A DNA stretch of 64,000 nucleotides, from contig NZ_JACYXK010000029.1 in assembly GCF_014842975.1 (NCBI RefSeq), positions 186,001-250,000 on the forward strand, written 5' to 3'. Within the stretch, counting starts at the first letter, position 1, and each line of letters opens with the position of its first letter. Below are positions 1 to 64,000 of this stretch, in pieces. The stretch is from Rhodanobacter sp. DHB23 (GTDB lineage: Bacteria > Pseudomonadota > Gammaproteobacteria > Xanthomonadales > Rhodanobacteraceae). The translations under genes and the position numbers were made by a program. The notes under the pieces are model-generated. The model saw only the letters and a program-made list of their open reading frames with translations, ran no database searches and was not told where the DNA came from.

Positions 1-386
1 CCGTGACCTTGACCCCCGTCATGGTGTCGAGCCTGGCCGCCTCCGGTGCCAAGGCAGGCGCCACTGCCTTCACCCTCAACCTCAGCAACTGCGACGCGAA
101 CGCCACCCAGGCCCAGCTGAGCTTCACCAGCGGCGCCAACAACGCCTCCGACGGCAACCTCAAGAACAGCACCAGCACCGGCAGCGCCGGCAACGTCGAG
201 GTCCAGCTGCTGGCCGGCGGCACCAGCGGCAGCGTCATCAACGTCAGCAGCAACACCAATGCCCCGGCCGTCTCGCTCAGCAGCGGCTCGGGCAGCACCA
301 ACATGGCCGCCCAGTACTACGCCACAGGCGTAGCTACGGCCGGCCTGGTCAGCACCAGCGCCAGCGTGACCTTCACCTACCAGTAA
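1..386 (+). CDS. Type 1 fimbrial major subunit (FimA-like), 5' end outside window
   Basis: C-terminal 127 or so residues of a pilin; the reading frame is open to the left edge, so start codon, signal peptide and the first Cys of the pilin disulphide are outside the window. Visible features are one Cys in a LSNCDA motif, a Ser/Thr/Gly/Asn-rich beta-sheet body, the AAQYYATG motif near the end and the C-terminal alternating beta-zipper strand ending SVTFTYQ, all typical of type 1 pilins that a chaperone binds by donor-strand complementation. It lies 88 bp before a fimbrial chaperone gene, followed by usher and tip adhesin, so it is the likely major shaft subunit, exported to the periplasm and polymerised at the outer membrane. 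The first in-frame GTG at position 3 is not a credible start. Confidence 0.85.
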   Translation, partial: VTLTPVMVSSLAASGAKAGATAFTLNLSNCDANATQAQLSFTSGANNASDGNLKNSTSTGSAGNVEVQLLAGGTSGSVINVSSNTNAPAVSLSSGSGSTNMAAQYYATGVATAGLVSTSASVTFTYQ

Positions 387-474
387 GCGCCACCGCGTGC
401 CGCAGCCGCCCGAAACCGGCTGCGGCACGCCTTCGCGTCACCCCCGGCATCCGGCCCGGCAGGGATATTCCTCG

Positions 475-1221
475 ATGAAAAACCTCTACTGCACCCTGGG
501 CGCAGCCTTGGCCGCGCTCGTCGTCGGCATCGGCCCGGCCCATGCCAGCGTCATCGTGGGCGGTACCCGCGTGGTGCTTCCCGCCCAGCAGAACGAAGTC
601 ACCGTGCGCCTGACCAACGACAGCGACCACCCTGCCCTGGTCGAGGCATGGATCGACGCGGGCGACCTGAATTCGGCGCCGGACAACGCCAATTCGCCCT
701 TCCTGATCACGCCGCCGCTGTTCCGCATGGACGCGCACAAGGACCAGAACCTGCGCATCATCTACACCCAGAGCGCCCAGCCGCTGCCGGCCGACCGCGA
801 GTCGCTGTTCTGGCTGAACGTGCTGGAGGTGCCGCCCAAGCCCAGTGGCCCGCAGGCCGCCGGCCAGAATTACCTGCAGTTCGCGATACGTTCGCGGCTG
901 AAACTGTTCTACCGCCCGGCCAGCCTGCCGGGCGACGCGATGAAGGCACCCGACAAGTTGACCTTCAAGGCCGCCGGCACCCCGGATGCCGCGCTGGAAG
1001 CGCACAACCCCACGCCGTACTACGTCACGATCAGCAAACTCTCGCTCGGTCCCGGTGGCAAGACCATCGACGGCGCCAGCGGCATGGTGGCGCCGTTCGG
1101 CGACCTGCGCCTGCCGCTCAAGGGGCTGGCGCAGGCACCGGCCGCCGGCACGCCCGTCGCATTCACCACCATCGACGACTACGGCGCGGCCGACGTCCAC
1201 AAGGGCACCGTGACACCGTGA
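475..1221 (+). CDS. Periplasmic fimbrial chaperone (PapD/FimC family)
   Basis: 248 residues. Residues 1-24 form a signal peptide ending AHA; the mature protein starts SVIVGGTRVVLP, the G1/A1 edge strand of the PapD immunoglobulin fold. Family-typical subunit-anchoring residues are visible: Arg32 in TRVVLP and Lys143 in RSRLKLFYRP. The SLFWLNVLEVPP segment matches the conserved core of the first domain. The chaperone caps and folds pilins in the periplasm and hands them to the usher. The ATG at 475 was chosen over an upstream in-frame ATG at 397 because it gives a proper signal peptide. The stop overlaps the GTG start of the usher gene (GTGA), so the two are translationally coupled. Confidence 0.95.
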   Translation: MKNLYCTLGAALAALVVGIGPAHASVIVGGTRVVLPAQQNEVTVRLTNDSDHPALVEAWIDAGDLNSAPDNANSPFLITPPLFRMDAHKDQNLRIIYTQSAQPLPADRESLFWLNVLEVPPKPSGPQAAGQNYLQFAIRSRLKLFYRPASLPGDAMKAPDKLTFKAAGTPDAALEAHNPTPYYVTISKLSLGPGGKTIDGASGMVAPFGDLRLPLKGLAQAPAAGTPVAFTTIDDYGAADVHKGTVTP

Positions 1222-3983
1222 CCCTGCGGCGCGCCCCGCTTCGTCGCCACCCGACCGGGCGCCATGCGGCGCTCGCGGTGGCGTGCGGCCTGGCGTTGGG
1301 CGTCGCCATGGGTTATCCGCGTCCGGCAGGAGCCGCCGATGCCAGCGCACCGGCCGACGCCAGCGCCGAAGGCGGCCTCGCCAACTTCGACCGCAGCATG
1401 CTGGCCGGCGCCGGCCGCGGCACGGCCGACCTCTCGCGCTTCGAGCACGGCAATCCCGTGCTGCCCGGCCTCTACAACCTCGACATCTACCTCAACAAGA
1501 ACTGGGTGGGGCGCATGGACGTGCGCTTCACTGCGCCGTCCGCCGATGCCAACGCCGCGCCCTGCGTCAGCACCGACTTGCTCGACCGCATGGGCCTGGT
1601 GCCGGCAAAGACCGACGCCGCAGCCGCGGCCGCCGCGAAGCTGGCGTCGGGTACCTGCGTGGGCCTGGGCGAGCTGATCCCCGGCGCCACGCTGTCCTTC
1701 GACATGTCCGACCTGCGCATGGACGCCAGCGTGCCGCAGGCCTACATGAACCAGCGGCCGCGCGGCTGGGTCAACCCGTCCTCGTGGGACGCGGGCGTGC
1801 CGGCGTTCCTGCTCAACTACAACTTCGACAGCTACCGCACCAGCAACGGCGGCCAGAGCCAGGACAGCACCTACCTGGGCCTGCGCTCCGGCTTCAACCT
1901 CGGCCTGTGGCAGTTCCGCCAGGACAGCACCGCCACGCTGCAATCGGGTACCGGCCAGCCCAGCCAGCGCCACTGGCACAACATCGACGCCTATGTGCAG
2001 CGCGCGCTGCCCAGCCTGGGCGCCGAACTGAGCGTGGGCGACAGCTACACCGACGGCGCCGTGTTCGACAGCTATGGCCTGCGCGGCGTGCAGCTGGCCA
2101 CCGACGACCGCATGCTGCCGCAGTCGCTGCGCGGCTACGCGCCGGTGGTGCATGGCGTGGCCTACACCAACGCCAAGGTCACCGTGACCCAGAACGGCGT
2201 GCAGATCTACCAGACCACGGTGGCGCCCGGCCCGTTCGTGATCAACGACCTCTACCCCACCGGCTACGGCGGCGACCTGGTGGTGAACGTGACGGAAGCC
2301 GATGGCCGCCAGCACAGCTTCACCGTGCCCTACGCCGCGCTGGCGCAGTCGTTGCGCCCCGGCGTCACCCGCTTCGACCTCGCCGCCGGCCAGTTGCGCG
2401 ACACCACGCTCCAGGATCGGCCCGACGTGATCCAGGCGGCGGTGCAGCACGGTTTCAGCAACCGCATCACCGGCTATGCCGGCGTGCAGGGGGCGGAAGG
2501 CTACGCCGCGGCGCTGGTCGGCGGCGCGCTCAACACGCGCTTCGGCGCGCTGGCGCTGGACGTCACCCAAGCCCATGCCAGCATCCCCGGCTACGGCACT
2601 TACAACGGGCAGAGCTACCGCATCAGCTACAGCAAGGTCCTCCCGGAAACCAACACCTCGCTGAGCGTGGCGGCCGACCGCTATTCCACCAGCGGCTTCC
2701 TCAGCCTGGGCGACGCCGAGGCCGCGCGCGACTACGCCAACCACGGCATGGACGCGCTGCAATACCAGCCGACCAACGTGCAGACCATCGCCGGCCTGCC
2801 CGTGCAGAGCCTGCTCACGCCGGCCCAGCTCGCGGCGCTGAACGGCACCACCTACAACAGCGATGCCCTGTATACCGCGCGCGGCCTGCTGCAGCAGCGC
2901 AACCGCTTCACCCTGACGCTCAACCAGCAACTGGGGAGCAACGGCGGTTCGCTCTACGCCAACGCCTCGATCAACAACTACTGGAACCAGGCGGGCAACG
3001 ACACGCAGTTCCAGGCGGGCTACAACAACCACCTCGGGCGCCTGGCCTACAACGTCTCGGTCAGCCGCGGGCGCCTGGCGCTGGGCGGCTACGACAACCA
3101 GGTGTCCTTCAACGCCACCCTGCCGCTGGGCAACACGCCGCACGCCCCCAGCATCTCGTTCAACCTCAGCCACGACAACGACGGCGGCAACCAGGAACAG
3201 GCCACCCTCAACGGCACGCTGGGCCAGTGGAACCAGTTCACCTACGGCGCCACCGCCTCGCACGGCGGCAGCGCCGCCGGCAACGCCTACAGCGCGAACG
3301 CCGGCTACAGCAGCCCTTATGCCACGTTCAACGCCAGCGTCGGCGACGGCAGCGGCTACTCGCAGGCGTCCATCGGCGCCAACGGCGCGGTGGTCGTCCA
3401 CGCGGGCGGCATCACCTTCGGCCAACCGACCGGCGACACCATCGCCATCGTGCACATGCCCGGCGCCACCGGCGCGCACATCCTCAACGCGCCTGGCCTC
3501 AGCGTGGATCACGAGGGCTACGCGCTGGTGCCCTACCTCACCCCGTACCAGCTCGACACCATCCAGGTCGATCCGCAGGGCCTGCCGCTGGGCGTGCAGT
3601 TGGACGCCACCAGCGCCGACGTGGCGCCCTACGCGGGCGCGGTGGTGAGGGTGGACTTCAAGAGCCGGGCCAGCCATGCCGTGATCGCGCGCATCCGCAT
3701 GACCGACGGCCAGCCCGTCCCGTTCGGCGCACAGGTGTTCGACGCAAAGGCGCAACCGCTGGGCGTGGTCGGGCAGGGCGGCATGGCGCTGCTGCGCGGC
3801 ATCACTGCCGGCGGGCGTTTCAGCGTGCAGTGGGACGATGAGCAGGGCGCGGCACACGCCTGCTCGTTCTCCTATACGCTGCCCAAGTCCGGCAAGAACA
3901 CGCAAACGTATCAACAGACCCAGGCGACGTGTGTCGCGGGCAGCGGGGATACGCAAAAGACAACAACAGGCAGCGCGCCATGA
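1218..3983 (+). CDS. Fimbrial outer membrane usher (PapC/FimD family)
   Basis: 921 residues, in the usual usher size range. A Leu/Ala-rich signal peptide ends near PRPAGAAD (about residue 39). Next comes the N-terminal chaperone-binding domain (FDRSML, DLSRFEHG, PGLYNLDIYLN), then the 24-strand barrel with a plug domain (region from LPQSLRGYAP to APGPFVINDLYPTG) and a C-terminal domain ending in a Cys-containing fold. It translocates chaperone-bound pilins across the outer membrane. The GTG at 1218 overlaps the chaperone stop and gives the only reasonable signal peptide; the first in-frame ATG lies too far inside. The gene ends in an ATGA overlap with the tip adhesin gene, so chaperone, usher and adhesin form one coupled operon. 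Confidence 0.95.
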   Translation: MTLRRAPLRRHPTGRHAALAVACGLALGVAMGYPRPAGAADASAPADASAEGGLANFDRSMLAGAGRGTADLSRFEHGNPVLPGLYNLDIYLNKNWVGRMDVRFTAPSADANAAPCVSTDLLDRMGLVPAKTDAAAAAAAKLASGTCVGLGELIPGATLSFDMSDLRMDASVPQAYMNQRPRGWVNPSSWDAGVPAFLLNYNFDSYRTSNGGQSQDSTYLGLRSGFNLGLWQFRQDSTATLQSGTGQPSQRHWHNIDAYVQRALPSLGAELSVGDSYTDGAVFDSYGLRGVQLATDDRMLPQSLRGYAPVVHGVAYTNAKVTVTQNGVQIYQTTVAPGPFVINDLYPTGYGGDLVVNVTEADGRQHSFTVPYAALAQSLRPGVTRFDLAAGQLRDTTLQDRPDVIQAAVQHGFSNRITGYAGVQGAEGYAAALVGGALNTRFGALALDVTQAHASIPGYGTYNGQSYRISYSKVLPETNTSLSVAADRYSTSGFLSLGDAEAARDYANHGMDALQYQPTNVQTIAGLPVQSLLTPAQLAALNGTTYNSDALYTARGLLQQRNRFTLTLNQQLGSNGGSLYANASINNYWNQAGNDTQFQAGYNNHLGRLAYNVSVSRGRLALGGYDNQVSFNATLPLGNTPHAPSISFNLSHDNDGGNQEQATLNGTLGQWNQFTYGATASHGGSAAGNAYSANAGYSSPYATFNASVGDGSGYSQASIGANGAVVVHAGGITFGQPTGDTIAIVHMPGATGAHILNAPGLSVDHEGYALVPYLTPYQLDTIQVDPQGLPLGVQLDATSADVAPYAGAVVRVDFKSRASHAVIARIRMTDGQPVPFGAQVFDAKAQPLGVVGQGGMALLRGITAGGRFSVQWDDEQGAAHACSFSYTLPKSGKNTQTYQQTQATCVAGSGDTQKTTTGSAP

Positions 3984-5098
3984 AGCTGGTCGTCACTCAT
4001 CCGCATTCCCTCTGGCGAAGACTGGGACTGTTTACGCTCGCACTGGTGATGTTGATGGGCTGCGGTCCGCGCGCAATGGCTGCGGCCACCAGTTGCACAT
4101 CTGCGGGGGGAACCCTCGATCTTCCGGCGGTCACGGTTCCCCAGAATCCAGCGGTCGGCTCATTGGTAGGTTCGCCGGCCACCGTGACCGTGACATTTAC
4201 GTGCAGCAATCTCCCGTACAGCCAACCGACGGCACCTAGCTACTACAGCGACACGGCCACCATCCAGGCCGGCAACCTCGCTCCTGCGGATGCCACTGAC
4301 AATCCAAATGGCAGCAACGGCATCATGTTCGCCACCAACCTGCCGGGACTGGCCCTGCAGTTGACCGCCAGTCCCGTCCAGGCCAACGACAGGGCCTGGG
4401 TTCGTGGCGGACCAGGCAGCACCCGGGGATTCGAGCCGGGGGCGGTAACCGCTCCGAGTTCGTCTTGGCAATGCATACAGTACAAAGGGAATGGTTCATG
4501 CTCCACGTACGGTGGCACCTACGGCGGATCCGTGAGCGAGACATTCACCGCCCAGTTGATCGTGACCGGCCCCGTGACAACGGGCACCCTCAACGCCATC
4601 AACCTGATGCAATTCAATTGGTATGTCTACGGCATCGGCCCCAGCGAGGGATATTTCGCCACTCTCGCTCTCGGCAGCACCACCGTGAAATCGGCTGCCT
4701 GTTCGGTCGCCGTCGATCCCACCGTGGTGACGCTGCCGGCGGTTCTCGCCTCGGCATTCACCGGCACGGGCGCCACTGCGGGTCAGACGCCGTTCAACGT
4801 GCAGCTGAGCTGCCAGACCGGCGCCAGCCTCTCCATCACCCTGGCCACCGCGAACCAGCAGACAGGCACCACCAGCGTGATCGCACCCACTGCAGGCAAC
4901 GGCTATGCGGGCAACGTGGGCGTGCAGCTTCTGGATGGCAAGGGCAACCCCATCACGTTCGGCACGGCGATCTCCGAGGGCGCAACGTCCAGCGGCACCA
5001 TGAATCTGCCATTCAACGCTCGCTACTACCAGACCGCACCAGGAGCGACCGCCGGCCTGGTTACCGCTACGGCCACCTACACGCTGACCTACCAGTAA
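3980..5098 (+). CDS. Fimbrial tip adhesin / minor pilin, two-domain
   Basis: 372 residues. Residues 1-34 are a signal peptide with a basic start and LFTLALVMLMG core; the LMGC sequence resembles a lipobox but the cut is more likely after AMAA, as in other fimbrial subunits. The N-terminal half (about 35-230) has four or more Cys and no family I can name; in tip adhesins this part binds the receptor. The C-terminal half begins ACSVAVDP and ends TATYTLTYQ with an ARYYQTAPGATAGLV stretch, a normal type 1 pilin domain very like the first gene of the window. Last gene of the operon, overlapping the usher stop by ATGA. Receptor specificity cannot be read from the sequence. Confidence 0.85.
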   Translation: MKLVVTHPHSLWRRLGLFTLALVMLMGCGPRAMAAATSCTSAGGTLDLPAVTVPQNPAVGSLVGSPATVTVTFTCSNLPYSQPTAPSYYSDTATIQAGNLAPADATDNPNGSNGIMFATNLPGLALQLTASPVQANDRAWVRGGPGSTRGFEPGAVTAPSSSWQCIQYKGNGSCSTYGGTYGGSVSETFTAQLIVTGPVTTGTLNAINLMQFNWYVYGIGPSEGYFATLALGSTTVKSAACSVAVDPTVVTLPAVLASAFTGTGATAGQTPFNVQLSCQTGASLSITLATANQQTGTTSVIAPTAGNGYAGNVGVQLLDGKGNPITFGTAISEGATSSGTMNLPFNARYYQTAPGATAGLVTATATYTLTYQ

Positions 5099-5160
5099 CC
5101 GCGCCCGCATGGATCGAACCGGATGGCCGGGCGACCACGCGGCGACCACAGGACCCGCGA

Positions 5161-5517
5161 TCAGTCGTAGGTACGTATCACCAGGTTCGCCGCCGACTGG
5201 CCATCCGGCCCCACCGCGTAGCTGGCGAGGTAGCCGAGCAGGCGGTCATTGGCGATGCTCGTCGCGTCCACGGCCTGCACGGTGCGCGAGTAGGTCCGGC
5301 CAGGGTCGGTCGCGGTCTGGCCGCAAACCAGACGACCGGACGGCTGCATGGCCTGGGGCGGCAAAGCGCCAACCGGGGCGACCTGCATCGCATCGGCGGC
5401 ACACGTCGGCTCCAGCACCACACCGGTGAAATTGATGCGCGCGCCGCCTTGCGCCCACGCGCCCGGCATCGCCAAGGCGATGAGCGAGCCGAGCATCCAG
5501 CGATTCCAACTGCGCAT
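5161..5517 (-). CDS. Small secreted pilin-like protein
   Basis: 118 residues if translated from the ATG at 5517 (an ATG 36 bp upstream is also in frame but gives a worse signal peptide). Signal peptide WMLGSLIALAMPGAWA, then GARINFTGVVLEPTC, which is the start of a type 1 pilin fold (FTG..V.EPTC), and a second Cys in LVCGQ, matching the conserved pilin disulphide. The end (ANLVIRTYD) resembles a terminal beta strand, but the protein is shorter than a full pilin (about 150 residues). It faces the fimbrial operon tail to tail, 62 bp away, so it is likely an accessory or regulatory pilin, not part of the same transcript. Confidence 0.65.
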   Translation of the reverse strand: MRSWNRWMLGSLIALAMPGAWAQGGARINFTGVVLEPTCAADAMQVAPVGALPPQAMQPSGRLVCGQTATDPGRTYSRTVQAVDATSIANDRLLGYLASYAVGPDGQSAANLVIRTYD

Positions 5518-5603
5518 GAGCCATCCCGGTCGGCGCGCAAAAGCGTGCGCCACGAGGGGCTGTCGGCCGCAGATCGGGCAACTTGATGGGGCATGGCGAG
5601 CCT

Positions 5604-5621
5604 GTTCGCAAAAATGCGAAC
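5604..5621. promoter_or_regulatory. Short palindrome upstream of the pilin-like gene
   Basis: GTTCGCA-AAAA-TGCGAAC is a perfect 7-bp inverted repeat with a 4-bp spacer, about 85 bp upstream of the pilin-like start at 5517. It sits in the 213-bp stretch between that gene and fpr (5518-5730), in which I see no other gene. Placement and size suit a regulator binding site, but no known motif was recognised. Confidence 0.35.
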
Positions 5622-5730
5622 CAGTTCACACTCACGTAGTTTTGACTTCGACGCCCGAGCTTTGGGTTTCTCGACACATCGCAGACAAACTTGAGGCGAC
5701 ACATGAAGTTTGCCGGCCCGGGCGTGCCCA

Positions 5731-6477
5731 TCAACGCGAGCTGATGTACTTCTCGCGGCGGATTTGCGGCACCGGCAGGCCGGACTCCTTCAGCGCATTG
5801 AAGGCCGCGTCGACCATGTTGGGATTGCCGCAGAGATAGGCGATGTCGCGCGCGGCGCACGGCGCCAGCTCGGCCAGTACACCCTGCACGTGGCCACTGC
5901 GATCGGACGCACGCGGCACGGTGCGCGGCTGGCGGCTGAGGCAGCCGTGGAAGGTGAAGCCGGGGTGGCTCTGCGCGAAGTCCTCGAACTCCTCGCCATA
6001 GAGCAACTCGGTTTCGTTGCGCGCCCCGTACAGCAGCACCACTTCGCGCCCCCCCTGCGCCAGCAGTTTTTCGATCTGCGGCAGCATCGCCCGGTACGGC
6101 GTGACGCCGGTGCCGGTGGCGAGCAGCAGGTAGCGCGGGTGCACGTCGCCCGCCTGCAGGCAGAAGCGGCCGTAGGGACCACTGGCATCGATCACGCCGC
6201 CGACCGGCAGTTCACCCAGCAGCCTGGTGGCCGCGCCGCCATCCACGTAGCTCACCGCGATCTCGATGCGTTGCACGGGCGAGCTGCCGTCGCCCACGGT
6301 GGCCACGGAGTAGCTGCGCTTGGTGGGTGCGCCGTCGTCGTAGTGGAAGTGGATCTGCAGGAACTGCCCCGGCACGAAGGCCAGTGGCTGGCCGTCGACG
6401 CGCTCGAACACGAGGTGGCGCACGGTGGGAGCCAGCATGCGGCTGTCGACGAGGCGTAGCTGGAAATGGTCTGCCAT
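5731..6477 (-). CDS. fpr: Ferredoxin/flavodoxin-NADP+ reductase
   Basis: 248 residues. FAD-binding domain with the family motif RSYSVAT (about residues 55-61) after FVPGQFLQIHF; NADP-binding domain with GTGVTPYRAM and LLYGARNETELLY. These are diagnostic for bacterial FNR of the Fpr type, a cytoplasmic flavoprotein that passes electrons between NADPH and ferredoxin or flavodoxin, often in oxidative stress defence and Fe-S assembly. The chain ends KYISSR instead of the aromatic residue seen at the end of some family members. The ATG at 6477 fits the family start; an upstream frame extension has no support. Divergent from the yadGH exporter with 89 bp between the starts. Confidence 0.92.
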   Translation of the reverse strand: MADHFQLRLVDSRMLAPTVRHLVFERVDGQPLAFVPGQFLQIHFHYDDGAPTKRSYSVATVGDGSSPVQRIEIAVSYVDGGAATRLLGELPVGGVIDASGPYGRFCLQAGDVHPRYLLLATGTGVTPYRAMLPQIEKLLAQGGREVVLLYGARNETELLYGEEFEDFAQSHPGFTFHGCLSRQPRTVPRASDRSGHVQGVLAELAPCAARDIAYLCGNPNMVDAAFNALKESGLPVPQIRREKYISSR

Positions 6478-6528
6478 GGATAATGTTCCGGAAACGGTGC
6501 GTGCGCCGGGCGGCGCAAAACGGCCCGC

Positions 6529-6534
6529 TATAAT
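6529..6534 (+). promoter_or_regulatory. Perfect -10 box (TATAAT) of the yadGH operon
   Basis: TATAAT lies 32 bp before the yadG start codon in otherwise GC-rich sequence. No good -35 hexamer is visible at 16-18 bp spacing, so the promoter may be activator-dependent or rely on the strong -10. Confidence 0.6.
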
Positions 6535-6566
6535 AGAAGGCTCGCCCATTCCGGTGCAGCCAGCCC

Positions 6567-7511
6567 ATGAGTTCCGCCCCCGCGCTCGTCGTCGACAACC
6601 TTCGCAAGACCTACGGCAACGGCGTCGAGGCCCTCAAGGGCATCAGCCTGACCGTGCAACCCGGCGACTTCTTCGCCCTGCTCGGCCCCAACGGCGCCGG
6701 CAAGTCCACCCTGATCGGCATCCTCTCCTCGCTGGTGAATTCCAGCGGCGGCGACGCGCAGGTGTTCGGCGTCTCGGTGAACCGCCAGCGCAACGAGGCG
6801 ATGAAGCTGATCGGCCTGGTGCCGCAGGAAATCAACTTCAACCAGTTCGAGAAGCCGTTCGACATCTGCGTGAACGAGGCGGGCTTCTACGGCATCCCGC
6901 GGCGGATCGCCGCCGAGCGCGCGGAGAAGTACCTGAAGGAGCTGCGCCTGTGGGACAAGGCGCAGATGCAGGCGCGCACCCTGTCCGGCGGCATGAAGCG
7001 GCGCCTGATGATCGCCCGCGCGATGATGAACGAACCCAGGCTTCTGATCCTCGACGAGCCCACCGCGGGCGTGGACATCGAGATCCGCCGCTCGATGTGG
7101 CAGTTCGTCAGCGGCATCAACGCGGCCGGCACCACGGTGATCCTCACCACGCACTACCTGGAGGAGGCCGAGCAGCTGTGCCGCAACATCGCGATCATCG
7201 ACCACGGCACCATCGTGGAGAACACCACGATGAAGCAGTTGCTCTCCAAGCTGGACGTGGAGACCTTCGTGTTCGACGTGACCGACGTGCCGGGTGAGCT
7301 GCCCGCACTGCCTGGCGTCACCCTGCGCCGCGTGGACGAGCACACGCTGGAAGCGGAGATGGCCCGCACCCACGACCTCAACTCGCTGTTCGCGGCGCTC
7401 ACCGCGCACGGCATCACGGTGACCTCGATGCGCAACAAGACCAACCGGCTGGAGGAGCTGTTCGTGCGGCTGGTGGAACAGGGCCGCAACGGCCAGGAGC
7501 AGGCCGCATGA
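6567..7511 (+). CDS. yadG: ABC-2 type exporter, ATP-binding protein (YadG family)
   Basis: 314 residues. Walker A GPNGAGKST at 40-48, signature LSGGMKRRLM, Walker B LLILDEPTAGVD and the switch His in TTHYLEEAE are all intact. Sequence and length match E. coli YadG closely along the whole chain, including the C-terminal SMRNKTNRLEELFV segment. It is the ATPase of a two-gene ABC-2 exporter; the substrate is not known for the family. Its stop overlaps the permease start (ATGA), so the two are co-translated. The start ATG at 6567 follows a TATAAT box by 32 bp. Confidence 0.95.
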   Translation: MSSAPALVVDNLRKTYGNGVEALKGISLTVQPGDFFALLGPNGAGKSTLIGILSSLVNSSGGDAQVFGVSVNRQRNEAMKLIGLVPQEINFNQFEKPFDICVNEAGFYGIPRRIAAERAEKYLKELRLWDKAQMQARTLSGGMKRRLMIARAMMNEPRLLILDEPTAGVDIEIRRSMWQFVSGINAAGTTVILTTHYLEEAEQLCRNIAIIDHGTIVENTTMKQLLSKLDVETFVFDVTDVPGELPALPGVTLRRVDEHTLEAEMARTHDLNSLFAALTAHGITVTSMRNKTNRLEELFVRLVEQGRNGQEQAA

Positions 7512-8287
7512 GCAACGCCGCCGCCAACCTGGTCGCCCTCCACACCATCGTGCGCCGCGAGATCGTGCGCATCCTGCGCATCTGGACGCAGACGCTGATC
7601 CCGCCGGCGATCACCATGACGCTGTACTTCGTGATCTTCGGCAAGCTGATCGGCAGCCGCATCGGCACCATCCAGGGCGGCTACAGCTACATGCAGTACA
7701 TCGTGCCCGGCCTGGTGATGATGAGCATCATCACCAACAGCTACGGCAACATCTCCAGCTCGTTCTTCGGCGCCAAGTTCAGCCGCGCGGTGGAGGAGAT
7801 GCTGGTGTCGCCGATGCCGAACTGGGTGATCCTCGCCGGCTACGTGACCGGCGCGGTGGTGCGCGGCCTCGCGGTGGGCGTGCTGGTGCTGTGCATCGCG
7901 CTGTTCTTCACCTCGTTGCACGTGCAGCATCCGCTGATCACCTTCGCCTCGGTGCTGCTGGGCTCGGTGATCTTCTCGCTGGCCGGCTTCGTCAACGCGG
8001 TGTACGCGAAGAAGTTCGACGACATCGCGCTGGTGCCCACCTTCGTGCTCACCCCGCTCACCTACCTCGGCGGCGTGTTCTATTCCATCCAGATGCTGGG
8101 CGAGCCGTGGCAGGCGATCTCGCGGATCAACCCCATCCTGTACATGGTCAATGCCTTCCGCTACGGCGTGCTCGGCATCAGCGACGTGCAGGTGGGCGTG
8201 GCGTTCGCGGTGATGCTGGGCTTCGTGGTGGCGCTCACCGCGTTCGGGCTGCACCTGCTGAAGCGCGGCGTGGGGCTGCGCTCGTAA
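7508..8287 (+). CDS. yadH: ABC-2 type exporter, permease (YadH family)
   Basis: 259 residues with about six membrane segments: IPPAITMTLYFVIFGKLIG, IVPGLVMMSIITNSYG, the segment near GAVVRGLAVGVLVLCIALFF, VLLGSVIFSLAGFVNAVY, LVPTFVLTPLTYLGGVFY and FAVMLGFVVALTAFGLHLL. This is the ABC-2 membrane fold of YadH, with the ERMLVSPM-like motif here as VEEMLVSPMPNW. Forms the channel for YadG in the inner membrane. Overlaps yadG by 4 bp and is followed by a REP palindrome 8 bp after its stop. Confidence 0.95.
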   Translation: MSNAAANLVALHTIVRREIVRILRIWTQTLIPPAITMTLYFVIFGKLIGSRIGTIQGGYSYMQYIVPGLVMMSIITNSYGNISSSFFGAKFSRAVEEMLVSPMPNWVILAGYVTGAVVRGLAVGVLVLCIALFFTSLHVQHPLITFASVLLGSVIFSLAGFVNAVYAKKFDDIALVPTFVLTPLTYLGGVFYSIQMLGEPWQAISRINPILYMVNAFRYGVLGISDVQVGVAFAVMLGFVVALTAFGLHLLKRGVGLRS

Positions 8288-8295
8288 CCATACCC

Positions 8296-8373
8296 GTAGG
8301 AGCGCAGCCTGCGCGCGATTGCTTTTCGCCCTGACCGGACATCGGGGCATTCGCGCACAGGGTGCGCTCCTAC
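8296..8373. repeat. GTAG-type REP palindrome, copy 1
   Basis: 78-bp imperfect inverted repeat that begins GTAGGAGCGC and ends with its complement GCGCTCCTAC. The arms pair over about 25 bp around a short loop. It fills the gap between yadH and rluF. Same family as copies at 9130, 53046 and 55018, and more distantly 41803. GTAG-ended REPs are known from Stenotrophomonas (SMAG elements) and relatives; they are usually spread by RAYT transposases, none of which is in this window. Confidence 0.85.
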
Positions 8374-8387
8374 ATCGGGATTCGAAA

Positions 8388-9107
8388 ATGCGCGTCAACA
8401 AGTACATCAGCGAAGCCGGCCTGTGCTCGCGCCGCGAGGCGGACGAATGGCTCGTGGCCGGCCGCGTCACCATCAACGGCGAAACGGTCGGCACCGGCGC
8501 CAAGGCGCTGGAAGGCGACGAGGTGCGCGTGGACGGCGAGCTCGTCAAGGCGCGCGTCCTCGCCGCCACGCCGGCCGCGAAGAAGGCCACCTACATCGCG
8601 CTGAACAAGCCGGTGGGCATCACCTGCACCACCGACGCCACGGTGAAGGGCAACATCGTCGATTTCGTCGACCACGCGCAGCGCATCTTCCCGATCGGCC
8701 GGCTGGACAAGGATTCGGAAGGACTGATCCTGCTCACCAGCAACGGCGACATCGTCAACGAGATCCTGCGCGCGGAGAACAACCACGAGAAGGAATACCT
8801 GGTGGCGGTGAACAAGCCGGTCACCGAGGAATTCCTCGCCGGCATGGCGCGCGGCGTGCGCGTGCACGGCCAGATGACCAGGCCCTGCCGCACGCGCAAG
8901 ATCGCGAAGTTCGGCTTCGCCATCGTGCTCACCCAGGGACTGAACCGGCAGATCCGCCTGATGGCGGCGGCGTTCGGCTACCGTGTGACCCAGCTGCGCC
9001 GCGTGCGCATCGTCAACGTGAAGCTCGGACACCTGAAGCCCGGCCAGTGGCGCAACCTCACCGATGCGGAGTTGAAGGGCCTGCTGCCCGGCCGCACGCA
9101 GTGGTGA
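8388..9107 (+). CDS. rluF: 23S rRNA pseudouridine(2604) synthase
   Basis: 239 residues. An S4 RNA-binding domain (MRVNKYISEAGLCSRREAD, about 1-60) precedes the RsuA/RluB/E/F-type catalytic domain with GRLDKDSEGL, whose second Asp-containing stretch carries the catalytic Asp. ENNHEKEYLV and LTQGLNRQIRLM match E. coli RluF better than RluB or RluE. It isomerises U2604 (RluF also U2605) in helix 74 of 23S rRNA. The C-terminal tail of E. coli RluF (about 50 residues) is missing here. Flanked by two REP palindromes; no operon partner is evident. Confidence 0.9.
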   Translation: MRVNKYISEAGLCSRREADEWLVAGRVTINGETVGTGAKALEGDEVRVDGELVKARVLAATPAAKKATYIALNKPVGITCTTDATVKGNIVDFVDHAQRIFPIGRLDKDSEGLILLTSNGDIVNEILRAENNHEKEYLVAVNKPVTEEFLAGMARGVRVHGQMTRPCRTRKIAKFGFAIVLTQGLNRQIRLMAAAFGYRVTQLRRVRIVNVKLGHLKPGQWRNLTDAELKGLLPGRTQW

Positions 9108-9129
9108 GCCACGGCCTCATGCATGTGCC

Positions 9130-9207
9130 GTAGGAGCGCACCCTGTGCGCGATTGCCTTTCGCTCTGATCGAACATCGGAGCAATCGCGCACAGGGTGCG
9201 CTCCTAC
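9130..9207. repeat. GTAG-type REP palindrome, copy 2 (perfect arms)
   Basis: Two 27-bp arms (9130-9156 and 9181-9207) are exact reverse complements around a 24-bp loop, starting GTAGGAGCGC and ending GCGCTCCTAC. It lies between the convergent rluF and tsaD genes, where a transcript from either side would form a very stable hairpin and could stop or stabilise mRNA. Confidence 0.9.
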
Positions 9208-9218
9208 GACACGAATCA

Positions 9219-10334
9219 TCAGGCTGCGGGCAAGTCTTCCAGGTTCCAGCGCGGGCGCACCTCGACTGCCTCGCCCTGATGCTGGCCGCTGGCCAGCCGG
9301 ATCGCCCCGGCCAGTGCGATCATCGCGCCGTTGTCGGTACAGAACGCGAGGCGCGGGAAATAGGTGCGGAAACCGTCCCTTTCGCCTGCCGCGGCCAAGT
9401 TCGCGCGCAGGCGGCGGTTGGCGCCCACGCCGCCCGCGATCACCAGCCGCTGCGCACCGGCAGCCTCCAGCGCACGGCGGCACTTGATGACCAGCGTATC
9501 GACGATGGCCTCCTCGAACGCGCGGGCGATGTCGGCACGGGTCTGCTCGCCCTGGTCGGAATGCTGCCAGGCCAGCAGTACCTGCGTCTTGAGCCCGGAG
9601 AAACTGAAATCCAGCCCCGGCCGGTCGGTCATCGGCCGCGAGAAGCGGAACGTACCGGGCCTGCCCTGCTCGGCCAGCCTGGCCAGCGCCGGGCCGCCGG
9701 GATACGGCAGCCCCATCAGCTTGGCGGTCTTGTCGAAGGCCTCGCCGGCGGCATCGTCCAGCGTGTCGCCGAGGATGGTGTATTCGCCGATGGCCTTCAC
9801 CTGGACCAGCAGCGAGTGGCCACCGGAAACCAGCAGGGCGACGAAGGGCGGTTTTGGCGGGTCTTCTTCCAGCAGGGGCGCCAGCAGGTGGCCTTCCATG
9901 TGGTGCACGCCGATCGCCGGCACGCCCAGCGCCCAGGCCAGTGCGCGCCCGGCCGCCGCGCCCACCAGCAGGGCGCCGACCAGGCCGGGGCCGGCGGTGT
10001 AGGCCACGCCGCCGAGGTCGGCGGGCGTCAGCCCGGCCTCGGCCAGCGCCTCGCGCACCAGCGGCAGCAGCTTGCGCACGTGGTCGCGGCTGGCCAGCTC
10101 CGGCACCACGCCGCCGTAGTCGGCGTGCAGCTTGACCTGGCTGTACAGGGCGTGGGCCAGCAGGCCGCGGCCCGGCGCGTCCGGCTCCCAGCGCAGGATC
10201 GCCACGCCGGTCTCGTCGCAGGAGGACTCGATGCCCAGCACCGGCTTGCCCGCCACGGGCAGGCGGGCGGCGGCTTCCGGCTGGGGCTTTGAAAATCTCT
10301 GGTCGGTCACGGTATACTTCGCGGCTCGCTGCAT
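9219..10334 (-). CDS. tsaD: tRNA N6-adenosine threonylcarbamoyltransferase
   Basis: Up to 371 residues. Kae1/TsaD family: [12 protein letters not shown] at the start of the domain, the metal-binding [10 protein letters not shown] motif, SGGHSLL and [12 protein letters not shown]. With TsaB and TsaE it transfers the threonylcarbamoyl group to A37 of ANN-reading tRNAs; essential in most bacteria. The start is uncertain: ATG at 10334, GTG at 10310 or GTG at 10256 are possible, and the family usually begins only a few residues before VLGIESS, so a shorter form is likely. The rpsU promoter lies inside the longest version. Divergent from rpsU, as in many gammaproteobacteria. Confidence 0.95.
10289..10318 (+). 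promoter_or_regulatory. Sigma-70 promoter of rpsU
   Basis: TTGAAA at 10289-10294 and TATACT at 10313-10318, 18 bp apart, each one mismatch from consensus. It points at rpsU, whose ATG is 60 bp downstream. It overlaps the 5' end of the divergent tsaD gene if that gene starts at 10334. Confidence 0.7.
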
Positions 10335-10377
10335 TCAACAGTCCCGGAAGCGGGACAGATTAACACCCGGAGTATCC

Positions 10378-10593
10378 ATGCCCAACGTCAAAGTCCGCGA
10401 GAACGAGCCGTTCGAAGTCGCGCTGCGTCGTTTCAAGCGTACCTGCGAGAAGGCCGGCGTCCTGGCCGAAACCCGCAAGCGCGAGTTCTACGAAAAGCCG
10501 ACCCAGGAGCGCAAGCGCAAGCGTGCCGCTGCGGTGAAGCGCCACCTGCGCCGTCTGTCGCGCGACGTTTCGCGCAAGACCCGGCTGTACTGA
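10378..10593 (+). CDS. rpsU: 30S ribosomal protein S21
   Basis: 71 residues, the normal bS21 length. [19 protein letters not shown] start and the very basic tail ([17 protein letters not shown]) are diagnostic. It binds the 30S platform near the anti-Shine-Dalgarno end of 16S rRNA. CCCGGAG at 10366-10372 is a fair ribosome binding site. First gene of the rpsU-yqeY-dnaG neighbourhood that in many gammaproteobacteria forms the macromolecular synthesis operon. Confidence 0.98.
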
Positions 10594-10600
10594 GTCTGCC

Positions 10601-10618
10601 GCGGCGCTTCCGCGCCGC
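10601..10618 (+). terminator. Hairpin after rpsU
   Basis: GCGGCGC-TTCC-GCGCCGC, a perfect 7-bp stem with a TTCC loop, 8 bp after the rpsU stop. There is no T-run behind it, so it may be an RNA-stabilising or attenuating hairpin and not a full terminator. Confidence 0.45.
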
Positions 10619-10755
10619 GCAGGCAGGACACGCGGCTGGCGCGACCGCTCGCTGCCGCCGCCCGCATCCGGATTCGACCAGCCGGTGTTGCCGCAAGGCG
10701 ACGCCGGCTTTGTCGTTTCCGTAAAATGTCCAATCCATCCACCGGAACACCCGCC

Positions 10756-11202
10756 ATGACGCTCAAGCAGCAGCTCACCGACGACATGAAGGCCGCCATG
10801 CGCGGCGGCGACAAGCACCGCCTCGGCGTGATCCGGCTGATCCTCGCGGCGGTCAAGCAGCGCGAGGTGGACGAGCGCATCGAGCTGGACGACGTCCAGA
10901 CCCTGGCCGTGCTGGAGAAGATGCTCAAGCAACGCAAGGACTCGGTGAGCCAGTACGTCGCCGGCAACCGCGAGGACCTCGCCGAGGTCGAGCGCGCCGA
11001 GATGGCGGTGATCGAAACCTACCTGCCCGCCCAGCTCGACGACGCCGAGCTGGACGCGCTGATCGCCGCGGCGATCGCCGCCACCGGGGCCAGCTCGCCG
11101 CGCGACATGGGCAAGGTGGTGGCCGCGGTGAAGGAAAAGGCCGCCGGCCGCGCCGACATGGGCAAGGTCTCGGCGCTGATCAAGGCGAAGCTGGCCGGCT
11201 GA
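10756..11202 (+). CDS. yqeY: GatB/YqeY domain protein
   Basis: 148 residues. YqeY family: MTLKQQLTDDMKAAMRGGD start, VIRLILAAVKQREVDER and the C-terminal MGKVVAAVKEKAAGRADMGK helix-turn. The domain resembles the tRNA-binding tail of GatB; members are thought to act on tRNA amidation or tRNA recognition but the exact job is unproven. A position between rpsU and dnaG is conserved in many gammaproteobacteria and supports the call. ATG at 10756 was chosen over an in-frame ATG at 10726 because it matches the family start. Confidence 0.92.
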   Translation: MTLKQQLTDDMKAAMRGGDKHRLGVIRLILAAVKQREVDERIELDDVQTLAVLEKMLKQRKDSVSQYVAGNREDLAEVERAEMAVIETYLPAQLDDAELDALIAAAIAATGASSPRDMGKVVAAVKEKAAGRADMGKVSALIKAKLAG

Positions 11203-11370
11203 AGCGCCGACAGCCAGCGCAGCCAAGGCGCAGCCGCCGCGCCGCGATGCCTGCGACCACGCGCTGCCCACATGCCTCGCGTTCACGGATGCGTTGCTAC
11301 AAGCGAAAGGGTCAGGGCATCGCCCGGCACCCTTTCGCACGCGGCCCGTTGCCGGCCGCAGGAGGAACGC

Positions 11371-11541
11371 ATGCTCAAGTGGGCCATCATCTTCGCCATC
11401 ATCTCGCTGGTCACCGGATTGTTCGGTTTCCGCGGCATTTCCAGCGCGGCCGCCACCATCGCCAAATTCCTGTTCGCGGTCTTCGTGATCCTGTTCCTGA
11501 TCGCCGTGCTGGCCGTGATCGGGGTGTTCCATATCCTGTAG
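11371..11541 (+). CDS. DUF1328 (YtjA-type) small membrane protein
   Basis: 56 residues with two membrane helices ([17 protein letters not shown] and [22 protein letters not shown]), the usual DUF1328 build. A perfect AGGAGG ribosome binding site at 11360-11365 fixes the start at 11371; the longer upstream frame is not needed. Function of the family is unknown, members are often stress-induced. 168 bp after yqeY. Confidence 0.85.
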
Positions 11542-11556
11542 CACCTCGCCGCCGCC

Positions 11557-11579
11557 CCTTCTCCTCTTCGGGGAGAAGG
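11557..11579. terminator. Hairpin between convergent genes
   Basis: CCTTCTCC and GGAGAAGG pair over 8 bp around a 7-base loop, 15 bp after the DUF1328 gene and about 100 bp before the end of the convergent acetyltransferase gene. No clear T-run. This type of CTTCTCC/GGAGAAG palindrome is common between convergent genes in related genomes. Confidence 0.4.
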
Positions 11580-11679
11580 CCGGGATGAACGGCGGGTGCT
11601 CGCCGCGGCCACCCTGGATCGAAGCAAGCCCGGATGGATCACCACCGCGGGATCGGCCTCCTCGCCGCGGAAGAAGCCT

Positions 11680-12318
11680 CTAGCCCACCACACGCTCCAT
11701 CCGCCGATGGTCCGGCACCGTGCCCTGCGCATTGGCCAGCATGGACGCCCGCTCGCCGGTCACCTCGAACCCCTGCCGCGCGTAGAGCGCCTGCGCCCGC
11801 GGGTTGCTTGCCGCCACATCCAGCACCATGCGGCTGCGGCCGCTTTGCACACCGCGCCTGATCAGTTCGTCGATCAGCGCCCGGCCCATGCCCTGCCCGC
11901 GCAGCGCGGGCGATACGCCAAGGTGCGCGAGGTAATGCATGCCGCGCGAAGGCGGCGGTATCACCCGCTCCACCCTGAGGCCGCGCGCGATCACGCCTGG
12001 CGCGTGGCGCAGGCCGTAGTGCGCGAGGATCTGCCGCGCCGCCGCCAGCGTGAACGCCAGCGCCGCCTCGCCGCCGAAGCCCGCGCCGACCGCCACCACC
12101 ACGCCCTCCAGCTCGCCCACGACGTGGTTGCGCCAGCCGAACTCGCCCGCGCCATCGACGAAGGCACGATGCAGGAAGGCCAGCGCGGAGCTCCGCCCGG
12201 GCACCGCGAACACGTAGTCGAACGCGGCGGGACCCGAACTGTGGATCAGCGGCACCGCTGTGGCCGCGTCCTGGGCCGTGGCCGCGCGGAAGCGCACCTC
12301 CGGAATGTCCGCCATCAT
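11680..12318 (-). CDS. GNAT family N-acetyltransferase
   Basis: 212 residues. The acetyl-CoA binding motif A is LGVSPALRGQGMGRALIDEL (R-G-Q-G-M-G), followed by DVAASNPRAQALYARQGFEVTGE, the typical motif B helix and strand. N-terminal part (PLIHSSGPAAFDYVF) resembles a subgroup of GNATs with an extra helical region. It acetylates an unknown amine in the cytoplasm. Two adjacent ATGs (12318, 12315) follow GGGGAG; the first was used. Inserted on the opposite strand between the yqeY and dnaG genes. Confidence 0.85.
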   Translation of the reverse strand: MMADIPEVRFRAATAQDAATAVPLIHSSGPAAFDYVFAVPGRSSALAFLHRAFVDGAGEFGWRNHVVGELEGVVVAVGAGFGGEAALAFTLAAARQILAHYGLRHAPGVIARGLRVERVIPPPSRGMHYLAHLGVSPALRGQGMGRALIDELIRRGVQSGRSRMVLDVAASNPRAQALYARQGFEVTGERASMLANAQGTVPDHRRMERVVG

Positions 12319-12460
12319 TCGTCTCCCCGCTGAAGCCCGGTCCATGCTAACCAGCGATGCCGGCATTTCCCCGCCGCCAGCCGCGGATTGGCCGGCGCGC
12401 CACCCCTGCGTGGCCGCTACGCCCCATGGCCTGTGTGCGGACGACTCCCGGCACGGACCG

Positions 12461-12487
12461 TGGGGAGATCGTAAACAGGCTCTAAAC
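12461..12487 (+). repeat. Single end-like copy of the mgtA-upstream element
   Basis: TGGGGAG followed by TAAACAGGCTCTAA, ending 11 bp before the dnaG start codon. The same parts (TTGGGGAG, TAAGCAGGCTCT) form the end of the 268-bp palindromic element in front of mgtA (20599-20866), in the same position relative to the start codon. No opposite arm is visible here, so this is a solo end, a relic, or a shared regulatory sequence. Confidence 0.45.
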
Positions 12488-12497
12488 TACCCGGTCT

Positions 12498-14294
12498 ATG
12501 CGCGGCCTGATCCCCGACAGCTTCATCGACGAACTGCTCGCCCGCGTCGACATCGTCGACGTGATCGAGCGGCGCGTGCCGTTGAAGAAGGCCGGGCGCG
12601 AGTGGACCGCGTGCTGCCCGTTCCACGACGAGCGCACGCCCTCGTTCTACGTCAGCCCCGCCAAGCAGTTCTTCCACTGCTTCGGCTGCGGCGCGCACGG
12701 CAGCGCGATCAAGTTCCTGATGGACTACGAGCGGCTGGAGTTTCCCGACGCGGTGGAGGAACTGGCGCAGTCGGTGGGCCTCACCGTGCCGCGCGAAGGC
12801 GGCCGCGACGACCGCCCGCGCGAGGACAAGACCGATCTCTACGACCTGCTCGACGCCAGTGCGCGCTGGTACCAGGAGCAGTTGCCGCGCAATGCCGAAG
12901 CGCAGGCGTACTGCAGGAAGCGCGGCCTGGACGCCGACACCATCGCGCGCTTCCGGCTCGGCTGGGCACCAGCCGGCTACGACGGCGTTACCAAGGCACT
13001 GGGCAACAGCCCGCGGCGGATGGAGCTGCTGACCGAGGCCGGCATGGTTTCCACCGGCGAGCGCGGCAGCCGGTACGACCGCTTCCGCGAACGGCTGATG
13101 TTCCCCATCCTCGACCGCCGCGGGCGCGTGATCGCCTTTGGTGGTCGCGTACTGAGCGGATCTTCGAGCGCGAGTCCTTCGCGCGAAGATCAAGAAGCGG
13201 GCATCCCTGCCCGCACTCCTGAAAAAAGCTCACCCAAATACCTCAACTCCCCCGAGACGCCGCTGTTCCACAAGGGCCGCGAGCTGTTCGCGCTGTGGCA
13301 GGTGAAGCAGGCCAACGCGAACCTGCAGCGCATCGTGGTGGTGGAGGGCTACATGGACGTGATCGCGCTGCACCAGGCCGGGCTGCCGATCGCGGTGGCC
13401 ACGCTGGGCACCGCCACCACGCCCGAGCATACCGAGCTGCTGTTCCGCGCCGCGCCCGACGTGGTGTTCTGCTTCGACGGCGACCGCGCCGGCCGCGCCG
13501 CCGCATGGAAGGCGCTGGATGCCGCGTTGCCGCGGCTGCGCGACGGGCGGCAGGCGTATTTCCTGTTCCTGCCCGATGGCGAGGACCCGGACACGCTGGT
13601 GCGCAAGGAAGGCAGGGACGGTTTCGGGCAGCGCCTGAAGAACGCCACGCCGCTCTCCGACTACTTCTTCGACGAACTGGCGCGCGACGTGGACATGGCC
13701 AGCCTTGACGGCCGCGCGCGGCTCGCCGAGCGCGCACGGCCGCTGATCGCCCGGCTGCCCGATGGCGCCTTCCGCGACCTGATGGCACAGGAACTGGAGC
13801 GGCGCAGCGGCGCGAGCGCGCGTCTCGCGGCCAGTCCTGTCGCACAACAGGCGCAACGACCCGCGAACACGCAGCGCTCGCTGGTGCGCAGCGCCATCGC
13901 CCTGCTGCTGGCCCAGCCCGGCATGGCGGATCAGGTGGAGAAACCCTACCGCTTCCTGCGGCTGGACAAGCCCGGCGTCCCCCTGCTCGCCGAACTGCTC
14001 GACCTCGCGCGCAGCCGCCCCGGCATCAACCCGGCCATGCTGGTGGAGCATTTCGCCGAACGCGCGGAATACCCGGCGCTGCAGAAACTGATGGCCGCCG
14101 CCGTGGTGGGCGAACCGGAAGCGCAACGCACCGAATTCATGGAGGCATTGCTGCGCATGGACGAGCAGGCCGTGGCGCTGCGCCGCGAAACGCTGCACGC
14201 GAAGATGCGCAACGGCCCGCTCGACGATGCAGAGAAGGCCGAGCTGCGCGAGCTGCTGGCGGCACGCGTGCGGCCTGCCGTCGCGCCGGAATGA
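12498..14294 (+). CDS. dnaG: DNA primase, with an in-frame repeat insertion
   Basis: 598 residues. Zinc-binding CHC2 domain with C40, H43, C61, C64 (CCPFH and HCFGCG), then the catalytic core, the TOPRIM motifs VVVEGYMDVIAL and FDGDRAGRAAA, and the C-terminal helicase-binding domain. It makes RNA primers at the replication fork. In the core, the conserved GGRVL (residues 215-219) is normally followed within a few residues by PKYLNSPET; here 26 residues (220-245) rich in Ser, Glu, Arg and Pro stand between them. The inserted DNA is a hairpin repeat (13159-13214) read in frame. Residues needed for catalysis are all present, so the protein is expected to work. Unlike the E. coli order, rpoD does not follow. 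Confidence 0.97.
   Translation: MRGLIPDSFIDELLARVDIVDVIERRVPLKKAGREWTACCPFHDERTPSFYVSPAKQFFHCFGCGAHGSAIKFLMDYERLEFPDAVEELAQSVGLTVPREGGRDDRPREDKTDLYDLLDASARWYQEQLPRNAEAQAYCRKRGLDADTIARFRLGWAPAGYDGVTKALGNSPRRMELLTEAGMVSTGERGSRYDRFRERLMFPILDRRGRVIAFGGRVLSGSSSASPSREDQEAGIPARTPEKSSPKYLNSPETPLFHKGRELFALWQVKQANANLQRIVVVEGYMDVIALHQAGLPIAVATLGTATTPEHTELLFRAAPDVVFCFDGDRAGRAAAWKALDAALPRLRDGRQAYFLFLPDGEDPDTLVRKEGRDGFGQRLKNATPLSDYFFDELARDVDMASLDGRARLAERARPLIARLPDGAFRDLMAQELERRSGASARLAASPVAQQAQRPANTQRSLVRSAIALLLAQPGMADQVEKPYRFLRLDKPGVPLLAELLDLARSRPGINPAMLVEHFAERAEYPALQKLMAAAVVGEPEAQRTEFMEALLRMDEQAVALRRETLHAKMRNGPLDDAEKAELRELLAARVRPAVAPE
13159..13214. repeat. Hairpin repeat inside dnaG coding sequence
   Basis: Two adjacent stem-loops: GATCTTCG (13159-13166) pairs with CGAAGATC (13184-13191), and GCGGGCA-TCCC-TGCCCGC (13197-13214) is a perfect 7-bp stem with a 4-base loop. 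Read on the minus strand the order is stem-loop, TTCTTGATCTTCGC, stem-loop, the same layout as the tandem repeats at 25442-25547 next to ctaE. The sequence keeps the dnaG reading frame open. Confidence 0.75.
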
Positions 14295-14391
14295 ACCCGC
14301 GTGCCGGCCGGACGCCGCATTGCGGAAAGCTTGTCGTCCATGGGTATGGGATCATGCCGCGACGCACGCTGCACGCCCCGCAGGGACGCTG

Positions 14392-15012
14392 ATGGATCTG
14401 CTTGAACGACTGGTCACGATCTTCGCCGAGAACGGCTACGTCGCGGTGTGGATCGCGCTGACCATCTGCGGCCTCGGCCTGCCGTTGCCGGAGGACGTCA
14501 CCCTGGTCGCCGGCGGCGTGATCGCCGGGCTGGGCTACGCCAACGTGCACGTGATGTTCGCGCTGTGCATGGCCGGCGTGCTGCTCGGCGACGCCACCGT
14601 GTTCATGCTCGGCCACCACTACGGCGCGCGCATGCTGAAGTGGCGCTGGGTGGCGCGCGCGCTCCCTCCGGAACGCTTCGAGGTGGTGCAGCACAAGTTC
14701 GCGCGCTACGGCAACCGCGTGCTGTTCGTCGCCCGCTTCCTGCCCGGCATGCGCACCACCATCTACCTGTCCGCCGGCGCCACGCGGCGGGTGTCGCTGC
14801 TGCGCTTCCTGCTGATCGACGCCATCGCCGCGCTGATCAGCGTGCCGGTGTGGGTGTACCTGGGCTATTTCGGCGCCGACAACCACGTGTGGCTGATGAA
14901 GTGGATGCAGCGCGGCCAGAACAGCATGTGGCTGTTGCTCGGCCTGGTGCTGCTGTGCGTGCTGTGGCTGTGGTGGCGACACAGCCGTCGGCGCATCAGC
15001 CAGGACGATTGA
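14392..15012 (+). CDS. DedA family membrane protein
   Basis: 206 residues. DedA/SNARE-associated domain: CGLGLPLPEDVTLVAGG near the N-terminus (the conserved E/P-E-D re-entrant loop), YGNRVLFVARFLPGMRT with the conserved Arg, and GAxxR-like GATRRVSLLRF, plus four to five membrane segments ending in LLLGLVLLCVLWLWW and a basic tail. Family members act as undecaprenyl-phosphate or phospholipid scramblases/flippases at the inner membrane. 97 bp after dnaG, probably read from its own start; the long upstream extension of this frame is not protein-like. Confidence 0.9.
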   Translation: MDLLERLVTIFAENGYVAVWIALTICGLGLPLPEDVTLVAGGVIAGLGYANVHVMFALCMAGVLLGDATVFMLGHHYGARMLKWRWVARALPPERFEVVQHKFARYGNRVLFVARFLPGMRTTIYLSAGATRRVSLLRFLLIDAIAALISVPVWVYLGYFGADNHVWLMKWMQRGQNSMWLLLGLVLLCVLWLWWRHSRRRISQDD

Positions 15013-15150
15013 GGCCCGTCCGGGGGCGAACACCCGGCCATGCCGGCCACGGCCGGCGGTACCGCCGCGCGGCTGCCGATGACTTCCCGCACTGGCACCG
15101 CCGCCGTCGCCGCATTGAACTGCCGACTCCCCCACGCAGGAGTATTGGCC

Positions 15151-16056
15151 ATGTCCAAAAGGATTCTGCTTGCCATCGCCGCGATGCCGCTGGCGACGTC
15201 ACTCTGCGCCGCCGATGCCACGCCGCAATTCGCCGCCGTGCTGCCCTTCCATGACTGCAACGGCATGATCTGCTTCCAGGCCGGCATCGACGGCGGGCAG
15301 CCGCGCACGCTGGCGCTGGATACCGGCGACACCGCCTCGATCATGCTGGACGGTGCCGCCAGGTCGATGGGATGGCGATCGACGCCGGTACTGCGCAACG
15401 GCAAGCCGTTGCCGGGCTTCCAGGACGGCGGACGGCACGTGCTCACGCTGGGCAAGGCGTCGCTGGCGGTGGAGTTCGCCGTGACCGGACCCGCGAGTTT
15501 CGGATCCGCCCCCCTGCCGGCCGACGGCACGCTGGCCTATACCGCGTTCAAGGATCGCGTGCTGCAGATCGATTACCCGCACCATCTTCTGCGGATCTCC
15601 GCGCCCGTCGCATCGGGTACCGTGGCCGCACGCAGCGCCGGCACGCTGCAGCTGATCCGGTTTGGCCATTACGGGCCGCCCATCGTGGTCGGCGGGCCCT
15701 TCACCGTCGACGGCCATCCGGTGCGTGCCCAGATCGACACCATGTACACCGGAACCATGGTGGTCTATGACGCCGCGCTCGCCGGACTGGACCTGCACAA
15801 GCAGGGCACGCCCAGGCTGTTCAGGTACACCGACGGTGGCGTCGAGATGCTGGGCTCGACCGCCCGCAGCCTGGGCTTCGCCGACCGTCGCCTGCTCGGA
15901 TCGAACCCCACGGTCTACTTCGTGGGCTCGGGCAAGAACCCGGTGCACCAGCCGGATGGCCTGTTCGAGGCCACCGTGGGCAATCCGCTCTTCGCGCACA
16001 GCGTGGTGACGATGGACTTCCACGCGATGACGCTGGACGTGCGCCCCGCGGGCTGA
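15151..16056 (+). CDS. Secreted retropepsin-like aspartyl protease family protein
   Basis: 301 residues with signal peptide KRILLAIAAMPLATSLCAA. Two similar lobes are visible: LALDTGDTASIM (D57-T-G) in the first and AQIDTMYTGTMVV (D196-T-M) in the second. The D-T-G and hydrophobic context fit the aspartyl-protease-like fold; the second lobe has DTM in place of DTG, so whether it is an active two-lobe protease is open. Expected in the periplasm or outside. AGGAG at 15138-15142 supports the start. Its stop is 5 bp from that of the convergent Na/Pi transporter gene. Confidence 0.65.
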   Translation: MSKRILLAIAAMPLATSLCAADATPQFAAVLPFHDCNGMICFQAGIDGGQPRTLALDTGDTASIMLDGAARSMGWRSTPVLRNGKPLPGFQDGGRHVLTLGKASLAVEFAVTGPASFGSAPLPADGTLAYTAFKDRVLQIDYPHHLLRISAPVASGTVAARSAGTLQLIRFGHYGPPIVVGGPFTVDGHPVRAQIDTMYTGTMVVYDAALAGLDLHKQGTPRLFRYTDGGVEMLGSTARSLGFADRRLLGSNPTVYFVGSGKNPVHQPDGLFEATVGNPLFAHSVVTMDFHAMTLDVRPAG

Positions 16057-16060
16057 GTAC

Positions 16061-17722
16061 TCAACGCGGTGCGGCACCCGCCTGCGCGGCAACGCGCAGG
16101 CGGTCCTGCAGCAGGCCCGCGCGCTCCAGCACCGGATAGGCCAGCGCCGCCAGGTGCGAATGGATGCGCTTGAGGTCGCGCAGGATGCGCAGGTAGACGT
16201 CACCCGCGCCGCCGTCGTCGCGGCGCTCGCGCAGGGCGCGGATGTGCCGCTCGGAGATCTCGTTCTCCAGCCGCCACAGCACCTCCTTGCGCGCCACCAG
16301 CTGCTGCGCCGCGCGCACGTCGCTGCGCAGGAACACCGTCCAGGCCAGCTGCAGGCTTTCCATCACCTGCGCGTGCATGCGCGCCAGGTCCTGGATGTCG
16401 TCGGCGCTGAAGTCCTGCCCGCTCGCGGCTTTCTTGGCGGCGAACTCCATCAGGTTGTTGGCGGTGATGTCGCCGACGTGCTCGATGTTGATGACGAAGC
16501 CGAGGATCTCCTGGCTGCGCTCGCCGTCCTCCTCGTTCAAGGCCTCGTTGCCCAGTCCGGCGAGGTATTCGCGGATCGCCACGCCGAGGCGGTCGAGTAC
16601 GGCGTCCTTGCCGCCGATCGCCGCGGCACGCGCACGGTCGTCCTTGCCGAACACCTCGACCAGACCCTTGAGCATGTTCTCCACCATGTCGGCCATGCGC
16701 ATGGCTTCGCGCGCGGCGTTCGCCAGCGCCACGTTGGCGGCATCCAGCGCACCGGCATCGAGGTAGAGCGGCACGCCGGCATCGGCCGGCTTCGGGGGCT
16801 CGGGCAGCAGGCGCACCAGCAGTCGCGCCAGCCGCTGCACCGGCAGGATGAACAGCAGCGCCAGCGCGAGGTTGAACGCAGTGTGGAAGTTCACCGCCAT
16901 GCGCGCCGGCGAATCGCCCAGGTGCGCCAGCAGCCCGGTGAGTGGATGCAGCAGCGGCAGGCAGACCACGCAACCGAAGGCGCGCACCAGCAGGTTGCCC
17001 AGCGGCAGGCGACGCGCCACCGGCGTGCCGGCATCGAACAGCGCCGGCAGGGTGCCGCCGAGGTTCGCGCCCAGCACCAGCGCCAGCGCGCCCTGCGCAT
17101 CGACCACGTTGGTGGTGGCCAACGAGACGACCAGCAGCACCACGGCCACGCTGGAGTGGCAGGCCCAGGTGAGCAGCGCCGCCACCAGCATCGCCAGCAC
17201 CGGTGCGCTGGCAAGACTGTGCAGCGCCGTGCGCAGCAGGGCGGTGTCCTCCACCGGCGCCATCGACACCACCAACATGTGCAGCGCCAGCAGCATCAGG
17301 CCCAGGCCGATCGCGCAACGGCCCAGGTTCTCGAAGCGCGCGTCGTCGCTGCGCCGGTACACCGCGAAGCCGGCCAGCACCAGCACCGGCGCCACCAGCG
17401 CAACGTCGAACGACAGCAGCTGCACCACCAGGGTGGTGCCCACGTTCGCACCCAGCATCACCACCAGCCCCGGCACCAGGCCGAGGAAGCCGTTCGCGGC
17501 AAACGAGGTGGCCATCATGCCGGTGGCGGTACTGCTCTGCAGCAGCGCGGTCATGCCCAGGCCGAAGCAGAACGCGGCGGGGCGATGATTGAGGTAACGC
17601 CCCAGCCAGCGGCGCAGCGCGCTGCCGTAGCCGCGCAGCACGCCGCTGGTGACCATGTGCGTGCCCCACAGCAACAGGGCGACGTAGCCTGCGATGTCCA
17701 GCAGGATCAGGGTTCCTTTCAT
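16061..17722 (-). CDS. Na/Pi-cotransporter family protein with PhoU-like domain
   Basis: 553 residues. Membrane part (1 to about 310) has two inverted repeats of the NptA/PNaS type, with the signature LQSSTATGMM in the first and ACHSSVAVVLLVVS in the second, and GANVGTTLVV / GANLGGTLPA motifs. The C-terminal 200 residues are helical and PhoU-like (NIEHVGDITANNLMEFA). Bacterial members move phosphate with sodium or act in phosphate homeostasis, some after phosphonate or glycerol-phosphate breakdown. GGAG 7 bp before the ATG at 17722 favours this start over an ATG 27 bp upstream. No pst or pho genes are nearby. Confidence 0.88.
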   Translation of the reverse strand: MKGTLILLDIAGYVALLLWGTHMVTSGVLRGYGSALRRWLGRYLNHRPAAFCFGLGMTALLQSSTATGMMATSFAANGFLGLVPGLVVMLGANVGTTLVVQLLSFDVALVAPVLVLAGFAVYRRSDDARFENLGRCAIGLGLMLLALHMLVVSMAPVEDTALLRTALHSLASAPVLAMLVAALLTWACHSSVAVVLLVVSLATTNVVDAQGALALVLGANLGGTLPALFDAGTPVARRLPLGNLLVRAFGCVVCLPLLHPLTGLLAHLGDSPARMAVNFHTAFNLALALLFILPVQRLARLLVRLLPEPPKPADAGVPLYLDAGALDAANVALANAAREAMRMADMVENMLKGLVEVFGKDDRARAAAIGGKDAVLDRLGVAIREYLAGLGNEALNEEDGERSQEILGFVINIEHVGDITANNLMEFAAKKAASGQDFSADDIQDLARMHAQVMESLQLAWTVFLRSDVRAAQQLVARKEVLWRLENEISERHIRALRERRDDGGAGDVYLRILRDLKRIHSHLAALAYPVLERAGLLQDRLRVAAQAGAAPR

Positions 17723-17796
17723 GATGGACTCCGGATGGAATCGGGACATGGCCCGTTCGCGCTGAGCGTAACTTGCGAAAGTAAGCGACGCGAGGA

Positions 17797-17814
17797 GCGG
17801 CCACGAATGGCCGC
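17797..17814. repeat. Short stem-loop repeat (CGAA loop)
   Basis: GCGGCCA-CGAA-TGGCCGC, a perfect 7-bp stem with a 4-base loop. Same size, closing A-T pair and loop type as the stem-loops at 25442-25459 (CGGA loop) and inside dnaG at 13197-13214 (GGGA loop on the minus strand). Lies between the Na/Pi transporter and mgtA genes. Confidence 0.55.
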
Positions 17815-17858
17815 GTTCTGGTGAGCAAGGGAGTCGAAGCCAAGAAAGCGCCGCTTTT

Positions 17859-17892
17859 GCTCGTCGTTCCGGCTTTCGCCGGAACGACGAGC
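17859..17892. terminator. 15-bp perfect hairpin downstream of mgtA
   Basis: Perfect 15-bp stem around a TTTC loop, starting GCTCGTCGTTCC. It is 40 bp after the mgtA stop on the minus strand and may end that transcript, though no T-run follows. The CTCGTC.TTCCGG.TTTCGCC core also belongs to the dispersed repeats at 21523-21652 and 62096-62208. Confidence 0.55.
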
Positions 17893-17931
17893 ACGAAGCT
17901 TGCCGATCAGACCCCTCCAGGTCAGCTCACA

Positions 17932-20583
17932 TCACAGCCAGCGCCCGAAGCGGCGGATGTAGATCACCTTCACCAGCTGCGTCAGCGCGCAGTAGGCGAC
18001 GACGGTGACGGCCAGCCAGCCGAAGTATTCGTCCGGCAAGTGCACCATGCCGAGCTTGGCGCCGACGGCGGTGAACGGGATGATCATGCCGATCGCGATG
18101 ATCGCCGTGGTCAGGCCCAGCACCGGCGCCGCCGCCACGCTCTGCAGGAACGGGATCCGGCGCGTGCGGATCATGTGCACCACCAGCGTCTGGGTCAGCA
18201 GGCTCTCGATGAACCAGCCCGACTGGAACAGGTCCTGGTGCGCCGGGCCGTTCGCGCCGAACACGTACCACAGCAGCGCGAACGTGGTCATGTCGAAGAT
18301 CGAGCTGGTCGGGCCGATCCAGAACATGAAGCGGCCGATGTCGCTGGCGTCCCACTTGCGCGGCTTGCGCAGGTATTCCTCGTCCATGCGGTCGAACGGG
18401 ATCGACAGCTGCGAGATGTCGTACAGCAGGTTCAGTACCAGGATCTGCAGCGGCAGCAGCGGCACGAACGGCAGGAACACGCTGGCCACCATCATGCTCA
18501 GCACGTTGCCGAAGTTCGAGCTGGCGGTCATCTTGATGTACTTGATGATGTTGCCGAAGGTGACGCGCCCTTCGAGCACGCCCTCCTCCAGCACCATCAG
18601 GTTCTTTTCCAGCAGGATGATGTCGGCCGACTCCTTGGCGATGTCGGTGGCGGTGTCCACCGAGATGCCCACGTCCGCCTCCCGCAGCGCCGGCGCGTCG
18701 TTGATGCCGTCGCCGAGGAAGCCCACGGTGTGGCCCTGGCGCCGCAGCGACGCCACCACGCGCGCCTTCTGCAGCGGCGACATCTTGGCGAACACGGTGG
18801 TGCGCCTGACCAGTTCGTCCAGCGCGTCGTCGTCCAGCGGCTCGACGTCGCGGCCCTGCGCGGAATGCGCCACGTCCAGGCCCACCTCGCGGCAGATCTT
18901 GCGCGTCACCGCCTCGTTGTCGCCGGTGATCACCTTCACCTCGACGCCGTGGTGGTGCAGCGCCGCGATCGCGGTGGCCGCGGTGTCCTTGGGCGGGTCG
19001 AGGAAGGCCAGGCAGCCCACGGCGGTGAGCCCGGCTTCGTCGGCCACGCCGTAGGCGCGGCTGTGCGGCTCCTCCTGCTTGATCGCCACCACCAGCACGC
19101 GCAGGCCGTCCTCGTTGAGGTGGTGCGTCATCGCCTTGATTTCCTGGCGACGCGCGTCGGTCATCGGAATGATCTCGTCGCCGCGGCGCTCGGTGGAGCA
19201 GATGGAGAGCATTTCCTCCACCGCGCCCTTGCACACCAGCAGGTGCCTGCCGTCGTCGCCCTGGGCCAGCACCACCGACATGCGGCGGCGCTGGAAGTCG
19301 AACGGGATCTCGTCCACCACGCGGTAGCGCGCGACGATCGGCTCCAGGTCGCGATGCGACAGCACCGCCTTGTCCATCAGGTTCTTCAGGCCGGTCTGGA
19401 AGTGGCTGTTGAGGTAGCCGTATTCCAGCGCATCCTCCGAATCCTCGCCGTCGAGGTCGAGGTGGCGCTCCAGCACGATCTTGTCCAGCGTGAGCGTGCC
19501 GGTCTTGTCGGTGCACAGCACGTCCATCGCGCCGAAGTTCTGGATCGCGTTGAGGCGCTTCACCACCACCTTGCGCCTGGACATCGCGATCGCGCCCTTG
19601 GCGAGGTTCGCGGTGACGATCAGCGGCAGCATCTCCGGGGTGAGGCCCACCGCCACCGACAGCGCGAAGGTCAGCGCGTTGAGGAAGCCCTGCTTGTACC
19701 ACTGGATGCCCAGCACCACCGGCACCATCACCAGCATGAAGCGGATCAGCAGCCAGCTCACGCTGCGCACGCCGAGGTCGAAGCTGGTCTGCACCTGCTG
19801 GCCGCTCATGCTGTGCGCCAGCGAACCCAGGTAGCTGCGCGTGCCGGTGGCGACCACCACGGCGGTGGCGGTGCCGGAGACCACGTTGGTGCCCATGTAG
19901 CACACGGTGGGCAAATCCAGCGGATTGCCCTGCTGCACGCCGTGCGCGCCGCCTTCCACCGCGTGCGCCTGCGCCGGCGCGGCCTTTTCCACCGGCAACG
20001 ATTCGCCGGTGAGGATGGCCTGGCTGATGAACAGGTCCTTCGCGGCCAGCAGGCGCAGGTCCGCCGGCACCATGTCGCCGGCGGCCAGGTGCACGATGTC
20101 GCCCACCACCAGCTCGCCCACCGGCACCTCGATGCGCTCGCTGTGCCCGTCCGAGGCGCGGCGCGTCACCGTGGCGGTGTTGCGCACCATCGCCTTGAGC
20201 TTCTCGGCGGCGCGCGAGGAACGGTATTCCTGGGTGAAGCTGAGCACCACGCTGATCGCCACCATCACGCCGATGATGATCGGGCCGGAGGGATCGTCCG
20301 GCGAAGTGACCAGCTCCACCACCGCCAGGATCAGCAGCACCACGATGAACGGGTTCTTCAGGGTGCGCAGCAGCTGCACCGACCAGTGCGGCGGCTTCTC
20401 GTGCGACACCTCGTTGGCGCCGTCGCGGTCCAGCCGCTCGGTGATGTTCTCCTCGTCGAGGCCATGCAGCGAGGTCTCGAGCATGAGCAGCAGGCTGTCG
20501 TTGTCGCGGAACGCCTCCTGCGCCGCAGGCACATGGGCCGCGGCCGCAGCCTTGACGGTCGAGCGGGAGAAGGACTTGCTCAT
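17932..20583 (-). CDS. mgtA: Magnesium-translocating P-type ATPase
   Basis: 883 residues, the length of MgtA/MgtB. P3B ATPase: cation ATPase N-terminal domain, actuator motif TGES in ILTGESLPVEK, PEMLPLIV in the membrane region, phosphorylated Asp359 in DKTGTLT, hinge motif GDGINDAPAL, and about ten membrane segments. It imports Mg2+ across the inner membrane at the cost of ATP; in enterics it is made at low Mg2+. The start ATG at 20583 is the family start. Immediately upstream lies a 268-bp nested palindromic element that any mgtA transcript starting farther up would carry as a structured leader. Confidence 0.96.
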   Translation of the reverse strand: MSKSFSRSTVKAAAAAHVPAAQEAFRDNDSLLLMLETSLHGLDEENITERLDRDGANEVSHEKPPHWSVQLLRTLKNPFIVVLLILAVVELVTSPDDPSGPIIIGVMVAISVVLSFTQEYRSSRAAEKLKAMVRNTATVTRRASDGHSERIEVPVGELVVGDIVHLAAGDMVPADLRLLAAKDLFISQAILTGESLPVEKAAPAQAHAVEGGAHGVQQGNPLDLPTVCYMGTNVVSGTATAVVVATGTRSYLGSLAHSMSGQQVQTSFDLGVRSVSWLLIRFMLVMVPVVLGIQWYKQGFLNALTFALSVAVGLTPEMLPLIVTANLAKGAIAMSRRKVVVKRLNAIQNFGAMDVLCTDKTGTLTLDKIVLERHLDLDGEDSEDALEYGYLNSHFQTGLKNLMDKAVLSHRDLEPIVARYRVVDEIPFDFQRRRMSVVLAQGDDGRHLLVCKGAVEEMLSICSTERRGDEIIPMTDARRQEIKAMTHHLNEDGLRVLVVAIKQEEPHSRAYGVADEAGLTAVGCLAFLDPPKDTAATAIAALHHHGVEVKVITGDNEAVTRKICREVGLDVAHSAQGRDVEPLDDDALDELVRRTTVFAKMSPLQKARVVASLRRQGHTVGFLGDGINDAPALREADVGISVDTATDIAKESADIILLEKNLMVLEEGVLEGRVTFGNIIKYIKMTASSNFGNVLSMMVASVFLPFVPLLPLQILVLNLLYDISQLSIPFDRMDEEYLRKPRKWDASDIGRFMFWIGPTSSIFDMTTFALLWYVFGANGPAHQDLFQSGWFIESLLTQTLVVHMIRTRRIPFLQSVAAAPVLGLTTAIIAIGMIIPFTAVGAKLGMVHLPDEYFGWLAVTVVAYCALTQLVKVIYIRRFGRWL

Positions 20584-20598
20584 GGATCGCTACCGGTT

Positions 20599-20866
20599 AG
20601 AGCCTGCTTATGCTCCCCAAACGCTCCGCGCCGGGAACTGTTTGCGCGCAGGCCAAGGAAGAACGAAGGAATGGACGTCGGTCCACGACCGAGTGATGAC
20701 GCCGGCATGCGGGCAAACAGACCCGGCCCTGCGGGTTGCCATCGAGTGGCCGCCATGCGTCAGCGCACGGCTTGACCTGACGGCCAGTCAGGTACTGCGC
20801 CACGCCCTAACACCTGGCGGCCACTCGATGACAACGCGGAACACTTGGGGAGCATAAGCAGGCTCT
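20599..20866. repeat. 268-bp nested palindromic (MITE-like) element before mgtA
   Basis: The ends (20599-20620 and 20845-20866) are perfect 22-bp inverted repeats, extended inward by TCCGCG/CGCGGA (20625-20630, 20835-20840). Inside, 20736-20755 and 20815-20834 pair over 20 bp with one mismatch, and ACCTGAC/GTCAGGT (20775-20793) forms an inner stem. It ends 15 bp before the mgtA start codon. No coding potential seen. It may be a non-autonomous mobile element or a structured mRNA leader; a direct target duplication is not obvious. Confidence 0.7.
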
Positions 20867-21028
20867 TTCGTGATGTTGTGCGCCGCGGCAGCGTGTCGGC
20901 GCAGGGGCCGGACTAGCTGGACGGCGCGTCGGATGGATGGCCCGTGGCGGCCACGCCGACCACCGGACACGAACCGCGCCCCCGCCGCACTGGCGGAGGC
21001 CAGGACCTGCGGGGCGCGTGCATGCGCA

Positions 21029-21235
21029 TCAGTGGCTAGATGCCAGTTGCAGATGACAAGACGACGACAACGGCGCGGCGGCGCGTGCCTCGGCCTGGCG
21101 CGGCGGCTCGGCGGCCGGCGCGGCCAGCGGCGCCGGCACGGTCACCACGTAGACGCGGCGACGCGCGTCGCGGCGTGCGACGGACAGGCTGCGGCGGGGA
21201 GTCCGCAGGCGGAAGAAATCGCGAAGGAGCTTCAT
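21029..21235 (-). CDS. Small basic hypothetical protein
   Basis: 68 residues. No family recognised. The N-terminal half is very basic (MKLLRDFFRLRTPRRSLSVA, then ARRDARRR), followed by YVVTVPAPLAAPA and a Pro/Ala-rich tail. Support is modest: GAGGAG lies 8 bp before the ATG and there is no better reading of this stretch. The rest of 20867-21028 and 21236-21522 shows no gene; the latter would hold this gene's promoter. Confidence 0.4.
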   Translation of the reverse strand: MKLLRDFFRLRTPRRSLSVARRDARRRVYVVTVPAPLAAPAAEPPRQAEARAAAPLSSSCHLQLASSH

Positions 21236-21522
21236 GGGCCCATCTCCTCGGTTGCGGCGTGCGACGCCGTCGAGGATGGGCCGGCGCTTCCTAGTCGAGG
21301 AAATGACCGGCCGACCGCTGGCGGCTGCCGCAGGCGTTCAGCTTGTTATGCATTGCCGGCACCCGATGCGAGCGGATGTCGACGTTGCGACTAGGGTAAA
21401 CGTCCATATGCCTTGGTTAGTCAGGACAGGATGCCGGCGACGATGACACGGTCGCGCGACCCGCCTATTTTGCGGTGCGGCAGGGATCGAGTCAACGCAT
21501 GGAAGGCGAATCGGCATCAAGC

Positions 21523-21652
21523 TCGTCATTCCGGCGAAAGCCGGACAAAAGCGAACCATGCGAGCGTTGGACAGCCGGAGGCTGGCCCCGAAGGGGCCGC
21601 CCTTCAAGCGTTCTGCGCGCGGAGCGCTTGTCCAGCTTTCGCTGGGATGACG
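21523..21652. repeat. Dispersed inverted-repeat element (TCGTCATTCC family)
   Basis: Begins TCGTCATTCCGGCGAAAG and ends with the imperfect complement CTTTCGCTGGGATGACG. Internal short palindromes include CAGCCGGAGGCTG and GGCCCCGAAGGGGCC. 130 bp in total, ending 7 bp before the ctaB stop. Related ends occur at 17859-17892 and 62096-62208. Confidence 0.65.
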
Positions 21653-21658
21653 GGAAAA

Positions 21659-22558
21659 TCAGCCCACCGCCTTGAATACCAGCCCCTGCCGCAACGGCTC
21701 GGCCACCCAATGGTCGACCAGCAGGAAGGCGAACAGCGCCATCAGGTAGATGATCGAGTACCTGAACACGCGCATCGCGAAGAACTCGTCCGGCGGGTTC
21801 AGCAGGCGGATCGCGTAGTACAGGAAGCCCGCGCCCAGCACCACCGCGCCGCCGAGGTAGAGCCAGCCGCTGTAGCCGGTGATCGCCGGCAGCAGGGTCA
21901 CCAGCACCAGCAGCACGGTGTAGAACAGCACCTGCCAGCGCGTGTAGGCCACGCCGTGGGTCACCGGCAGCATCGGCACGCCGGCGCGTGCGTAATCCTC
22001 GCGTCGGAAGATCGCCAGCGCCCAGAAATGCGGCGGCGTCCACACGAAGATGATCAGGCACAGCTGCAGCGCGAACGGATGCAGCGCGCCGGTCACCGCG
22101 GTCCAGCCCAGCACCGGCGGGATCGCGCCGGCGAGGCCGCCGATCACGATGTTCTGCGGCGTGGCGCGCTTGAGATACGCCGTGTACACCAGCGCATAAC
22201 CGATCAGCCCGCCGAAGGTGAGCCAGGCGGTGAGGCCGTTCACCAGCAGCGCCAGCACCAGCATCGAGACGACGCCTATCACGATGGCGAACACCAGCAC
22301 CTGCCACGGCTTGAGGTGGCCGGTGGCCAACGGCCGCCGCGCGGTGCGTGCCATCAGTTTGTCGATGCGCTGATCGATCAGGTGGTTGAACGCCGCCGCC
22401 GAGCCGGAAGCCAGCCAGATCCCCAGCGTGCCCCACACCAGCGCGCGCCACGGCGGGATGCCGGGCACCGCGAGGAACATGCCGATCACGGCACAGAACA
22501 CCAGCAGCGCGACCACGCGCGGCTTGGTCAGTTGCAGGTATTCGCCCAGCACGCTCAT
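21659..22558 (-). CDS. ctaB: Protoheme IX farnesyltransferase (heme O synthase)
   Basis: 299 residues. UbiA-type prenyltransferase with the first Asp-rich motif [20 protein letters not shown] and a second one ([11 protein letters not shown] region), and about nine membrane helices. It adds the farnesyl tail to heme B to make heme O. The ctaA stop overlaps its start by ATGA, so the heme O and heme A synthases are made together. Last gene of the leftward ctaA-ctaB transcript; a repeat element follows directly. Confidence 0.95.
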
Positions 22559-23718
22559 GCGGCCACTCCAGACTCGTCATGCCGGCGCTGCGTGCGCGCC
22601 AGTGTCGCCACCAGGGTGAACAGCAGCAGCGCCGCCATGCCGTTGTGCGCGGTGGCCACCGGCAGCGGCAGGCCGAAGTGCACGTTGCTGATGCCGAGCA
22701 GCACCTGGCAGACCAGCGCCACGCCCACCACGATGCCGCACCAGCGCAGGCCGCGCCGCGCCAGCCGATGCGACAGCCAGCCGAGGTAGCAGAACACCAC
22801 CAGCGCGCCGATCCGGTGCACCATCTGGATCGCGGTGCGCGCATCCTGGTCGAGGATGCCGCCTTCGAAATTCACGCCGATGCCGCGCCACACGATGAAG
22901 CCCTGGTGGTAATCGCCCGGCGGCCACCACTGCCCCAGGCATTGCGGGAATGCCGAGTCGCCGAAGCCACAGGCCAGCGCCGCGTAGTTCGACGAGGTCC
23001 AGCCGCCCAGCGCGATCTGGCAGGCCAGCAGCACGATGCCGAGGATCACCAGCTTGCGCAGGCCCGCCAGCGCGTCGTCCGCCGCGCCCACGCCGGCGAG
23101 GCGCACCGCCGCATAGCCCAGCAGCGCGAACGTGGTCATGCCGCCCAGCAGGTGCCCGGTCACCACCACGGGTTTCAGCAACAGGGTCACTGTCCACATG
23201 CCCAGCATGGCCTGGAAGATGATCACGGCCAGCGCGAGCACGACGATCCGGCACGCTCCGCTGTCACGCAATCGCCACGCGGCCAGCATCGGCAACAGGA
23301 TCGCCATCGCGGACAAGGCCGACGAAATCGCGTAGTCGCCGCGCATGTATGTCATCACGCCTATCGCGGCGCACACCGCGCCTGCAACCACCTTCACGCG
23401 CGCGCGGTAGTCGCGCCATGCGATGAGCAACGCCATCGCCAGCACCAGTACGCCCAGCGTGCCGGCCAGCATGCGGTGCACCTGTTCGCGCCAGGCCTTG
23501 TGCGCTTCATAGGGCCGGTCGGGGAACGCGGCATCGGCCTTGGCCACCGCCTGCGCGTGCTGCGGCCAGGTCGCCTCGCCATAGCAGGTGGGCCAGTCCG
23601 GGCAGGACAGGCCGGCGTTGGACAGCCGCACGAAGGCGCCGAACATCACCAGCCCGAACGCGAACACGGCCGCCAGCAGCGCCAGCCAGCGCAGGATTTT
23701 GCCCACTTGCAACGACAT
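22555..23718 (-). CDS. ctaA: Heme A synthase (COX15/CtaA)
   Basis: 387 residues, about eight membrane helices. N-terminal half holds [22 protein letters not shown] with the conserved Cys pair loop, and the heme-binding His residues lie in [24 protein letters not shown] and ATAHNGMAA. It oxidises the C8 methyl of heme O to a formyl group, giving heme A for the aa3 oxidase. Start ATG overlaps the upstream stop (TAATG) and the stop overlaps the ctaB start, so translation is coupled on both sides. Confidence 0.95.
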
Positions 23719-24290
23719 TACTTGATGACCTTCTGCAGATCCTGGGCCAGCCCGGAGGCATCGAATCCGGCAGGATAACTCGCCAGCGCCGTGCCATCGG
23801 ATTCCACCAGCAGCGCGGCCACGCTGTCCGGCGTGCCCGGACGCCACTGCGCCAGCTTGCCGTCCACATCCTCGCCAAGCTGCCAGTAGTTCGCCATGCC
23901 TGCGCGCTGCTGCGGATCGGCGGGCGGCGTGCCCACGTACAGCAGCCGCAGGCGCGACTGGTTGCGGTTGAGCATCACGCGCGCCTTGGCCATCGCGGTC
24001 AACGCGTCGTAGCAGCGTGCGGCGCAATCCGGCCCGGGCAGCGCGACCAGGGTGAGTCGCGGCTCGCTGTCGCGCCATGCCCACGTGCCGCCAGCGGCGA
24101 GCTGCACCGGCAACCGCTCCTGCGCGAAGTTGCGCTGCGGATTGATCGGCAGGCCATTGCCCCTTGCCGTCGGCTGCCAGCCGGCCAACGTGAGCATCAT
24201 CGCCAGCACGAAGGGGGCGGCAAAGATCGAGGCGACCAGCAGCAGTTTCAGGCGGCTCTTGCGCAACGCGACGGGATCGACGGCATTCAT
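23718..24290 (-). CDS. Membrane-anchored SCO/thioredoxin-like oxidase assembly protein
   Basis: 190 residues. One N-terminal membrane helix (LLLVASIFAAPFVLAMMLTL), then a periplasmic domain with PDCAARC, a Cys89-x3-Cys93 motif at the place where SCO-type copper chaperones carry their CxxxC, and a thioredoxin-like strand pattern (RLTLVALPG, RLRLLYVG, AALLVESDG). Sits between SURF1 and ctaA in an oxidase assembly cluster. Copper or redox role is inference; overall similarity to SCO1 is weak. ATG at 24290 preferred to an in-frame TTG at 24302. Confidence 0.7.
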   Translation of the reverse strand: MNAVDPVALRKSRLKLLLVASIFAAPFVLAMMLTLAGWQPTARGNGLPINPQRNFAQERLPVQLAAGGTWAWRDSEPRLTLVALPGPDCAARCYDALTAMAKARVMLNRNQSRLRLLYVGTPPADPQQRAGMANYWQLGEDVDGKLAQWRPGTPDSVAALLVESDGTALASYPAGFDASGLAQDLQKVIK

Positions 24291-24305
24291 CGGGACATCC
24301 AAGGA

Positions 24306-25040
24306 TCAGGAACGACGCGAACCGCGCCTGCGGTTCAACGCCAGCAGGATCACCACCACGGCGATGGCGAAGGAAAACCACTGGAACGCATAGGCGCGAT
24401 GCCGCGCCGGCGGCATGTCGCCGAAATCCAGCGCGTGCACGCGCACGTAGATCGAGGCCGGGTCGGCATCCAGCGCCAGCACGCGCGGATACAGCTTGTC
24501 GCCCAGGTCGCCGGCGACCTGGGCCAGGTCGAGATAGATCGTCGTCTTCGGCCAGTGCGCCTGCCGCGGCAAGGCATCGCCGCCCATCTCGATGCCGTGC
24601 CCCGGCGGCGGCAGGTACAGGCCGCGCAGGCTTTGCACGTCCTGCGGCAGCGGCGGCAGTTGCGGTGCCTCATCGGTGCCGTTGCCGGGCAGGAAGCCGA
24701 GATCCACCAGCAGCAGACGATCGCCGCCCTGCGGCTGGAACGGCACGTAGGCCTCCACGCCGCCGCGGTCGTCGTGCTTCGGGTTGTCGAGCAGGTAGAT
24801 GCGGTCCGCGAGGTAGCGGCCATGCACCTGCACCCGCGGATAGGCGTCCGGCGGCGGCTGCAGGGCCACCAGGTCGAACTCCTGCGGCGCCGCGACGGCA
24901 GCCGCGGCATAGCGTCGCAGCAGGTCATCCTTGAAGGCGGCGCGATGCAGCTGCCAGAAGCCCAGCCGCACGAAAAGCGCGGCCGCGGCCATGGTCAGCG
25001 CGATGGCCCACCACGGCGGGCGGCGGAACCCGCCTAGCAC
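24306..25040 (-). CDS. SURF1 family oxidase assembly protein
   Basis: 244 residues with a membrane helix at each end (ALTMAAAALFVRLGFWQL and FQWFSFAIAVVVILLALN), the SURF1 layout. Family motifs include LGFWQLHRAAFK, PRVQVHGRYL and DLGFLPG; the C-terminal YAFQWF is also typical. SURF1 helps insert heme A into subunit I of cytochrome c oxidase. The GTG at 25040 is the only fitting start. Head-to-head with the DUF2909 gene, 56 bp apart. Confidence 0.92.
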   Translation of the reverse strand: MLGGFRRPPWWAIALTMAAAALFVRLGFWQLHRAAFKDDLLRRYAAAAVAAPQEFDLVALQPPPDAYPRVQVHGRYLADRIYLLDNPKHDDRGGVEAYVPFQPQGGDRLLLVDLGFLPGNGTDEAPQLPPLPQDVQSLRGLYLPPPGHGIEMGGDALPRQAHWPKTTIYLDLAQVAGDLGDKLYPRVLALDADPASIYVRVHALDFGDMPPARHRAYAFQWFSFAIAVVVILLALNRRRGSRRS

Positions 25041-25096
25041 GGTACGCGCGCTCCGGTCGCTATACTCGCTGCAACAGAATCGACCGGATCAGTCAC

Positions 25097-25312
25097 GTGG
25101 GCCCCATCTACAAATACGCGGTGGTGGTGGTGTTGCTGGTGGTGATCTTCAGCCTCGGCCAGGCGCTGTACTACATGATGACCGACAAGCACGACGACAA
25201 GCGCATGGCCTGGGCGCTGACCCGCCGCATCGCGCTGTCGCTGCTGCTGATCGGCATGGTCGTGTTCGGCATCTGGATGGGCTGGCTGCAACCGCACGAC
25301 GTCGGCCAGTGA
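25097..25312 (+). CDS. DUF2909 twin-transmembrane protein
   Basis: 71 residues, GTG start. Two membrane helices (YAVVVVLLVVIFSLGQAL and ISLLLIGMVVFGIWMGWL-like, here IALSLLLIGMVVFGIWMGWL) joined by a charged loop DKHDDKRMAWALTRR. This family is regularly found in cytochrome c oxidase assembly clusters and is presumed to help assembly; biochemical role unknown. Divergent from SURF1; a TATACT sequence at 25061-25066 could be its -10 box. A strong terminator follows at 25368. Confidence 0.85.
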   Translation: MGPIYKYAVVVVLLVVIFSLGQALYYMMTDKHDDKRMAWALTRRIALSLLLIGMVVFGIWMGWLQPHDVGQ

Positions 25313-25367
25313 TTGTAGCCGCCTGATCCCGCACGCGTCCGCCCTGCGACGATCGCGCCATCGCAAG

Positions 25368-25403
25368 ACAAAAGAAGCCCGCCAATTGGCGGGCTTCTTT
25401 TGT
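25368..25403. terminator. Bidirectional intrinsic terminator
   Basis: A perfect 36-bp palindrome: GC-rich core (GCCCGCCAATTGGCGGGC) flanked by AAAAGAA on the left and TTCTTTT on the right, so a T-run follows the hairpin on both strands. It separates the rightward DUF2909 gene from the leftward ctaE transcript and can serve both. Confidence 0.9.
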
Positions 25404-25441
25404 TCAAGAACTCGATCCGAAGCAACGCTTCTCTGAAAAGT

Positions 25442-25547
25442 CCGGCCACGGATGGCCGGTTTTTGACTTTCGCTTTCCGCGACAGGATGTCGCGTGAGGT
25501 AAAGACGGCCGGTTCTTGATCTTCGCTCTCCGCGACAGGATGTCGCG
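25442..25547. repeat. Two tandem copies of a stem-loop repeat after ctaE
   Basis: Copy 1 (25442-25494): CCGGCCA-CGGA-TGGCCGG stem-loop, linker TTTTGACTTTCGC, then CGCGACA..TGTCGCG stem-loop. Copy 2 (25505-25547): a degenerate first stem (ACGGCCGG), linker TTCTTGATCTTCGC, then the identical CGCGACA..TGTCGCG stem-loop. The second copy ends exactly next to the ctaE stop codon at 25548. The same layout is found in the dnaG insertion. Confidence 0.75.
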
Positions 25548-26435
25548 TCAAAGAATGTAGACGAACAGGAACAGCCCCAGCCACACCACGTCCACGAAGT
25601 GCCAGTACCACGCCACCGCCTCGAAGCCGAAGTGGTGTTCCTTGTTGAAATGGCCCTTCAATACGCGGCACCAGATCACCGCCAGCATGATCGTGCCCAG
25701 GGTCACGTGCAGGCCGTGGAAGCCGGTGAGCATGAAGAAGGTGGAGCCGTACACGCCGGAATGCAGGGTGAGGTTGAGCTCCTTGTACGCCTCCATGTAC
25801 TCGTGCGCCTGGCAGTACAGGAAGGTGGCGCCCAGCAGCACGGTGAGGCCGAGGAACAGGAGGATCTTGCCGCGATGGCCGGCGCGCAACGCATGGTGCG
25901 CGATGGTCACGGTGACGCTGGAGGTGAGCAGGATCAGCGTGTTCAGCAGCGGCAGGCCCCACGGCTGCACCACGCTGAAGGCGCCGCCGACCTGCAGCGG
26001 GCCGTTGCCGCCCGCCGCGCCCCACGCGGCGCTGTAGGCACCGTAGAGGTACTGGTGGGTGAGCACGCCGTGGCCTTCGCCGCCCAGCCATGGCACCGAG
26101 AAGTTGCGGATGTAGAACAGCGCGCCGAAGAACGCGCCGAAGAACATCACCTCGGAGAAGATGAACCACATCATGCCCATGCGGAACGAGGTGTCCACCT
26201 GGTGGTTGTAGTTGCCGGCCAGCGATTCCTTGATGACCGAGCGGAACCAGCCGAAGAACATGCCGAGGATGCCGATCGCGCCGATGGTGATCACCGTCTT
26301 GCCGAAGCCGCTCTCGCCCGGCTCCGCGTTCAGCCAGTGCGCCGCGCCGAAGACGGTGATGAACATCACCACCGCGGCCACGATCGGCCACTGGCTCTTG
26401 CTCGGTACGTAGTAGATGTCGTGCTGCTGGGACAT
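25548..26435 (-). CDS. ctaE: Cytochrome c oxidase subunit III
   Basis: 295 residues, seven membrane helices. Subunit III hallmarks: SEVMFFGAFFGALFY (conserved Glu in helix III), FYxxTGFHGLHV-type TGFHGLHVTLG, and the final VAWYWHFVDVVWLGLF. Core subunit of the aa3 oxidase, helps proton uptake and subunit I stability. MSQQHDIYYVPSKSQWP is the proteobacterial start. Downstream of ctaD by 233 bp, with a 44-residue gene between and no cox11. A GTGAAGCGG..CCGCTTCAC hairpin lies in its 5' leader near 26459-26488. Confidence 0.96.
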   Translation of the reverse strand: MSQQHDIYYVPSKSQWPIVAAVVMFITVFGAAHWLNAEPGESGFGKTVITIGAIGILGMFFGWFRSVIKESLAGNYNHQVDTSFRMGMMWFIFSEVMFFGAFFGALFYIRNFSVPWLGGEGHGVLTHQYLYGAYSAAWGAAGGNGPLQVGGAFSVVQPWGLPLLNTLILLTSSVTVTIAHHALRAGHRGKILLFLGLTVLLGATFLYCQAHEYMEAYKELNLTLHSGVYGSTFFMLTGFHGLHVTLGTIMLAVIWCRVLKGHFNKEHHFGFEAVAWYWHFVDVVWLGLFLFVYIL

Positions 26436-26514
26436 GCTGAGACTCCGTGGAGTTTCCCCGTGAAGCGGCGGATGCCGCGACCGCTTCACCCAATGTGGCG
26501 GCGGGCCGCCGCGA

Positions 26515-26649
26515 CTACTTCATCAACAGGATCTGTACGAACGGCAGCAGGAAGAACGCGCCGACCACGATGGCCAACACCACCACGGTGCGGCGCACGC
26601 CGTGGCGATGCGCCTGCCCGGGCTGCCCTTCCGCGACCTGGCTGGCCAT
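26515..26649 (-). CDS. 44-residue single-span membrane peptide of the oxidase cluster
   Basis: ATG at 26649, TAG at 26515-26517, with GGGAG 7 bp before the start. Polar, His/Gln-rich N-terminus (MASQVAEGQPGQAHRHGVRR) then one membrane helix VVVLAIVVGAFFLLPFVQIL. Starts 20 bp after the ctaD stop. Many proteobacterial oxidase clusters hold a similarly small one-helix protein right after subunit I ('cytochrome oxidase small assembly protein'). It also vaguely resembles the N-terminal anchor of Cox11, whose gene would be expected here, so a Cox11 remnant is an alternative. Confidence 0.65.
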   Translation of the reverse strand: MASQVAEGQPGQAHRHGVRRTVVVLAIVVGAFFLLPFVQILLMK

Positions 26650-26668
26650 GCCTGCGCTCCCTTGCCGG

Positions 26669-28282
<1,614 letters not shown>

Positions 28283-28361
28283 TGCGCACCTCTGCCTCAA
28301 GTCTGTCGATGGCGCGGCCGCGGGCGGCCGCTCTTCGGAATACGGATGCCTTCGCGGCGGA

Positions 28362-29312
28362 TCAGCCGTGGCCGGCCGGCGCGGCGGCGGTGGAGGCGGC
28401 CGCCGGCGTCGCGGCCGGCGCCGGCGCATTCGCCTGCTCCTGCGCCGCCAGCCACTTGGCGAAATCCTCCTGCGGAACGGCCTTCACCACGATGGGCATG
28501 AAGCCGTGGTCCTGGCCGCACAACTCGGCGCACTGGCCACGGTAGGTGCCGGGCACGTTGATGTTGGTCCAGGCCGAGTTGACGATGCCGGGGATGGCGT
28601 CCATCTTCCAGCCGAACGAGGGCACCCACCACGAGTGGATCACGTCGTCGCTGGTGATGACGAAGCGGATCTTGGTGTGGATCGGCAGCACCAGCGGCTT
28701 GTCCACGTTGAGCAGGTAGGTGTTGTAGCCGTCGGTGGTCACCGCATACGGATCCAGGCCCGAGTGCAGCTGGCGCGTCTTGTCGCTCAGCTCGTCGAGC
28801 CGTGACATGAAGCCGACCTTGCTGACCGGCTTGCCCTGGTAGTCCACGTAGTCGTAGCGCCACTTCCACTGGTAGCCGGTGACCTTGATCGTCATCTGCG
28901 CGCCGGTGGTGTCCGCGAACGAGACCAGCCCGCCGGTGGCCATCCACGCCAGCGCCATCAGGATCAGCACCGGGATCGCCGTCCAGATGATCTCGACCGT
29001 GGTGTTGTGCGACCACTTCTCCGGTACCGCGCCGCGCGATTTGCGGAAGCGGAACATGGCGATGAACATCGCGCCGAACACCACGATGCCGATGACGACG
29101 CAGACGCCGAGCGCGACGTTGTTGAGGAAGTACGGCTCGCCCGACCAGGTGGTCACGCCGCGCGTCATGTTGAGCTGCCCCGGTTCGGGGTTGGCCTGCG
29201 CGAAGCCGGCAAACAGCGCCAGCGCGGGTGCCAGGGCCGCCGCGACGGCGTGCCTGATGCCCAGCCCGCGGCCCGGTTCGGCCCTGCCAGTCCTGATGCT
29301 GCCAGATGTCAT
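28362..29312 (-). CDS. ctaC: Cytochrome c oxidase subunit II
   Basis: 316 residues. Signal peptide ending FAQANPEP, two membrane helices ([40 protein letters not shown]), then the periplasmic CuA domain: [11 protein letters not shown] gives the first His, and [12 protein letters not shown] the two Cys, His and Met ligands. No cytochrome c domain is fused, so an external cytochrome c is the donor. Ends with an Ala/Pro-rich tail ([12 protein letters not shown]). First structural gene of the oxidase transcript; DUF2244 gene lies 20 bp upstream in the same direction. Confidence 0.97.
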
Positions 29313-29332
29313 GCTCTCGCCCTTTGTTGAAC

Positions 29333-29821
29333 CTATCCGCGCCGCCGGCCGTTGACCTCGCCCAGCAGCAGCTTGAGTTTCCGCAACAGCTCGACACGTT
29401 CCTGTTCGGCAAGGAACCCGCCGATTTCCAGCTCGCGCCCGTGCGACGACAGCAGCAGGCGGTGACATCCGTTATCCCCCTCGTCCAGCCGCACGCGCAC
29501 CCAGCAAGGCTGGAAACGCACGCAGTGGCGCCCCGGCAGCGACTGCACCACCAGCGACCTTTCGTCGAGAGTGATGCGCTCGCCGCGGCGGCCAACCCGC
29601 CAGGCCACGCGCAAGGCGACGGCCACGGCAGCCGATTCGACCAGGGCGAACAGTGGAGCGAACACATTCCCCACCCACGCGCCCAGGCCGGCGACAGCCA
29701 GCGCCAGCAGCACCAGAAGCATGATGAGCCGACGCAGCCCGCGCCGGCTGAGCGTGCGATTGGGCCTGAGCCATATCGACACGCGGGGCAAGCCGGCGGC
29801 GGCTGGTCGTAGCACGATCAT
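29333..29821 (-). CDS. DUF2244 membrane protein
   Basis: 162 residues from the ATG at 29821. Basic N-terminus with WLRPNRTLSRRG, the DUF2244 hallmark (xxPNRSLS), two membrane helices around LIMLLVLLALAVAGLGAWVG and FAPLFALVESAAVAVALRVA, then a C-terminal beta domain (ERITLDERSLVVQ). Regularly encoded just before ctaC in proteobacteria; function unknown, presumably linked to oxidase biogenesis. Start is uncertain: an ATG at 29863 is also in frame, neither has a strong ribosome binding site. Confidence 0.8.
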   Translation of the reverse strand: MIVLRPAAAGLPRVSIWLRPNRTLSRRGLRRLIMLLVLLALAVAGLGAWVGNVFAPLFALVESAAVAVALRVAWRVGRRGERITLDERSLVVQSLPGRHCVRFQPCWVRVRLDEGDNGCHRLLLSSHGRELEIGGFLAEQERVELLRKLKLLLGEVNGRRRG

Positions 29822-29988
29822 GGAGATCCGGCGTGCCAAGAGCGCTTCGATGATAGGTCGCATGGGCGCAAGGGGCAAGAATGCCGCAGGCGCTTGAGCC
29901 AGATCAGTTTTGCCGGTGCCGTTTGCCGGCATGCGCGGCGCACCCCGCATGCAGAGGCCCGGTTGCGGCGGCACGGCCGCGCACGGCG

Positions 29989-29994
29989 TACAAT
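29989..29994 (+). promoter_or_regulatory. Possible -10 box of putA
   Basis: TACAAT 41 bp before the putA GTG. TTGCGG at 29963-29968 is the nearest -35 candidate but the spacing is 20 bp, so the assignment is weak. The flanking gap (29822-30035) holds no other feature I can support. Confidence 0.35.
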
Positions 29995-30035
29995 CCCGCG
30001 TTCCGTTTCACCCCTCCCACCGCATCGGTTCCACC

Positions 30036-33000
30036 GTGACCCAACCCATCCTCAGCCCCGAACTCCCCGCCGGCGCCGAGCCGGCCCGCGCGCGCATCAC
30101 CGCCGCGTGGCTGCGCGACGAGACCGAAGCGGTCAACGACCTGCTGGCCCAGGCCACCCTGCCGCCCGTCGAGCGCGAGCAGGTGATCGACGTCGCCGCC
30201 GGCCTGGTGACGCGCGTGCGCGCCCGCGCCAAGGACCAGAGCGCGGTGGAATCCTTCATGCGCCAGTACGACCTTTCCAGCGAGGAAGGCGTGCTGCTGA
30301 TGTGCGTGGCCGAGGCGCTGCTGCGCATCCCCGACAAGGCCACCGCCGACAAGCTGATCCGCGACAAGCTGGGCGACGCGGACTGGAAGAAGCACCTGGG
30401 CCAGAGCGAATCGCTGTTCGTCAACGCCAGCACCTGGGGCCTGATGCTCACCGGGCACCTGGTCAATCTCGCCGAGGAGACCCGCCGCGACTTCACCGGC
30501 GCGCTGAAGCGCCTCGCCGGCCGCGCCGGCGAACCGGCGATCCGCCTCGCGGTGCGCCAGGCCATGCGCATCATGGGCCACCAGTTCGTGATGGGGCAGA
30601 CCATCGACGAGGCGCTGGACCGCTGCGCCAAGAAGGAATACGCGGTGTACCGCTATTCCTACGACATGCTGGGCGAATCCGCGCTCACCAGCGAGACCGC
30701 CGAGCGCTATCAGGAAGACTACCGCCGCGCGATCGCGCGCATCGGCGCGCGCGGCCCGTTCGCCAACCACACCGATGCGCCGTCGATCTCGGTGAAGCTG
30801 TCTGCGCTGCATCCGCGCTACGAAGTGGCCAAGCGCGAGATCGCCCGCCGCGATCTCACCGCCAAGCTGCTGGAGCTGTCGCAGCTGGCGATGAAGCAGG
30901 GCATCGCGCTGTCGGTGGACGCCGAGGAAGCCGACCGCCTCGAACTCTCGCTGGACATCATCGGCGACGTGTTCGCGCATCCCTCGCTGCAGGGCTGGAA
31001 CGGCCTCGGCATCGTGGTGCAGGCGTACTCCAAGCGCACGCCGTTCGTGATCGACTGGCTGATCGAGACCGCCCGCGCCGCCAACCGCCGCTGGTACGTG
31101 CGCCTGGTCAAGGGCGCCTACTGGGACGCCGAGATCAAGCGCGCGCAGGAACAGGGCCTGGCCGGCTACCCGCTGTACACGCGCAAACCGAACACCGACG
31201 TCTCCTACCTCGCCTGCGCGCGCAAGCTGTTCGACGCCGGCGTGGAACTGATCTACCCGCAGTTCGCCACCCACAACGCGCACAGCATCGCCGCCGTGCA
31301 TCACATCGCGCGCGGGCGTCCGTTCGAGTTCCAGCGCCTGCACGGCATGGGCACCGACCTGTACGCGGAAGTGATCGGCCCGCAGAACCTCAACGTGCCC
31401 TGCCGCGTGTACGCACCGGTGGGCACGCACGAAGACCTGTTGCCCTACCTGGTGCGCCGCCTGCTGGAAAACGGCGCCAACACCAGCTTCGTCAACCGCG
31501 TGGTGGACGAGACGCTGCCGGTGCGCGAGCTGGTCGCCGATCCCTGCGAGACGGTGCGCCGCTTCGCCTCCATTCCCCATCCGCGCATCCCGCTGCCGGT
31601 CAATCTCTTTGGTGAGCTTCGGAAGAATTCCATGGGCATCAACTTCTCCAACGACAACGAACTGAAGGCCACCGCCGAAGCCGTCAACGCCAAGTGCGGC
31701 CCGTGGAACGCCGAGCCGCTGGTGCCCGGCGGCAAGGGCAACGGCCCGACCGTACAGGTGACCAACCCCGCCGACCGCCGCCAGACCGTGGGCAGCTACG
31801 TCAGCGCCGACGCCGCGCTGGTGGACCAGGCGCTGGCCAACGCCGTCGCCGCCCAGCCCGACTGGGACCGCCTGCCGGCCGCCAGCCGCGCCGCGATCCT
31901 CGAGCACGCCGCCGAGCAGCTCGAAGCGCGCCGCGCCGAATTCATCGCGCTGTGCGTGCGCGAGGCCGGCAAGAGCCTGCCGGACGCCATTGCCGAGATC
32001 CGCGAGGCCGCCGACTTCCTGCGCTACTACGCCACCATGGCGCGCCGCCTGTTCGGCCAGCCCGAACAATTGCCCGGCCCCACCGGCGAGAGCAACCAGC
32101 TGTTCCTCAACGGCCGCGGCGTGTTCGTCTGCATCAGCCCGTGGAACTTCCCGCTGGCGATCTTCCTCGGCCAGGTCAGCGCCGCGCTCGCCGCCGGCAA
32201 CAGCGTGATCGCCAAGCCCGCCGAGCAGACCAGCCTGATCGGTTACGCCGCGGTGAAGCTGCTGCACGAAGCGGGCGTGCCCGAGGCCGTGCTGCAGTAC
32301 CTGCCCGGCGACGGCGCCGTGGTCGGCGCCGCGCTGACCAAGGACCCGCGCGTGGCCGGTGTCGCCTTCACCGGCTCCACCGAAACCGCCTGGGCGATCA
32401 ACCGCGCGCTCGCCGCGCGCAACGCGCCGATCGCCGCGCTGATCGCCGAGACCGGCGGCCAGAACGCGATGATCGCCGACTCCTCCGCCCTGCCCGAACA
32501 GATCGTCAAGGACGTGATCGCCTCTGCCTTCCAGTCCGCCGGACAGCGTTGCTCGGCCGCGCGCGTGCTGTTCGTGCAGGAAGACATCGCCGACAAGGTG
32601 GTCGGCATGCTCGCCGGCGCGATGGCCGAGCTGAAGGTGGGCGACCCCGGCCAGCTCACCACCGACGTGGGCCCGGTGATCGACGAGGACGCCAAGCAGA
32701 TCCTGGTCGACCACGCCTCGCGCATGGACAAGGAAGCGAAGAAGATCGCCGAGGCGAAGCTCGATGCCGACGTCGCCGCCCACGGCACCTTCTTCGCGCC
32801 GCGCGCCTACGAGATCCCCGCGCTCGCCACGCTCACCCGCGAAGTGTTCGGCCCGGTGCTGCACGTGCTGCGCTGGAAGGGCAGCGAGCTGAAGCAGGTG
32901 GTGGAACAGATCAACGCCACCGGCTACGGCCTCACGCTGGGCGTGCACAGCCGCATCGACGACACCGTGGAATACATCCGCAGCCACGCCCGCGTCGGCA

Positions 33001-33191
33001 ACTGCTACGTCAACCGCAACCAGATCGGCGCGGTGGTCGGCGTGCAGCCGTTCGGCGGCGAGAGCCTCTCCGGCACCGGCCCCAAGGCCGGCGGCCCGCA
33101 CTACCTGCTGCGCTTCGCCGGCGAGCGCACGCTCACCATCAACACCACCGCGGCCGGCGGCAACGCGTCGCTGCTGACCATCGGCGAGTAA
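30036..33191 (+). CDS. putA: Bifunctional proline dehydrogenase / glutamate-semialdehyde dehydrogenase
   Basis: 1,051 residues. N-terminal helical arm, then the FAD-dependent proline dehydrogenase barrel ([32 protein letters not shown]), and a C-terminal aldehyde dehydrogenase domain with [19 protein letters not shown] (catalytic Glu) and [10 protein letters not shown] (catalytic Cys). It turns proline into glutamate in two steps with channelled intermediate. The GTG at 30036 is the best start. Compared with E. coli PutA (1,320 residues) it lacks the N-terminal ribbon-helix-helix repressor domain and the long C-terminal extension, so it should be an enzyme only. Proline control must come from elsewhere. 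Confidence 0.97.
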
Positions 33192-33199
33192 GGCACTAC

Positions 33200-33232
33200 C
33201 CCCTCGCTCTCGATTCCGTCGAGGGCGAGGGG
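33200..33232 (+). terminator. Hairpin terminator-like structure after putA
   Basis: 14-bp stem (CCCCTCGCTCTCGA with its complement, one T-G wobble) around a TTCCG loop, 8 bp after the putA stop. No T-run follows, so termination may be partial or Rho-assisted. Confidence 0.6.
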
Positions 33233-33292
33233 AACCCCTGTCTCGCGTCACTCTGTATTAGCCTCGCGGCTCCACATCCACAAGGAACCGCG

Positions 33293-34027
33293 ATGCCCCG
33301 CCTGCCTGCAATCGCCTGCCTGCTTGCCAGCCTGCTCGTCGGCGCGGCCGCCTACGCACAAACCGCCACCCAGAAGCAGCAACTGATTTCCGCCTTGGCG
33401 TTGCCCAGCAACGCGAACATCAGCTTCCTCGACACTAGCGGCAGGCCCATCAGCTACGACGATTTCATGCGTCAGGCCCGTACTCCTGGAGCGTCGTTCT
33501 CCAAGGACGTCGACGCTCGATCCAACGTAGTACTGCGCATCAACCCCGCCCATCAGGCACCGGCAGCCAACACGCTGTCGCTCAAGCTCAAGCCCGGCGA
33601 CGCGCTGCCCGCCTTCGACCTGCACACCGCGCAGGGCCAGCGCGCGACCAATGCGGATTTCAAGGGTCACTACACCCTGCTCAGCTTCTACTTCGCTGAC
33701 TGCATCCCGTGCATCGCCGAGGTACCCTCGCTCAACGCGCTGGCGAAGCAACACAAAGACTTCAAACTGCTCACGGTGACCTACGAATCACGCGACACCG
33801 CGCTGGCGTTCGCCAGACAGCGCAAGCTGCAAGTCCCCAGCCTGGTGGATGCCCAGGCATGGATCGACGCGCTCGGTGTCTCGACCTACCCGGCCCTGCT
33901 GCTGATCGACCCGCAAGGCCATCTGGTCGCCGCCTCGGTCAGTACTGCGCTGGCCACCAAGACCGATCACGGCATCCCCACGGCCAGCGAAATCACGCAG
34001 TGGGTGAATCAGCACCGCAAATCATGA
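33293..34027 (+). CDS. Secreted thioredoxin-fold (TlpA/AhpC-type) protein
   Basis: 244 residues. Signal peptide ending AAAYAQ; a leading domain of about 90 residues with no clear family; then a TlpA-like thioredoxin domain (PGDALPAFDLHTAQG ... YTLLSFYFADCIPC) with the redox pair C137-x2-C140 and a cis-Pro-type YPALLLIDPQG segment. Periplasmic disulphide or redox role is inferred. AAGGAA 7 bp before the ATG serves as ribosome binding site. Neighbours give no specific partner. Confidence 0.8.
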   Translation: MPRLPAIACLLASLLVGAAAYAQTATQKQQLISALALPSNANISFLDTSGRPISYDDFMRQARTPGASFSKDVDARSNVVLRINPAHQAPAANTLSLKLKPGDALPAFDLHTAQGQRATNADFKGHYTLLSFYFADCIPCIAEVPSLNALAKQHKDFKLLTVTYESRDTALAFARQRKLQVPSLVDAQAWIDALGVSTYPALLLIDPQGHLVAASVSTALATKTDHGIPTASEITQWVNQHRKS

Positions 34028-34130
34028 CGAAGCGCTGATCGGGACGGCACGCCGCAACGTGCGTGCGCCATCCACCCGACGCACGCCAATCATTTTGTCG
34101 ACATTTGCGGCGATTGCGGCGACAACACGC

Positions 34131-34511
34131 TCAGCGGCTCTTTGCCTTCTTCGCCGCCACCAATTTCCGCCGCCCCACGCCGGCCCCGGCCTGCATGCGA
34201 TGCGCGTTGAGGATGGCGGGTATCAGGCCGGGAAAGCGCTGCTCGATTTCTTCGCAGCGCGTGGTGTTGTGCATTTCCACGCCGGAGCGTTCGCTGCGCA
34301 CCAGGCCCGCCTCGCGCAGCACGCGGAAGTGCTGCGACAGCGAAGATTTGGGGATGACGCGGTCGCCAGCCTGCTGGAACGCGGTGCAGGCCGCAGCGCA
34401 GCTCAGGCCCGCCAGCCTGGCATAGATCGAGGCGCGCACGGGATCGGACAGCGCGTGGAGGATGCCCTCCACGGTGACGTCGTCGATCGATGGGTGGAAC
34501 AGCGGGCGCAT
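34131..34511 (-). CDS. ArsR-type winged-helix transcriptional regulator
   Basis: 126 residues. HTH_20/ArsR fold: VEGILHALSDPVRASIYARL, then the recognition helix KSSLSQHFRVLREAGLVRS and a wing SGVEMHN. No cluster of metal-binding Cys/His of the classic ArsR site is obvious (Cys residues at LSCAAAC). C-terminus is basic (KKAKSR). Divergent from the SDR gene; a palindrome overlapping that gene's -10 box (34548-34568) is its likely operator, so it should repress the SDR gene and possibly itself. Confidence 0.88.
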   Translation of the reverse strand: MRPLFHPSIDDVTVEGILHALSDPVRASIYARLAGLSCAAACTAFQQAGDRVIPKSSLSQHFRVLREAGLVRSERSGVEMHNTTRCEEIEQRFPGLIPAILNAHRMQAGAGVGRRKLVAAKKAKSR

Positions 34512-34531
34512 GGCGGCATTTTACCTGCCCC

Positions 34532-34568
34532 TTGACGATTGGTTCCATAGTTCATATATCTTGAACTA
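34532..34568 (+). promoter_or_regulatory. SDR gene promoter with overlapping ArsR operator
   Basis: TTGACG (34532-34537), 17-bp spacer, TATATC (34555-34560) form a promoter toward the SDR gene. The inverted repeat TAGTTCA (34548-34554) / TGAACTA (34562-34568), centred on the -10 box, has the size and AT-rich centre typical of operators of ArsR-type winged-helix repressors. Binding would block RNA polymerase directly. Confidence 0.7.
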
Positions 34569-34623
34569 CAGGAACAAAGAACCCAAACTATCCCCCCCAC
34601 CCGCACACTCGCAGGAATCCACC

Positions 34624-35370
34624 ATGAGCAAGCTCCAAGGCAAGACCGCCCTCGTCACGGGCGCATCCAAGGGCATCGGCGCCGCCATCGCCAAGGCACT
34701 CGCCGCCGCAGGCGCCGCCGTCGCCGTGAACTACGCCTCCAGCAAGGCCGGCGCCGACGCCGTGGTGGCCGAGATCACCAAGGCCGGCGGCAAGGCGTTC
34801 GCCGTGCAGGGCGACGTCTCGAAGGCCGCCGACGCGCAGGCCATCGTCGCGCAGACGGTCGAGCATTTCGGCCGCCTCGACATCCTGGTCAACAACTCGG
34901 GCGTCTACGAGTTCGCGCCGATCGAGGACATCAACGAGCAGCACTACCGCAAGCAGTTCGACGTCAACGTGCTGGGCCTGCTGCTGACCACGCAGGCCGC
35001 GGCGAAGCACCTCGGCCAGGGCGCCAGCGTCATCAACATCGGCTCGCTGGTCAGCCGCATCACGCCGCCCGCCTCGGCGGTGTACACGGCCACCAAGTCC
35101 GCCGTGGAAGGCATCACCGGCGCGCTCGCCCGGGAGCTTGGCCCGCGCGGCATCCGCGTCAACGCGCTGAATCCGGGCATCGTGGAAACCGAAGGCACCC
35201 ACAGCGCCGGCTTCATCGGCTCGGATTTCGCGGCACATGCCGTGACGCAGACGCCGCTGGGCCGCATCGGCCAGCCGCAGGACATCGCGGCCATCGCGGT
35301 GTTCCTGGCGTCCGACGACGCCGGCTGGCTGACCGGCGAGAAGCTCTACGCCAGCGGCGGCATGCACTGA
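34624..35370 (+). CDS. Short-chain dehydrogenase/reductase (SDR) family oxidoreductase
   Basis: 248 residues. Classical SDR: TGASKGIG at 12-19 (cofactor binding), NNSGVYEF (NNAG-like), catalytic Ser in INIGSLVS and Tyr/Lys in VYTATKSAV, and the C-terminal LTGEKLYASGGMH. Closest in style to 3-oxoacyl-reductase-like SDRs of unknown substrate that are paired with ArsR regulators. NAD(P)-dependent, cytoplasmic. AGGAATCC is the ribosome binding site. Under the promoter/operator at 34532-34568. Confidence 0.9.
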   Translation: MSKLQGKTALVTGASKGIGAAIAKALAAAGAAVAVNYASSKAGADAVVAEITKAGGKAFAVQGDVSKAADAQAIVAQTVEHFGRLDILVNNSGVYEFAPIEDINEQHYRKQFDVNVLGLLLTTQAAAKHLGQGASVINIGSLVSRITPPASAVYTATKSAVEGITGALARELGPRGIRVNALNPGIVETEGTHSAGFIGSDFAAHAVTQTPLGRIGQPQDIAAIAVFLASDDAGWLTGEKLYASGGMH

Positions 35371-35394
35371 ACGATCTGCGCGGCAAGGAACGAT

Positions 35395-35417
35395 CCTCGG
35401 CACCGGCAATGCCGAGG
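35395..35417 (+). terminator. Hairpin after the SDR gene
   Basis: CCTCGGCA and TGCCGAGG pair over 8 bp around a 7-base loop, 25 bp after the SDR stop, followed by ACGTTTCCCC with a short T stretch. Likely transcript end of the SDR gene. Confidence 0.6.
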
Positions 35418-35458
35418 ACGTTTCCCCACCGGCGCCTTGATCGGAAGACGGCTCTTCG

Positions 35459-35491
35459 GCCGGCCGCTTGCGCAATGCACAAGCGGCCGGC
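35459..35491. repeat. 12-bp perfect stem-loop
   Basis: GCCGGCCGCTTG pairs perfectly with CAAGCGGCCGGC around a 9-base loop. Second hairpin in the 187-bp gap between the SDR and AraC genes; it may be a second terminator or part of the AraC gene leader. Confidence 0.5.
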
Positions 35492-35557
35492 GGCGCAAGC
35501 GTGCTAGAACGTGCGGACTGCAGGCCGCCCGGCCTGCCCTTGCGGAGCATCGGCACC

Positions 35558-36652
35558 ATGGCACGTCCCGCCGGCATGATCGGCTTCCACTCCAGCGCGC
35601 ACGCCGCGCCGGTGACGGACGATCCGCGCCTGACCGCCGCGGAGTTCCCCACCAACAAGCTGCTCTACCTGACCCAGCTCGCGGACGGTTGTGGTGTGGA
35701 CACCCGTTCGTGGTTCGGCGGCTTGGCCCTGAACCGCGCGCAGATCGCCGATCCGGCGCTGCGCGTTTCCTACCGGCAGGCCAGCCTGTTCGTGCATCGC
35801 GCGCTCACCGCGCTGGGTACGGCAGGCGTGCATGATGCCGGGCTGCGCATCGGCCGCGAGGGCACCGTCGGCGGCTTCGGCCTGCTCGGGCTGGCGATGA
35901 TGACCTCGCGCACCTTCGGCGAGGCGATGCAGTCGGGCATCCGTTACCACAAGATCTGCGGCTGCCTGCTCGACCTCGCGTTCGAGCCGGTGGACGAACA
36001 GGCCGTGGCGATGGTGGCGCTGCCGTTGTTCGACGATGCCAGCCTGCTGCCGTTCTTCTGCGAGGAGCTGTTCGCCAGCTCCACGCTGATCGCGCGCGAA
36101 CTGGTCGGCGCCGAACTGCGCCCGCTGCGCGTGGAACTGGCCTATCCGCGCCCGCGCCACGCCGACGAGTACACACAACTGTTCGGCTGCGAGCTGCGCT
36201 TCGACGCGCCGCGCTGCCGGCTGCTGCTCGACACGCAATGGCTGGCCCGTCCGCTGCCCGGTTACAACCCGCTCACTGCACAGCAGGCGCTGGCGCTGTG
36301 CGCGCAGCAACGCACGCCGGACGGTGGCGAGCCGCACCAGGAAATCGTCGCCGCGGTGGAACGCCTGCTGCGCAGCCAGTTGCGCCAGCAGCCCACGCTC
36401 AACGAGGTGGCGCGCACGCTCAACCTCAGCGAACGCTCGCTGCGCCGACGGCTCACCGAGAGCGGCCGCGTTTTCCGCGAGATCCACGACCGCGTGCGCG
36501 CCGAACGCGCCCTGCAACTGCTGCAGGGCGGCGACCTGAGCGTGGCCGAGATCGGCGGCGAAGTGGGCTTCAGCGACCCGCGCGAATTCCGCCGCGCGTT
36601 CAAGCGCTGGACCGGCATGGCGCCGCAGGAAGCCCGCCGCGCCGCGGCCTGA
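35558..36652 (+). CDS. AraC family regulator with arabinose-binding-type sensor domain
   Basis: 364 residues. Residues 1 to about 245 form the 'Arabinose_bd' sensor region seen in OruR/ArgR-like regulators (RIGREGTVGGFGLLGLAMMTSRTFGEAM). The C-terminus holds the two AraC helix-turn-helix motifs: TLNEVARTLNLSERSLRRRL and LSVAEIGGEVGFSDPREFRRAFKRWTGMAPQ. GGAG 10 bp before the ATG supports the start at 35558. It lies directly before the beta-helix/cytochrome/TonB-receptor block, in the same direction, and a 16-bp palindrome sits between, so it is the candidate activator of that block. Confidence 0.9.
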   Translation: MARPAGMIGFHSSAHAAPVTDDPRLTAAEFPTNKLLYLTQLADGCGVDTRSWFGGLALNRAQIADPALRVSYRQASLFVHRALTALGTAGVHDAGLRIGREGTVGGFGLLGLAMMTSRTFGEAMQSGIRYHKICGCLLDLAFEPVDEQAVAMVALPLFDDASLLPFFCEELFASSTLIARELVGAELRPLRVELAYPRPRHADEYTQLFGCELRFDAPRCRLLLDTQWLARPLPGYNPLTAQQALALCAQQRTPDGGEPHQEIVAAVERLLRSQLRQQPTLNEVARTLNLSERSLRRRLTESGRVFREIHDRVRAERALQLLQGGDLSVAEIGGEVGFSDPREFRRAFKRWTGMAPQEARRAAA

Positions 36653-36716
36653 TCGACTCCAGCGGCCAACGCTGACCGCTTTGCCCCCCATACCTTGGCC
36701 GTTTTACCCTCCCCAA

Positions 36717-36732
36717 CCGCAACGTGTTGCGG
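36717..36732. promoter_or_regulatory. 16-bp perfect palindrome before the beta-helix gene
   Basis: CCGCAACGTGTTGCGG, 49 bp before the ATG of the beta-helix lipoprotein gene and 65 bp after the AraC stop. Position fits an operator for the downstream operon. No matching known motif. Confidence 0.45.
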
Positions 36733-36780
36733 GACAGTGACGGCATCCGCACTGCCGTTCGAATGGGGAGTTCAACGATC

Positions 36781-38016
36781 ATGCGCAAGACGCTCATCAC
36801 CGTGGCGCTGGCCACCGCACTCGCCGCCTGCAGCAGCCAGCAGGCCCCGGCACCGCAGAACCAGGGCGATGCCAGCTTCGAATCCAAGCTGCAGGAACAG
36901 TTGCTGGATGCCAAACCCGGCAGCGTGATCGACATTCCCGCCGGCCACTACCACCTCACCCGCGGCCTCAGCCTGCGCACCGACGGCGTCACCATCAAGG
37001 GCGCCGGCAAGGACCAGACCGTGCTCTCGTTCAAGGGCCAGGTGGTCGGCCCCGAGGGCCTGCTGGTGAACGCCAACGACTTCACCATCGAGAACCTCAC
37101 CATCGAGGACACCAAGGGCGATGCGCTGAAGATCAACCACGGCAAGAACATCACCATCCACGGCGTGCGCACGCAGTGGACGGACGGCTCGCAGACCAGC
37201 AACGGCCCGTACGGCATCTACCCGGTGAAGACGCAAAACGTGCTGATCGAGGATTCCGAAGCGATCGGCGCCTCCGACTCGGGCATCTACGTCGGCCAGT
37301 CCACCAACGTGATCGTGCGCAACAACCGCGCGGAACAGAACGTGGCCGGCATCGAGATCGAGAACACGGTGAACGCCGACGTGTACGGCAACACCGCCAC
37401 CAACAACTCCGGCGGCATCCTGGTGTTCAACATGCCCGACCTGCTGATGGAAGGCGGCGGCACGCGCGTCTACAAGAACCAGGTGATCGCCAACAACCAC
37501 GACAACTTCGCGGCGAACGGCTCGGCCGTGGCCAGCGTGCCGGCGGGCTCGGGCGTGGTGGTGAACTCCAACCCGAAGGTGGAGATCTTCGACAACGACA
37601 TCGCCGACAACAAGACGGCGAACATCATCATCTCCAGCTTCTACTCCACCAACTACGCCAGCAAGACCGGCGTGGCGGCCAACTACGACCCGTACCCGAA
37701 AGGCATCTTCGTGTACGGCAACCGCCTCAAGGGCGGCGGCGACTCGCCCAGCGGGCTGGACTTCAAGACGCTGAAGATCGCGCTGTTCGGCCTCGGCGGC
37801 CACTTCCCCGACGTGCTGTGGGACGGCTACAGCGACCCGAAATTCACCGACAAGACGCTGCCGCCGCAGGACCGCATCTGCATCCAGGACGTCAGCGGCG
37901 TGGTCGATGCCGACGGCCCCAACGGCTACAAGCATCCGAACACCGACATGAAGCCGTTCCAGTGCACGCTGGACAAGCTGCCGGGCGTGACGCTCAACCC
38001 CGAGCCGAAGATCTGA
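36781..38016 (+). CDS. Parallel beta-helix lipoprotein (TIGR03805-type)
   Basis: 411 residues. Lipoprotein signal peptide (lipobox LAAC, Cys16 region) followed by a right-handed parallel beta-helix: repeated turns such as DGVTIKGAG, ANDFTIENLTIEDT, TQNVLIEDSEAIGASDSGIY, TNVIVRNNRAEQNVAGIEIE and PKVEIFDNDIADN. A C-terminal segment with DRICIQDVSG and a Cys pair closes the fold. TIGR03805 proteins occur regularly beside TIGR03806 proteins (next gene) in the cell envelope; the pair's function is unknown. Beta-helix proteins often bind or cut polysaccharides, but no catalytic set was identified. Stop is 11 bp before the next start. Confidence 0.85.
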   Translation: MRKTLITVALATALAACSSQQAPAPQNQGDASFESKLQEQLLDAKPGSVIDIPAGHYHLTRGLSLRTDGVTIKGAGKDQTVLSFKGQVVGPEGLLVNANDFTIENLTIEDTKGDALKINHGKNITIHGVRTQWTDGSQTSNGPYGIYPVKTQNVLIEDSEAIGASDSGIYVGQSTNVIVRNNRAEQNVAGIEIENTVNADVYGNTATNNSGGILVFNMPDLLMEGGGTRVYKNQVIANNHDNFAANGSAVASVPAGSGVVVNSNPKVEIFDNDIADNKTANIIISSFYSTNYASKTGVAANYDPYPKGIFVYGNRLKGGGDSPSGLDFKTLKIALFGLGGHFPDVLWDGYSDPKFTDKTLPPQDRICIQDVSGVVDADGPNGYKHPNTDMKPFQCTLDKLPGVTLNPEPKI

Positions 38017-38026
38017 GGGCGTACCG

Positions 38027-39166
38027 GTGAAGTTTGCGAAACACTCCGCGCTGCTGGCGCTGCTCCTGCTGGCCGGCTGCCACCGCGGCATGCCGCCGGC
38101 GGAATTCCACGCCGACGGCAAGCCGCCCAGGCTCAGCGACTGGCACATGGTCGAAGCCCGCGACGGCAAGCTGGAACTCAACGCCGGCGTGGTGCCGTAC
38201 AACCTCAACACGCCGCTGTTCACCGACTATGTGCACAAGCTGCGCACGGTGTGGATGCCCAAGGGCGTGGCGGCGAAGTACGACGCGAAGAACACCTTCG
38301 ACTTCCCGGTCGGCACCGTCGTCACCAAGACCTTCTATTACCCGCGCGCCGCCGACGGCAAGTTCAGCGACGTGGCGCGCACGCTGGACTACTCCGGCGA
38401 TTTCATCGGCCAGGACCTGAACCTTGCCAGCGTGCACCTGGTGGAAACGCGCCTGCTGGTGCGCCGCAAGGAAGGCTGGACGCCCTTCGTCTACGTGTGG
38501 AACCCGCAGCAGACCGAAGCCACCCTGGTGCGCACCGGCGACGTGCAGGCGCTCACCCTGGTCGACGCGCAGGACCAGCGCGAGGACTTCAACTACGTGG
38601 TGCCCGACGAAGGCCAATGCGTGAACTGCCACGAGGCCGACATGATCGGCCGCAGCATCCTGCCGATCGGCCCCAAGGCGCGGAACATGAACCGCGAATA
38701 CGACTACGGCAGCGGCCGCGAGAACCAGCTGGAACACCTGGTCGCACTGGGCTACCTGATGGACATGCCCAAACTCGCCGACGTGCCGAAGGCCGCCGAC
38801 TGGCGCGACCCAAGCGCCTCGCTCGATGCGCGCGCGCGCGCCTGGCTCGACGTCAATTGCGCGATGTGCCACAACCCGCACGGCGAGGCCAGCGTCACCG
38901 GCTTCTCGCTCGGCACCGACGTGCCGGAAGACCACCACCTCGGCATCTGCAAGTCGCCCGAGGCGGCCGGCCCGGCCACCGGCGGACGCCTGTTCGACAT
39001 CGTGCCCGGCAAGCCGGACGAGTCGATCATCATGAACCGCATCGGCTCCACCCGGCCCGGCACGATGATGCCGGAGATCGGCCGCAGCACCGTGGACCGC
39101 GAAGGCGAGGCCTTGATCCGCGCCTGGATTCTTTCGCTCAAGGGGAACTGCGACATCGTGCATTGA
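38027..39166 (+). CDS. Diheme c-type cytochrome lipoprotein (SO2930 / TIGR03806 family)
   Basis: 379 residues, GTG start. Lipobox LLAGC with Cys18. A beta-rich N-terminal region (FTDYVHKLRTVWMPKGV, FPVGTVVTKTFYYP) is followed by two heme c sites, CVNCH (C198, C201, H202) and CAMCH (C278, C281, H282), and GTMMPEIGRS with likely Met ligands. Anchored in the periplasmic face of a membrane, it should carry electrons. Partner of the preceding beta-helix lipoprotein in many genomes. 74 bp before the TonB-dependent receptor. Confidence 0.88.
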   Translation: MKFAKHSALLALLLLAGCHRGMPPAEFHADGKPPRLSDWHMVEARDGKLELNAGVVPYNLNTPLFTDYVHKLRTVWMPKGVAAKYDAKNTFDFPVGTVVTKTFYYPRAADGKFSDVARTLDYSGDFIGQDLNLASVHLVETRLLVRRKEGWTPFVYVWNPQQTEATLVRTGDVQALTLVDAQDQREDFNYVVPDEGQCVNCHEADMIGRSILPIGPKARNMNREYDYGSGRENQLEHLVALGYLMDMPKLADVPKAADWRDPSASLDARARAWLDVNCAMCHNPHGEASVTGFSLGTDVPEDHHLGICKSPEAAGPATGGRLFDIVPGKPDESIIMNRIGSTRPGTMMPEIGRSTVDREGEALIRAWILSLKGNCDIVH

Positions 39167-39239
39167 GCACGGTCGCGGTGAACGAAAACCTCGGCGCGAC
39201 CAAGGCGCCATGCATCACCAGGTTCTGGGGAGAACAGCT

Positions 39240-41792
39240 ATGACGATGCGTCTGCGACCACTGTCCGTCCAACTGCGCCTCGCGCTGCTCGGCGGCGCCA
39301 TGCTGATCGGCACGCCACTGGCCGCGCTGGCCGCGGATGCGCCGCAGGACGGCGGCACCGGGCAGGCCGCAAACGCCACGCCATCGCCTGGCACGCAGAA
39401 AAGCGACAAGAGCACCACCGAGCTGGGCAAGATCACGGTGACCGCGCAGAGCCGCACGCAGGAAATGCAGCAGGTGCCGATCGCCCTGCAGATCGTCACC
39501 GCCAAGGACATCCAGAGCGTCACCGCCACCGACATCAGCCAGATGCAGTACTTCGTGCCGGGCCTGGTCGTCACCACCAGCCAGCCGACCCAGCCCGGCT
39601 ACACCCTGCGCGGCATCACCACCGAGGATTTCGGCATCGGCACCGAACCGGCCGTGGGCGTGTACGTGGACGGCGTCTATGCCGACCGCACCGGCGGCTC
39701 GATGCTGGCGTTCAACGACATCCAGCGCATCGAGGTGCTGAAAGGGCCGCAGGGCACGCTGTTCGGCCGCAACGCGGCGGGCGGCGCGATCTCCATCGTC
39801 ACCAACGAGCCCAGCGACAAGTTCGAGGGCGATGCCACGCTGCGCTACGGCAACTACGGCGAGCGCTATGCCTACGGCCTGGTCAACATCCCGCTGAACA
39901 ACGACATGGCGCTGCGCATCAGCGCCTACGACAACCAGAGCGACGGCTGGATCAAGGACCAGGCGACCGGCCAGCACTACGGCGACAACGGCGACTGGGG
40001 CACCCGCGCGGTGTTCCGCTGGAACCTCACGCCGGATACCCGCGTGCTGCTGTCGTGGGACCACGAGAAGCTCAACCAGGCGCCGCAGGCGGCCGTCGGC
40101 CTGGTGCCGCTGTCGGATTTCACCTTGCAGCAACCCTCCGGCCTGGTGCTGCCGCCGTTCCCGGCGAATCCATCGACGTATCTCAACCCGCTGCATGCGC
40201 CGCTCTACAACGATGCGGTGGGCGCCGACGAGCGGCGCCGCTTCGACGGCGTCACCCTGACCGTGGACCACAACTTCGCCTGGGGCAGCCTGACCTCGAC
40301 CACCGCGTGGCGCAACTTCGACACCTTCAACCTCGAAGACAGCGACGGCACCGCCAACATCGACACCTACCTCGCCACCGCCAACATCGAGCACAACAAC
40401 GCGTTCTCGCAGGAGTTCAAGCTGGCCGGCAGCAACGACCTGCTCGACTGGGTCACCGGCGTGAGCTGGTACAGCGAGCAGGCGCGCCAGGGCAACCAGG
40501 TGGACGTCAACACCAACAGCATCGACACGCTGGCGGTGAACACCGGCGCGCAGACGGGCACGCCCACCGGCACGCTGTTCCACTACTTCCAGTCGATGCT
40601 CGACGCCTACGGCCTGCCCTACAACCTGCTGGGCGACCCGTGGACCGAGCAGATCAACAACAACGGCAACTACAAGTCCTATGCCGCGTTCGGCGACGTG
40701 ATCTGGCACCTCAGCGACAAGCTGGACCTGACCACCGGCGCGCGCTTCACCCACGACGAGCGCGACTTCACCTGGTTCAACATCCCGCGCCTGGCACCGC
40801 AACTGGACAACACGCTGAGCCAGCTCCAGCAGGCCGGCATCCTCGACATGGCCGCCGCCATGGCCGGCATCCCCACCTCCGCCCTGCTCAACGCCTTCCA
40901 GAGCAACGAGATCTTCACCGCCAGCGGCGGCGCGCCCGTCGGCACCCTGGTCAGCGCGCACAACACCTGGAACGACTTCAGCCCGCGCGCGGTGCTCAGT
41001 TACAAGTTCACCCCGGACGTGATGGCCTATTTCTCGGTGGCCAAGGGCTACAAGGCCGGCGGCTACGAGAGCCTGGACATCGGTTCGCACTTCGCGCCGG
41101 AGAAGGTGTGGAACTACGAGGCCGGCATCAAGACGGTGATGCCGGAGTACAACCTGCTGTTCAACGGCTCGGTGTACTACTACCGCTACTACAACCTGCA
41201 GGAGCAGGTGCTCAACCCGAACGTCACCGGGCAGCCGGGTTCCAACGGTACCGGCATCCCGTACTACACCACCAGCGTCAGCAACGAGGAAGCCAAGGGC
41301 GTCGATCTCGAGGCGCAATGGCAGCCGGTCGAGCCGCTGAAGTTCAACGCCAACGTGGCCTACATCAGCCAGCGCTACCTGCAATCGACGGCACCGGACG
41401 GCACCGTGCTCAACGGCCAGCCCACCGGCAACCCGCTGTGGTCGGCCACCGCCGGCATGGCCTACACCGTGCACAACGTGGCCAACGGCAACGTGGTGTT
41501 CAACTTCCAGTACGGTTTCCGCAGCAAGACCCGCTGCAACGGCGAATCGGAAGTCCAGGGCACCTGCCAGACCAGCCCGAACTTCCAGGTGGGCACGGCG
41601 CAGCGGCACTCCAATGCGCGCCTCGACTGGCAGACGCCGGACCAGCGCTGGGACGTCGGCATTTTCGTGAACAATGTCTTCAACCAGCGCTACATCGGCA
41701 TCACCAACCTCACCACCACGGTGTTCGGCACGCCCTGGGCCGTCATCGACCCGCCGCGCACCTACGGCGCGGAATTGCGCGTGAAGTTCTGA
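39240..41792 (+). CDS. TonB-dependent outer membrane receptor
   Basis: 850 residues. Signal peptide ends LAALAADAP; ITVTAQSRTQEMQQVPIALQIV contains the TonB-box-like start and the plug follows (YTLRGITTEDFGIGTEP, VYVDGVYADRTG, IEVLKGPQGTLFGRNAAGG). The rest is the 22-strand barrel, ending RTYGAELRVKF with the terminal Phe needed for outer membrane insertion. It imports a scarce ligand driven by TonB-ExbBD. Substrate unknown; the family resembles receptors annotated for catechols, carotenoid-like or other aromatic/lipid compounds. GGGGAG 7 bp before the ATG. Same direction as the beta-helix/cytochrome pair. Confidence 0.95.
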   Translation: MTMRLRPLSVQLRLALLGGAMLIGTPLAALAADAPQDGGTGQAANATPSPGTQKSDKSTTELGKITVTAQSRTQEMQQVPIALQIVTAKDIQSVTATDISQMQYFVPGLVVTTSQPTQPGYTLRGITTEDFGIGTEPAVGVYVDGVYADRTGGSMLAFNDIQRIEVLKGPQGTLFGRNAAGGAISIVTNEPSDKFEGDATLRYGNYGERYAYGLVNIPLNNDMALRISAYDNQSDGWIKDQATGQHYGDNGDWGTRAVFRWNLTPDTRVLLSWDHEKLNQAPQAAVGLVPLSDFTLQQPSGLVLPPFPANPSTYLNPLHAPLYNDAVGADERRRFDGVTLTVDHNFAWGSLTSTTAWRNFDTFNLEDSDGTANIDTYLATANIEHNNAFSQEFKLAGSNDLLDWVTGVSWYSEQARQGNQVDVNTNSIDTLAVNTGAQTGTPTGTLFHYFQSMLDAYGLPYNLLGDPWTEQINNNGNYKSYAAFGDVIWHLSDKLDLTTGARFTHDERDFTWFNIPRLAPQLDNTLSQLQQAGILDMAAAMAGIPTSALLNAFQSNEIFTASGGAPVGTLVSAHNTWNDFSPRAVLSYKFTPDVMAYFSVAKGYKAGGYESLDIGSHFAPEKVWNYEAGIKTVMPEYNLLFNGSVYYYRYYNLQEQVLNPNVTGQPGSNGTGIPYYTTSVSNEEAKGVDLEAQWQPVEPLKFNANVAYISQRYLQSTAPDGTVLNGQPTGNPLWSATAGMAYTVHNVANGNVVFNFQYGFRSKTRCNGESEVQGTCQTSPNFQVGTAQRHSNARLDWQTPDQRWDVGIFVNNVFNQRYIGITNLTTTVFGTPWAVIDPPRTYGAELRVKF

Positions 41793-41802
41793 CGCAGACG
41801 CA

Positions 41803-41856
41803 TCGCGGCCGAAGCCGCTCCTACGACGCGCCGTGTAGGAGCGGCTTCGACCGCGA
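41803..41856. repeat. GTAG-type REP palindrome, inverted arrangement
   Basis: 22-bp arms (41803-41824, 41835-41856) with one mismatch and a 10-bp loop. Here the GCTCCTAC and GTAGGAGC ends meet at the loop, the reverse of the copies at 8296, 9130, 53046 and 55018, where they face outward; the arms read GGAGCGGCTTCG, a different subfamily. Lies between the TonB receptor and aldehyde dehydrogenase genes. Confidence 0.85.
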
Positions 41857-41882
41857 ACCGCCCCATCCAAGGTTCGCCCAGC

Positions 41883-43283
41883 ATGTCCGACCTCGATACC
41901 TCCCTGCGCCGCTTGCGCGAAGCGCAGGCCCGCGACCCGCTGCCGGACTGGCCCGCGCGCGCCACCCGCCTGCGTGCGCTGGAGCGCCTGCTGCACACGC
42001 ATCGCGACGGCATGGCCGCGGCGATCCACGCCGACTTCGGCAACCGTCCCGCGGAAGAAACCGAGCTGCTGGAGATCTTCCCCAGCCTCTCGGCCGTGCG
42101 CCACGCCCTGCACCACGGCCGGCGCTGGATGCGGCCGAAGCGGCGCTTCGCCGACCTGCTGTTCCTGCCCGCGCGTACCGAACTGCGGCCGCAGCCGCTG
42201 GGCGTGGTGGGCATCATCGTGCCGTGGAACTACCCGCTCTACCTCGCGGTGGGGCCGCTGGTGGATGCGCTGGCCGCCGGCAACCGCGTGATGCTGAAGA
42301 TGAGCGAATACACGCCGCGCTTCTCCGCCCTGTTCGCCGAACTCGTCGCCAGGTACTTCCGCAACGACGAGGTGCTGGTGGTCAACGGCGACGCCGCCGT
42401 CGGCCAGGCCTTCGCCGGGCTGCCTTTCGACCACCTGCTGTTCACCGGCTCCACCGCGGTGGGCCACCACGTGATGCGTGCGGCCGCGGCCAACCTGACG
42501 CCGGTGACGCTGGAGCTGGGCGGCAAGTCGCCCGCCATCCTCGGCCCCGGCGCGCGCATGGAGCATGCGGCCGAACGCATCGTGTTCGGCAAGCTGGTCA
42601 ACGCGGGCCAGACCTGCATCGCGCCCGACTACGTGCTGCTGCCGCGCGCGCGCATGGACGAATTCGTCGCCGCGGCACGTGCGGCGGCCACGCGCCTGTA
42701 TCCCGACCTCGCGCGCAATGCGCAATACGCCAGCATCGCCACCGACCGCCACTACGCGCGGCTCTCCGTGCTGCGCGACGACGCGAAGGCCGCCGGCGCC
42801 TCGATCGAACCACTGACCGATGCCGCGCCCGACGCCGCGCGCCGCCTGTTGCCGCCCGTGCTGATCGCCAACGTGCGCGACGACATGCCGGTGATGCAGG
42901 AAGAAATCTTCGGCCCGCTGCTGCCGCTGGTGCCTTACGACACGCTGGACGAGGCGATCGCCTTCATCGGCGCGCGCGCGCATCCGCTCGCGCTCTACCT
43001 GTTCGAGACGGACCGGTCGCTGATCGACCGCGTGCTCGTGCGCACCCACGCCGGCGGCGTCACCCTCAACGACACGCTCTACCACATCGCCCAGCACGGC
43101 CTGCCCTTCGGCGGCGTGGGCGCCTCGGGCATGGGCGGCTACCACGGCGAGGCCGGCTTCCGCACCTTCTCGCACGTGAAACCCGTGTTCCGCCAGGCGC
43201 GCTGGAACGGCGCCGGCCTGCTCAACCCGCCCTACGGCAAGCGCTTCCGGCAGATGCTGGGCGTGCTGCTCAAGCGCGGCTGA
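41883..43283 (+). CDS. Coniferyl-aldehyde-dehydrogenase-like ALDH
   Basis: 466 residues, short for an ALDH and typical of the class 3 / coniferyl aldehyde group that lacks a long tail. VPWNYPLYLAV (cofactor), TLELGGKSPAI with the general-base Glu, and NAGQTCIAPDY with the catalytic Cys are present; the C-terminal YGKRFRQMLGV matches the group. It oxidises aromatic or long-chain aldehydes to acids with NAD(P). Follows the TonB receptor after a REP element and is closed by a strong terminator, so it may belong to the same uptake/catabolic unit. Confidence 0.92.
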   Translation: MSDLDTSLRRLREAQARDPLPDWPARATRLRALERLLHTHRDGMAAAIHADFGNRPAEETELLEIFPSLSAVRHALHHGRRWMRPKRRFADLLFLPARTELRPQPLGVVGIIVPWNYPLYLAVGPLVDALAAGNRVMLKMSEYTPRFSALFAELVARYFRNDEVLVVNGDAAVGQAFAGLPFDHLLFTGSTAVGHHVMRAAAANLTPVTLELGGKSPAILGPGARMEHAAERIVFGKLVNAGQTCIAPDYVLLPRARMDEFVAAARAAATRLYPDLARNAQYASIATDRHYARLSVLRDDAKAAGASIEPLTDAAPDAARRLLPPVLIANVRDDMPVMQEEIFGPLLPLVPYDTLDEAIAFIGARAHPLALYLFETDRSLIDRVLVRTHAGGVTLNDTLYHIAQHGLPFGGVGASGMGGYHGEAGFRTFSHVKPVFRQARWNGAGLLNPPYGKRFRQMLGVLLKRG

Positions 43284-43306
43284 GGACCCGTGGCGCGCAC
43301 ATGAAA

Positions 43307-43334
43307 AAACCTCCCCGCTCACGCGGGGAGGTTT
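43307..43334. terminator. Bidirectional intrinsic terminator
   Basis: Perfect 12-bp stem AAACCTCCCCGC / GCGGGGAGGTTT with a TCAC loop. A run of A before it gives a T-run on the minus strand, and TTT follows on the plus strand. Serves the aldehyde dehydrogenase gene and the convergent FadL-like gene. Confidence 0.9.
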
Positions 43335-43361
43335 CCTGGCGAAGGCCCGATCGCGCGGCGG

Positions 43362-44870
43362 TCAGAACTTGTACTGCGCCGACAGGCTCAGCAGGTTGCC
43401 GTAGTCGTCGAAGCTGCCGGTGAGGATGTCGCCGGTGGAATCGACCGAGCCATTCATGCCGGCGTGGGCGACGAAGATGTGCGCATAGGCGGCGTTGATC
43501 TGGAAGTTCTCGGTCGCCTTGTAGCCGATGCCGAAGGTGACCATGTGGCGCGCCGCGTCAGGCACGCGCGGATCGCGGTTGTCGGCGTTCATCGGCGCCT
43601 GGTCGATGGCCACGCCGGCGCGCAGGGTCAGCTTGTCGGTGGCGTAGTACTCGCCGCCCACCGACACGTACCAGGTGTTGCGCCAGTTGAACGGCAACGT
43701 GGTGGTCGGCTGCGTCGGGTTGGCGTAGACCAGCGTGAGGTCGCGCATCACGCTCCACTGTGTCCACGACGCGTCCATGCCGATGCCGAACTGCGACTCC
43801 TGGTGCCAGTAGCTCAGGGTGGCGGTGGCCGGGTTGGTGAGGCGCGCCATGCCGCCGGTGTGCTGGAACGACGGGATGCTGCCCGCCGGCAACTGGCTCT
43901 CGACCAGGCTGTAACCGGCCGCGGCACCGCCGAGACTGAAGTTGGCGGTGCCATCGATGTCGTGCGTGATGCGCGAGCGGTAATCCAGCGCCACGCGATC
44001 GTTCGCGGTCGGCTTCCAGTACGCACCCAGCTGCCAGCCCCACGCCCAATTGCTGCCCTGGACGTTGGCATAGCCGTCCGAACCCTGCGGGAGCAGCGCG
44101 GCCACGCCCGCCGCCTGGGCCTGCGCTTCCGCGGCGATGGCTGCCGCCTCCGCCTGGGCCTGCGCCGCCGTGATCTGGCCCGCGGCAGCCGCCGCCTGAA
44201 GCTGCGCGATGCCCGCCGCCGCCTGCTGGCCGATGCCCTGCTGCACCTTCAGCCCGATGGCATTGAGGTTGATCGCATTGGTCAGCTGGGCATTGGTGCG
44301 CTCGGCGATGGCGCTGGCGCCGATACTCCACTGGTCGTTGATCTTGAACGAGGCGGACAGCGTGGAATCGTACGAGCGCAGCAGGGTCTTGATGGCGTCG
44401 TAGCGGCCCACCCAGTTGCTGTCGTATTCGGTCTGGAAGCCGTACGGCACGTCGAAGGCGACGCCAAGGTTGACGCGGTCGCTCACCTTGGTGGAAATCG
44501 CCAGCGCGGGCACCGGCAGCGTGGTGCCGGCGTCACCGCCGTTGCTGCCGCTGATCGGCTGGCCGATCGCGTTGCTGGCCGAACCGCTGAACTTGGCGCT
44601 GAAATTGACCGCGGTGATGTCGGCCTGCACATAGGTGCCGTCGAGGTCGCTCATCGCCGCCGGGTTGTTCTCCACCACCGACACGTCGCCGCCGGCCGTG
44701 GCGGAACCCGCGTAGGCGCGGCCCAAGCCCTGTGCGGTGTTCTCGTGCAACTGGAAGGCGCTGGCATGGGCCATGCCCGGCGCGACCAGGGCGACCGCAA
44801 CGGCCGTGCTGAGCGCGGCAAGCGCCAGTGGACGGGTGGCGTTCGGGAGAAGACGGTTGGACTTGTGCAT
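43362..44870 (-). CDS. OmpP1/FadL family outer membrane transporter
   Basis: 502 residues. Signal peptide ends GMAHA, and the mature protein starts SAFQLHENTAQGLGRAYAG, the plug-forming N-terminus of FadL, with the NNPAAMSDLDG motif. The rest is a 14-strand barrel ending LSAQYKF with terminal Phe. FadL proteins let long-chain fatty acids and other hydrophobic compounds cross the outer membrane. Odd: an Ala/Gln-rich stretch of about 50 residues (44098-44243) with coiled-coil-like pattern interrupts the barrel. GGAG lies 7 bp before the ATG at 44870. Expression would be divergent from ycgL. Confidence 0.92.
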   Translation of the reverse strand: MHKSNRLLPNATRPLALAALSTAVAVALVAPGMAHASAFQLHENTAQGLGRAYAGSATAGGDVSVVENNPAAMSDLDGTYVQADITAVNFSAKFSGSASNAIGQPISGSNGGDAGTTLPVPALAISTKVSDRVNLGVAFDVPYGFQTEYDSNWVGRYDAIKTLLRSYDSTLSASFKINDQWSIGASAIAERTNAQLTNAINLNAIGLKVQQGIGQQAAAGIAQLQAAAAAGQITAAQAQAEAAAIAAEAQAQAAGVAALLPQGSDGYANVQGSNWAWGWQLGAYWKPTANDRVALDYRSRITHDIDGTANFSLGGAAAGYSLVESQLPAGSIPSFQHTGGMARLTNPATATLSYWHQESQFGIGMDASWTQWSVMRDLTLVYANPTQPTTTLPFNWRNTWYVSVGGEYYATDKLTLRAGVAIDQAPMNADNRDPRVPDAARHMVTFGIGYKATENFQINAAYAHIFVAHAGMNGSVDSTGDILTGSFDDYGNLLSLSAQYKF

Positions 44871-45054
44871 CACATGCTCCTGCATCATTGGAGTTGGGCG
44901 GTTCGCGTGCCGGACAGATCCCACACGAAATTCATACGGGCGTTTAACATCACTCCGCGGCACTGTGCCCGCTCGTCCCATGTGTTGCAAGTGCTGGCGC
45001 AGCAATCGCAGGGGATAATTCCCGGCTTCCGCCGTCGAACATCAGGGACACCCC

Positions 45055-45348
45055 ATGCAGTGCTACGTCTACGCCAGCCGCCGCCAACCCGGCACCTACG
45101 TGTGGCTGGCCGAACGCGATGGTTTCGGCATCCTGCCCGAGCCCTTGCGCAACAGGCTGGGCGAACTGCGCTTCGCGCTGGAACTGCCACTGGATGCGCA
45201 ACGACGCCTGCCGCGCGAGGACGCCGCGCAAGTGCTCGCGCACCTGCGCGGACAGGGCTGGCACCTGCAATTGCCGCCGGAGCATGCGTTGACCGGCGCG
45301 AGCCATCCCGCCTACGGCGCGACGCTGCGCGACACAACGCACGATTGA
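45055..45348 (+). CDS. YcgL domain-containing protein
   Basis: 97 residues. YcgL family: MQCYVYASRRQPGTYVWL at the start, RFALELPLD and the C-terminal GWHLQLPP. Small cytoplasmic protein of unknown function, restricted largely to gammaproteobacteria. GATAAT at 45014-45019 could be its -10 box. The 184-bp gap to the divergent FadL gene holds both promoters. Confidence 0.9.
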   Translation: MQCYVYASRRQPGTYVWLAERDGFGILPEPLRNRLGELRFALELPLDAQRRLPREDAAQVLAHLRGQGWHLQLPPEHALTGASHPAYGATLRDTTHD

Positions 45349-45401
45349 GCGCGCGGCCGACGCGTTAACGCGAGGTTACCGTCTGACCCCATCCCGATTC
45401 C

Positions 45402-45407
45402 TATACT
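45402..45407 (+). promoter_or_regulatory. -10 box just before the ankyrin gene start codon
   Basis: TATACT ends 6 bp before the ATG at 45414. If it is the -10 element, transcription would begin on or next to the start codon and give a leaderless mRNA. No good -35 hexamer was seen, and no Shine-Dalgarno is present at the right distance apart from GGGG. Confidence 0.4.
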
Positions 45408-45413
45408 GTGGGG

Positions 45414-48400
45414 ATGACTCAAATCAAATCGCGCCGACGCCCTCCATTCCTGCAGGCCCTCGCCTGGTTCATTCCCGGCCTGCTCGCCGTGGCGCTGGCC
45501 GGCACGGTCGCCCACCCGCTCACGCTGATCCCCTTGCTGCTGGCGAACGCGCTGACGATGGCCGCGGTATGCCATGCGATCGGCTTCGAACCGGAACCCA
45601 GCTTCGCGCGCACCGTGCTGCGCCGGGGCGCCGCGCACCTGGTGATGCTCACCGCCTACGCGGTGATCGTGTTCGTGCTGGTGGCGTGGCCGATGCTCTC
45701 GCTCTCGCAGTCGCACAGCCTGTCCGCCACGCTGGCCCTGGTCGCCACCCTGGTGCTGGCGCTGGCCGTGCTGTGGCGGCCGTGGCCTGCGTTCGGGCTG
45801 GTGTTCGTGTGGGACGACGCCTACCCGGCGAAGCACGACGGCTCGTGGATCTTCACCGCCACGCTGCGCAGCCTGATGTTCGGCCGCCATCTCGCCCGCG
45901 AGGAACGCTTCTTCAGCCACTTCCTGCCCGCCGCGTTGGCCCTGCTGGCGATGACCTGGGGCGCCATTGCGCTGAGCGGCCTGTACGGCATGCTGCCGTC
46001 GGAGATCCGCATCGCCGCGCTGGCCCTGTATGGCGTGCTGGTGCTGCCGCTGGGCTGCCTGATCGTGGCCAACCGCACGCTGCGCACGCTGCTGTGCGCG
46101 CAGCATGACCGCCATCGCCGGCGCACCGAGCATGCCGATGCCATGATCGCCGCCGGGTCCGCCGCGCCGGCGGTCGCCGCGCCGTTGAGCGAACAGGAAC
46201 GCACTGCCGGCACGCCGGAACAGGCCGCCGCCCTGCTCGCCGCCACCCGCGATGGCGACATCGAGCGCGCGCTGGCCCTGGTCGAGGCCGGCGCCGACCC
46301 GGCCACCGCGCCGCCCGCCGGCGACCGCGACCAGCGCCCCGTGCTGATGCTCGCCGCGCTGCTGCCCGACACCCGCCTGCTGCGCGCGCTGATCGCCAAG
46401 GGCGCGGACGTCGACCGCACCAGCGGTGGCCTCACCCCGCTGCTCGCCGCCACGCGCGACAGCCTGCACGGCCGCGCCGAAGCGGTGATGACCCTGCTCG
46501 CCAACGGCGCCAACCCGCTCGCCACCGATGCCGAAGGCCGTACCGCGCTGCACGGCGCGGTGCTGTGCGAGGAACCGATGGTGGCGGCGATGCTGCTGGA
46601 CGCCGGCGCGCCGATCAACGCGCTGGACCGGGCCGGCGCCAGCCCGCTGGCGGCGGCCTGCCGCGCCGCCAACTGGACGCTGGCGAAGTTCCTGCTCGAA
46701 CGCGGCGCCAAGCCCGCGCCCGCCAACGGCGAACCCGCGCTGGTGGCCGCCGCCGGCATCGCCGACGACGACACCGCCGGCGTGAAGCTGCTGCTCAAGC
46801 ATCGCGCCGCGGTGAACGCGGTGGACGCGCGCCGGCGCAGCGCGCTGATCGCCGCCGCCGCCGAGGGCCACGAACAGATCGCCCGCGCGCTGTGCGCCGC
46901 CGGCGCCGACGCCACGCTGGCCGACCACCACGGCAGCACCGCACTGATGGAAGCGGCGCGCGCCGGCGCGGTGGGCATCGTGCAGCGGCTCGCGGAAACG
47001 CAGCCCGATGCACGCGCGCGCGACGGCCACGGCCGCGACGCACTCACCCTCGCCTGCCAGTCGCCGCGCGCGCACGCCGACACCGTGCGCGCCCTGCTCG
47101 CGCTGGGCGCCGAACCGAAGACGCCCGGCAGCGACGGCCGCAGCGCGCTCGACCACGCCGCCGCCACCGGCCGCTGGGACCTGGTCGCCCTGCTCGATCC
47201 GGAAACCCCGCTGCCGGCCAGTCTCGGCCAGGCCGTGCTGTCCAGCGGCGCCGACACCCCGGCGCACCTGCTCGACGCGCTGCGCTTCGGCCATTGGGCC
47301 ATCGTCTCCGGCTTCGCCGCACGCGTGCGCGAGTGGCCGCAGGCGCAACTCGCCCAGCTCTATCTCGACCTGGCCCAGCCCGGCCAGAGCCAGGCGCGGC
47401 GCTGGCTGCTGGACCACGGCCTCGACGCCGAAGCGCGGCTCGCCGCACAGCAGCTCGACGACGAACACGGCGACGAGGACATGGTCGCCGACGGCGAAGG
47501 CAGTGCACTGCCGCCGCTGGGGCGCCGCCTGTTCGACGCCCTGCTGCTGCAGCTCCCCGCCGCCACCGAAGCCATGGAGGACCTGCTGCAGGCGGGTGCC
47601 ACACCGGCCGGTGCCGGCCTGCTGGCGCAGGCACTGCAACGCCTCGGCGGCGCCACGCAGGGCGCGGCCCTGCCACTGGCGCTGCTGGAACGCGGCGCCG
47701 ATCCATTCGGCCCCGACGCACGCGAGCGCACGCCGCTGCAGCTTGCCGCGGCGAACGGCCAGATCGAACTGCTGCAGGTCCTGCTCGCCCGCGGCGGCAA
47801 CCCGAACTGCCGCGACCGCGACGGCCGCACGCCGCTGTTCGCCGCGCTGGAACATGGCGAGGCGGCGCTGCCGATGGTGCGCCTGCTGATCGCCCATGGC
47901 GCCGACGCCGAATCCGCCGATGCCAACGGCGAGACGCCGCTGGGCCTGGCACTGGAACATCCCGTCATCGAGCGCTGGCTGGACTGGGGCGCCTGGTCGC
48001 GCCCGCGCCGCCCGCTGCGCGCCGACGACCTGCCCGCGGCCGCGCAGGCCGGTGCGCTGACCGCCGTGCAGCGCCTGCTGGAACTCGGCTTCGCCGTCGA
48101 CACCGTCGATGCGCACGGCGCCAGCGCGCTGCTGCATGCCTGCGGCGCCGGCCATGCCGGAATCGCCGCCGGCCTGCTCGATGCCGGCGCCGATCCCGTG
48201 CTTACCACTCCCAACGGCATCACCCCGCTGGCGGCCGCCGTGGCCGCGGGCCGCGAGAACACCGCGGCGCTGCTGCTGGAACGCAAGGCCGCGGTCGACC
48301 AGCGCCTGCCGAACCAGAGCACCGCGCTGATGGTGGCCGCCGCGATGGGCCGCGCCGAACTGGCCGAGGCGCTGCTCGCCGCCGGTGCCGACGTCGACGC

Positions 48401-48896
48401 TGTCGATGCGCAGGGCCACAGCGCATTGCACGCCGCCGCGCAGTACGGCTTCGAGCACAACGACAGCCTGCGCGCACGCCGCCTGCTCGACGTGCTGCTC
48501 AGGCACGGCGCCACCGTCGATCGCGCCGACAGCGAAGGCAAGACCGCGCTGCTGCTGCTGCTCGGCGCCTCGCAGCGCCCCGGCAGCGAATGCGACGCCA
48601 CCCACCTCGGCGCACTGGTGCCCGTGCTGCTGGAAGCCGGCGCCGACGTGACGCATGCCGACCAGCGTGGCGTCACCGCCCTGCATGCCTGCGCCATGCA
48701 CGCCCTGCTGGCGCCGGCCCGCGTGCTGCTGTCGCGCGGCGCCGACCGCGCCGCCGCCGATGCCTTCGGCCGCACCGCCGCCGACGTGGCACGCCAGCTC
48801 GGCTTCGTGGACATCGCCCACGAACTCGCCGTACGCACCAGTGCGATCCCCAGCGTGCGGCAGACCCTGCGGCAACCGGCGCAGCCGGCGGAGTGA
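45414..48896 (+). CDS. Large membrane-anchored ankyrin repeat protein
   Basis: 1,160 residues. Residues 1 to about 225 hold six or so membrane helices (LAWFIPGLLAVALAGTV, AHLVMLTAYAVIVFVLVAWP, LALVATLVLALAVLW, LALLAMTWGAIALSGLYG and others); about 270-1,140 is an array of some twenty ankyrin repeats, with typical units such as GRTALHGAVLCEEP, GHSALHAAAQYG and GVTALHACAMHA. The middle (about 590-720) is a non-ankyrin helical region. Ankyrin solenoids bind proteins, so this looks like an inner membrane scaffold. Similar giant proteins are known in Xanthomonadales, without assigned function. GTG at 45408 is an alternative start. Confidence 0.85.
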   Translation: MTQIKSRRRPPFLQALAWFIPGLLAVALAGTVAHPLTLIPLLLANALTMAAVCHAIGFEPEPSFARTVLRRGAAHLVMLTAYAVIVFVLVAWPMLSLSQSHSLSATLALVATLVLALAVLWRPWPAFGLVFVWDDAYPAKHDGSWIFTATLRSLMFGRHLAREERFFSHFLPAALALLAMTWGAIALSGLYGMLPSEIRIAALALYGVLVLPLGCLIVANRTLRTLLCAQHDRHRRRTEHADAMIAAGSAAPAVAAPLSEQERTAGTPEQAAALLAATRDGDIERALALVEAGADPATAPPAGDRDQRPVLMLAALLPDTRLLRALIAKGADVDRTSGGLTPLLAATRDSLHGRAEAVMTLLANGANPLATDAEGRTALHGAVLCEEPMVAAMLLDAGAPINALDRAGASPLAAACRAANWTLAKFLLERGAKPAPANGEPALVAAAGIADDDTAGVKLLLKHRAAVNAVDARRRSALIAAAAEGHEQIARALCAAGADATLADHHGSTALMEAARAGAVGIVQRLAETQPDARARDGHGRDALTLACQSPRAHADTVRALLALGAEPKTPGSDGRSALDHAAATGRWDLVALLDPETPLPASLGQAVLSSGADTPAHLLDALRFGHWAIVSGFAARVREWPQAQLAQLYLDLAQPGQSQARRWLLDHGLDAEARLAAQQLDDEHGDEDMVADGEGSALPPLGRRLFDALLLQLPAATEAMEDLLQAGATPAGAGLLAQALQRLGGATQGAALPLALLERGADPFGPDARERTPLQLAAANGQIELLQVLLARGGNPNCRDRDGRTPLFAALEHGEAALPMVRLLIAHGADAESADANGETPLGLALEHPVIERWLDWGAWSRPRRPLRADDLPAAAQAGALTAVQRLLELGFAVDTVDAHGASALLHACGAGHAGIAAGLLDAGADPVLTTPNGITPLAAAVAAGRENTAALLLERKAAVDQRLPNQSTALMVAAAMGRAELAEALLAAGADVDAVDAQGHSALHAAAQYGFEHNDSLRARRLLDVLLRHGATVDRADSEGKTALLLLLGASQRPGSECDATHLGALVPVLLEAGADVTHADQRGVTALHACAMHALLAPARVLLSRGADRAAADAFGRTAADVARQLGFVDIAHELAVRTSAIPSVRQTLRQPAQPAE

Positions 48897-48988
48897 TGCC
48901 GGCGCCGGACCGGCCGATCGCGTAACGGCGCTCCGGGGACGCCCCGGACACCCGCGCTCCCGGGCGCCAACGGTCCCGCCGTAGCCGT

Positions 48989-50065
48989 TCAGGCCACCGC
49001 GCGCCAGTGCGCGTGGCGCAGCGGCAGGCCGCGCCACGCCGCGGCGACCTGCTCCACGGCGAGCCCATCCACCCGCGTGCCGTGCAGCGGGCCACCCAGC
49101 ACCGTCACCACGCCACCGGGCGCGGCACGCGGCACCCGCTGCGCAGGCATGGCTGCACCGAACACGACCAGCGGACAACCCAGCGCAGCGGCGAGGTGCG
49201 CCGGCCCCGTATCCACCGACACCATGCTGTGCGCGCATGCCAGCAAGGCCTTCAGCCGCGCCAGCGGCAATTCGTCGGCGAGCGACACCACCGCCGCGTT
49301 GTCCGCGATGGCGCGGATGCCTTCCAGGTATCCGGCTTCGCGCGGGCAGCCGCACAGCAGCACCCGCGCCGAGGGCAGCGTCTCCAGGATCGTCCACGCC
49401 AGCGCCGCCCAATGCTGCAGCGGCCATGACCTGTCACCGTCCGCGGTCGCGCGCATACCATTCCAGCGCATGGCGTGCGTGCCGGCGGGCTGCAACAGCA
49501 CCAGCGGCCGGCCATGCAGGCCGCGGCCCCGCAACCAGCCCTCGCAGTCGGCCCGTGCCGCCGTGTCCACCCGCAACTGCGGTGCGGCGCCGGGATCGAC
49601 CGCCAAGGCGTTGCAGCGGCCGTGGAAGGCGGGTGGGGTGCTGTCGCCGAAGCGCAGCAGGTGGTCGACCCGATGCTCGTGTTCGCGCGGGGGCGTATCG
49701 GCCAGGTACGCGCGGTGCTCCGCCGGCACGCCCGCCAGCGTGAGCATGCTCCGGATCCGCAGCAGCGCACGTGGCTGCTGCTCGCACACGTAGACCGGCG
49801 CATCGCGCCGCCGGCGCAGCCAGCCGATCGCGCGCCAGCGCTCGCGGCTCAGTAGCAGCGGCCGGCGCGGCGCCCGCAGCGCGGACACGTCTGCCACTTC
49901 GAGCTGGTCCGCGTACAGCTCCCCCGGCCACCCGCCGATGGCGAACAGGTCGCAGGGTTCGTCGTAGCGCTGCTGCAACTTGTGCAGCAGCGGCTGCAGC
50001 GACACGGCGTCGTCGAGCCGGCCGAAGCGGATGACGAGAGGATGCGGGGCCTGGGGCATGCCCAT
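48989..50065 (-). CDS. Glycosyltransferase family 9 (heptosyltransferase-like)
   Basis: 358 residues. GT9 features: LVIRFGRLDDAVSLQPLL near the N-terminus, LLQPAGTHAMRWN, and the sugar-nucleotide site SVDTGPAHLAAALGCPLVVFGA. Heptosyltransferases add heptose to lipopolysaccharide core on the cytoplasmic side of the inner membrane; the exact sugar cannot be told here. Two in-frame starts (50065, 50059) are possible. It is downstream of the Kef gene but 112 bp away, with a CTGTCCG/CGGACAG hairpin in between. Confidence 0.85.
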   Translation of the reverse strand: MGMPQAPHPLVIRFGRLDDAVSLQPLLHKLQQRYDEPCDLFAIGGWPGELYADQLEVADVSALRAPRRPLLLSRERWRAIGWLRRRRDAPVYVCEQQPRALLRIRSMLTLAGVPAEHRAYLADTPPREHEHRVDHLLRFGDSTPPAFHGRCNALAVDPGAAPQLRVDTAARADCEGWLRGRGLHGRPLVLLQPAGTHAMRWNGMRATADGDRSWPLQHWAALAWTILETLPSARVLLCGCPREAGYLEGIRAIADNAAVVSLADELPLARLKALLACAHSMVSVDTGPAHLAAALGCPLVVFGAAMPAQRVPRAAPGGVVTVLGGPLHGTRVDGLAVEQVAAAWRGLPLRHAHWRAVA

Positions 50066-50177
50066 CCGAACGCCCCGCAGCAGGCCCCGTTGACGGCAAG
50101 AACTTGCATGCCCGGGACCATCCCGCAGCCTGTCCGCGATCCCCCGGACAGCGCGGGACCGCGCGACGAACCGCCCT

Positions 50178-52013
50178 TCAGTCCGCGCTCGTCAACGGTG
50201 TGCTCGCGTCGCGCTCGCGCGCCTCGCGCGCCTCCGGCCCGTCGTCGGCCTCGAACAGCTTGTCGAGGTCGGCCAGCGCTTCCTTCGTGGTCTGCACCAG
50301 CTTGGCCTCGTCGTCGTAGACGAGGTACTGCATCTTGATCAGCTCGGCGTCCTGGCGGCGGAAACGTTCCACGCGGTCCATCGCGCGCTCAGGCGTCAGG
50401 CCCAGCGCGACCAGCGCCTGCTTGGTCATCTTGAGGCTGGAATAGAGCGTCTCGCGGATCGGTTCGTCGATGCCGAGATCCATCAAGCGCCATAAGTGCT
50501 GGCGGTTGCGTGCGCGCGCAACGATCTTCAGGTGCGGGTACATGCGTCGCACCACGCGCGCCACGTGCAGGCTGGATTCGGGGTCGTCGTTGGCCAGCAC
50601 GAACACCTCGGCCTTGTCCGCCTGCGCGGCGCGCAGCAATTCGGGGCGCGCCGGATCGCCATAAAAGATGTCGCTGCCGCGGCCGAAGCGGCGGACCAGG
50701 TCCACCTGCTCGACCGAGTGGTCCAGCGCCACGAACGGGATGCCTTCCGCGCGCAGCACGCGCGACACGATCTGCCCCATGCGCCCGTAGCCCGCGATGA
50801 TCACGCGCGGCGAGTGCGCCACGATGGTGTCGAAATCGCGCGCCGGCTTGCGCACCTTGTGCGCGCCCAGCAGCTTCGCCAGCGCCGCCACCAGCAACGG
50901 CGTCAGCGCCATCGACAAGGTGATCGCCAGCACCAGCAGGTTGTGCTGGCGCGCGCTGATCAGCTTCTGCTCGTCGGCCAGCTTGAGCACCACGAAGGCG
51001 AACTCGCCGCCGCAGGCCAGCAGTACCGCGAGGCGCAACGCGTCGCCGCGCTCCAGTCCGCCCACGATGCGCCCCAGCGGCCACAGCAGGGCGCCCTTCA
51101 GCAACAGCAACGCGGCCACCAGCAGCAACACCTGTACGGGCGAGCGCAACAGCAGCGAGATGTCCATCGACATGCCGACGCTGATGAAGAACAGGCCCAG
51201 CAACAGGCCCTTGAACGGCTCGATGTTGGATTCCAGCTCGTGGCGGTATTCCGAGTCGGCCAGCAGCACGCCGGCGAGGAAGGCGCCCAGCGTCACCGAT
51301 ACGCCGGCCACCTCCATCAGCAAGGCCACGCCCATCACCACCAGCAGCGCGGTGGCGGTGGACACCTCCACCGCATCCGCCTTCGCCACGAAGCGGAACA
51401 CCGGGCGCAGCAGGTAGCGACCGCCCACCACCACCGCCACGATCACCCCCACCGTGCGCAACGCGCCGGTGAGGTCGAAGCCGTGGCCGGTGGTGCTGGC
51501 GAGGAACGGCACCGCGGCGATCAGCGGGATCGCCGCCAGGTCCTGGAACAGCAGGATCGCGAACGCCTGCCGCCCGTAGGCCGTGCCGGCCTCCTTGCGC
51601 TCGCCGAGTATCTGCAACCCGAAGGCGGTGGACGACAACGCCAGGCTGCCACCCACGATCAACGCCGCGCCCGGCGTGAAGCCCAGCAACCACCACGCGA
51701 CCACCCCGATCACTGCACTGGTCGCCAGCACCTGCAGCAGGCCGGTGCCGAACACCGAGCGCCGCATCACCCACAGGCGCTGCGGCGACAGCTCCAGTCC
51801 GATCACGAACAGCATCAGCACCACGCCGAACTCGGAGATCGCGGCGATGCCGCCGTTGTCGGGCACCAGCCGCAACGCCTGCGGCCCGATCGCGACGCCG
51901 GCCAGCAGGTAGCCCAGCACCGCGCCAAGCTTGAAGCGCTTGGTCAGCGGTACCGCAATCACCGTGGCCAGCAGGAACACCACGGCCACCTGCAGGAAAT
52001 GATGGCTGTCCAC
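50178..52013 (-). CDS. Monovalent cation:proton antiporter (KefB/KefC/YbaL type)
   Basis: 611 residues. CPA2 antiporter domain with about twelve membrane helices (LKTRF-like start LGAVLGYLLAGVAIGP, LALSSTAFGLQIL, LGAFLAGVLLADSEYRHELE), then an RCK/KTN NAD-binding domain with VIIAGYGRMGQIVSRVL. KefB/C-type systems let K+ out in exchange for H+ and are gated by glutathione adducts; the long ELESNIEPFKGLLLGLFF loop matches. GTG at 52013 has CGGAG 6 bp before it and starts right at the first helix; the upstream extension is not protein-like. No KefF/KefG subunit is adjacent. Confidence 0.92.
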   Translation of the reverse strand: MDSHHFLQVAVVFLLATVIAVPLTKRFKLGAVLGYLLAGVAIGPQALRLVPDNGGIAAISEFGVVLMLFVIGLELSPQRLWVMRRSVFGTGLLQVLATSAVIGVVAWWLLGFTPGAALIVGGSLALSSTAFGLQILGERKEAGTAYGRQAFAILLFQDLAAIPLIAAVPFLASTTGHGFDLTGALRTVGVIVAVVVGGRYLLRPVFRFVAKADAVEVSTATALLVVMGVALLMEVAGVSVTLGAFLAGVLLADSEYRHELESNIEPFKGLLLGLFFISVGMSMDISLLLRSPVQVLLLVAALLLLKGALLWPLGRIVGGLERGDALRLAVLLACGGEFAFVVLKLADEQKLISARQHNLLVLAITLSMALTPLLVAALAKLLGAHKVRKPARDFDTIVAHSPRVIIAGYGRMGQIVSRVLRAEGIPFVALDHSVEQVDLVRRFGRGSDIFYGDPARPELLRAAQADKAEVFVLANDDPESSLHVARVVRRMYPHLKIVARARNRQHLWRLMDLGIDEPIRETLYSSLKMTKQALVALGLTPERAMDRVERFRRQDAELIKMQYLVYDDEAKLVQTTKEALADLDKLFEADDGPEAREARERDASTPLTSAD

Positions 52014-52238
52014 GTGCGCTCCGGTCCGTTTGCGAGGCCTGATTATTCCACGCTGGTTGCGTGGATGCCGGCGTGTCCGTGCCGCACGTTTTGCAATGGG
52101 TGCTTCGAGGCATGCCCAGCCCGTGGAAGGGCCAGGCGGCGAATCGCCCCGACGGAACGTGCGCCCGGCAATATGCTCCATCCACCATTCATCCCCGGTG
52201 CTGCCCCACGCCACCGGTCCATGGGATCATCCACGGCC

Positions 52239-53021
52239 ATGAAAACCCTCGTCGCCATCGCCGCACTCGCCATCGCCCTGGTCGCCCCGCTGCATGCGCA
52301 GGACGACATCCCCGTCTACGGCTACCGCGTGGTGCACAGCTATCCGCACGACACCAAGGCCTATACCGAAGGCCTGCTTTACCTGGACGGCCATCTGTAC
52401 GAGAGCACCGGCCAGGTCGGCGCCTCCAGCGTGCGCAAGGTGGACCTGCAGACCGGCAAGGTGCTGCAGTCCGCGCCGACGCCGTGGCCGGACTACGGCG
52501 AAGGCATCGCGGTGTGGAAGGACAAGCTGATCCAGCTCAGCTGGCAGAACCACGAAGGCTTCGTCTACGACCTCGCCACGCTGCAGCCGCAGACGCGCTT
52601 CCCCTATCCCGGCGAGGGCTGGGCGCTGACCAGCGACGGCAAGCGGCTCTACATGAGCGACGGCACGCCGACCATCCGCATCCTCGATCCCGACACGCTC
52701 AGGCAGGTCGGCCGGATCGACGTCACCGCCGACGGCCAGCCGCTAGCCAACCTCAACGAACTGGAGTGGGTGAAAGGCCAGCTCTACGCCAACGTCTGGC
52801 TCACCACGCGCATCGCGCGCATCGATCCGGCCAGCGGCAAGGTGGTCGGCTGGATCGACCTCGCCGGCCTCGTACCGCCGGCCGACACGCTGGCCGACCC
52901 CACCAACGACGTGCTCAACGGCATCGCCTACGACGCCCAGCACGATCGCCTGTTCGTCACCGGCAAGTGCTGGCCGAAGCTGTACGAGATCAGGCTGGTG
53001 CCGCCGAAGCACGGGCACTGA
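52239..53021 (+). CDS. Glutaminyl-peptide cyclotransferase (plant/bacterial type)
   Basis: 260 residues with signal peptide (LVAIAALAIALVAPLHAQ). Five-bladed propeller of the papaya-type glutaminyl cyclase: AYTEGLLYLDGHLYESTG, LNELEWVKGQLYANVW and LNGIAYDAQHDRLFVTGK are family-diagnostic. It converts N-terminal Gln of peptides to pyroglutamate in the periplasm or outside. Common in Xanthomonadales. The 225-bp gap to the divergent Kef gene shows no other feature; a REP follows its stop. Confidence 0.92.
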   Translation: MKTLVAIAALAIALVAPLHAQDDIPVYGYRVVHSYPHDTKAYTEGLLYLDGHLYESTGQVGASSVRKVDLQTGKVLQSAPTPWPDYGEGIAVWKDKLIQLSWQNHEGFVYDLATLQPQTRFPYPGEGWALTSDGKRLYMSDGTPTIRILDPDTLRQVGRIDVTADGQPLANLNELEWVKGQLYANVWLTTRIARIDPASGKVVGWIDLAGLVPPADTLADPTNDVLNGIAYDAQHDRLFVTGKCWPKLYEIRLVPPKHGH

Positions 53022-53045
53022 AAGCGCCACAGGCATGAATCCATC

Positions 53046-53122
53046 GTAGGAGCACCCTGTGCACGATGGCTTTTGGCCTGGATCGAAGCACCAGGGCATT
53101 CGCGCACAGGGTGCGCTCCTAC
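53046..53122. repeat. GTAG-type REP palindrome, copy 3
   Basis: 77 bp, starts GTAGGAGCACCC and ends GCGCTCCTAC; the left arm has lost two bases relative to copy 2. Placed between the convergent glutaminyl cyclase and LysR genes. Confidence 0.85.
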
Positions 53123-53130
53123 GGAGACGA

Positions 53131-54009
53131 TCAGCGCGCGGCCAGCTCGCGCAGGACGATGTCGGCCAGCTGCGCCACCGCCGCTGGCGGCTTCGCCTCG
53201 GCGCGATGCAACGCCAGCCCGAGCATGGGCAGCGCAGGCAGGCCGACCTGCTTTGCGCTCAACGCGCGGACGTTGTCCGGCAGGCCAAGCGTCGTGCGCA
53301 CGCTCACACCCAGCCCCGCGCTCACCGCGGCCCAGGTGCCGGCGAGGCTGGCACTGCTGAAGGCGACCCGCCAGGCGATGCCGGCACGATCCAGCGCCTC
53401 GATCGCGGCGCTGCGCAGCAGGCAGGGCGACTCCAGCACCACCAGCGGCAAGGGTTCGCCGCGCCGATGCCGTTTCGCCGCCGGCGCATCGGCCGCGACG
53501 ATCCAGCGCATCGGCCAGCGCCCCACGCGTTCCGCATGCGGGCTGCCCGTGCCGGCTTCCCACGCCAGCGCCAGGTCGAGCTTGCCCTTGTTCACGCCGT
53601 CGAGCAGTTCCGCGTTGCGTGCGATGCGCGCCTCGATGCGCAGCTTGGGGTGCGTCCGTGCGTAGCGGCCAAGCACCGCGGGCAGCAGGTTCTCGCCGAA
53701 GTCCTCCTGCATGCCCAGCCGCACGCGCCCCGTCAGCTCCACGCCGCGGATCGCCGCCGCGGCCTCGTCGTTCAATTCCAGCAGGCGCCGCGCGTAGCCC
53801 AGCATCGTCTCGCCCGCCTCGGTGAGCGTCATGCCGCGGCCGGCCTTGCGCAGCAACGGCATGCCGGCCTGCTGTTCCAGTTTCTTCAGCTGCGCGCTCA
53901 CCGCCGAGGTGGACCGGTTCAGTCGCACGGCCGCCTGCGCGAAGCTGCCCAGCTCGATGCCGGTGGCGAAGCTGCGCAGCGTATCGATGTCGAAGTTGAT
54001 GCGGGACAT
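53131..54009 (-). CDS. LysR family transcriptional regulator
   Basis: 292 residues. N-terminal winged helix FDIDTLRSFATGIELGSFAQ AAV with the recognition segment STSAVSAQLKKLEQQAG, then the periplasmic-binding-protein-like sensor (GRVRLGMQEDFGENLLPAVL; ALAWEAGTG). Divergent from the CMD/DUF4865/tautomerase operon, whose 107-bp promoter gap carries a dyad (54014-54067), so it is the probable regulator of that operon. ATG at 54009 with AGGA 8 bp before it is the family start. Confidence 0.92.
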   Translation of the reverse strand: MSRINFDIDTLRSFATGIELGSFAQAAVRLNRSTSAVSAQLKKLEQQAGMPLLRKAGRGMTLTEAGETMLGYARRLLELNDEAAAAIRGVELTGRVRLGMQEDFGENLLPAVLGRYARTHPKLRIEARIARNAELLDGVNKGKLDLALAWEAGTGSPHAERVGRWPMRWIVAADAPAAKRHRRGEPLPLVVLESPCLLRSAAIEALDRAGIAWRVAFSSASLAGTWAAVSAGLGVSVRTTLGLPDNVRALSAKQVGLPALPMLGLALHRAEAKPPAAVAQLADIVLRELAAR

Positions 54010-54013
54010 GCCA

Positions 54014-54067
54014 ATGATCCTGTTTTTCGGGATCCTTAGTTCCAAACTTCCCGATTTTCAGGATCAT
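54014..54067. promoter_or_regulatory. Nested dyad in the LysR/CMD promoter gap
   Basis: ATGATCCTG (54014-54022) and CAGGATCAT (54059-54067) are exact inverse copies; inside them TCGGGA (54027-54032) and TCCCGA (54049-54054) repeat the symmetry, each separated from the outer arm by TTTT. The arms are spaced like paired LysR recognition and activation sites. Local base composition is AT-rich compared with the coding sequence around. Confidence 0.55.
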
Positions 54068-54116
54068 CATCGATCGCTACCGTGGTTCCCGTCAAATGCC
54101 CACGGAGACTGCCAAC

Positions 54117-54443
54117 ATGGCCCACGACCCGCATTACGCCCGCAAGGGCATCGGCGACATCGCACCGAAACTGGCCGCCCTCACCGACGACGCGCTGTTC
54201 GCCGACGTCTGGGCGCGCCCGGAGCTCGGCCCGCGCGAACGCAGCATCGCCACGGTGGCGGCGCTGGTCGCCCTGAATCGCACCGAACAATTGCCGTTCC
54301 ACCTCGGCCGGGCCCGCGACAATGGCATCGGCGACGATGAACTGGTCGAGCTGATCACCCATCTCGCGTTCTATGCCGGCTGGCCCTGCGCGTTCTCGGC
54401 CATCGGCGTGCTGCGCAAGCTGCAGGCGGAGCGTGCGCCATGA
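54117..54443 (+). CDS. Carboxymuconolactone decarboxylase family protein
   Basis: 108 residues. CMD fold: LGPRERSIATVAALVALNRTEQLPFHLGRA, the core helix pair of the family, then VELITHLAFYAGWPCAF. No CxxC of the AhpD type, so a peroxidase role is unlikely; it may decarboxylate or simply bind a small organic acid. GGAG at 54104-54107 supports the ATG at 54117 over one at 54096. Overlaps the DUF4865 gene by 4 bp. Confidence 0.85.
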   Translation: MAHDPHYARKGIGDIAPKLAALTDDALFADVWARPELGPRERSIATVAALVALNRTEQLPFHLGRARDNGIGDDELVELITHLAFYAGWPCAFSAIGVLRKLQAERAP

Positions 54444-55021
54444 TCGCGATGCAATACGCCATCACCCTGCCCGCCGACTACGACATGGCGGCCATCCGCC
54501 GCCGCATCGCCGACAAGGGCCACCTGCTGGACGGCTTCCCCGGCCTCGTGTTCAAGGCCTGGCTGTACGCCGCGCGCGACGACCGCGCGCTGCCCGTCCG
54601 CGACAATCTCTACGCACCGTTCTACCTGTGGCGCGACGGCGAAGGCATGAACGCCTTCCTCAACGGCGCCGGCTTCGCGGCGCTGTCGCACGATTTCGGC
54701 CGTCCTGCAGTGCGCACATGGATACCGTGGCAGGCCGAGGTGGCCGGCCACCTGCGCGGCGCGCTTTGCGCGACGCGCGAAATCCTGACCTTGCCCGGCC
54801 ACGCCGACCTCGCGGAACGGCAAGACACGGAAGTCGCGCTGGCGCGCGCGGCCGTGGACGATGGCGCGCTCGCCGCGGTCACCGCCTGCAACCCGACCGA
54901 CTGGGCGCTGCTGCGCTTCCGCCTGTGGCCAGGCCTGCCCCCCGGGCCCGCCCGCGAGGAACAGCAGCTCTACCGCGTCGGCCATGTCTCGCAAACCACT
55001 CCCGCCCTTGAACAGCCGTAG
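54440..55021 (+). CDS. DUF4865 family protein
   Basis: 193 residues. DUF4865: MQYAITLPADYDMAAIRRRI, then FPGLVFKAWLYA and YAPFYLWRDGEGMNAFL. Looks like a dimeric ferredoxin-like fold related to monooxygenase-type small proteins; enzymatic role not known. ATGA overlap with the CMD gene shows coupled translation. Oddity: the stop codon TAG (55019-55021) is the TAG of a GTAG REP element that begins at 55018, so the C-terminus may have been set by the repeat. An ATG at 54449 is an alternative start. Confidence 0.8.
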   Translation: MIAMQYAITLPADYDMAAIRRRIADKGHLLDGFPGLVFKAWLYAARDDRALPVRDNLYAPFYLWRDGEGMNAFLNGAGFAALSHDFGRPAVRTWIPWQAEVAGHLRGALCATREILTLPGHADLAERQDTEVALARAAVDDGALAAVTACNPTDWALLRFRLWPGLPPGPAREEQQLYRVGHVSQTTPALEQP

Positions 55022-55092
55022 GAGCGCACCCTGTGCGCAACGGCCTCGATGCCTGACCGGAGCCAGAGCATTCGCGCACAAGGTGCTCCTAC
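55018..55092. repeat. GTAG-type REP palindrome, copy 4, overlapping a stop codon
   Basis: 75 bp, starts GTAGGAGCGCACCCTG and ends GGTGCTCCTAC; arms pair with a few mismatches. Its first bases supply the TAG stop of the DUF4865 gene. It separates that gene from the tautomerase gene. Confidence 0.85.
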
Positions 55093-55127
55093 ACCGCCCC
55101 CGCAACTGCCCTCATCGGAAAAATCCC

Positions 55128-55508
55128 ATGCCCCTCGTCCGCATCTCCCTGCGCCGCGGCAAGTCCGCGGCCCATCTCGCCGCCCTGCGCAACGGCATCT
55201 ACGCCGCCATGCGCGAGACCTTCAACGTGCCGGAGGACGACCGCTTCATCCTGCTCCACCAGCACGACGCCGAGGAGTTCGACTGCGACCCGAACTACCT
55301 CGGTATCGCGCGCAGCGACGACCTGGTGATCGTGCAGATCGCCTGCAACGACACGCGCACGGTGGCGCAGAAGCAGGCGTTCTACCGCCGCGTCGCCGGG
55401 AACCTCGCCGCCGATCCCGGCCTGCGTCCCGAGGACGTCTTCATCAACCTGCTGGAGACGGCGAAGGAGAACTGGTCGTTCGGCAACGGCATCGCGCAGT
55501 ACGCGTGA
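55128..55508 (+). CDS. Tautomerase family protein
   Basis: 126 residues. MPLVRISLRRGKS puts Pro1 next to the start, the catalytic proline of tautomerases after Met removal. Body resembles the larger (about 130-residue) tautomerase_3-type members. It isomerises an enol/keto or alpha,beta-unsaturated acid. Read in the same direction as CMD and DUF4865, 107 bp after a REP, so it is probably in the same regulon. Only 6 bp separate its stop from that of the convergent esterase gene. Confidence 0.88.
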   Translation: MPLVRISLRRGKSAAHLAALRNGIYAAMRETFNVPEDDRFILLHQHDAEEFDCDPNYLGIARSDDLVIVQIACNDTRTVAQKQAFYRRVAGNLAADPGLRPEDVFINLLETAKENWSFGNGIAQYA

Positions 55509-55514
55509 GCACGC

Positions 55515-56456
55515 TCAGCGCGGCAACACGCCGATCGTGCGCATCCACGCATCCGCAAGATTCGTCCATGCGGTGATCGGCTTGTCCGTGTGCCGCACGC
55601 CGAAGGCGTGGCCGCCTTGCGCGTAGATGTGCATTTCCGTCGGCACATCGGCTGCTTTCAGCGCGGCGAAATACGTCAGCGCCTGCTGCACGCCATCCAC
55701 GTCGTCGTCCTCGGCCTGCACGATGAAGGTGGGTGGCGTGTCGCGGGTAACCGGTACATTGGGATTCAACTTGCCATCATCGAGCGCGAGGTGCCCCGGG
55801 TAGATCGCCATCGCGAAATCCGGGCGCGCACTTTCCTTGTCCGCCGCGTCCACCGGCTTGTACAGGCGCTTGCCGAAGTGCGTGCTGATTTCCGCCACGA
55901 GGAAACCACCGGCGGAGAAGCCGACCACGCCGAGCTTGTGCGGATCGATGCTCCATTCCTTCGCATGCAGGCGCACCAGACCCATCGCGCGTTGCGCGTC
56001 CTCCAGCGCCATCGTCGGCACTTCGTAATCATCGGGGCGACACTTGCAGTGCCAGTCGTAAGGTGCGCCCGGCACGCGGTACTTCAGCAACACGCAGGTG
56101 ATGCCGCGTGAGGTCAGCCAGTCGCAGATCTCGGTGCCTTCCAGATCCATGGCCAGCACTTCGAAGCCGCCACCCGGGAACACCACCACCGCGGCACCCG
56201 TGTTTTTCCCGCGTGGGGAATAGACCGTCATCGTGGGCTGCGATACGTTGGCCACCTCCAGCCATGGCTTGCCCGCGATCAGGTGCTCCTTGCGCAATGC
56301 CGCGTATTCCGGTCCCGGCATCGCCTTCATGTCGGGTGGCGTGCCCGGCCACAACGACAGCTGCACGTGGCCGGCCGAGGGTTGCCATGCCGCTTCCGCC
56401 GCATGCGTGCCCGCGCATGCGAGCAGCAGACCGAAGAACACTGGCCACGTTTTCAT
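55515..56456 (-). CDS. Secreted alpha/beta-hydrolase, acetyl-xylan-esterase-like
   Basis: 313 residues with signal peptide WPVFFGLLLACAGTHA. BD-FAE/AXE1-like fold: oxyanion VVVFPGGGFEVLA, nucleophile GFSAGG, acid near AEDDDVDG and His in GGHAFGVR. Members remove acetyl or feruloyl groups from plant polysaccharides. ATG at 56456 with AGGGA 5 bp before. Divergent from the acyltransferase gene, 166 bp apart; no sugar-degrading neighbours, so substrate is open. Confidence 0.88.
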   Translation of the reverse strand: MKTWPVFFGLLLACAGTHAAEAAWQPSAGHVQLSLWPGTPPDMKAMPGPEYAALRKEHLIAGKPWLEVANVSQPTMTVYSPRGKNTGAAVVVFPGGGFEVLAMDLEGTEICDWLTSRGITCVLLKYRVPGAPYDWHCKCRPDDYEVPTMALEDAQRAMGLVRLHAKEWSIDPHKLGVVGFSAGGFLVAEISTHFGKRLYKPVDAADKESARPDFAMAIYPGHLALDDGKLNPNVPVTRDTPPTFIVQAEDDDVDGVQQALTYFAALKAADVPTEMHIYAQGGHAFGVRHTDKPITAWTNLADAWMRTIGVLPR

Positions 56457-56622
56457 GCTGTCCCTTTCTGATAAGCAAACGGTGGAGATTCCGTGACGCG
56501 CCATTCTGCGACGCACGTCGGCGTGACCAAGGTCGCAATGATGGTTTTTTGCTGACATGTTGCCCCGCAAGAACTTGTAGCATCCAGGGTCCACTCCTCA
56601 TCGGCCACCCAGCGCATTGCAC

Positions 56623-57759
56623 ATGGCAAGAGACTCCGCAGCCCCCGGGGCAAGCAAGGACCATTACCTCATCCTCGACGGGCTTCGCGGCGTCGCCTCC
56701 CTGATGGTGGTGCTGTTCCACATCTGCGAGGCGTACAGGCCGGACCATCCGCTGACGCAACCGATCAACCACGGCTACCTGGCGGTGGATTTCTTCTTCC
56801 TGCTGTCGGGCTTCGTGATCGCCTATGCCTACGACGACCGCTGGTCGACGCTGGGCACCTGGGATTTCTTCAAGCGCCGGCTGGTCCGCCTGCAGCCCAT
56901 GGTGATCATGGGCACGACGATAGGCGCGCTGCTGTTCTACTTCCAGGCGGGCCCGGCGTTTCCGCTGATCGCCGCCACGCCGGTGTGGCAGCTGCTGCTG
57001 GTGATGCTGGTGGGCTGGACCCTGCTGCCGCTGCCGCCGGCCATGGACATCCGCGGCTGGAGCGAGATGCATCCGCTCGACGGCCCCGCGTGGTCGCTGT
57101 TCTTCGAGTACCTCGCCAACATCCTGTATGCCGTCGGCCTGCGCAGGCTGTCGAACCGCTGGCTGGGCGTGCTGGTCGCGCTGGCCGCCGCGTTCTTCGT
57201 GCAGCTCGCCGTGTTCGGCAAGCGCGGCGATGTGATCGGCGGCTGGGCCATCGATCCGGAGCAACTGCACATCGGTTTCGCCCGCCTGCTGTTCCCCTTC
57301 CTCGCCGGCATGCTGCTGATGCGGCTGGGCAGGCGCATCCAGGTCAAGCATGCCTTCGCGGCCTGCAGCCTGCTGCTGATCGTGGCGCTGGCGTTGCCCC
57401 GCTTCGGCGGCGCCGACCGGCTGTGGTTGAACGGCGTGTACGAGTCGCTGTGCGTGATCGCGGTGTTCCCGCTCATCGTGGCGATCGGCGCCGGCGCGCC
57501 CCGGGTCGACGGCCTGTCCACGCGCATCGCCGGGTTCTTCGGCGAGCTCTCCTACCCGCTCTACATCACGCACTACGGCCTGATCTACGTCTACACCGAA
57601 TGGGTGGGCGAACACGAGGCGCTGCCCTTCGGCACGAAGTGCGCGGCGGGTGCTGCGGTCTTCGTCGCCAGCATCGCCATCGCGTTTGCGTGCCTGAAGC
57701 TGTACGACCTGCCGGTGCGGAAGTGGTTGGCGGGGAGGTTCTTGAAGCGCGCTACTTGA
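56623..57759 (+). CDS. Acyltransferase family 3 membrane protein (OafA-like)
   Basis: 378 residues, ten or so membrane helices. Acyltransferase_3 motif: YLILDGLRGVASLMVVLFHI (conserved R and H), FFFLLSGFVIAYAY and FFKRRLVRLQP. It moves acyl (often acetyl) groups across the inner membrane onto lipids or surface sugars. ATG at 56623 chosen over a TTG 6 bp upstream. Sits back to back with the esterase gene. Ends beside the low-GC hypothetical gene. Confidence 0.9.
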   Translation: MARDSAAPGASKDHYLILDGLRGVASLMVVLFHICEAYRPDHPLTQPINHGYLAVDFFFLLSGFVIAYAYDDRWSTLGTWDFFKRRLVRLQPMVIMGTTIGALLFYFQAGPAFPLIAATPVWQLLLVMLVGWTLLPLPPAMDIRGWSEMHPLDGPAWSLFFEYLANILYAVGLRRLSNRWLGVLVALAAAFFVQLAVFGKRGDVIGGWAIDPEQLHIGFARLLFPFLAGMLLMRLGRRIQVKHAFAACSLLLIVALALPRFGGADRLWLNGVYESLCVIAVFPLIVAIGAGAPRVDGLSTRIAGFFGELSYPLYITHYGLIYVYTEWVGEHEALPFGTKCAAGAAVFVASIAIAFACLKLYDLPVRKWLAGRFLKRAT

Positions 57760-57770
57760 TCGTAGGTAGC

Positions 57771-58172
57771 CTACTCAAAATCTGGTCTAACCACGCCCCA
57801 TTTTCCACTCGAAAATCCATGGTAGTAGACCGCCTCTGGCCCGCTGTCGTGCTCATCTCCCAACAAGACGACAAACCGATCATCGCCAAATTCAATGGAT
57901 AGCTGCGTCGAGTCCAGACGAACTGACGAAACATGGCGTGAGATTTGATCGCAGACCAAATTTCGGAACTGATCGTCCCCCACCCTGGACACAATCCCAT
58001 TTGACGACACCTCCATAGTGTTCATCACATTCAGGCCCGGGCCATCGAACCACAATTGCAAGTAGTCCAACAGGAATGTCACAGCAGACAGATCGCGTCC
58101 AACCAACTCCTGAAGTGTTTCATGATCTCGAACCACCATCGATCCCTCATGCCACTCCGAAAGCATCATCAC
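57771..58172 (-). CDS. Hypothetical protein of low GC content
   Basis: 133 residues; start is GTG at 58172 or one of two following ATGs. No family I can name with certainty. The layout (LDYLQLWFDGPGLNV ... FRNLVCDQI ... LSIEFGDDRFVVLLGD ... GPEAVYYHG) recalls small immunity-like proteins found near polymorphic toxins, but no toxin gene is adjacent. G+C is about 51 % over 57781-58140 (185 of 360 by count), against roughly 70 % around, a sign of recent transfer. Lies 13 bp after hemB in the same direction. Confidence 0.7.
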   Translation of the reverse strand: MMMLSEWHEGSMVVRDHETLQELVGRDLSAVTFLLDYLQLWFDGPGLNVMNTMEVSSNGIVSRVGDDQFRNLVCDQISRHVSSVRLDSTQLSIEFGDDRFVVLLGDEHDSGPEAVYYHGFSSGKWGVVRPDFE

Positions 58173-58185
58173 AAGTGAACTCGGC

Positions 58186-59208
<1,023 letters not shown>

Positions 59209-59331
59209 TTAGCGCCGCATGGCACGGATCCCGCCGCAGACCGCGAACCTACGAAGCACCAACATCAAACATACGCGATGCATACATCGCCCCATGCAGG
59301 CTGGCCTGCGACCCCACGCGAGGCAATGCCC

Positions 59332-60915
59332 ATGAACACGTCCCCACGCCAGGCCACTCCCGCCACCCGCCCGCTGCCCGCGGGAGCGCGCTTCCTCGGT
59401 CCGCATACCAGCCCTGACCCGATGACGATCACCCTGGTGTTGCGCCGCATGGGGCCGGCGCCGACGCCCGCGGCGTGGCCGCAACACCCGCGCTGGCCGC
59501 GCGGCGAGTTCGGCGCGCACTGCGGCGCCGCCCCGGCCGACATCGAACGCATACGCGGCCACGCGCGCACGCAGGGCCTGGTGGAAACCGGCTGCGAACC
59601 GCACCGGCGCGTGCTGCAATTCAGCGGCTCGGTGGATGCGCTGCAACGCGCATTCGGCGTGCAACTGGGGCGTTACCAGTGGCCCGGCCTGAGCGGGTAC
59701 GTGGTGGGTTGCGACCGGCCGCCGACCTTGCCGGCCGACGTCGCGCCGACCGTGATCGCCGTGCTGGGGCTGGACAACCGCCCGGTGGCGAAGCCGCAGT
59801 TCCGCAGGCCGCTGGCGACGCCGAACCAGAGCTACACGCCGCTGCAGATCGGGCAGCTCTACAACTTTCCCGCGAACACCGATGGCAGCGGCGAGTGCGT
59901 GGCGCTGATCGAACTGGGCGGCGGCTTCAGCCAGGCCGACCTCACCACCTACTTCACCGGGCTGGGCATCGCCTCGCCGCCCACGGTGACCGCGGTCCCG
60001 GTGGCCGGCGGCAAGAACAGCCCCGGCGGCGACGCCGATGCGGAGGTGATGCTGGACATCGAGGTGGTCGGCGCGCTGGCGCCGGGCGCGGCGATCGCGG
60101 TGTACTTCACGCCGAACACCGACCAGGGTTTCTACGAGGCGATCTCGCAGGCCGCGCACGACACCACGCGCAAGCCTTCGGTGATCTCGATCAGCTGGGG
60201 CGGCCCGGAGGACAACTGGAGCGCCGCCGCGCTGGCGGCGATGCAGAGCGCGCTGGAGGACGCCGCCGCGCTGGGCGTCTCGGTGACCGTCGCCGCCGGC
60301 GACAGCGGCTCCAGCGACGGCGAAAGCGACGGCCAGCCGCACGTGGATTTCCCCGCCTCCAGCCCGTACTCGCTGGCCTGCGGCGGCACCACGCTGACCG
60401 CCAGCGCCAGCGCGATCGGCAGCGAGGTGGTGTGGAACGAAACCGCCTCCAACGAAGGCGCCACCGGCGGCGGCGTGAGCACGAATTACGCGCTGCCGGC
60501 CTGGCAGCAGGGCAGCAAGGTGCCGCAGGCGGCGAACGGCTTCGCGGGCCGCGGCGTGCCGGACGTGGCGGGCGATGCCGATCCGCTCACCGGCTACCAG
60601 GTACGCGTGGACGGCCAGGACCAGGTGATCGGCGGCACCAGCGCAGTGGCGCCGCTGTGGGCCGCGCTGCTGGCCCGCTGCAACCAGTCGCTGGGCCGCG
60701 CCGTGGGCGACGTGCATGCCGCGCTCTACCAGATCGGCGAGTCGGCCTTCCACGACATCACCCGGGGCGACAACGGCGCCTATGCCGCGGGCACGGGCTG
60801 GGACGCCTGCACCGGGCTCGGCAGTCCAGACGGCCAAAAGCTGCTGGCCGCGCTGGCCGCGCAGGCGACCGCCGCCGCGGGCAAGGGCGCTGCGGCGAAG
60901 CACCCGCAAGCCTGA
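59332..60915 (+). CDS. S53 (sedolisin/kumamolisin) serine-carboxyl peptidase
   Basis: 527 residues. An N-terminal prodomain (about 1-170; LRRMGPAP, VLQFSGSVDALQRAFGVQLG) is followed by the peptidase with catalytic E238 and D242 (DAEVMLDIE), oxyanion D324 (AAGDSGSSDG) and Ser437 (GGTSAVAPLW). The spacing 4-82-113 agrees with kumamolisin (4-82-114). Acid-active endopeptidase that matures itself. No signal peptide is obvious, as in other kumamolisin-type proteins. GAGG 8 bp before the ATG at 59332 makes this start better than the ATG 6 bp upstream. The 153-bp gap before it has no other feature. Confidence 0.92.
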   Translation: MNTSPRQATPATRPLPAGARFLGPHTSPDPMTITLVLRRMGPAPTPAAWPQHPRWPRGEFGAHCGAAPADIERIRGHARTQGLVETGCEPHRRVLQFSGSVDALQRAFGVQLGRYQWPGLSGYVVGCDRPPTLPADVAPTVIAVLGLDNRPVAKPQFRRPLATPNQSYTPLQIGQLYNFPANTDGSGECVALIELGGGFSQADLTTYFTGLGIASPPTVTAVPVAGGKNSPGGDADAEVMLDIEVVGALAPGAAIAVYFTPNTDQGFYEAISQAAHDTTRKPSVISISWGGPEDNWSAAALAAMQSALEDAAALGVSVTVAAGDSGSSDGESDGQPHVDFPASSPYSLACGGTTLTASASAIGSEVVWNETASNEGATGGGVSTNYALPAWQQGSKVPQAANGFAGRGVPDVAGDADPLTGYQVRVDGQDQVIGGTSAVAPLWAALLARCNQSLGRAVGDVHAALYQIGESAFHDITRGDNGAYAAGTGWDACTGLGSPDGQKLLAALAAQATAAAGKGAAAKHPQA

Positions 60916-61079
60916 AAATCCGCGCTGTTCCGTCGTGCAACCGCGGCCGCGAGGCCGGTCCGCGGTCCGCGCCGCCTGCCCGGGCCTGGCCCATACGCAG
61001 GCACACAGTGGACGCGCACCGGCCTGACAAGGCACGCTTACCGCTTGTGCTCGTGCGCCCCCCTGCAGGTTCCCCTCCG

Positions 61080-62093
61080 ATGCCCCAAGGAAATTCCCCC
61101 ACCCTGCTCGCCGACCTGGGCGGCACCAACGTGCGCTTCGCACTGGCCGGCGACGACGTTGCCACGCCGCTGCGCATGGACAGCATCCGGCGCTACCGGG
61201 TCAAGGACTTCGCCTCGCTGGCGGACGCCGCGCGGCAGTATTTCGCCGACACCGGCGGCCACGCCGCGCAGGCGGTGATCGCCGCGGCGGGCCGCATCGC
61301 CAATGGCGAGACGGTGAAGGTCACCAACAACCCGTGGGCGATTTCGGCGCAGGCCCTGCAGGCCGAGCTGCGCATGGACGCGGTGCACCTGGTCAACGAC
61401 TTCGCGGCGCAGAGCATGTCGGTGCCGCTGCTGTCCGCCGACTCGCTGTCGCCGGTCGGCCCGTTGAGCGCGCCGGTGCTGGACCAGCCGCAGTCGCAGA
61501 CCTTCGTGGTGATGGGCCCGGGCACCGGCCTCGGCGTGGCCGGCCTGCTGTGGCGCAACGAGCAGTGGATCGTGCTGGAGAGCGAGGGCGGCCACGCCGG
61601 CTTCGCCGCGCACACCACCGAGGACGTGGAGATCCTGCACCGGCTCAACGCGCGCTTCGGCCGCGTTTCCAACGAGCGCATGATCTGCGGCAACGGCCTG
61701 GTCAACCTCTACCTCGCGCTGGCCGACATCGCCGGCCAGCCGGCCGAGGAATATTCGCCCGAGGACATCACCTCGCACGCCGAGGCGGGCAGCGACCCGC
61801 TGTGCGTGCGCACGGTGGAAACGCTGGCCGGCATCTTCGGCAGCGTGGCCGGCGACCTGGTGCTGAGCCTGGGCGGCTGGGAAGGTGTCTACCTCACCGG
61901 CGGCGTGCTGCCCTTCCTGCTGCCGTGGCTGCACCGCGGCGGCTTCCGCGAGCGCTTCGAGGCCAAGGGCCGCTTCCGCGAGACGATGGAGCGCGTGCCC
62001 ACGCTGGCGATCGTCCACCCCGAGGCCGGCCTGCTGGGCGCGGCGGCCATCGCGCTGCGTGCGGCGGGGCATTCGCTGCAGCCGCGCAGTTAA
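61080..62093 (+). CDS. glk: Glucokinase
   Basis: 337 residues. Glk family (hexokinase fold): LLADLGGTNVRFAL phosphate-binding motif, catalytic Asp in LVNDFAAQSM, GPGTGLGVAGL and ESEGGHAGFA. Phosphorylates glucose to glucose-6-phosphate in the cytoplasm. AAGGAAA-like sequence lies after, not before, the ATG, so initiation may be weak. Followed by a dispersed repeat, a HAD phosphatase gene and a LacI regulator in the same direction, a likely sugar-use module. Confidence 0.93.
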   Translation: MPQGNSPTLLADLGGTNVRFALAGDDVATPLRMDSIRRYRVKDFASLADAARQYFADTGGHAAQAVIAAAGRIANGETVKVTNNPWAISAQALQAELRMDAVHLVNDFAAQSMSVPLLSADSLSPVGPLSAPVLDQPQSQTFVVMGPGTGLGVAGLLWRNEQWIVLESEGGHAGFAAHTTEDVEILHRLNARFGRVSNERMICGNGLVNLYLALADIAGQPAEEYSPEDITSHAEAGSDPLCVRTVETLAGIFGSVAGDLVLSLGGWEGVYLTGGVLPFLLPWLHRGGFRERFEAKGRFRETMERVPTLAIVHPEAGLLGAAAIALRAAGHSLQPRS

Positions 62094-62095
62094 AG

Positions 62096-62208
62096 TCGTC
62101 ATCCCGGCGAGGCGCTTCACAACAGCCGAAGGCTGGTAAGGCTGGGATCCAGTGATTTTCCAGGTCGAAGCCGACGACACTGGATTCCGGCTTTCGCCGG
62201 AATGACGA
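62096..62208. repeat. Dispersed inverted-repeat element after glk
   Basis: Starts TCGTCATCCCGGCGA and ends TTTCGCCGGAATGACGA, with inner arms GGATCCAGTG / CACTGGATTCC. 113 bp, directly after the glk stop. Same end family as 21523-21652 and 17859-17892. Confidence 0.65.
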
Positions 62209-62253
62209 GTTAGAGAGTCGGCTATCCAGACCTCCCCAATTGACGGACTCGCC

Positions 62254-62937
62254 ATGTCACGCCGCAACACCGCCTTCCTGTTCGACCTCGACGGCACCCT
62301 CGTCGACAGCGTCTACCAGCACGTGCTGGCGTGGAAGGAGGCGCTGGACGCCGAGGACATCGACCTCTCGGTGTGGCGCATCCATCGCCGCATCGGCATG
62401 AGCGGCGGCCTGTTCACCCGCGTGCTGCTGCGCGAGACCGGGCTGGAAATTAGCGAGGAACGCCGCCAGCGGCTCTACGATGCCCACGCCGAGGCGTTCA
62501 ACCGGCTGCACGCGCAAGGCGCGGTGAAACCGTTGCCCGGCGCGCGCGAACTGCTGGCCTACCTCACCGGGCAGGAGATTCCCTGGGCCATCGCCACCAG
62601 CGGACAGCTGCGCACCGCCCGGCACAACCTCGACGCCCTCGGCGTCGATCCGGCCAAGGTGCCGGTGGTGACGCGCGACCAGGTGCGCCACGCCAAGCCC
62701 GACCCCGACCTGTTCCTCGCCGCCGCCGAGCGGCTGGGCGTGGACATCCACCACGCCATCGTCGTCGGCGACAGCGTGTGGGACATGCTCGCCGCGCAGC
62801 GTGCGCGCGCGATCGGCGTGGGCCTGCTCTCCGGCGGCTACGGCGAGGACGAGCTTGCCCGCTCCGGCGCGCTGCGGGTGTACGAGGATCCCGCCGACAT
62901 GCTGAAGCGCATTGACGAGGTGGCGGCGCGGGGCTGA
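62254..62937 (+). CDS. HAD superfamily hydrolase (phosphatase)
   Basis: 227 residues. HAD motifs: FDLDGTLVDS (I, nucleophile Asp), ATSGQLRTA (II), HAKPDPDLFL (III Lys) and VGDSVWDMLAA (IV), with the helical cap between I and II. Resembles phosphoglycolate-phosphatase/beta-phosphoglucomutase-like members. Probably acts on a sugar phosphate, given glk before and lacI after it. 160 bp after glk with a repeat in between. Confidence 0.9.
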   Translation: MSRRNTAFLFDLDGTLVDSVYQHVLAWKEALDAEDIDLSVWRIHRRIGMSGGLFTRVLLRETGLEISEERRQRLYDAHAEAFNRLHAQGAVKPLPGARELLAYLTGQEIPWAIATSGQLRTARHNLDALGVDPAKVPVVTRDQVRHAKPDPDLFLAAAERLGVDIHHAIVVGDSVWDMLAAQRARAIGVGLLSGGYGEDELARSGALRVYEDPADMLKRIDEVAARG

Positions 62938-62987
62938 CTATCCGGCCATCGCGCGTTGCGAGGCAGCGGCAGGAGAACCGGACCACC

Positions 62988-64000
62988 ATGCGAGTACGGC
63001 TGGAAGACGTGGCGCGCGCCACGGGCGTTTCGCAGAAGACGGTTTCCCGCGTCCTGAACGAAGAACCCTCGGTCAAGGAGGCCACGCGCCAGAAGGTGCT
63101 GGCCGCGATGGAGTCGATGAACTACCGCCCCAGCCCCGCCGCGCGCGGGCTGGCCGGCAGGCGCTCGTTCCTGGTCGCGATGCTGTATGACAACAACGAC
63201 AACCCCGCGTCGACCTACCTCGCCGAAATCCAGGACGGCGTGCTCGAGGCCTGCGAGGCGCACCGCTACAGCATGATGGTCTGCCCGCTGCGCGTGCATG
63301 GGCAGGACTTCCTCCGCCGCATCGACGCGCTGGTGGCCGACCACCACATCGACGGCGTCGTGCTGACGCCGCCGCTCACCGACAACCGCAAGCTGCTGGC
63401 GCGGTTGCAGGAGCACGGCGTGGCGCATGCCTGCATCTCGCCCATGCACCACAAGGGCATCGTCGGCGTCTTCATGGACGAGCAGCGGGCGGCCAGCGAC
63501 CTGGTCGGCCACCTGGTCGGCCTCGGCCATCGGCGCATCGCGCACGTGGTCGGCATCGCCGACCACGGCGCCAGCCGCTGGCGCCTGGCCGGCTACAAGG
63601 ACGCGCTGGCCGCCGCCGGCCTGGCGGTCGATCCGCAGTACATCGTGCAGGGCGAATTCACCTTCGGCTCGGGCGTGGTCGCGGCACGCCGGCTGTTCAG
63701 CCTGAAGCGCTGGCCCACCGCCATCTTCACGGCGAACGACGACATGGCCGCCGGCGTGATGTGGACGGCCAACGAAATCGGCCTCAAGGTGCCGCGCGAC
63801 CTCTCCGTCTGCGGTTTCGACGACACGCCGATGGCGACCCAGCTCTGGCCCTCGCTGACCACCGTGCGGCAACCCAGCCGCGAGATGGGCCGGCTCGCCG
63901 CGCAGCAGTTGCTGGAGCAGCTGCGCGGGCGCGGCAAGGGGCGGCTCGTGCAGATCCCCTACGAACTGCAGGTGCGCGCATCGACCGCCGCCGCGCCGGG
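62988..64000 (+). CDS. LacI family transcriptional regulator, cut by right edge
   Basis: 337 residues visible without a stop. N-terminal LacI HTH (LEDVARATGVSQKTVSRVLN) and hinge (RPSPAARGLAGRRS), then a sugar-binding sensor with FTANDDMAAGVM and CGFDDTPMATQLWPSLTTVRQP. AGGAG at 62971-62975 fixes the ATG at 62988. Probably controls sugar genes past the right edge, and maybe glk/HAD. 50 bp after the HAD gene. Confidence 0.93.
   Translation, partial: MRVRLEDVARATGVSQKTVSRVLNEEPSVKEATRQKVLAAMESMNYRPSPAARGLAGRRSFLVAMLYDNNDNPASTYLAEIQDGVLEACEAHRYSMMVCPLRVHGQDFLRRIDALVADHHIDGVVLTPPLTDNRKLLARLQEHGVAHACISPMHHKGIVGVFMDEQRAASDLVGHLVGLGHRRIAHVVGIADHGASRWRLAGYKDALAAAGLAVDPQYIVQGEFTFGSGVVAARRLFSLKRWPTAIFTANDDMAAGVMWTANEIGLKVPRDLSVCGFDDTPMATQLWPSLTTVRQPSREMGRLAAQQLLEQLRGRGKGRLVQIPYELQVRASTAAAP

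Follow-up and report, generated by a model that had tools for sequence, protein, structure and literature searches.

The primase gene dnaG of Rhodanobacter sp. DHB23 lies in the stretch of DNA analysed here (64,000 nucleotides, in the following called the window), and its product has 26 residues between the GGRVL and PKYLNSPET motifs, where the E. coli primase has four. The locus raises the question of whether a dispersed repeat has become coding sequence of an essential enzyme and, if so, how it reached this position and what became of it in the relatives. We will argue that a two-hairpin repeat has probably been taken up in frame in the primase loop, where it is tolerated and decays, and that the versions of this loop are most likely swapped by the exchange of short tracts.

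The DnaG loop and its hairpins

The features needed for the discussion are the following.

12498..14294, plus strand: dnaG, DNA primase, 598 aa (ORF; Pfam; TIGR01391)
13155..13232, plus strand: 26-residue stretch, DnaG 220-245 (phmmer to 1DD9; AlphaFold pLDDT)
13163..13225, minus strand: 63-nt two-hairpin repeat unit in orientation A (covariance model R1: 67.8 bits, E 3e-18)
13159..13191, no strand: hairpin 2 with outer stem (inverted repeat and RNA fold)
13197..13214, no strand: hairpin 1, perfect 7-bp stem and 4-nt loop (stem search; own-genome copies)
25431..25491, plus strand: second window copy of the repeat family (R1 50.8 bits, E 3.4e-13)

The window DnaG carries the Pfam domains Zn_ribbon_DnaG, DNAG_N, Toprim and DnaB-binding. 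In a phmmer alignment with 1DD9, the core of E. coli primase, it matches up to query residue 221 (chain 130) and again from query residue 244 (chain 131), which means that 22 residues are extra in the window protein. With the NCBIfam DnaG model, too, the best-matching stretch stops at residue 222. The initial annotation had placed the insert at 13155-13232, that is, at residues 220-245, and both these coordinates and the additional residues agree with the ORF translation and the phmmer alignment. It had also assigned the insert to the catalytic core, and this is supported; the insert adjoins GGR and PKYLNSPET, in a low-confidence stretch between two strands.

In the AlphaFold model, the pLDDT is below 50 for residues 222-245, which are flanked by these two strands. 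The model is modest (mean pLDDT 73.6, pTM 0.55, 33 sequences) and was used solely for the low confidence of the loop. The zinc-binding region 41-82 of DnaG also has low pLDDT, and the thin alignment may partly explain the low values, so we take them as no more than a hint of disorder in the loop. The insert adds approximately 22 residues to an apparently flexible loop of the essential DNA primase.

At the DNA level, the two stem-loops that had been proposed are both present. The inverted repeat 13159-13170/13180-13191 has 12-nt arms that are 92% complementary, and 13197-13214 forms the perfect 7-bp stem. Folded as RNA, the 91 nt from 13150 to 13240 reach −37.8 kcal/mol, compared to a mean of −21.7 for 200 shuffled sequences, none of which was as good (z −4.99).

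A covariance model, called R1, was trained on 33 copies of the repeat, all of them located outside dnaG and taken from this and other genomes. It has 64 positions and two hairpins, and the consensus of the 33 copies contains neither a GTAG nor a CGTC tag. Rfam yielded no family at the gathering score in the 64-kb window, and none at E<=1 in 13000-13400. In the 70 best own-genome copies (63-66 nt), the minus-sense frames, numbered from the end of each copy, are open in 59/70 cases for frame 0, in 64/70 for frame 2 and in 13/70 for frame 1. Among these 70 copies, the GCGGGC arm of hairpin 1 is seen in dnaG only.

Repeat copies in the genome

A genome-wide search for the insert, proposed beforehand, did reveal other copies. 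The insert sequence itself finds partial copies, the best of 37 to 47 bases with 85-92% identity, while R1 gives at least 145 matches at E<=1, 134 of these at E<=3.7e-4. Since the best 150 of 3598 candidates were scored, the number 145 is probably a lower bound. The 134 stronger matches correspond to 92 loci, present as singles or arrays; the 11 weak matches were dropped. The R1 match and the genome copies support the view that a dispersed repeat lies in frame as coding sequence of dnaG, with its translation being a prediction from the DNA.

In the arrays inspected, the copies are arranged head-to-tail with a period of 65 bp, as for example the four minus-strand copies at C25:60269-60528, and the alternating orientation of a BIME was not found in these own-genome arrays. 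A further array is located at C21:586382-586706, and the largest arrays hold 5, 4, 4 and 4 copies. Within the window, a weak match adjoins the second copy (25495-25547, R1 9.3 bits, E 0.77), and a lone hairpin resembling hairpin 1 is found at 17797-17814 (R1 15.9 bits, E 0.0085), just outside the minus-strand ORF 16061-17749.

Two Y1_Tnp (RAYT-like) places were found, at C19:268542 and C19:311874 (L222 and L223), one of them spanning about half of the family model. A RAYT gene flanked by the repeat was not found; among the matches listed, the nearest ones on C19 are at 211431 and 430310. A RAYT as the mover of the dnaG-type repeat was rejected, as no copy among the matches listed is near either Y1_Tnp place. 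The earlier description of the repeat as REP-like is thus right in part: it is palindromic and has many copies, but three marks of classical REPs were not found, namely a GTAG/CGTC tag, copies alternating in orientation as in a BIME, and a RAYT gene at its flank.

The primase gene is not the sole gene concerned. At least 5 of the 92 loci lie in frame inside coding genes, namely dnaG, recJ, hflX, valS and gcvP (names by NCBIfam), where a locus was counted if it is open through the repeat and has coding-like flanks in the same frame, according to a codon score trained on seven window ORFs; 17 borderline loci were left out of this count. These genes were also compared across the genus, with patterns that missed 2/15 hflX, 3/14 recJ, 4/15 gcvP and 5/14 valS rows.

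For recJ, the comparison shows short loops (L365, L366, L373, L374, L375), inserts in the A orientation, which is that of the window dnaG (L363, L364, L367, L372), and one apparently decayed A insert (L370), with the recJ insert of the window's genome (L362) being opposite to A. In hflX, repeat-derived sequence is present in several species, with short loops in L353-L355, and in valS the repeat is present in L396 and L399. For gcvP, 11 rows were read, and only the row of the window's genome contains the repeat. There (L380), it substitutes for a stretch of the glycine dehydrogenase that is kept by the 10 other congeners read, and is not a simple addition. Separately, valS L319 contains at ~525-674 a second in-frame insert of another repeat type (SPLPAGEG...SPQPLSRGERG), with −100 kcal/mol over 150 nt, and its translation also matches many other places in the genus.

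The recJ and gcvP data bear on an explanation in which resident repeats are inserted over and over by an enzyme or a replication-linked process. The same loop would then seem to be targeted because only permissive loops survive selection. Both orientations are found at one site in recJ, as in dnaG (see below), and the 5′ junctions of the A-type inserts L363 and L364 differ, which speaks for independent insertions in recJ. In addition, the recJ L363, recJ L364 and gcvP inserts have the hairpin arm that is common among the resident copies. For recJ and gcvP, fresh insertion is accordingly somewhat more likely, and we return below to the evidence for and against it in dnaG.

States of the dnaG site

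A match to dnaG was obtained in 228 of 233 family genomes, and the site was read in 133 of the 228 (115, and 18 later as a control); in some of the unread genomes the dnaG match is in pieces. Four classes are distinguished: empty (E), filled in the orientation of the window (A), filled in the opposite orientation (B), and diverged (X). The first 115 loci comprise 59 E, 30 A, 17 B and 9 X, and the further 18 (16 from genus g17 and 2 from g7) are all empty, which brings the 133 sites to 77, 30, 17 and 9, respectively. Where an insert is diverged (L033, L071, L077, L118, L124, L137 and L140, among others), its label was assigned by resemblance, and the nine X rows were kept as such.

The empty loop often reads VLSSEQSP, and most empty sites have the standard loop of 8 residues. 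An example of an A loop is IISSAPPAREDQEAGIPARTPEKSSP, and one of a B loop is IIQKSGDGSPAPDAGAQDARKSDGP. Of the 115 loci, 63 were searched with R1, namely those with long or doubtful loops and seven empty ones, and the insert is detected in 37 of the 63 at E<=1.1e-4, all matches above 45 bits being 63 nt long. In 80 named loci, the loop is 7 or 8 residues long in 48 cases. Long loops are present, for example, in Frateuria terrea, Dyella psychrodurans, D. amyloliquefaciens, Fulvimonas sp. R45 and several Rhodanobacter, and the loop of Frateuria terrea equals the window's insert except for one residue beside it. With the site filled in one or the other orientation in many relatives, the window insert is not an isolated event. 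Its 26 residues were seen in relatives only with repeat DNA (L024, L025, L043), so neither of the two outcomes named beforehand as refuting the interpretation has occurred.

Small hairpin elements that are bypassed by ribosomes are known in other systems, and by analogy the dnaG insert could be skipped in expression, through translational bypass or RNA removal. Bypass would, however, not require an open frame, and the sites are in frame without stops in 115/115 and 18/18 cases, diverged inserts included. With all 133 of 133 sites open, translational bypass was rejected, and we regard a skipped insert as extremely unlikely. We infer that the loop residues form part of the primase made and do no harm to the enzyme.

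The constraint on the loop can be estimated from the differences at codon positions 1, 2 and 3, calculated over non-independent pairs and with 25 codons on each side taken as flanks. The 21 A loops with strong R1 matches differ by.22/.157/.244, compared to.04/.017/.336 for their flanks, and the corresponding values for 11 such B loops are.144/.108/.284 and.016/.004/.244. The A loops are thus under little protein constraint, and their third-position changes are fewer than those of the surrounding gene. They look younger than the gene only between distant pairs (dnaG synonymous difference >0.3); in close A pairs, the synonymous difference of the loop is at least that of the gene. In the B loops, constraint is weaker than in the flanks, yet some codon-position signature is kept. 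As they are about as diverged as the flanks at third positions, the B loops show no sign of being younger than the gene.

Some A inserts are nearly the same in different species. L024 and L025 have identical 63-nt cores and differ at 11/50 flanking third positions, and L043, from another genus, has one difference in the core and differs at 15/50 flanking third positions.

Another possibility is that the insert has been selected for a function of the loop or of the RNA or DNA hairpin, for example in priming, in regulation or in evading a primase-binding factor of a phage or plasmid. The coexistence of three states across genera could be read in this way, as could the proximity to the conserved GGR and PKYLN motifs. 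Hairpin pairing is moreover kept in 95% of the cells of the alignment, and 10 of 12 pairs show changes on both sides. These figures, however, come from an alignment that was fitted to the model and that pools A and B inserts, which are different repeat variants, with six weak matches from elsewhere. R1 scores are low or lacking for many diverged inserts, in which the frame is still kept, and in the A loops positions 1 and 2 change at nearly the rate of position 3; both observations speak against function. We consider selection of this kind unlikely.

The distribution of the states is patchy even inside single genera. On a dnaG tree built without the loop, close relatives are often in different states. 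At least 31 changes are needed for E/A/B, compared to a mean of 41.0 and a lowest value of 32 in 500 shuffles. Empty versus filled needs at least 29 changes (shuffled mean 38.6, lowest 28), and A versus B at least 12 (mean 14.1, lowest 9). Counts below the shuffled means indicate some inheritance, with little signal in the orientation. It should be pointed out that the counts are approximate, since this is a quick tree in which 37 of 112 inner branches have less than 80% support. One spot in an essential enzyme seems, as far as can be judged from the sequences, to have been rewritten repeatedly by selfish-looking DNA.

A or B inserts are also present in g2, g4, g5, g18 and g19, genera that branch away from the others. 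This would be in line with a single ancient insertion, followed by vertical inheritance and many independent clean losses, and the same holds for the third-position divergence of the B loops and for three g18 genomes that have a decayed A insert and no match elsewhere at E<=1e-6. Such a history does not, however, explain two orientations at one site, the scarcity of tree signal in the orientation (12 changes versus 14.1 in shuffles), the identical cores of L024 and L025 despite their flanking differences, or the fact that most empty sites have the standard 8-residue loop. Vertical inheritance as the sole explanation was rejected on account of the two orientations, the weak tree signal and the near-identical A inserts across species, and a single ancient insertion appears very improbable.

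Exchange, fresh insertion and known systems

We now turn to the two processes that could produce the switches. In the sequence of events that we favour, the dispersed two-hairpin repeat of Rhodanobacter and relatives (63-65 nt) would enter the loop between GGR and PKYLNSPET. The insertion would be tolerated because the loop can accommodate additional residues, which are probably without fixed structure, and because the minus strand of the repeat is mostly free of stops in two of three frames. Frame-keeping insertions would survive and, being weakly constrained, decay afterwards. The three versions of the loop (empty, A and B) would be swapped between and within genera, most likely through the exchange of short stretches of DNA that have the site at their centre, while some insertions would be new.

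The abundance of the repeat is related to the occupancy of the site. It was evaluated in 67 chosen genomes of known state, with at most the best 79 candidates scored per genome and with stricter filters. The median number of copies outside dnaG is 12.5 in 26 A/B genomes versus 4 in 38 empty ones (Mann-Whitney p 0.0023), and a permutation within genera gives p 0.010, although occupancy does not follow abundance within g2 and g8. Eleven genomes have no match outside dnaG at E<=1e-6; 8 of them are empty, and 3, all from g18, have diverged A inserts. That occupancy tracks abundance, also within genera taken together, is what repeated fresh insertion would predict, and it supports the favoured sequence of events as well.

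A plain comparison of flanks between same-state and different-state pairs gave little contrast, and amino-acid matching and an all-empty genus were then added. Same-state pairs are slightly more alike beside the site than different-state pairs, most clearly among the closest pairs (18 versus 69 pairs), which speaks for exchange. Carriers of one state barely share flanks, a further point on the side of fresh insertion.

The amino-acid-matched synonymous differences, on the other hand, show a peak at the site. The 8-codon windows starting from codons −7 and −3 rank 1 and 2 of 138, in comparisons that use non-independent pairs, and the ratio for the five codons before the site is 1.7-2.9 in the switching genera g1, g2, g6, g8, g12 and g23. 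In g17, the best-sampled empty genus, where 20/20 sites are empty and the four genomes searched contain no copy, this ratio is 1.12, and in g7 it is 0.76 (6 pairs). The peak is present between empty alleles too, which speaks for exchange. The picture has exceptions: g7 has 2.28 at codons −10 to −5; g10, which has no A or B, also peaks (2.04, 6 pairs); and the only close g17 pair (below 0.25) has a ratio of 2.29. On the whole, the synonymous peak appears to fit events centred on the site, though not cleanly.

The relationships among the inserts themselves also bear on the choice. The 21 A inserts with strong R1 matches have the hairpin-1 arm GC[AG]G[GA]C, which in g2 reads CCGGGC. Frequent insertion of resident repeats sits badly with their sharing an arm seldom seen in the 70 own-genome copies; the GCGGGC arm is also found in two resident copies of genome G173 (L232, L239). 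Furthermore, when an A insert is compared with 15 chosen genomes, eight of them with an A site, the dnaG inserts of these eight come first, each with at least 86 bits, and the best of the remaining matches has 61.7 bits. The A inserts of dnaG are in these genomes closer to each other than to any other copy, contrary to what fresh insertion would lead one to expect. For dnaG, exchange of a few founding insertions is therefore somewhat more likely, and we infer that exchange rather than re-insertion lies behind most of the switches. Repeated fresh insertion as the general explanation is quite conceivable, although we would put it at somewhat less than an even chance.

Going beyond short-tract exchange, the primase loop might be a hot spot of horizontal cassette exchange, at which the E, A and B states are maintained across genera by frequency-dependent selection and the selfish repeat acts as a supplier of loops. 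We find this rather doubtful. If it were true, a phage or plasmid factor that targets primase could be what drives the frequency-dependent selection.

The kind of phenomenon is not new, since in-frame palindromic repeats are already known as RPEs and as intragenic REPs. In searches of a literature consisting mostly of non-subscription papers, we found no relevant account of REPs in Rhodanobacter or of a palindromic insertion in dnaG, and none of this repeat family or of a site in an essential gene that switches between empty and both orientations.

According to the RPE passages of two papers, RPEs are palindromic repeats fused in frame inside conserved genes; their length is given as 105-146 or about 150 bp, and a guanylate kinase that contains an RPE is reported to be translated and active (PMC2229807, PMC10969869). 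The present repeat resembles the Rickettsia RPEs in lying in frame in conserved protein genes (5 of 92 loci here) and in having a frame that is largely open through the repeat. It differs from RPEs (about 105-150 bp, terminal inverted repeats) in having 63-65 nt, two hairpins and head-to-tail arrays. The switching between three states at one site, seen here for dnaG, was not found in the RPE passages of PMC2229807 and PMC10969869.

Intragenic REPs with GTAG/CGTC tags occur inside ORFs, many of them in genes of DNA synthesis or replication and of repair, as reported in the main text of PMC3733652, which contains no mention of 'dnaG', 'primase' or 'Rhodanobacter'. Unlike the REPs of that text, the dnaG repeat has a consensus with neither tag. 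Like classical REPs, it is short, palindromic and present in many copies (at least 145 matches).

Stenotrophomonas and Xanthomonas belong to the same order as Rhodanobacter. According to PMC2817692, the REPs of these genera begin with a GT(A/G)G head and are located at the flanks of a RAYT gene. The dnaG repeat is like them a high-copy short palindrome, but neither such a head nor a flanking RAYT was found for it.

The dispersed repeat family of Rhodanobacter and relatives that is characterised here offers a natural series, in which one essential enzyme has an empty, a filled or a reverse-filled loop in related organisms, with both well-kept and diverged examples. This series allows tests of how non-autonomous repeats become protein sequence, of the neutrality of such insertions and of their movement between species.
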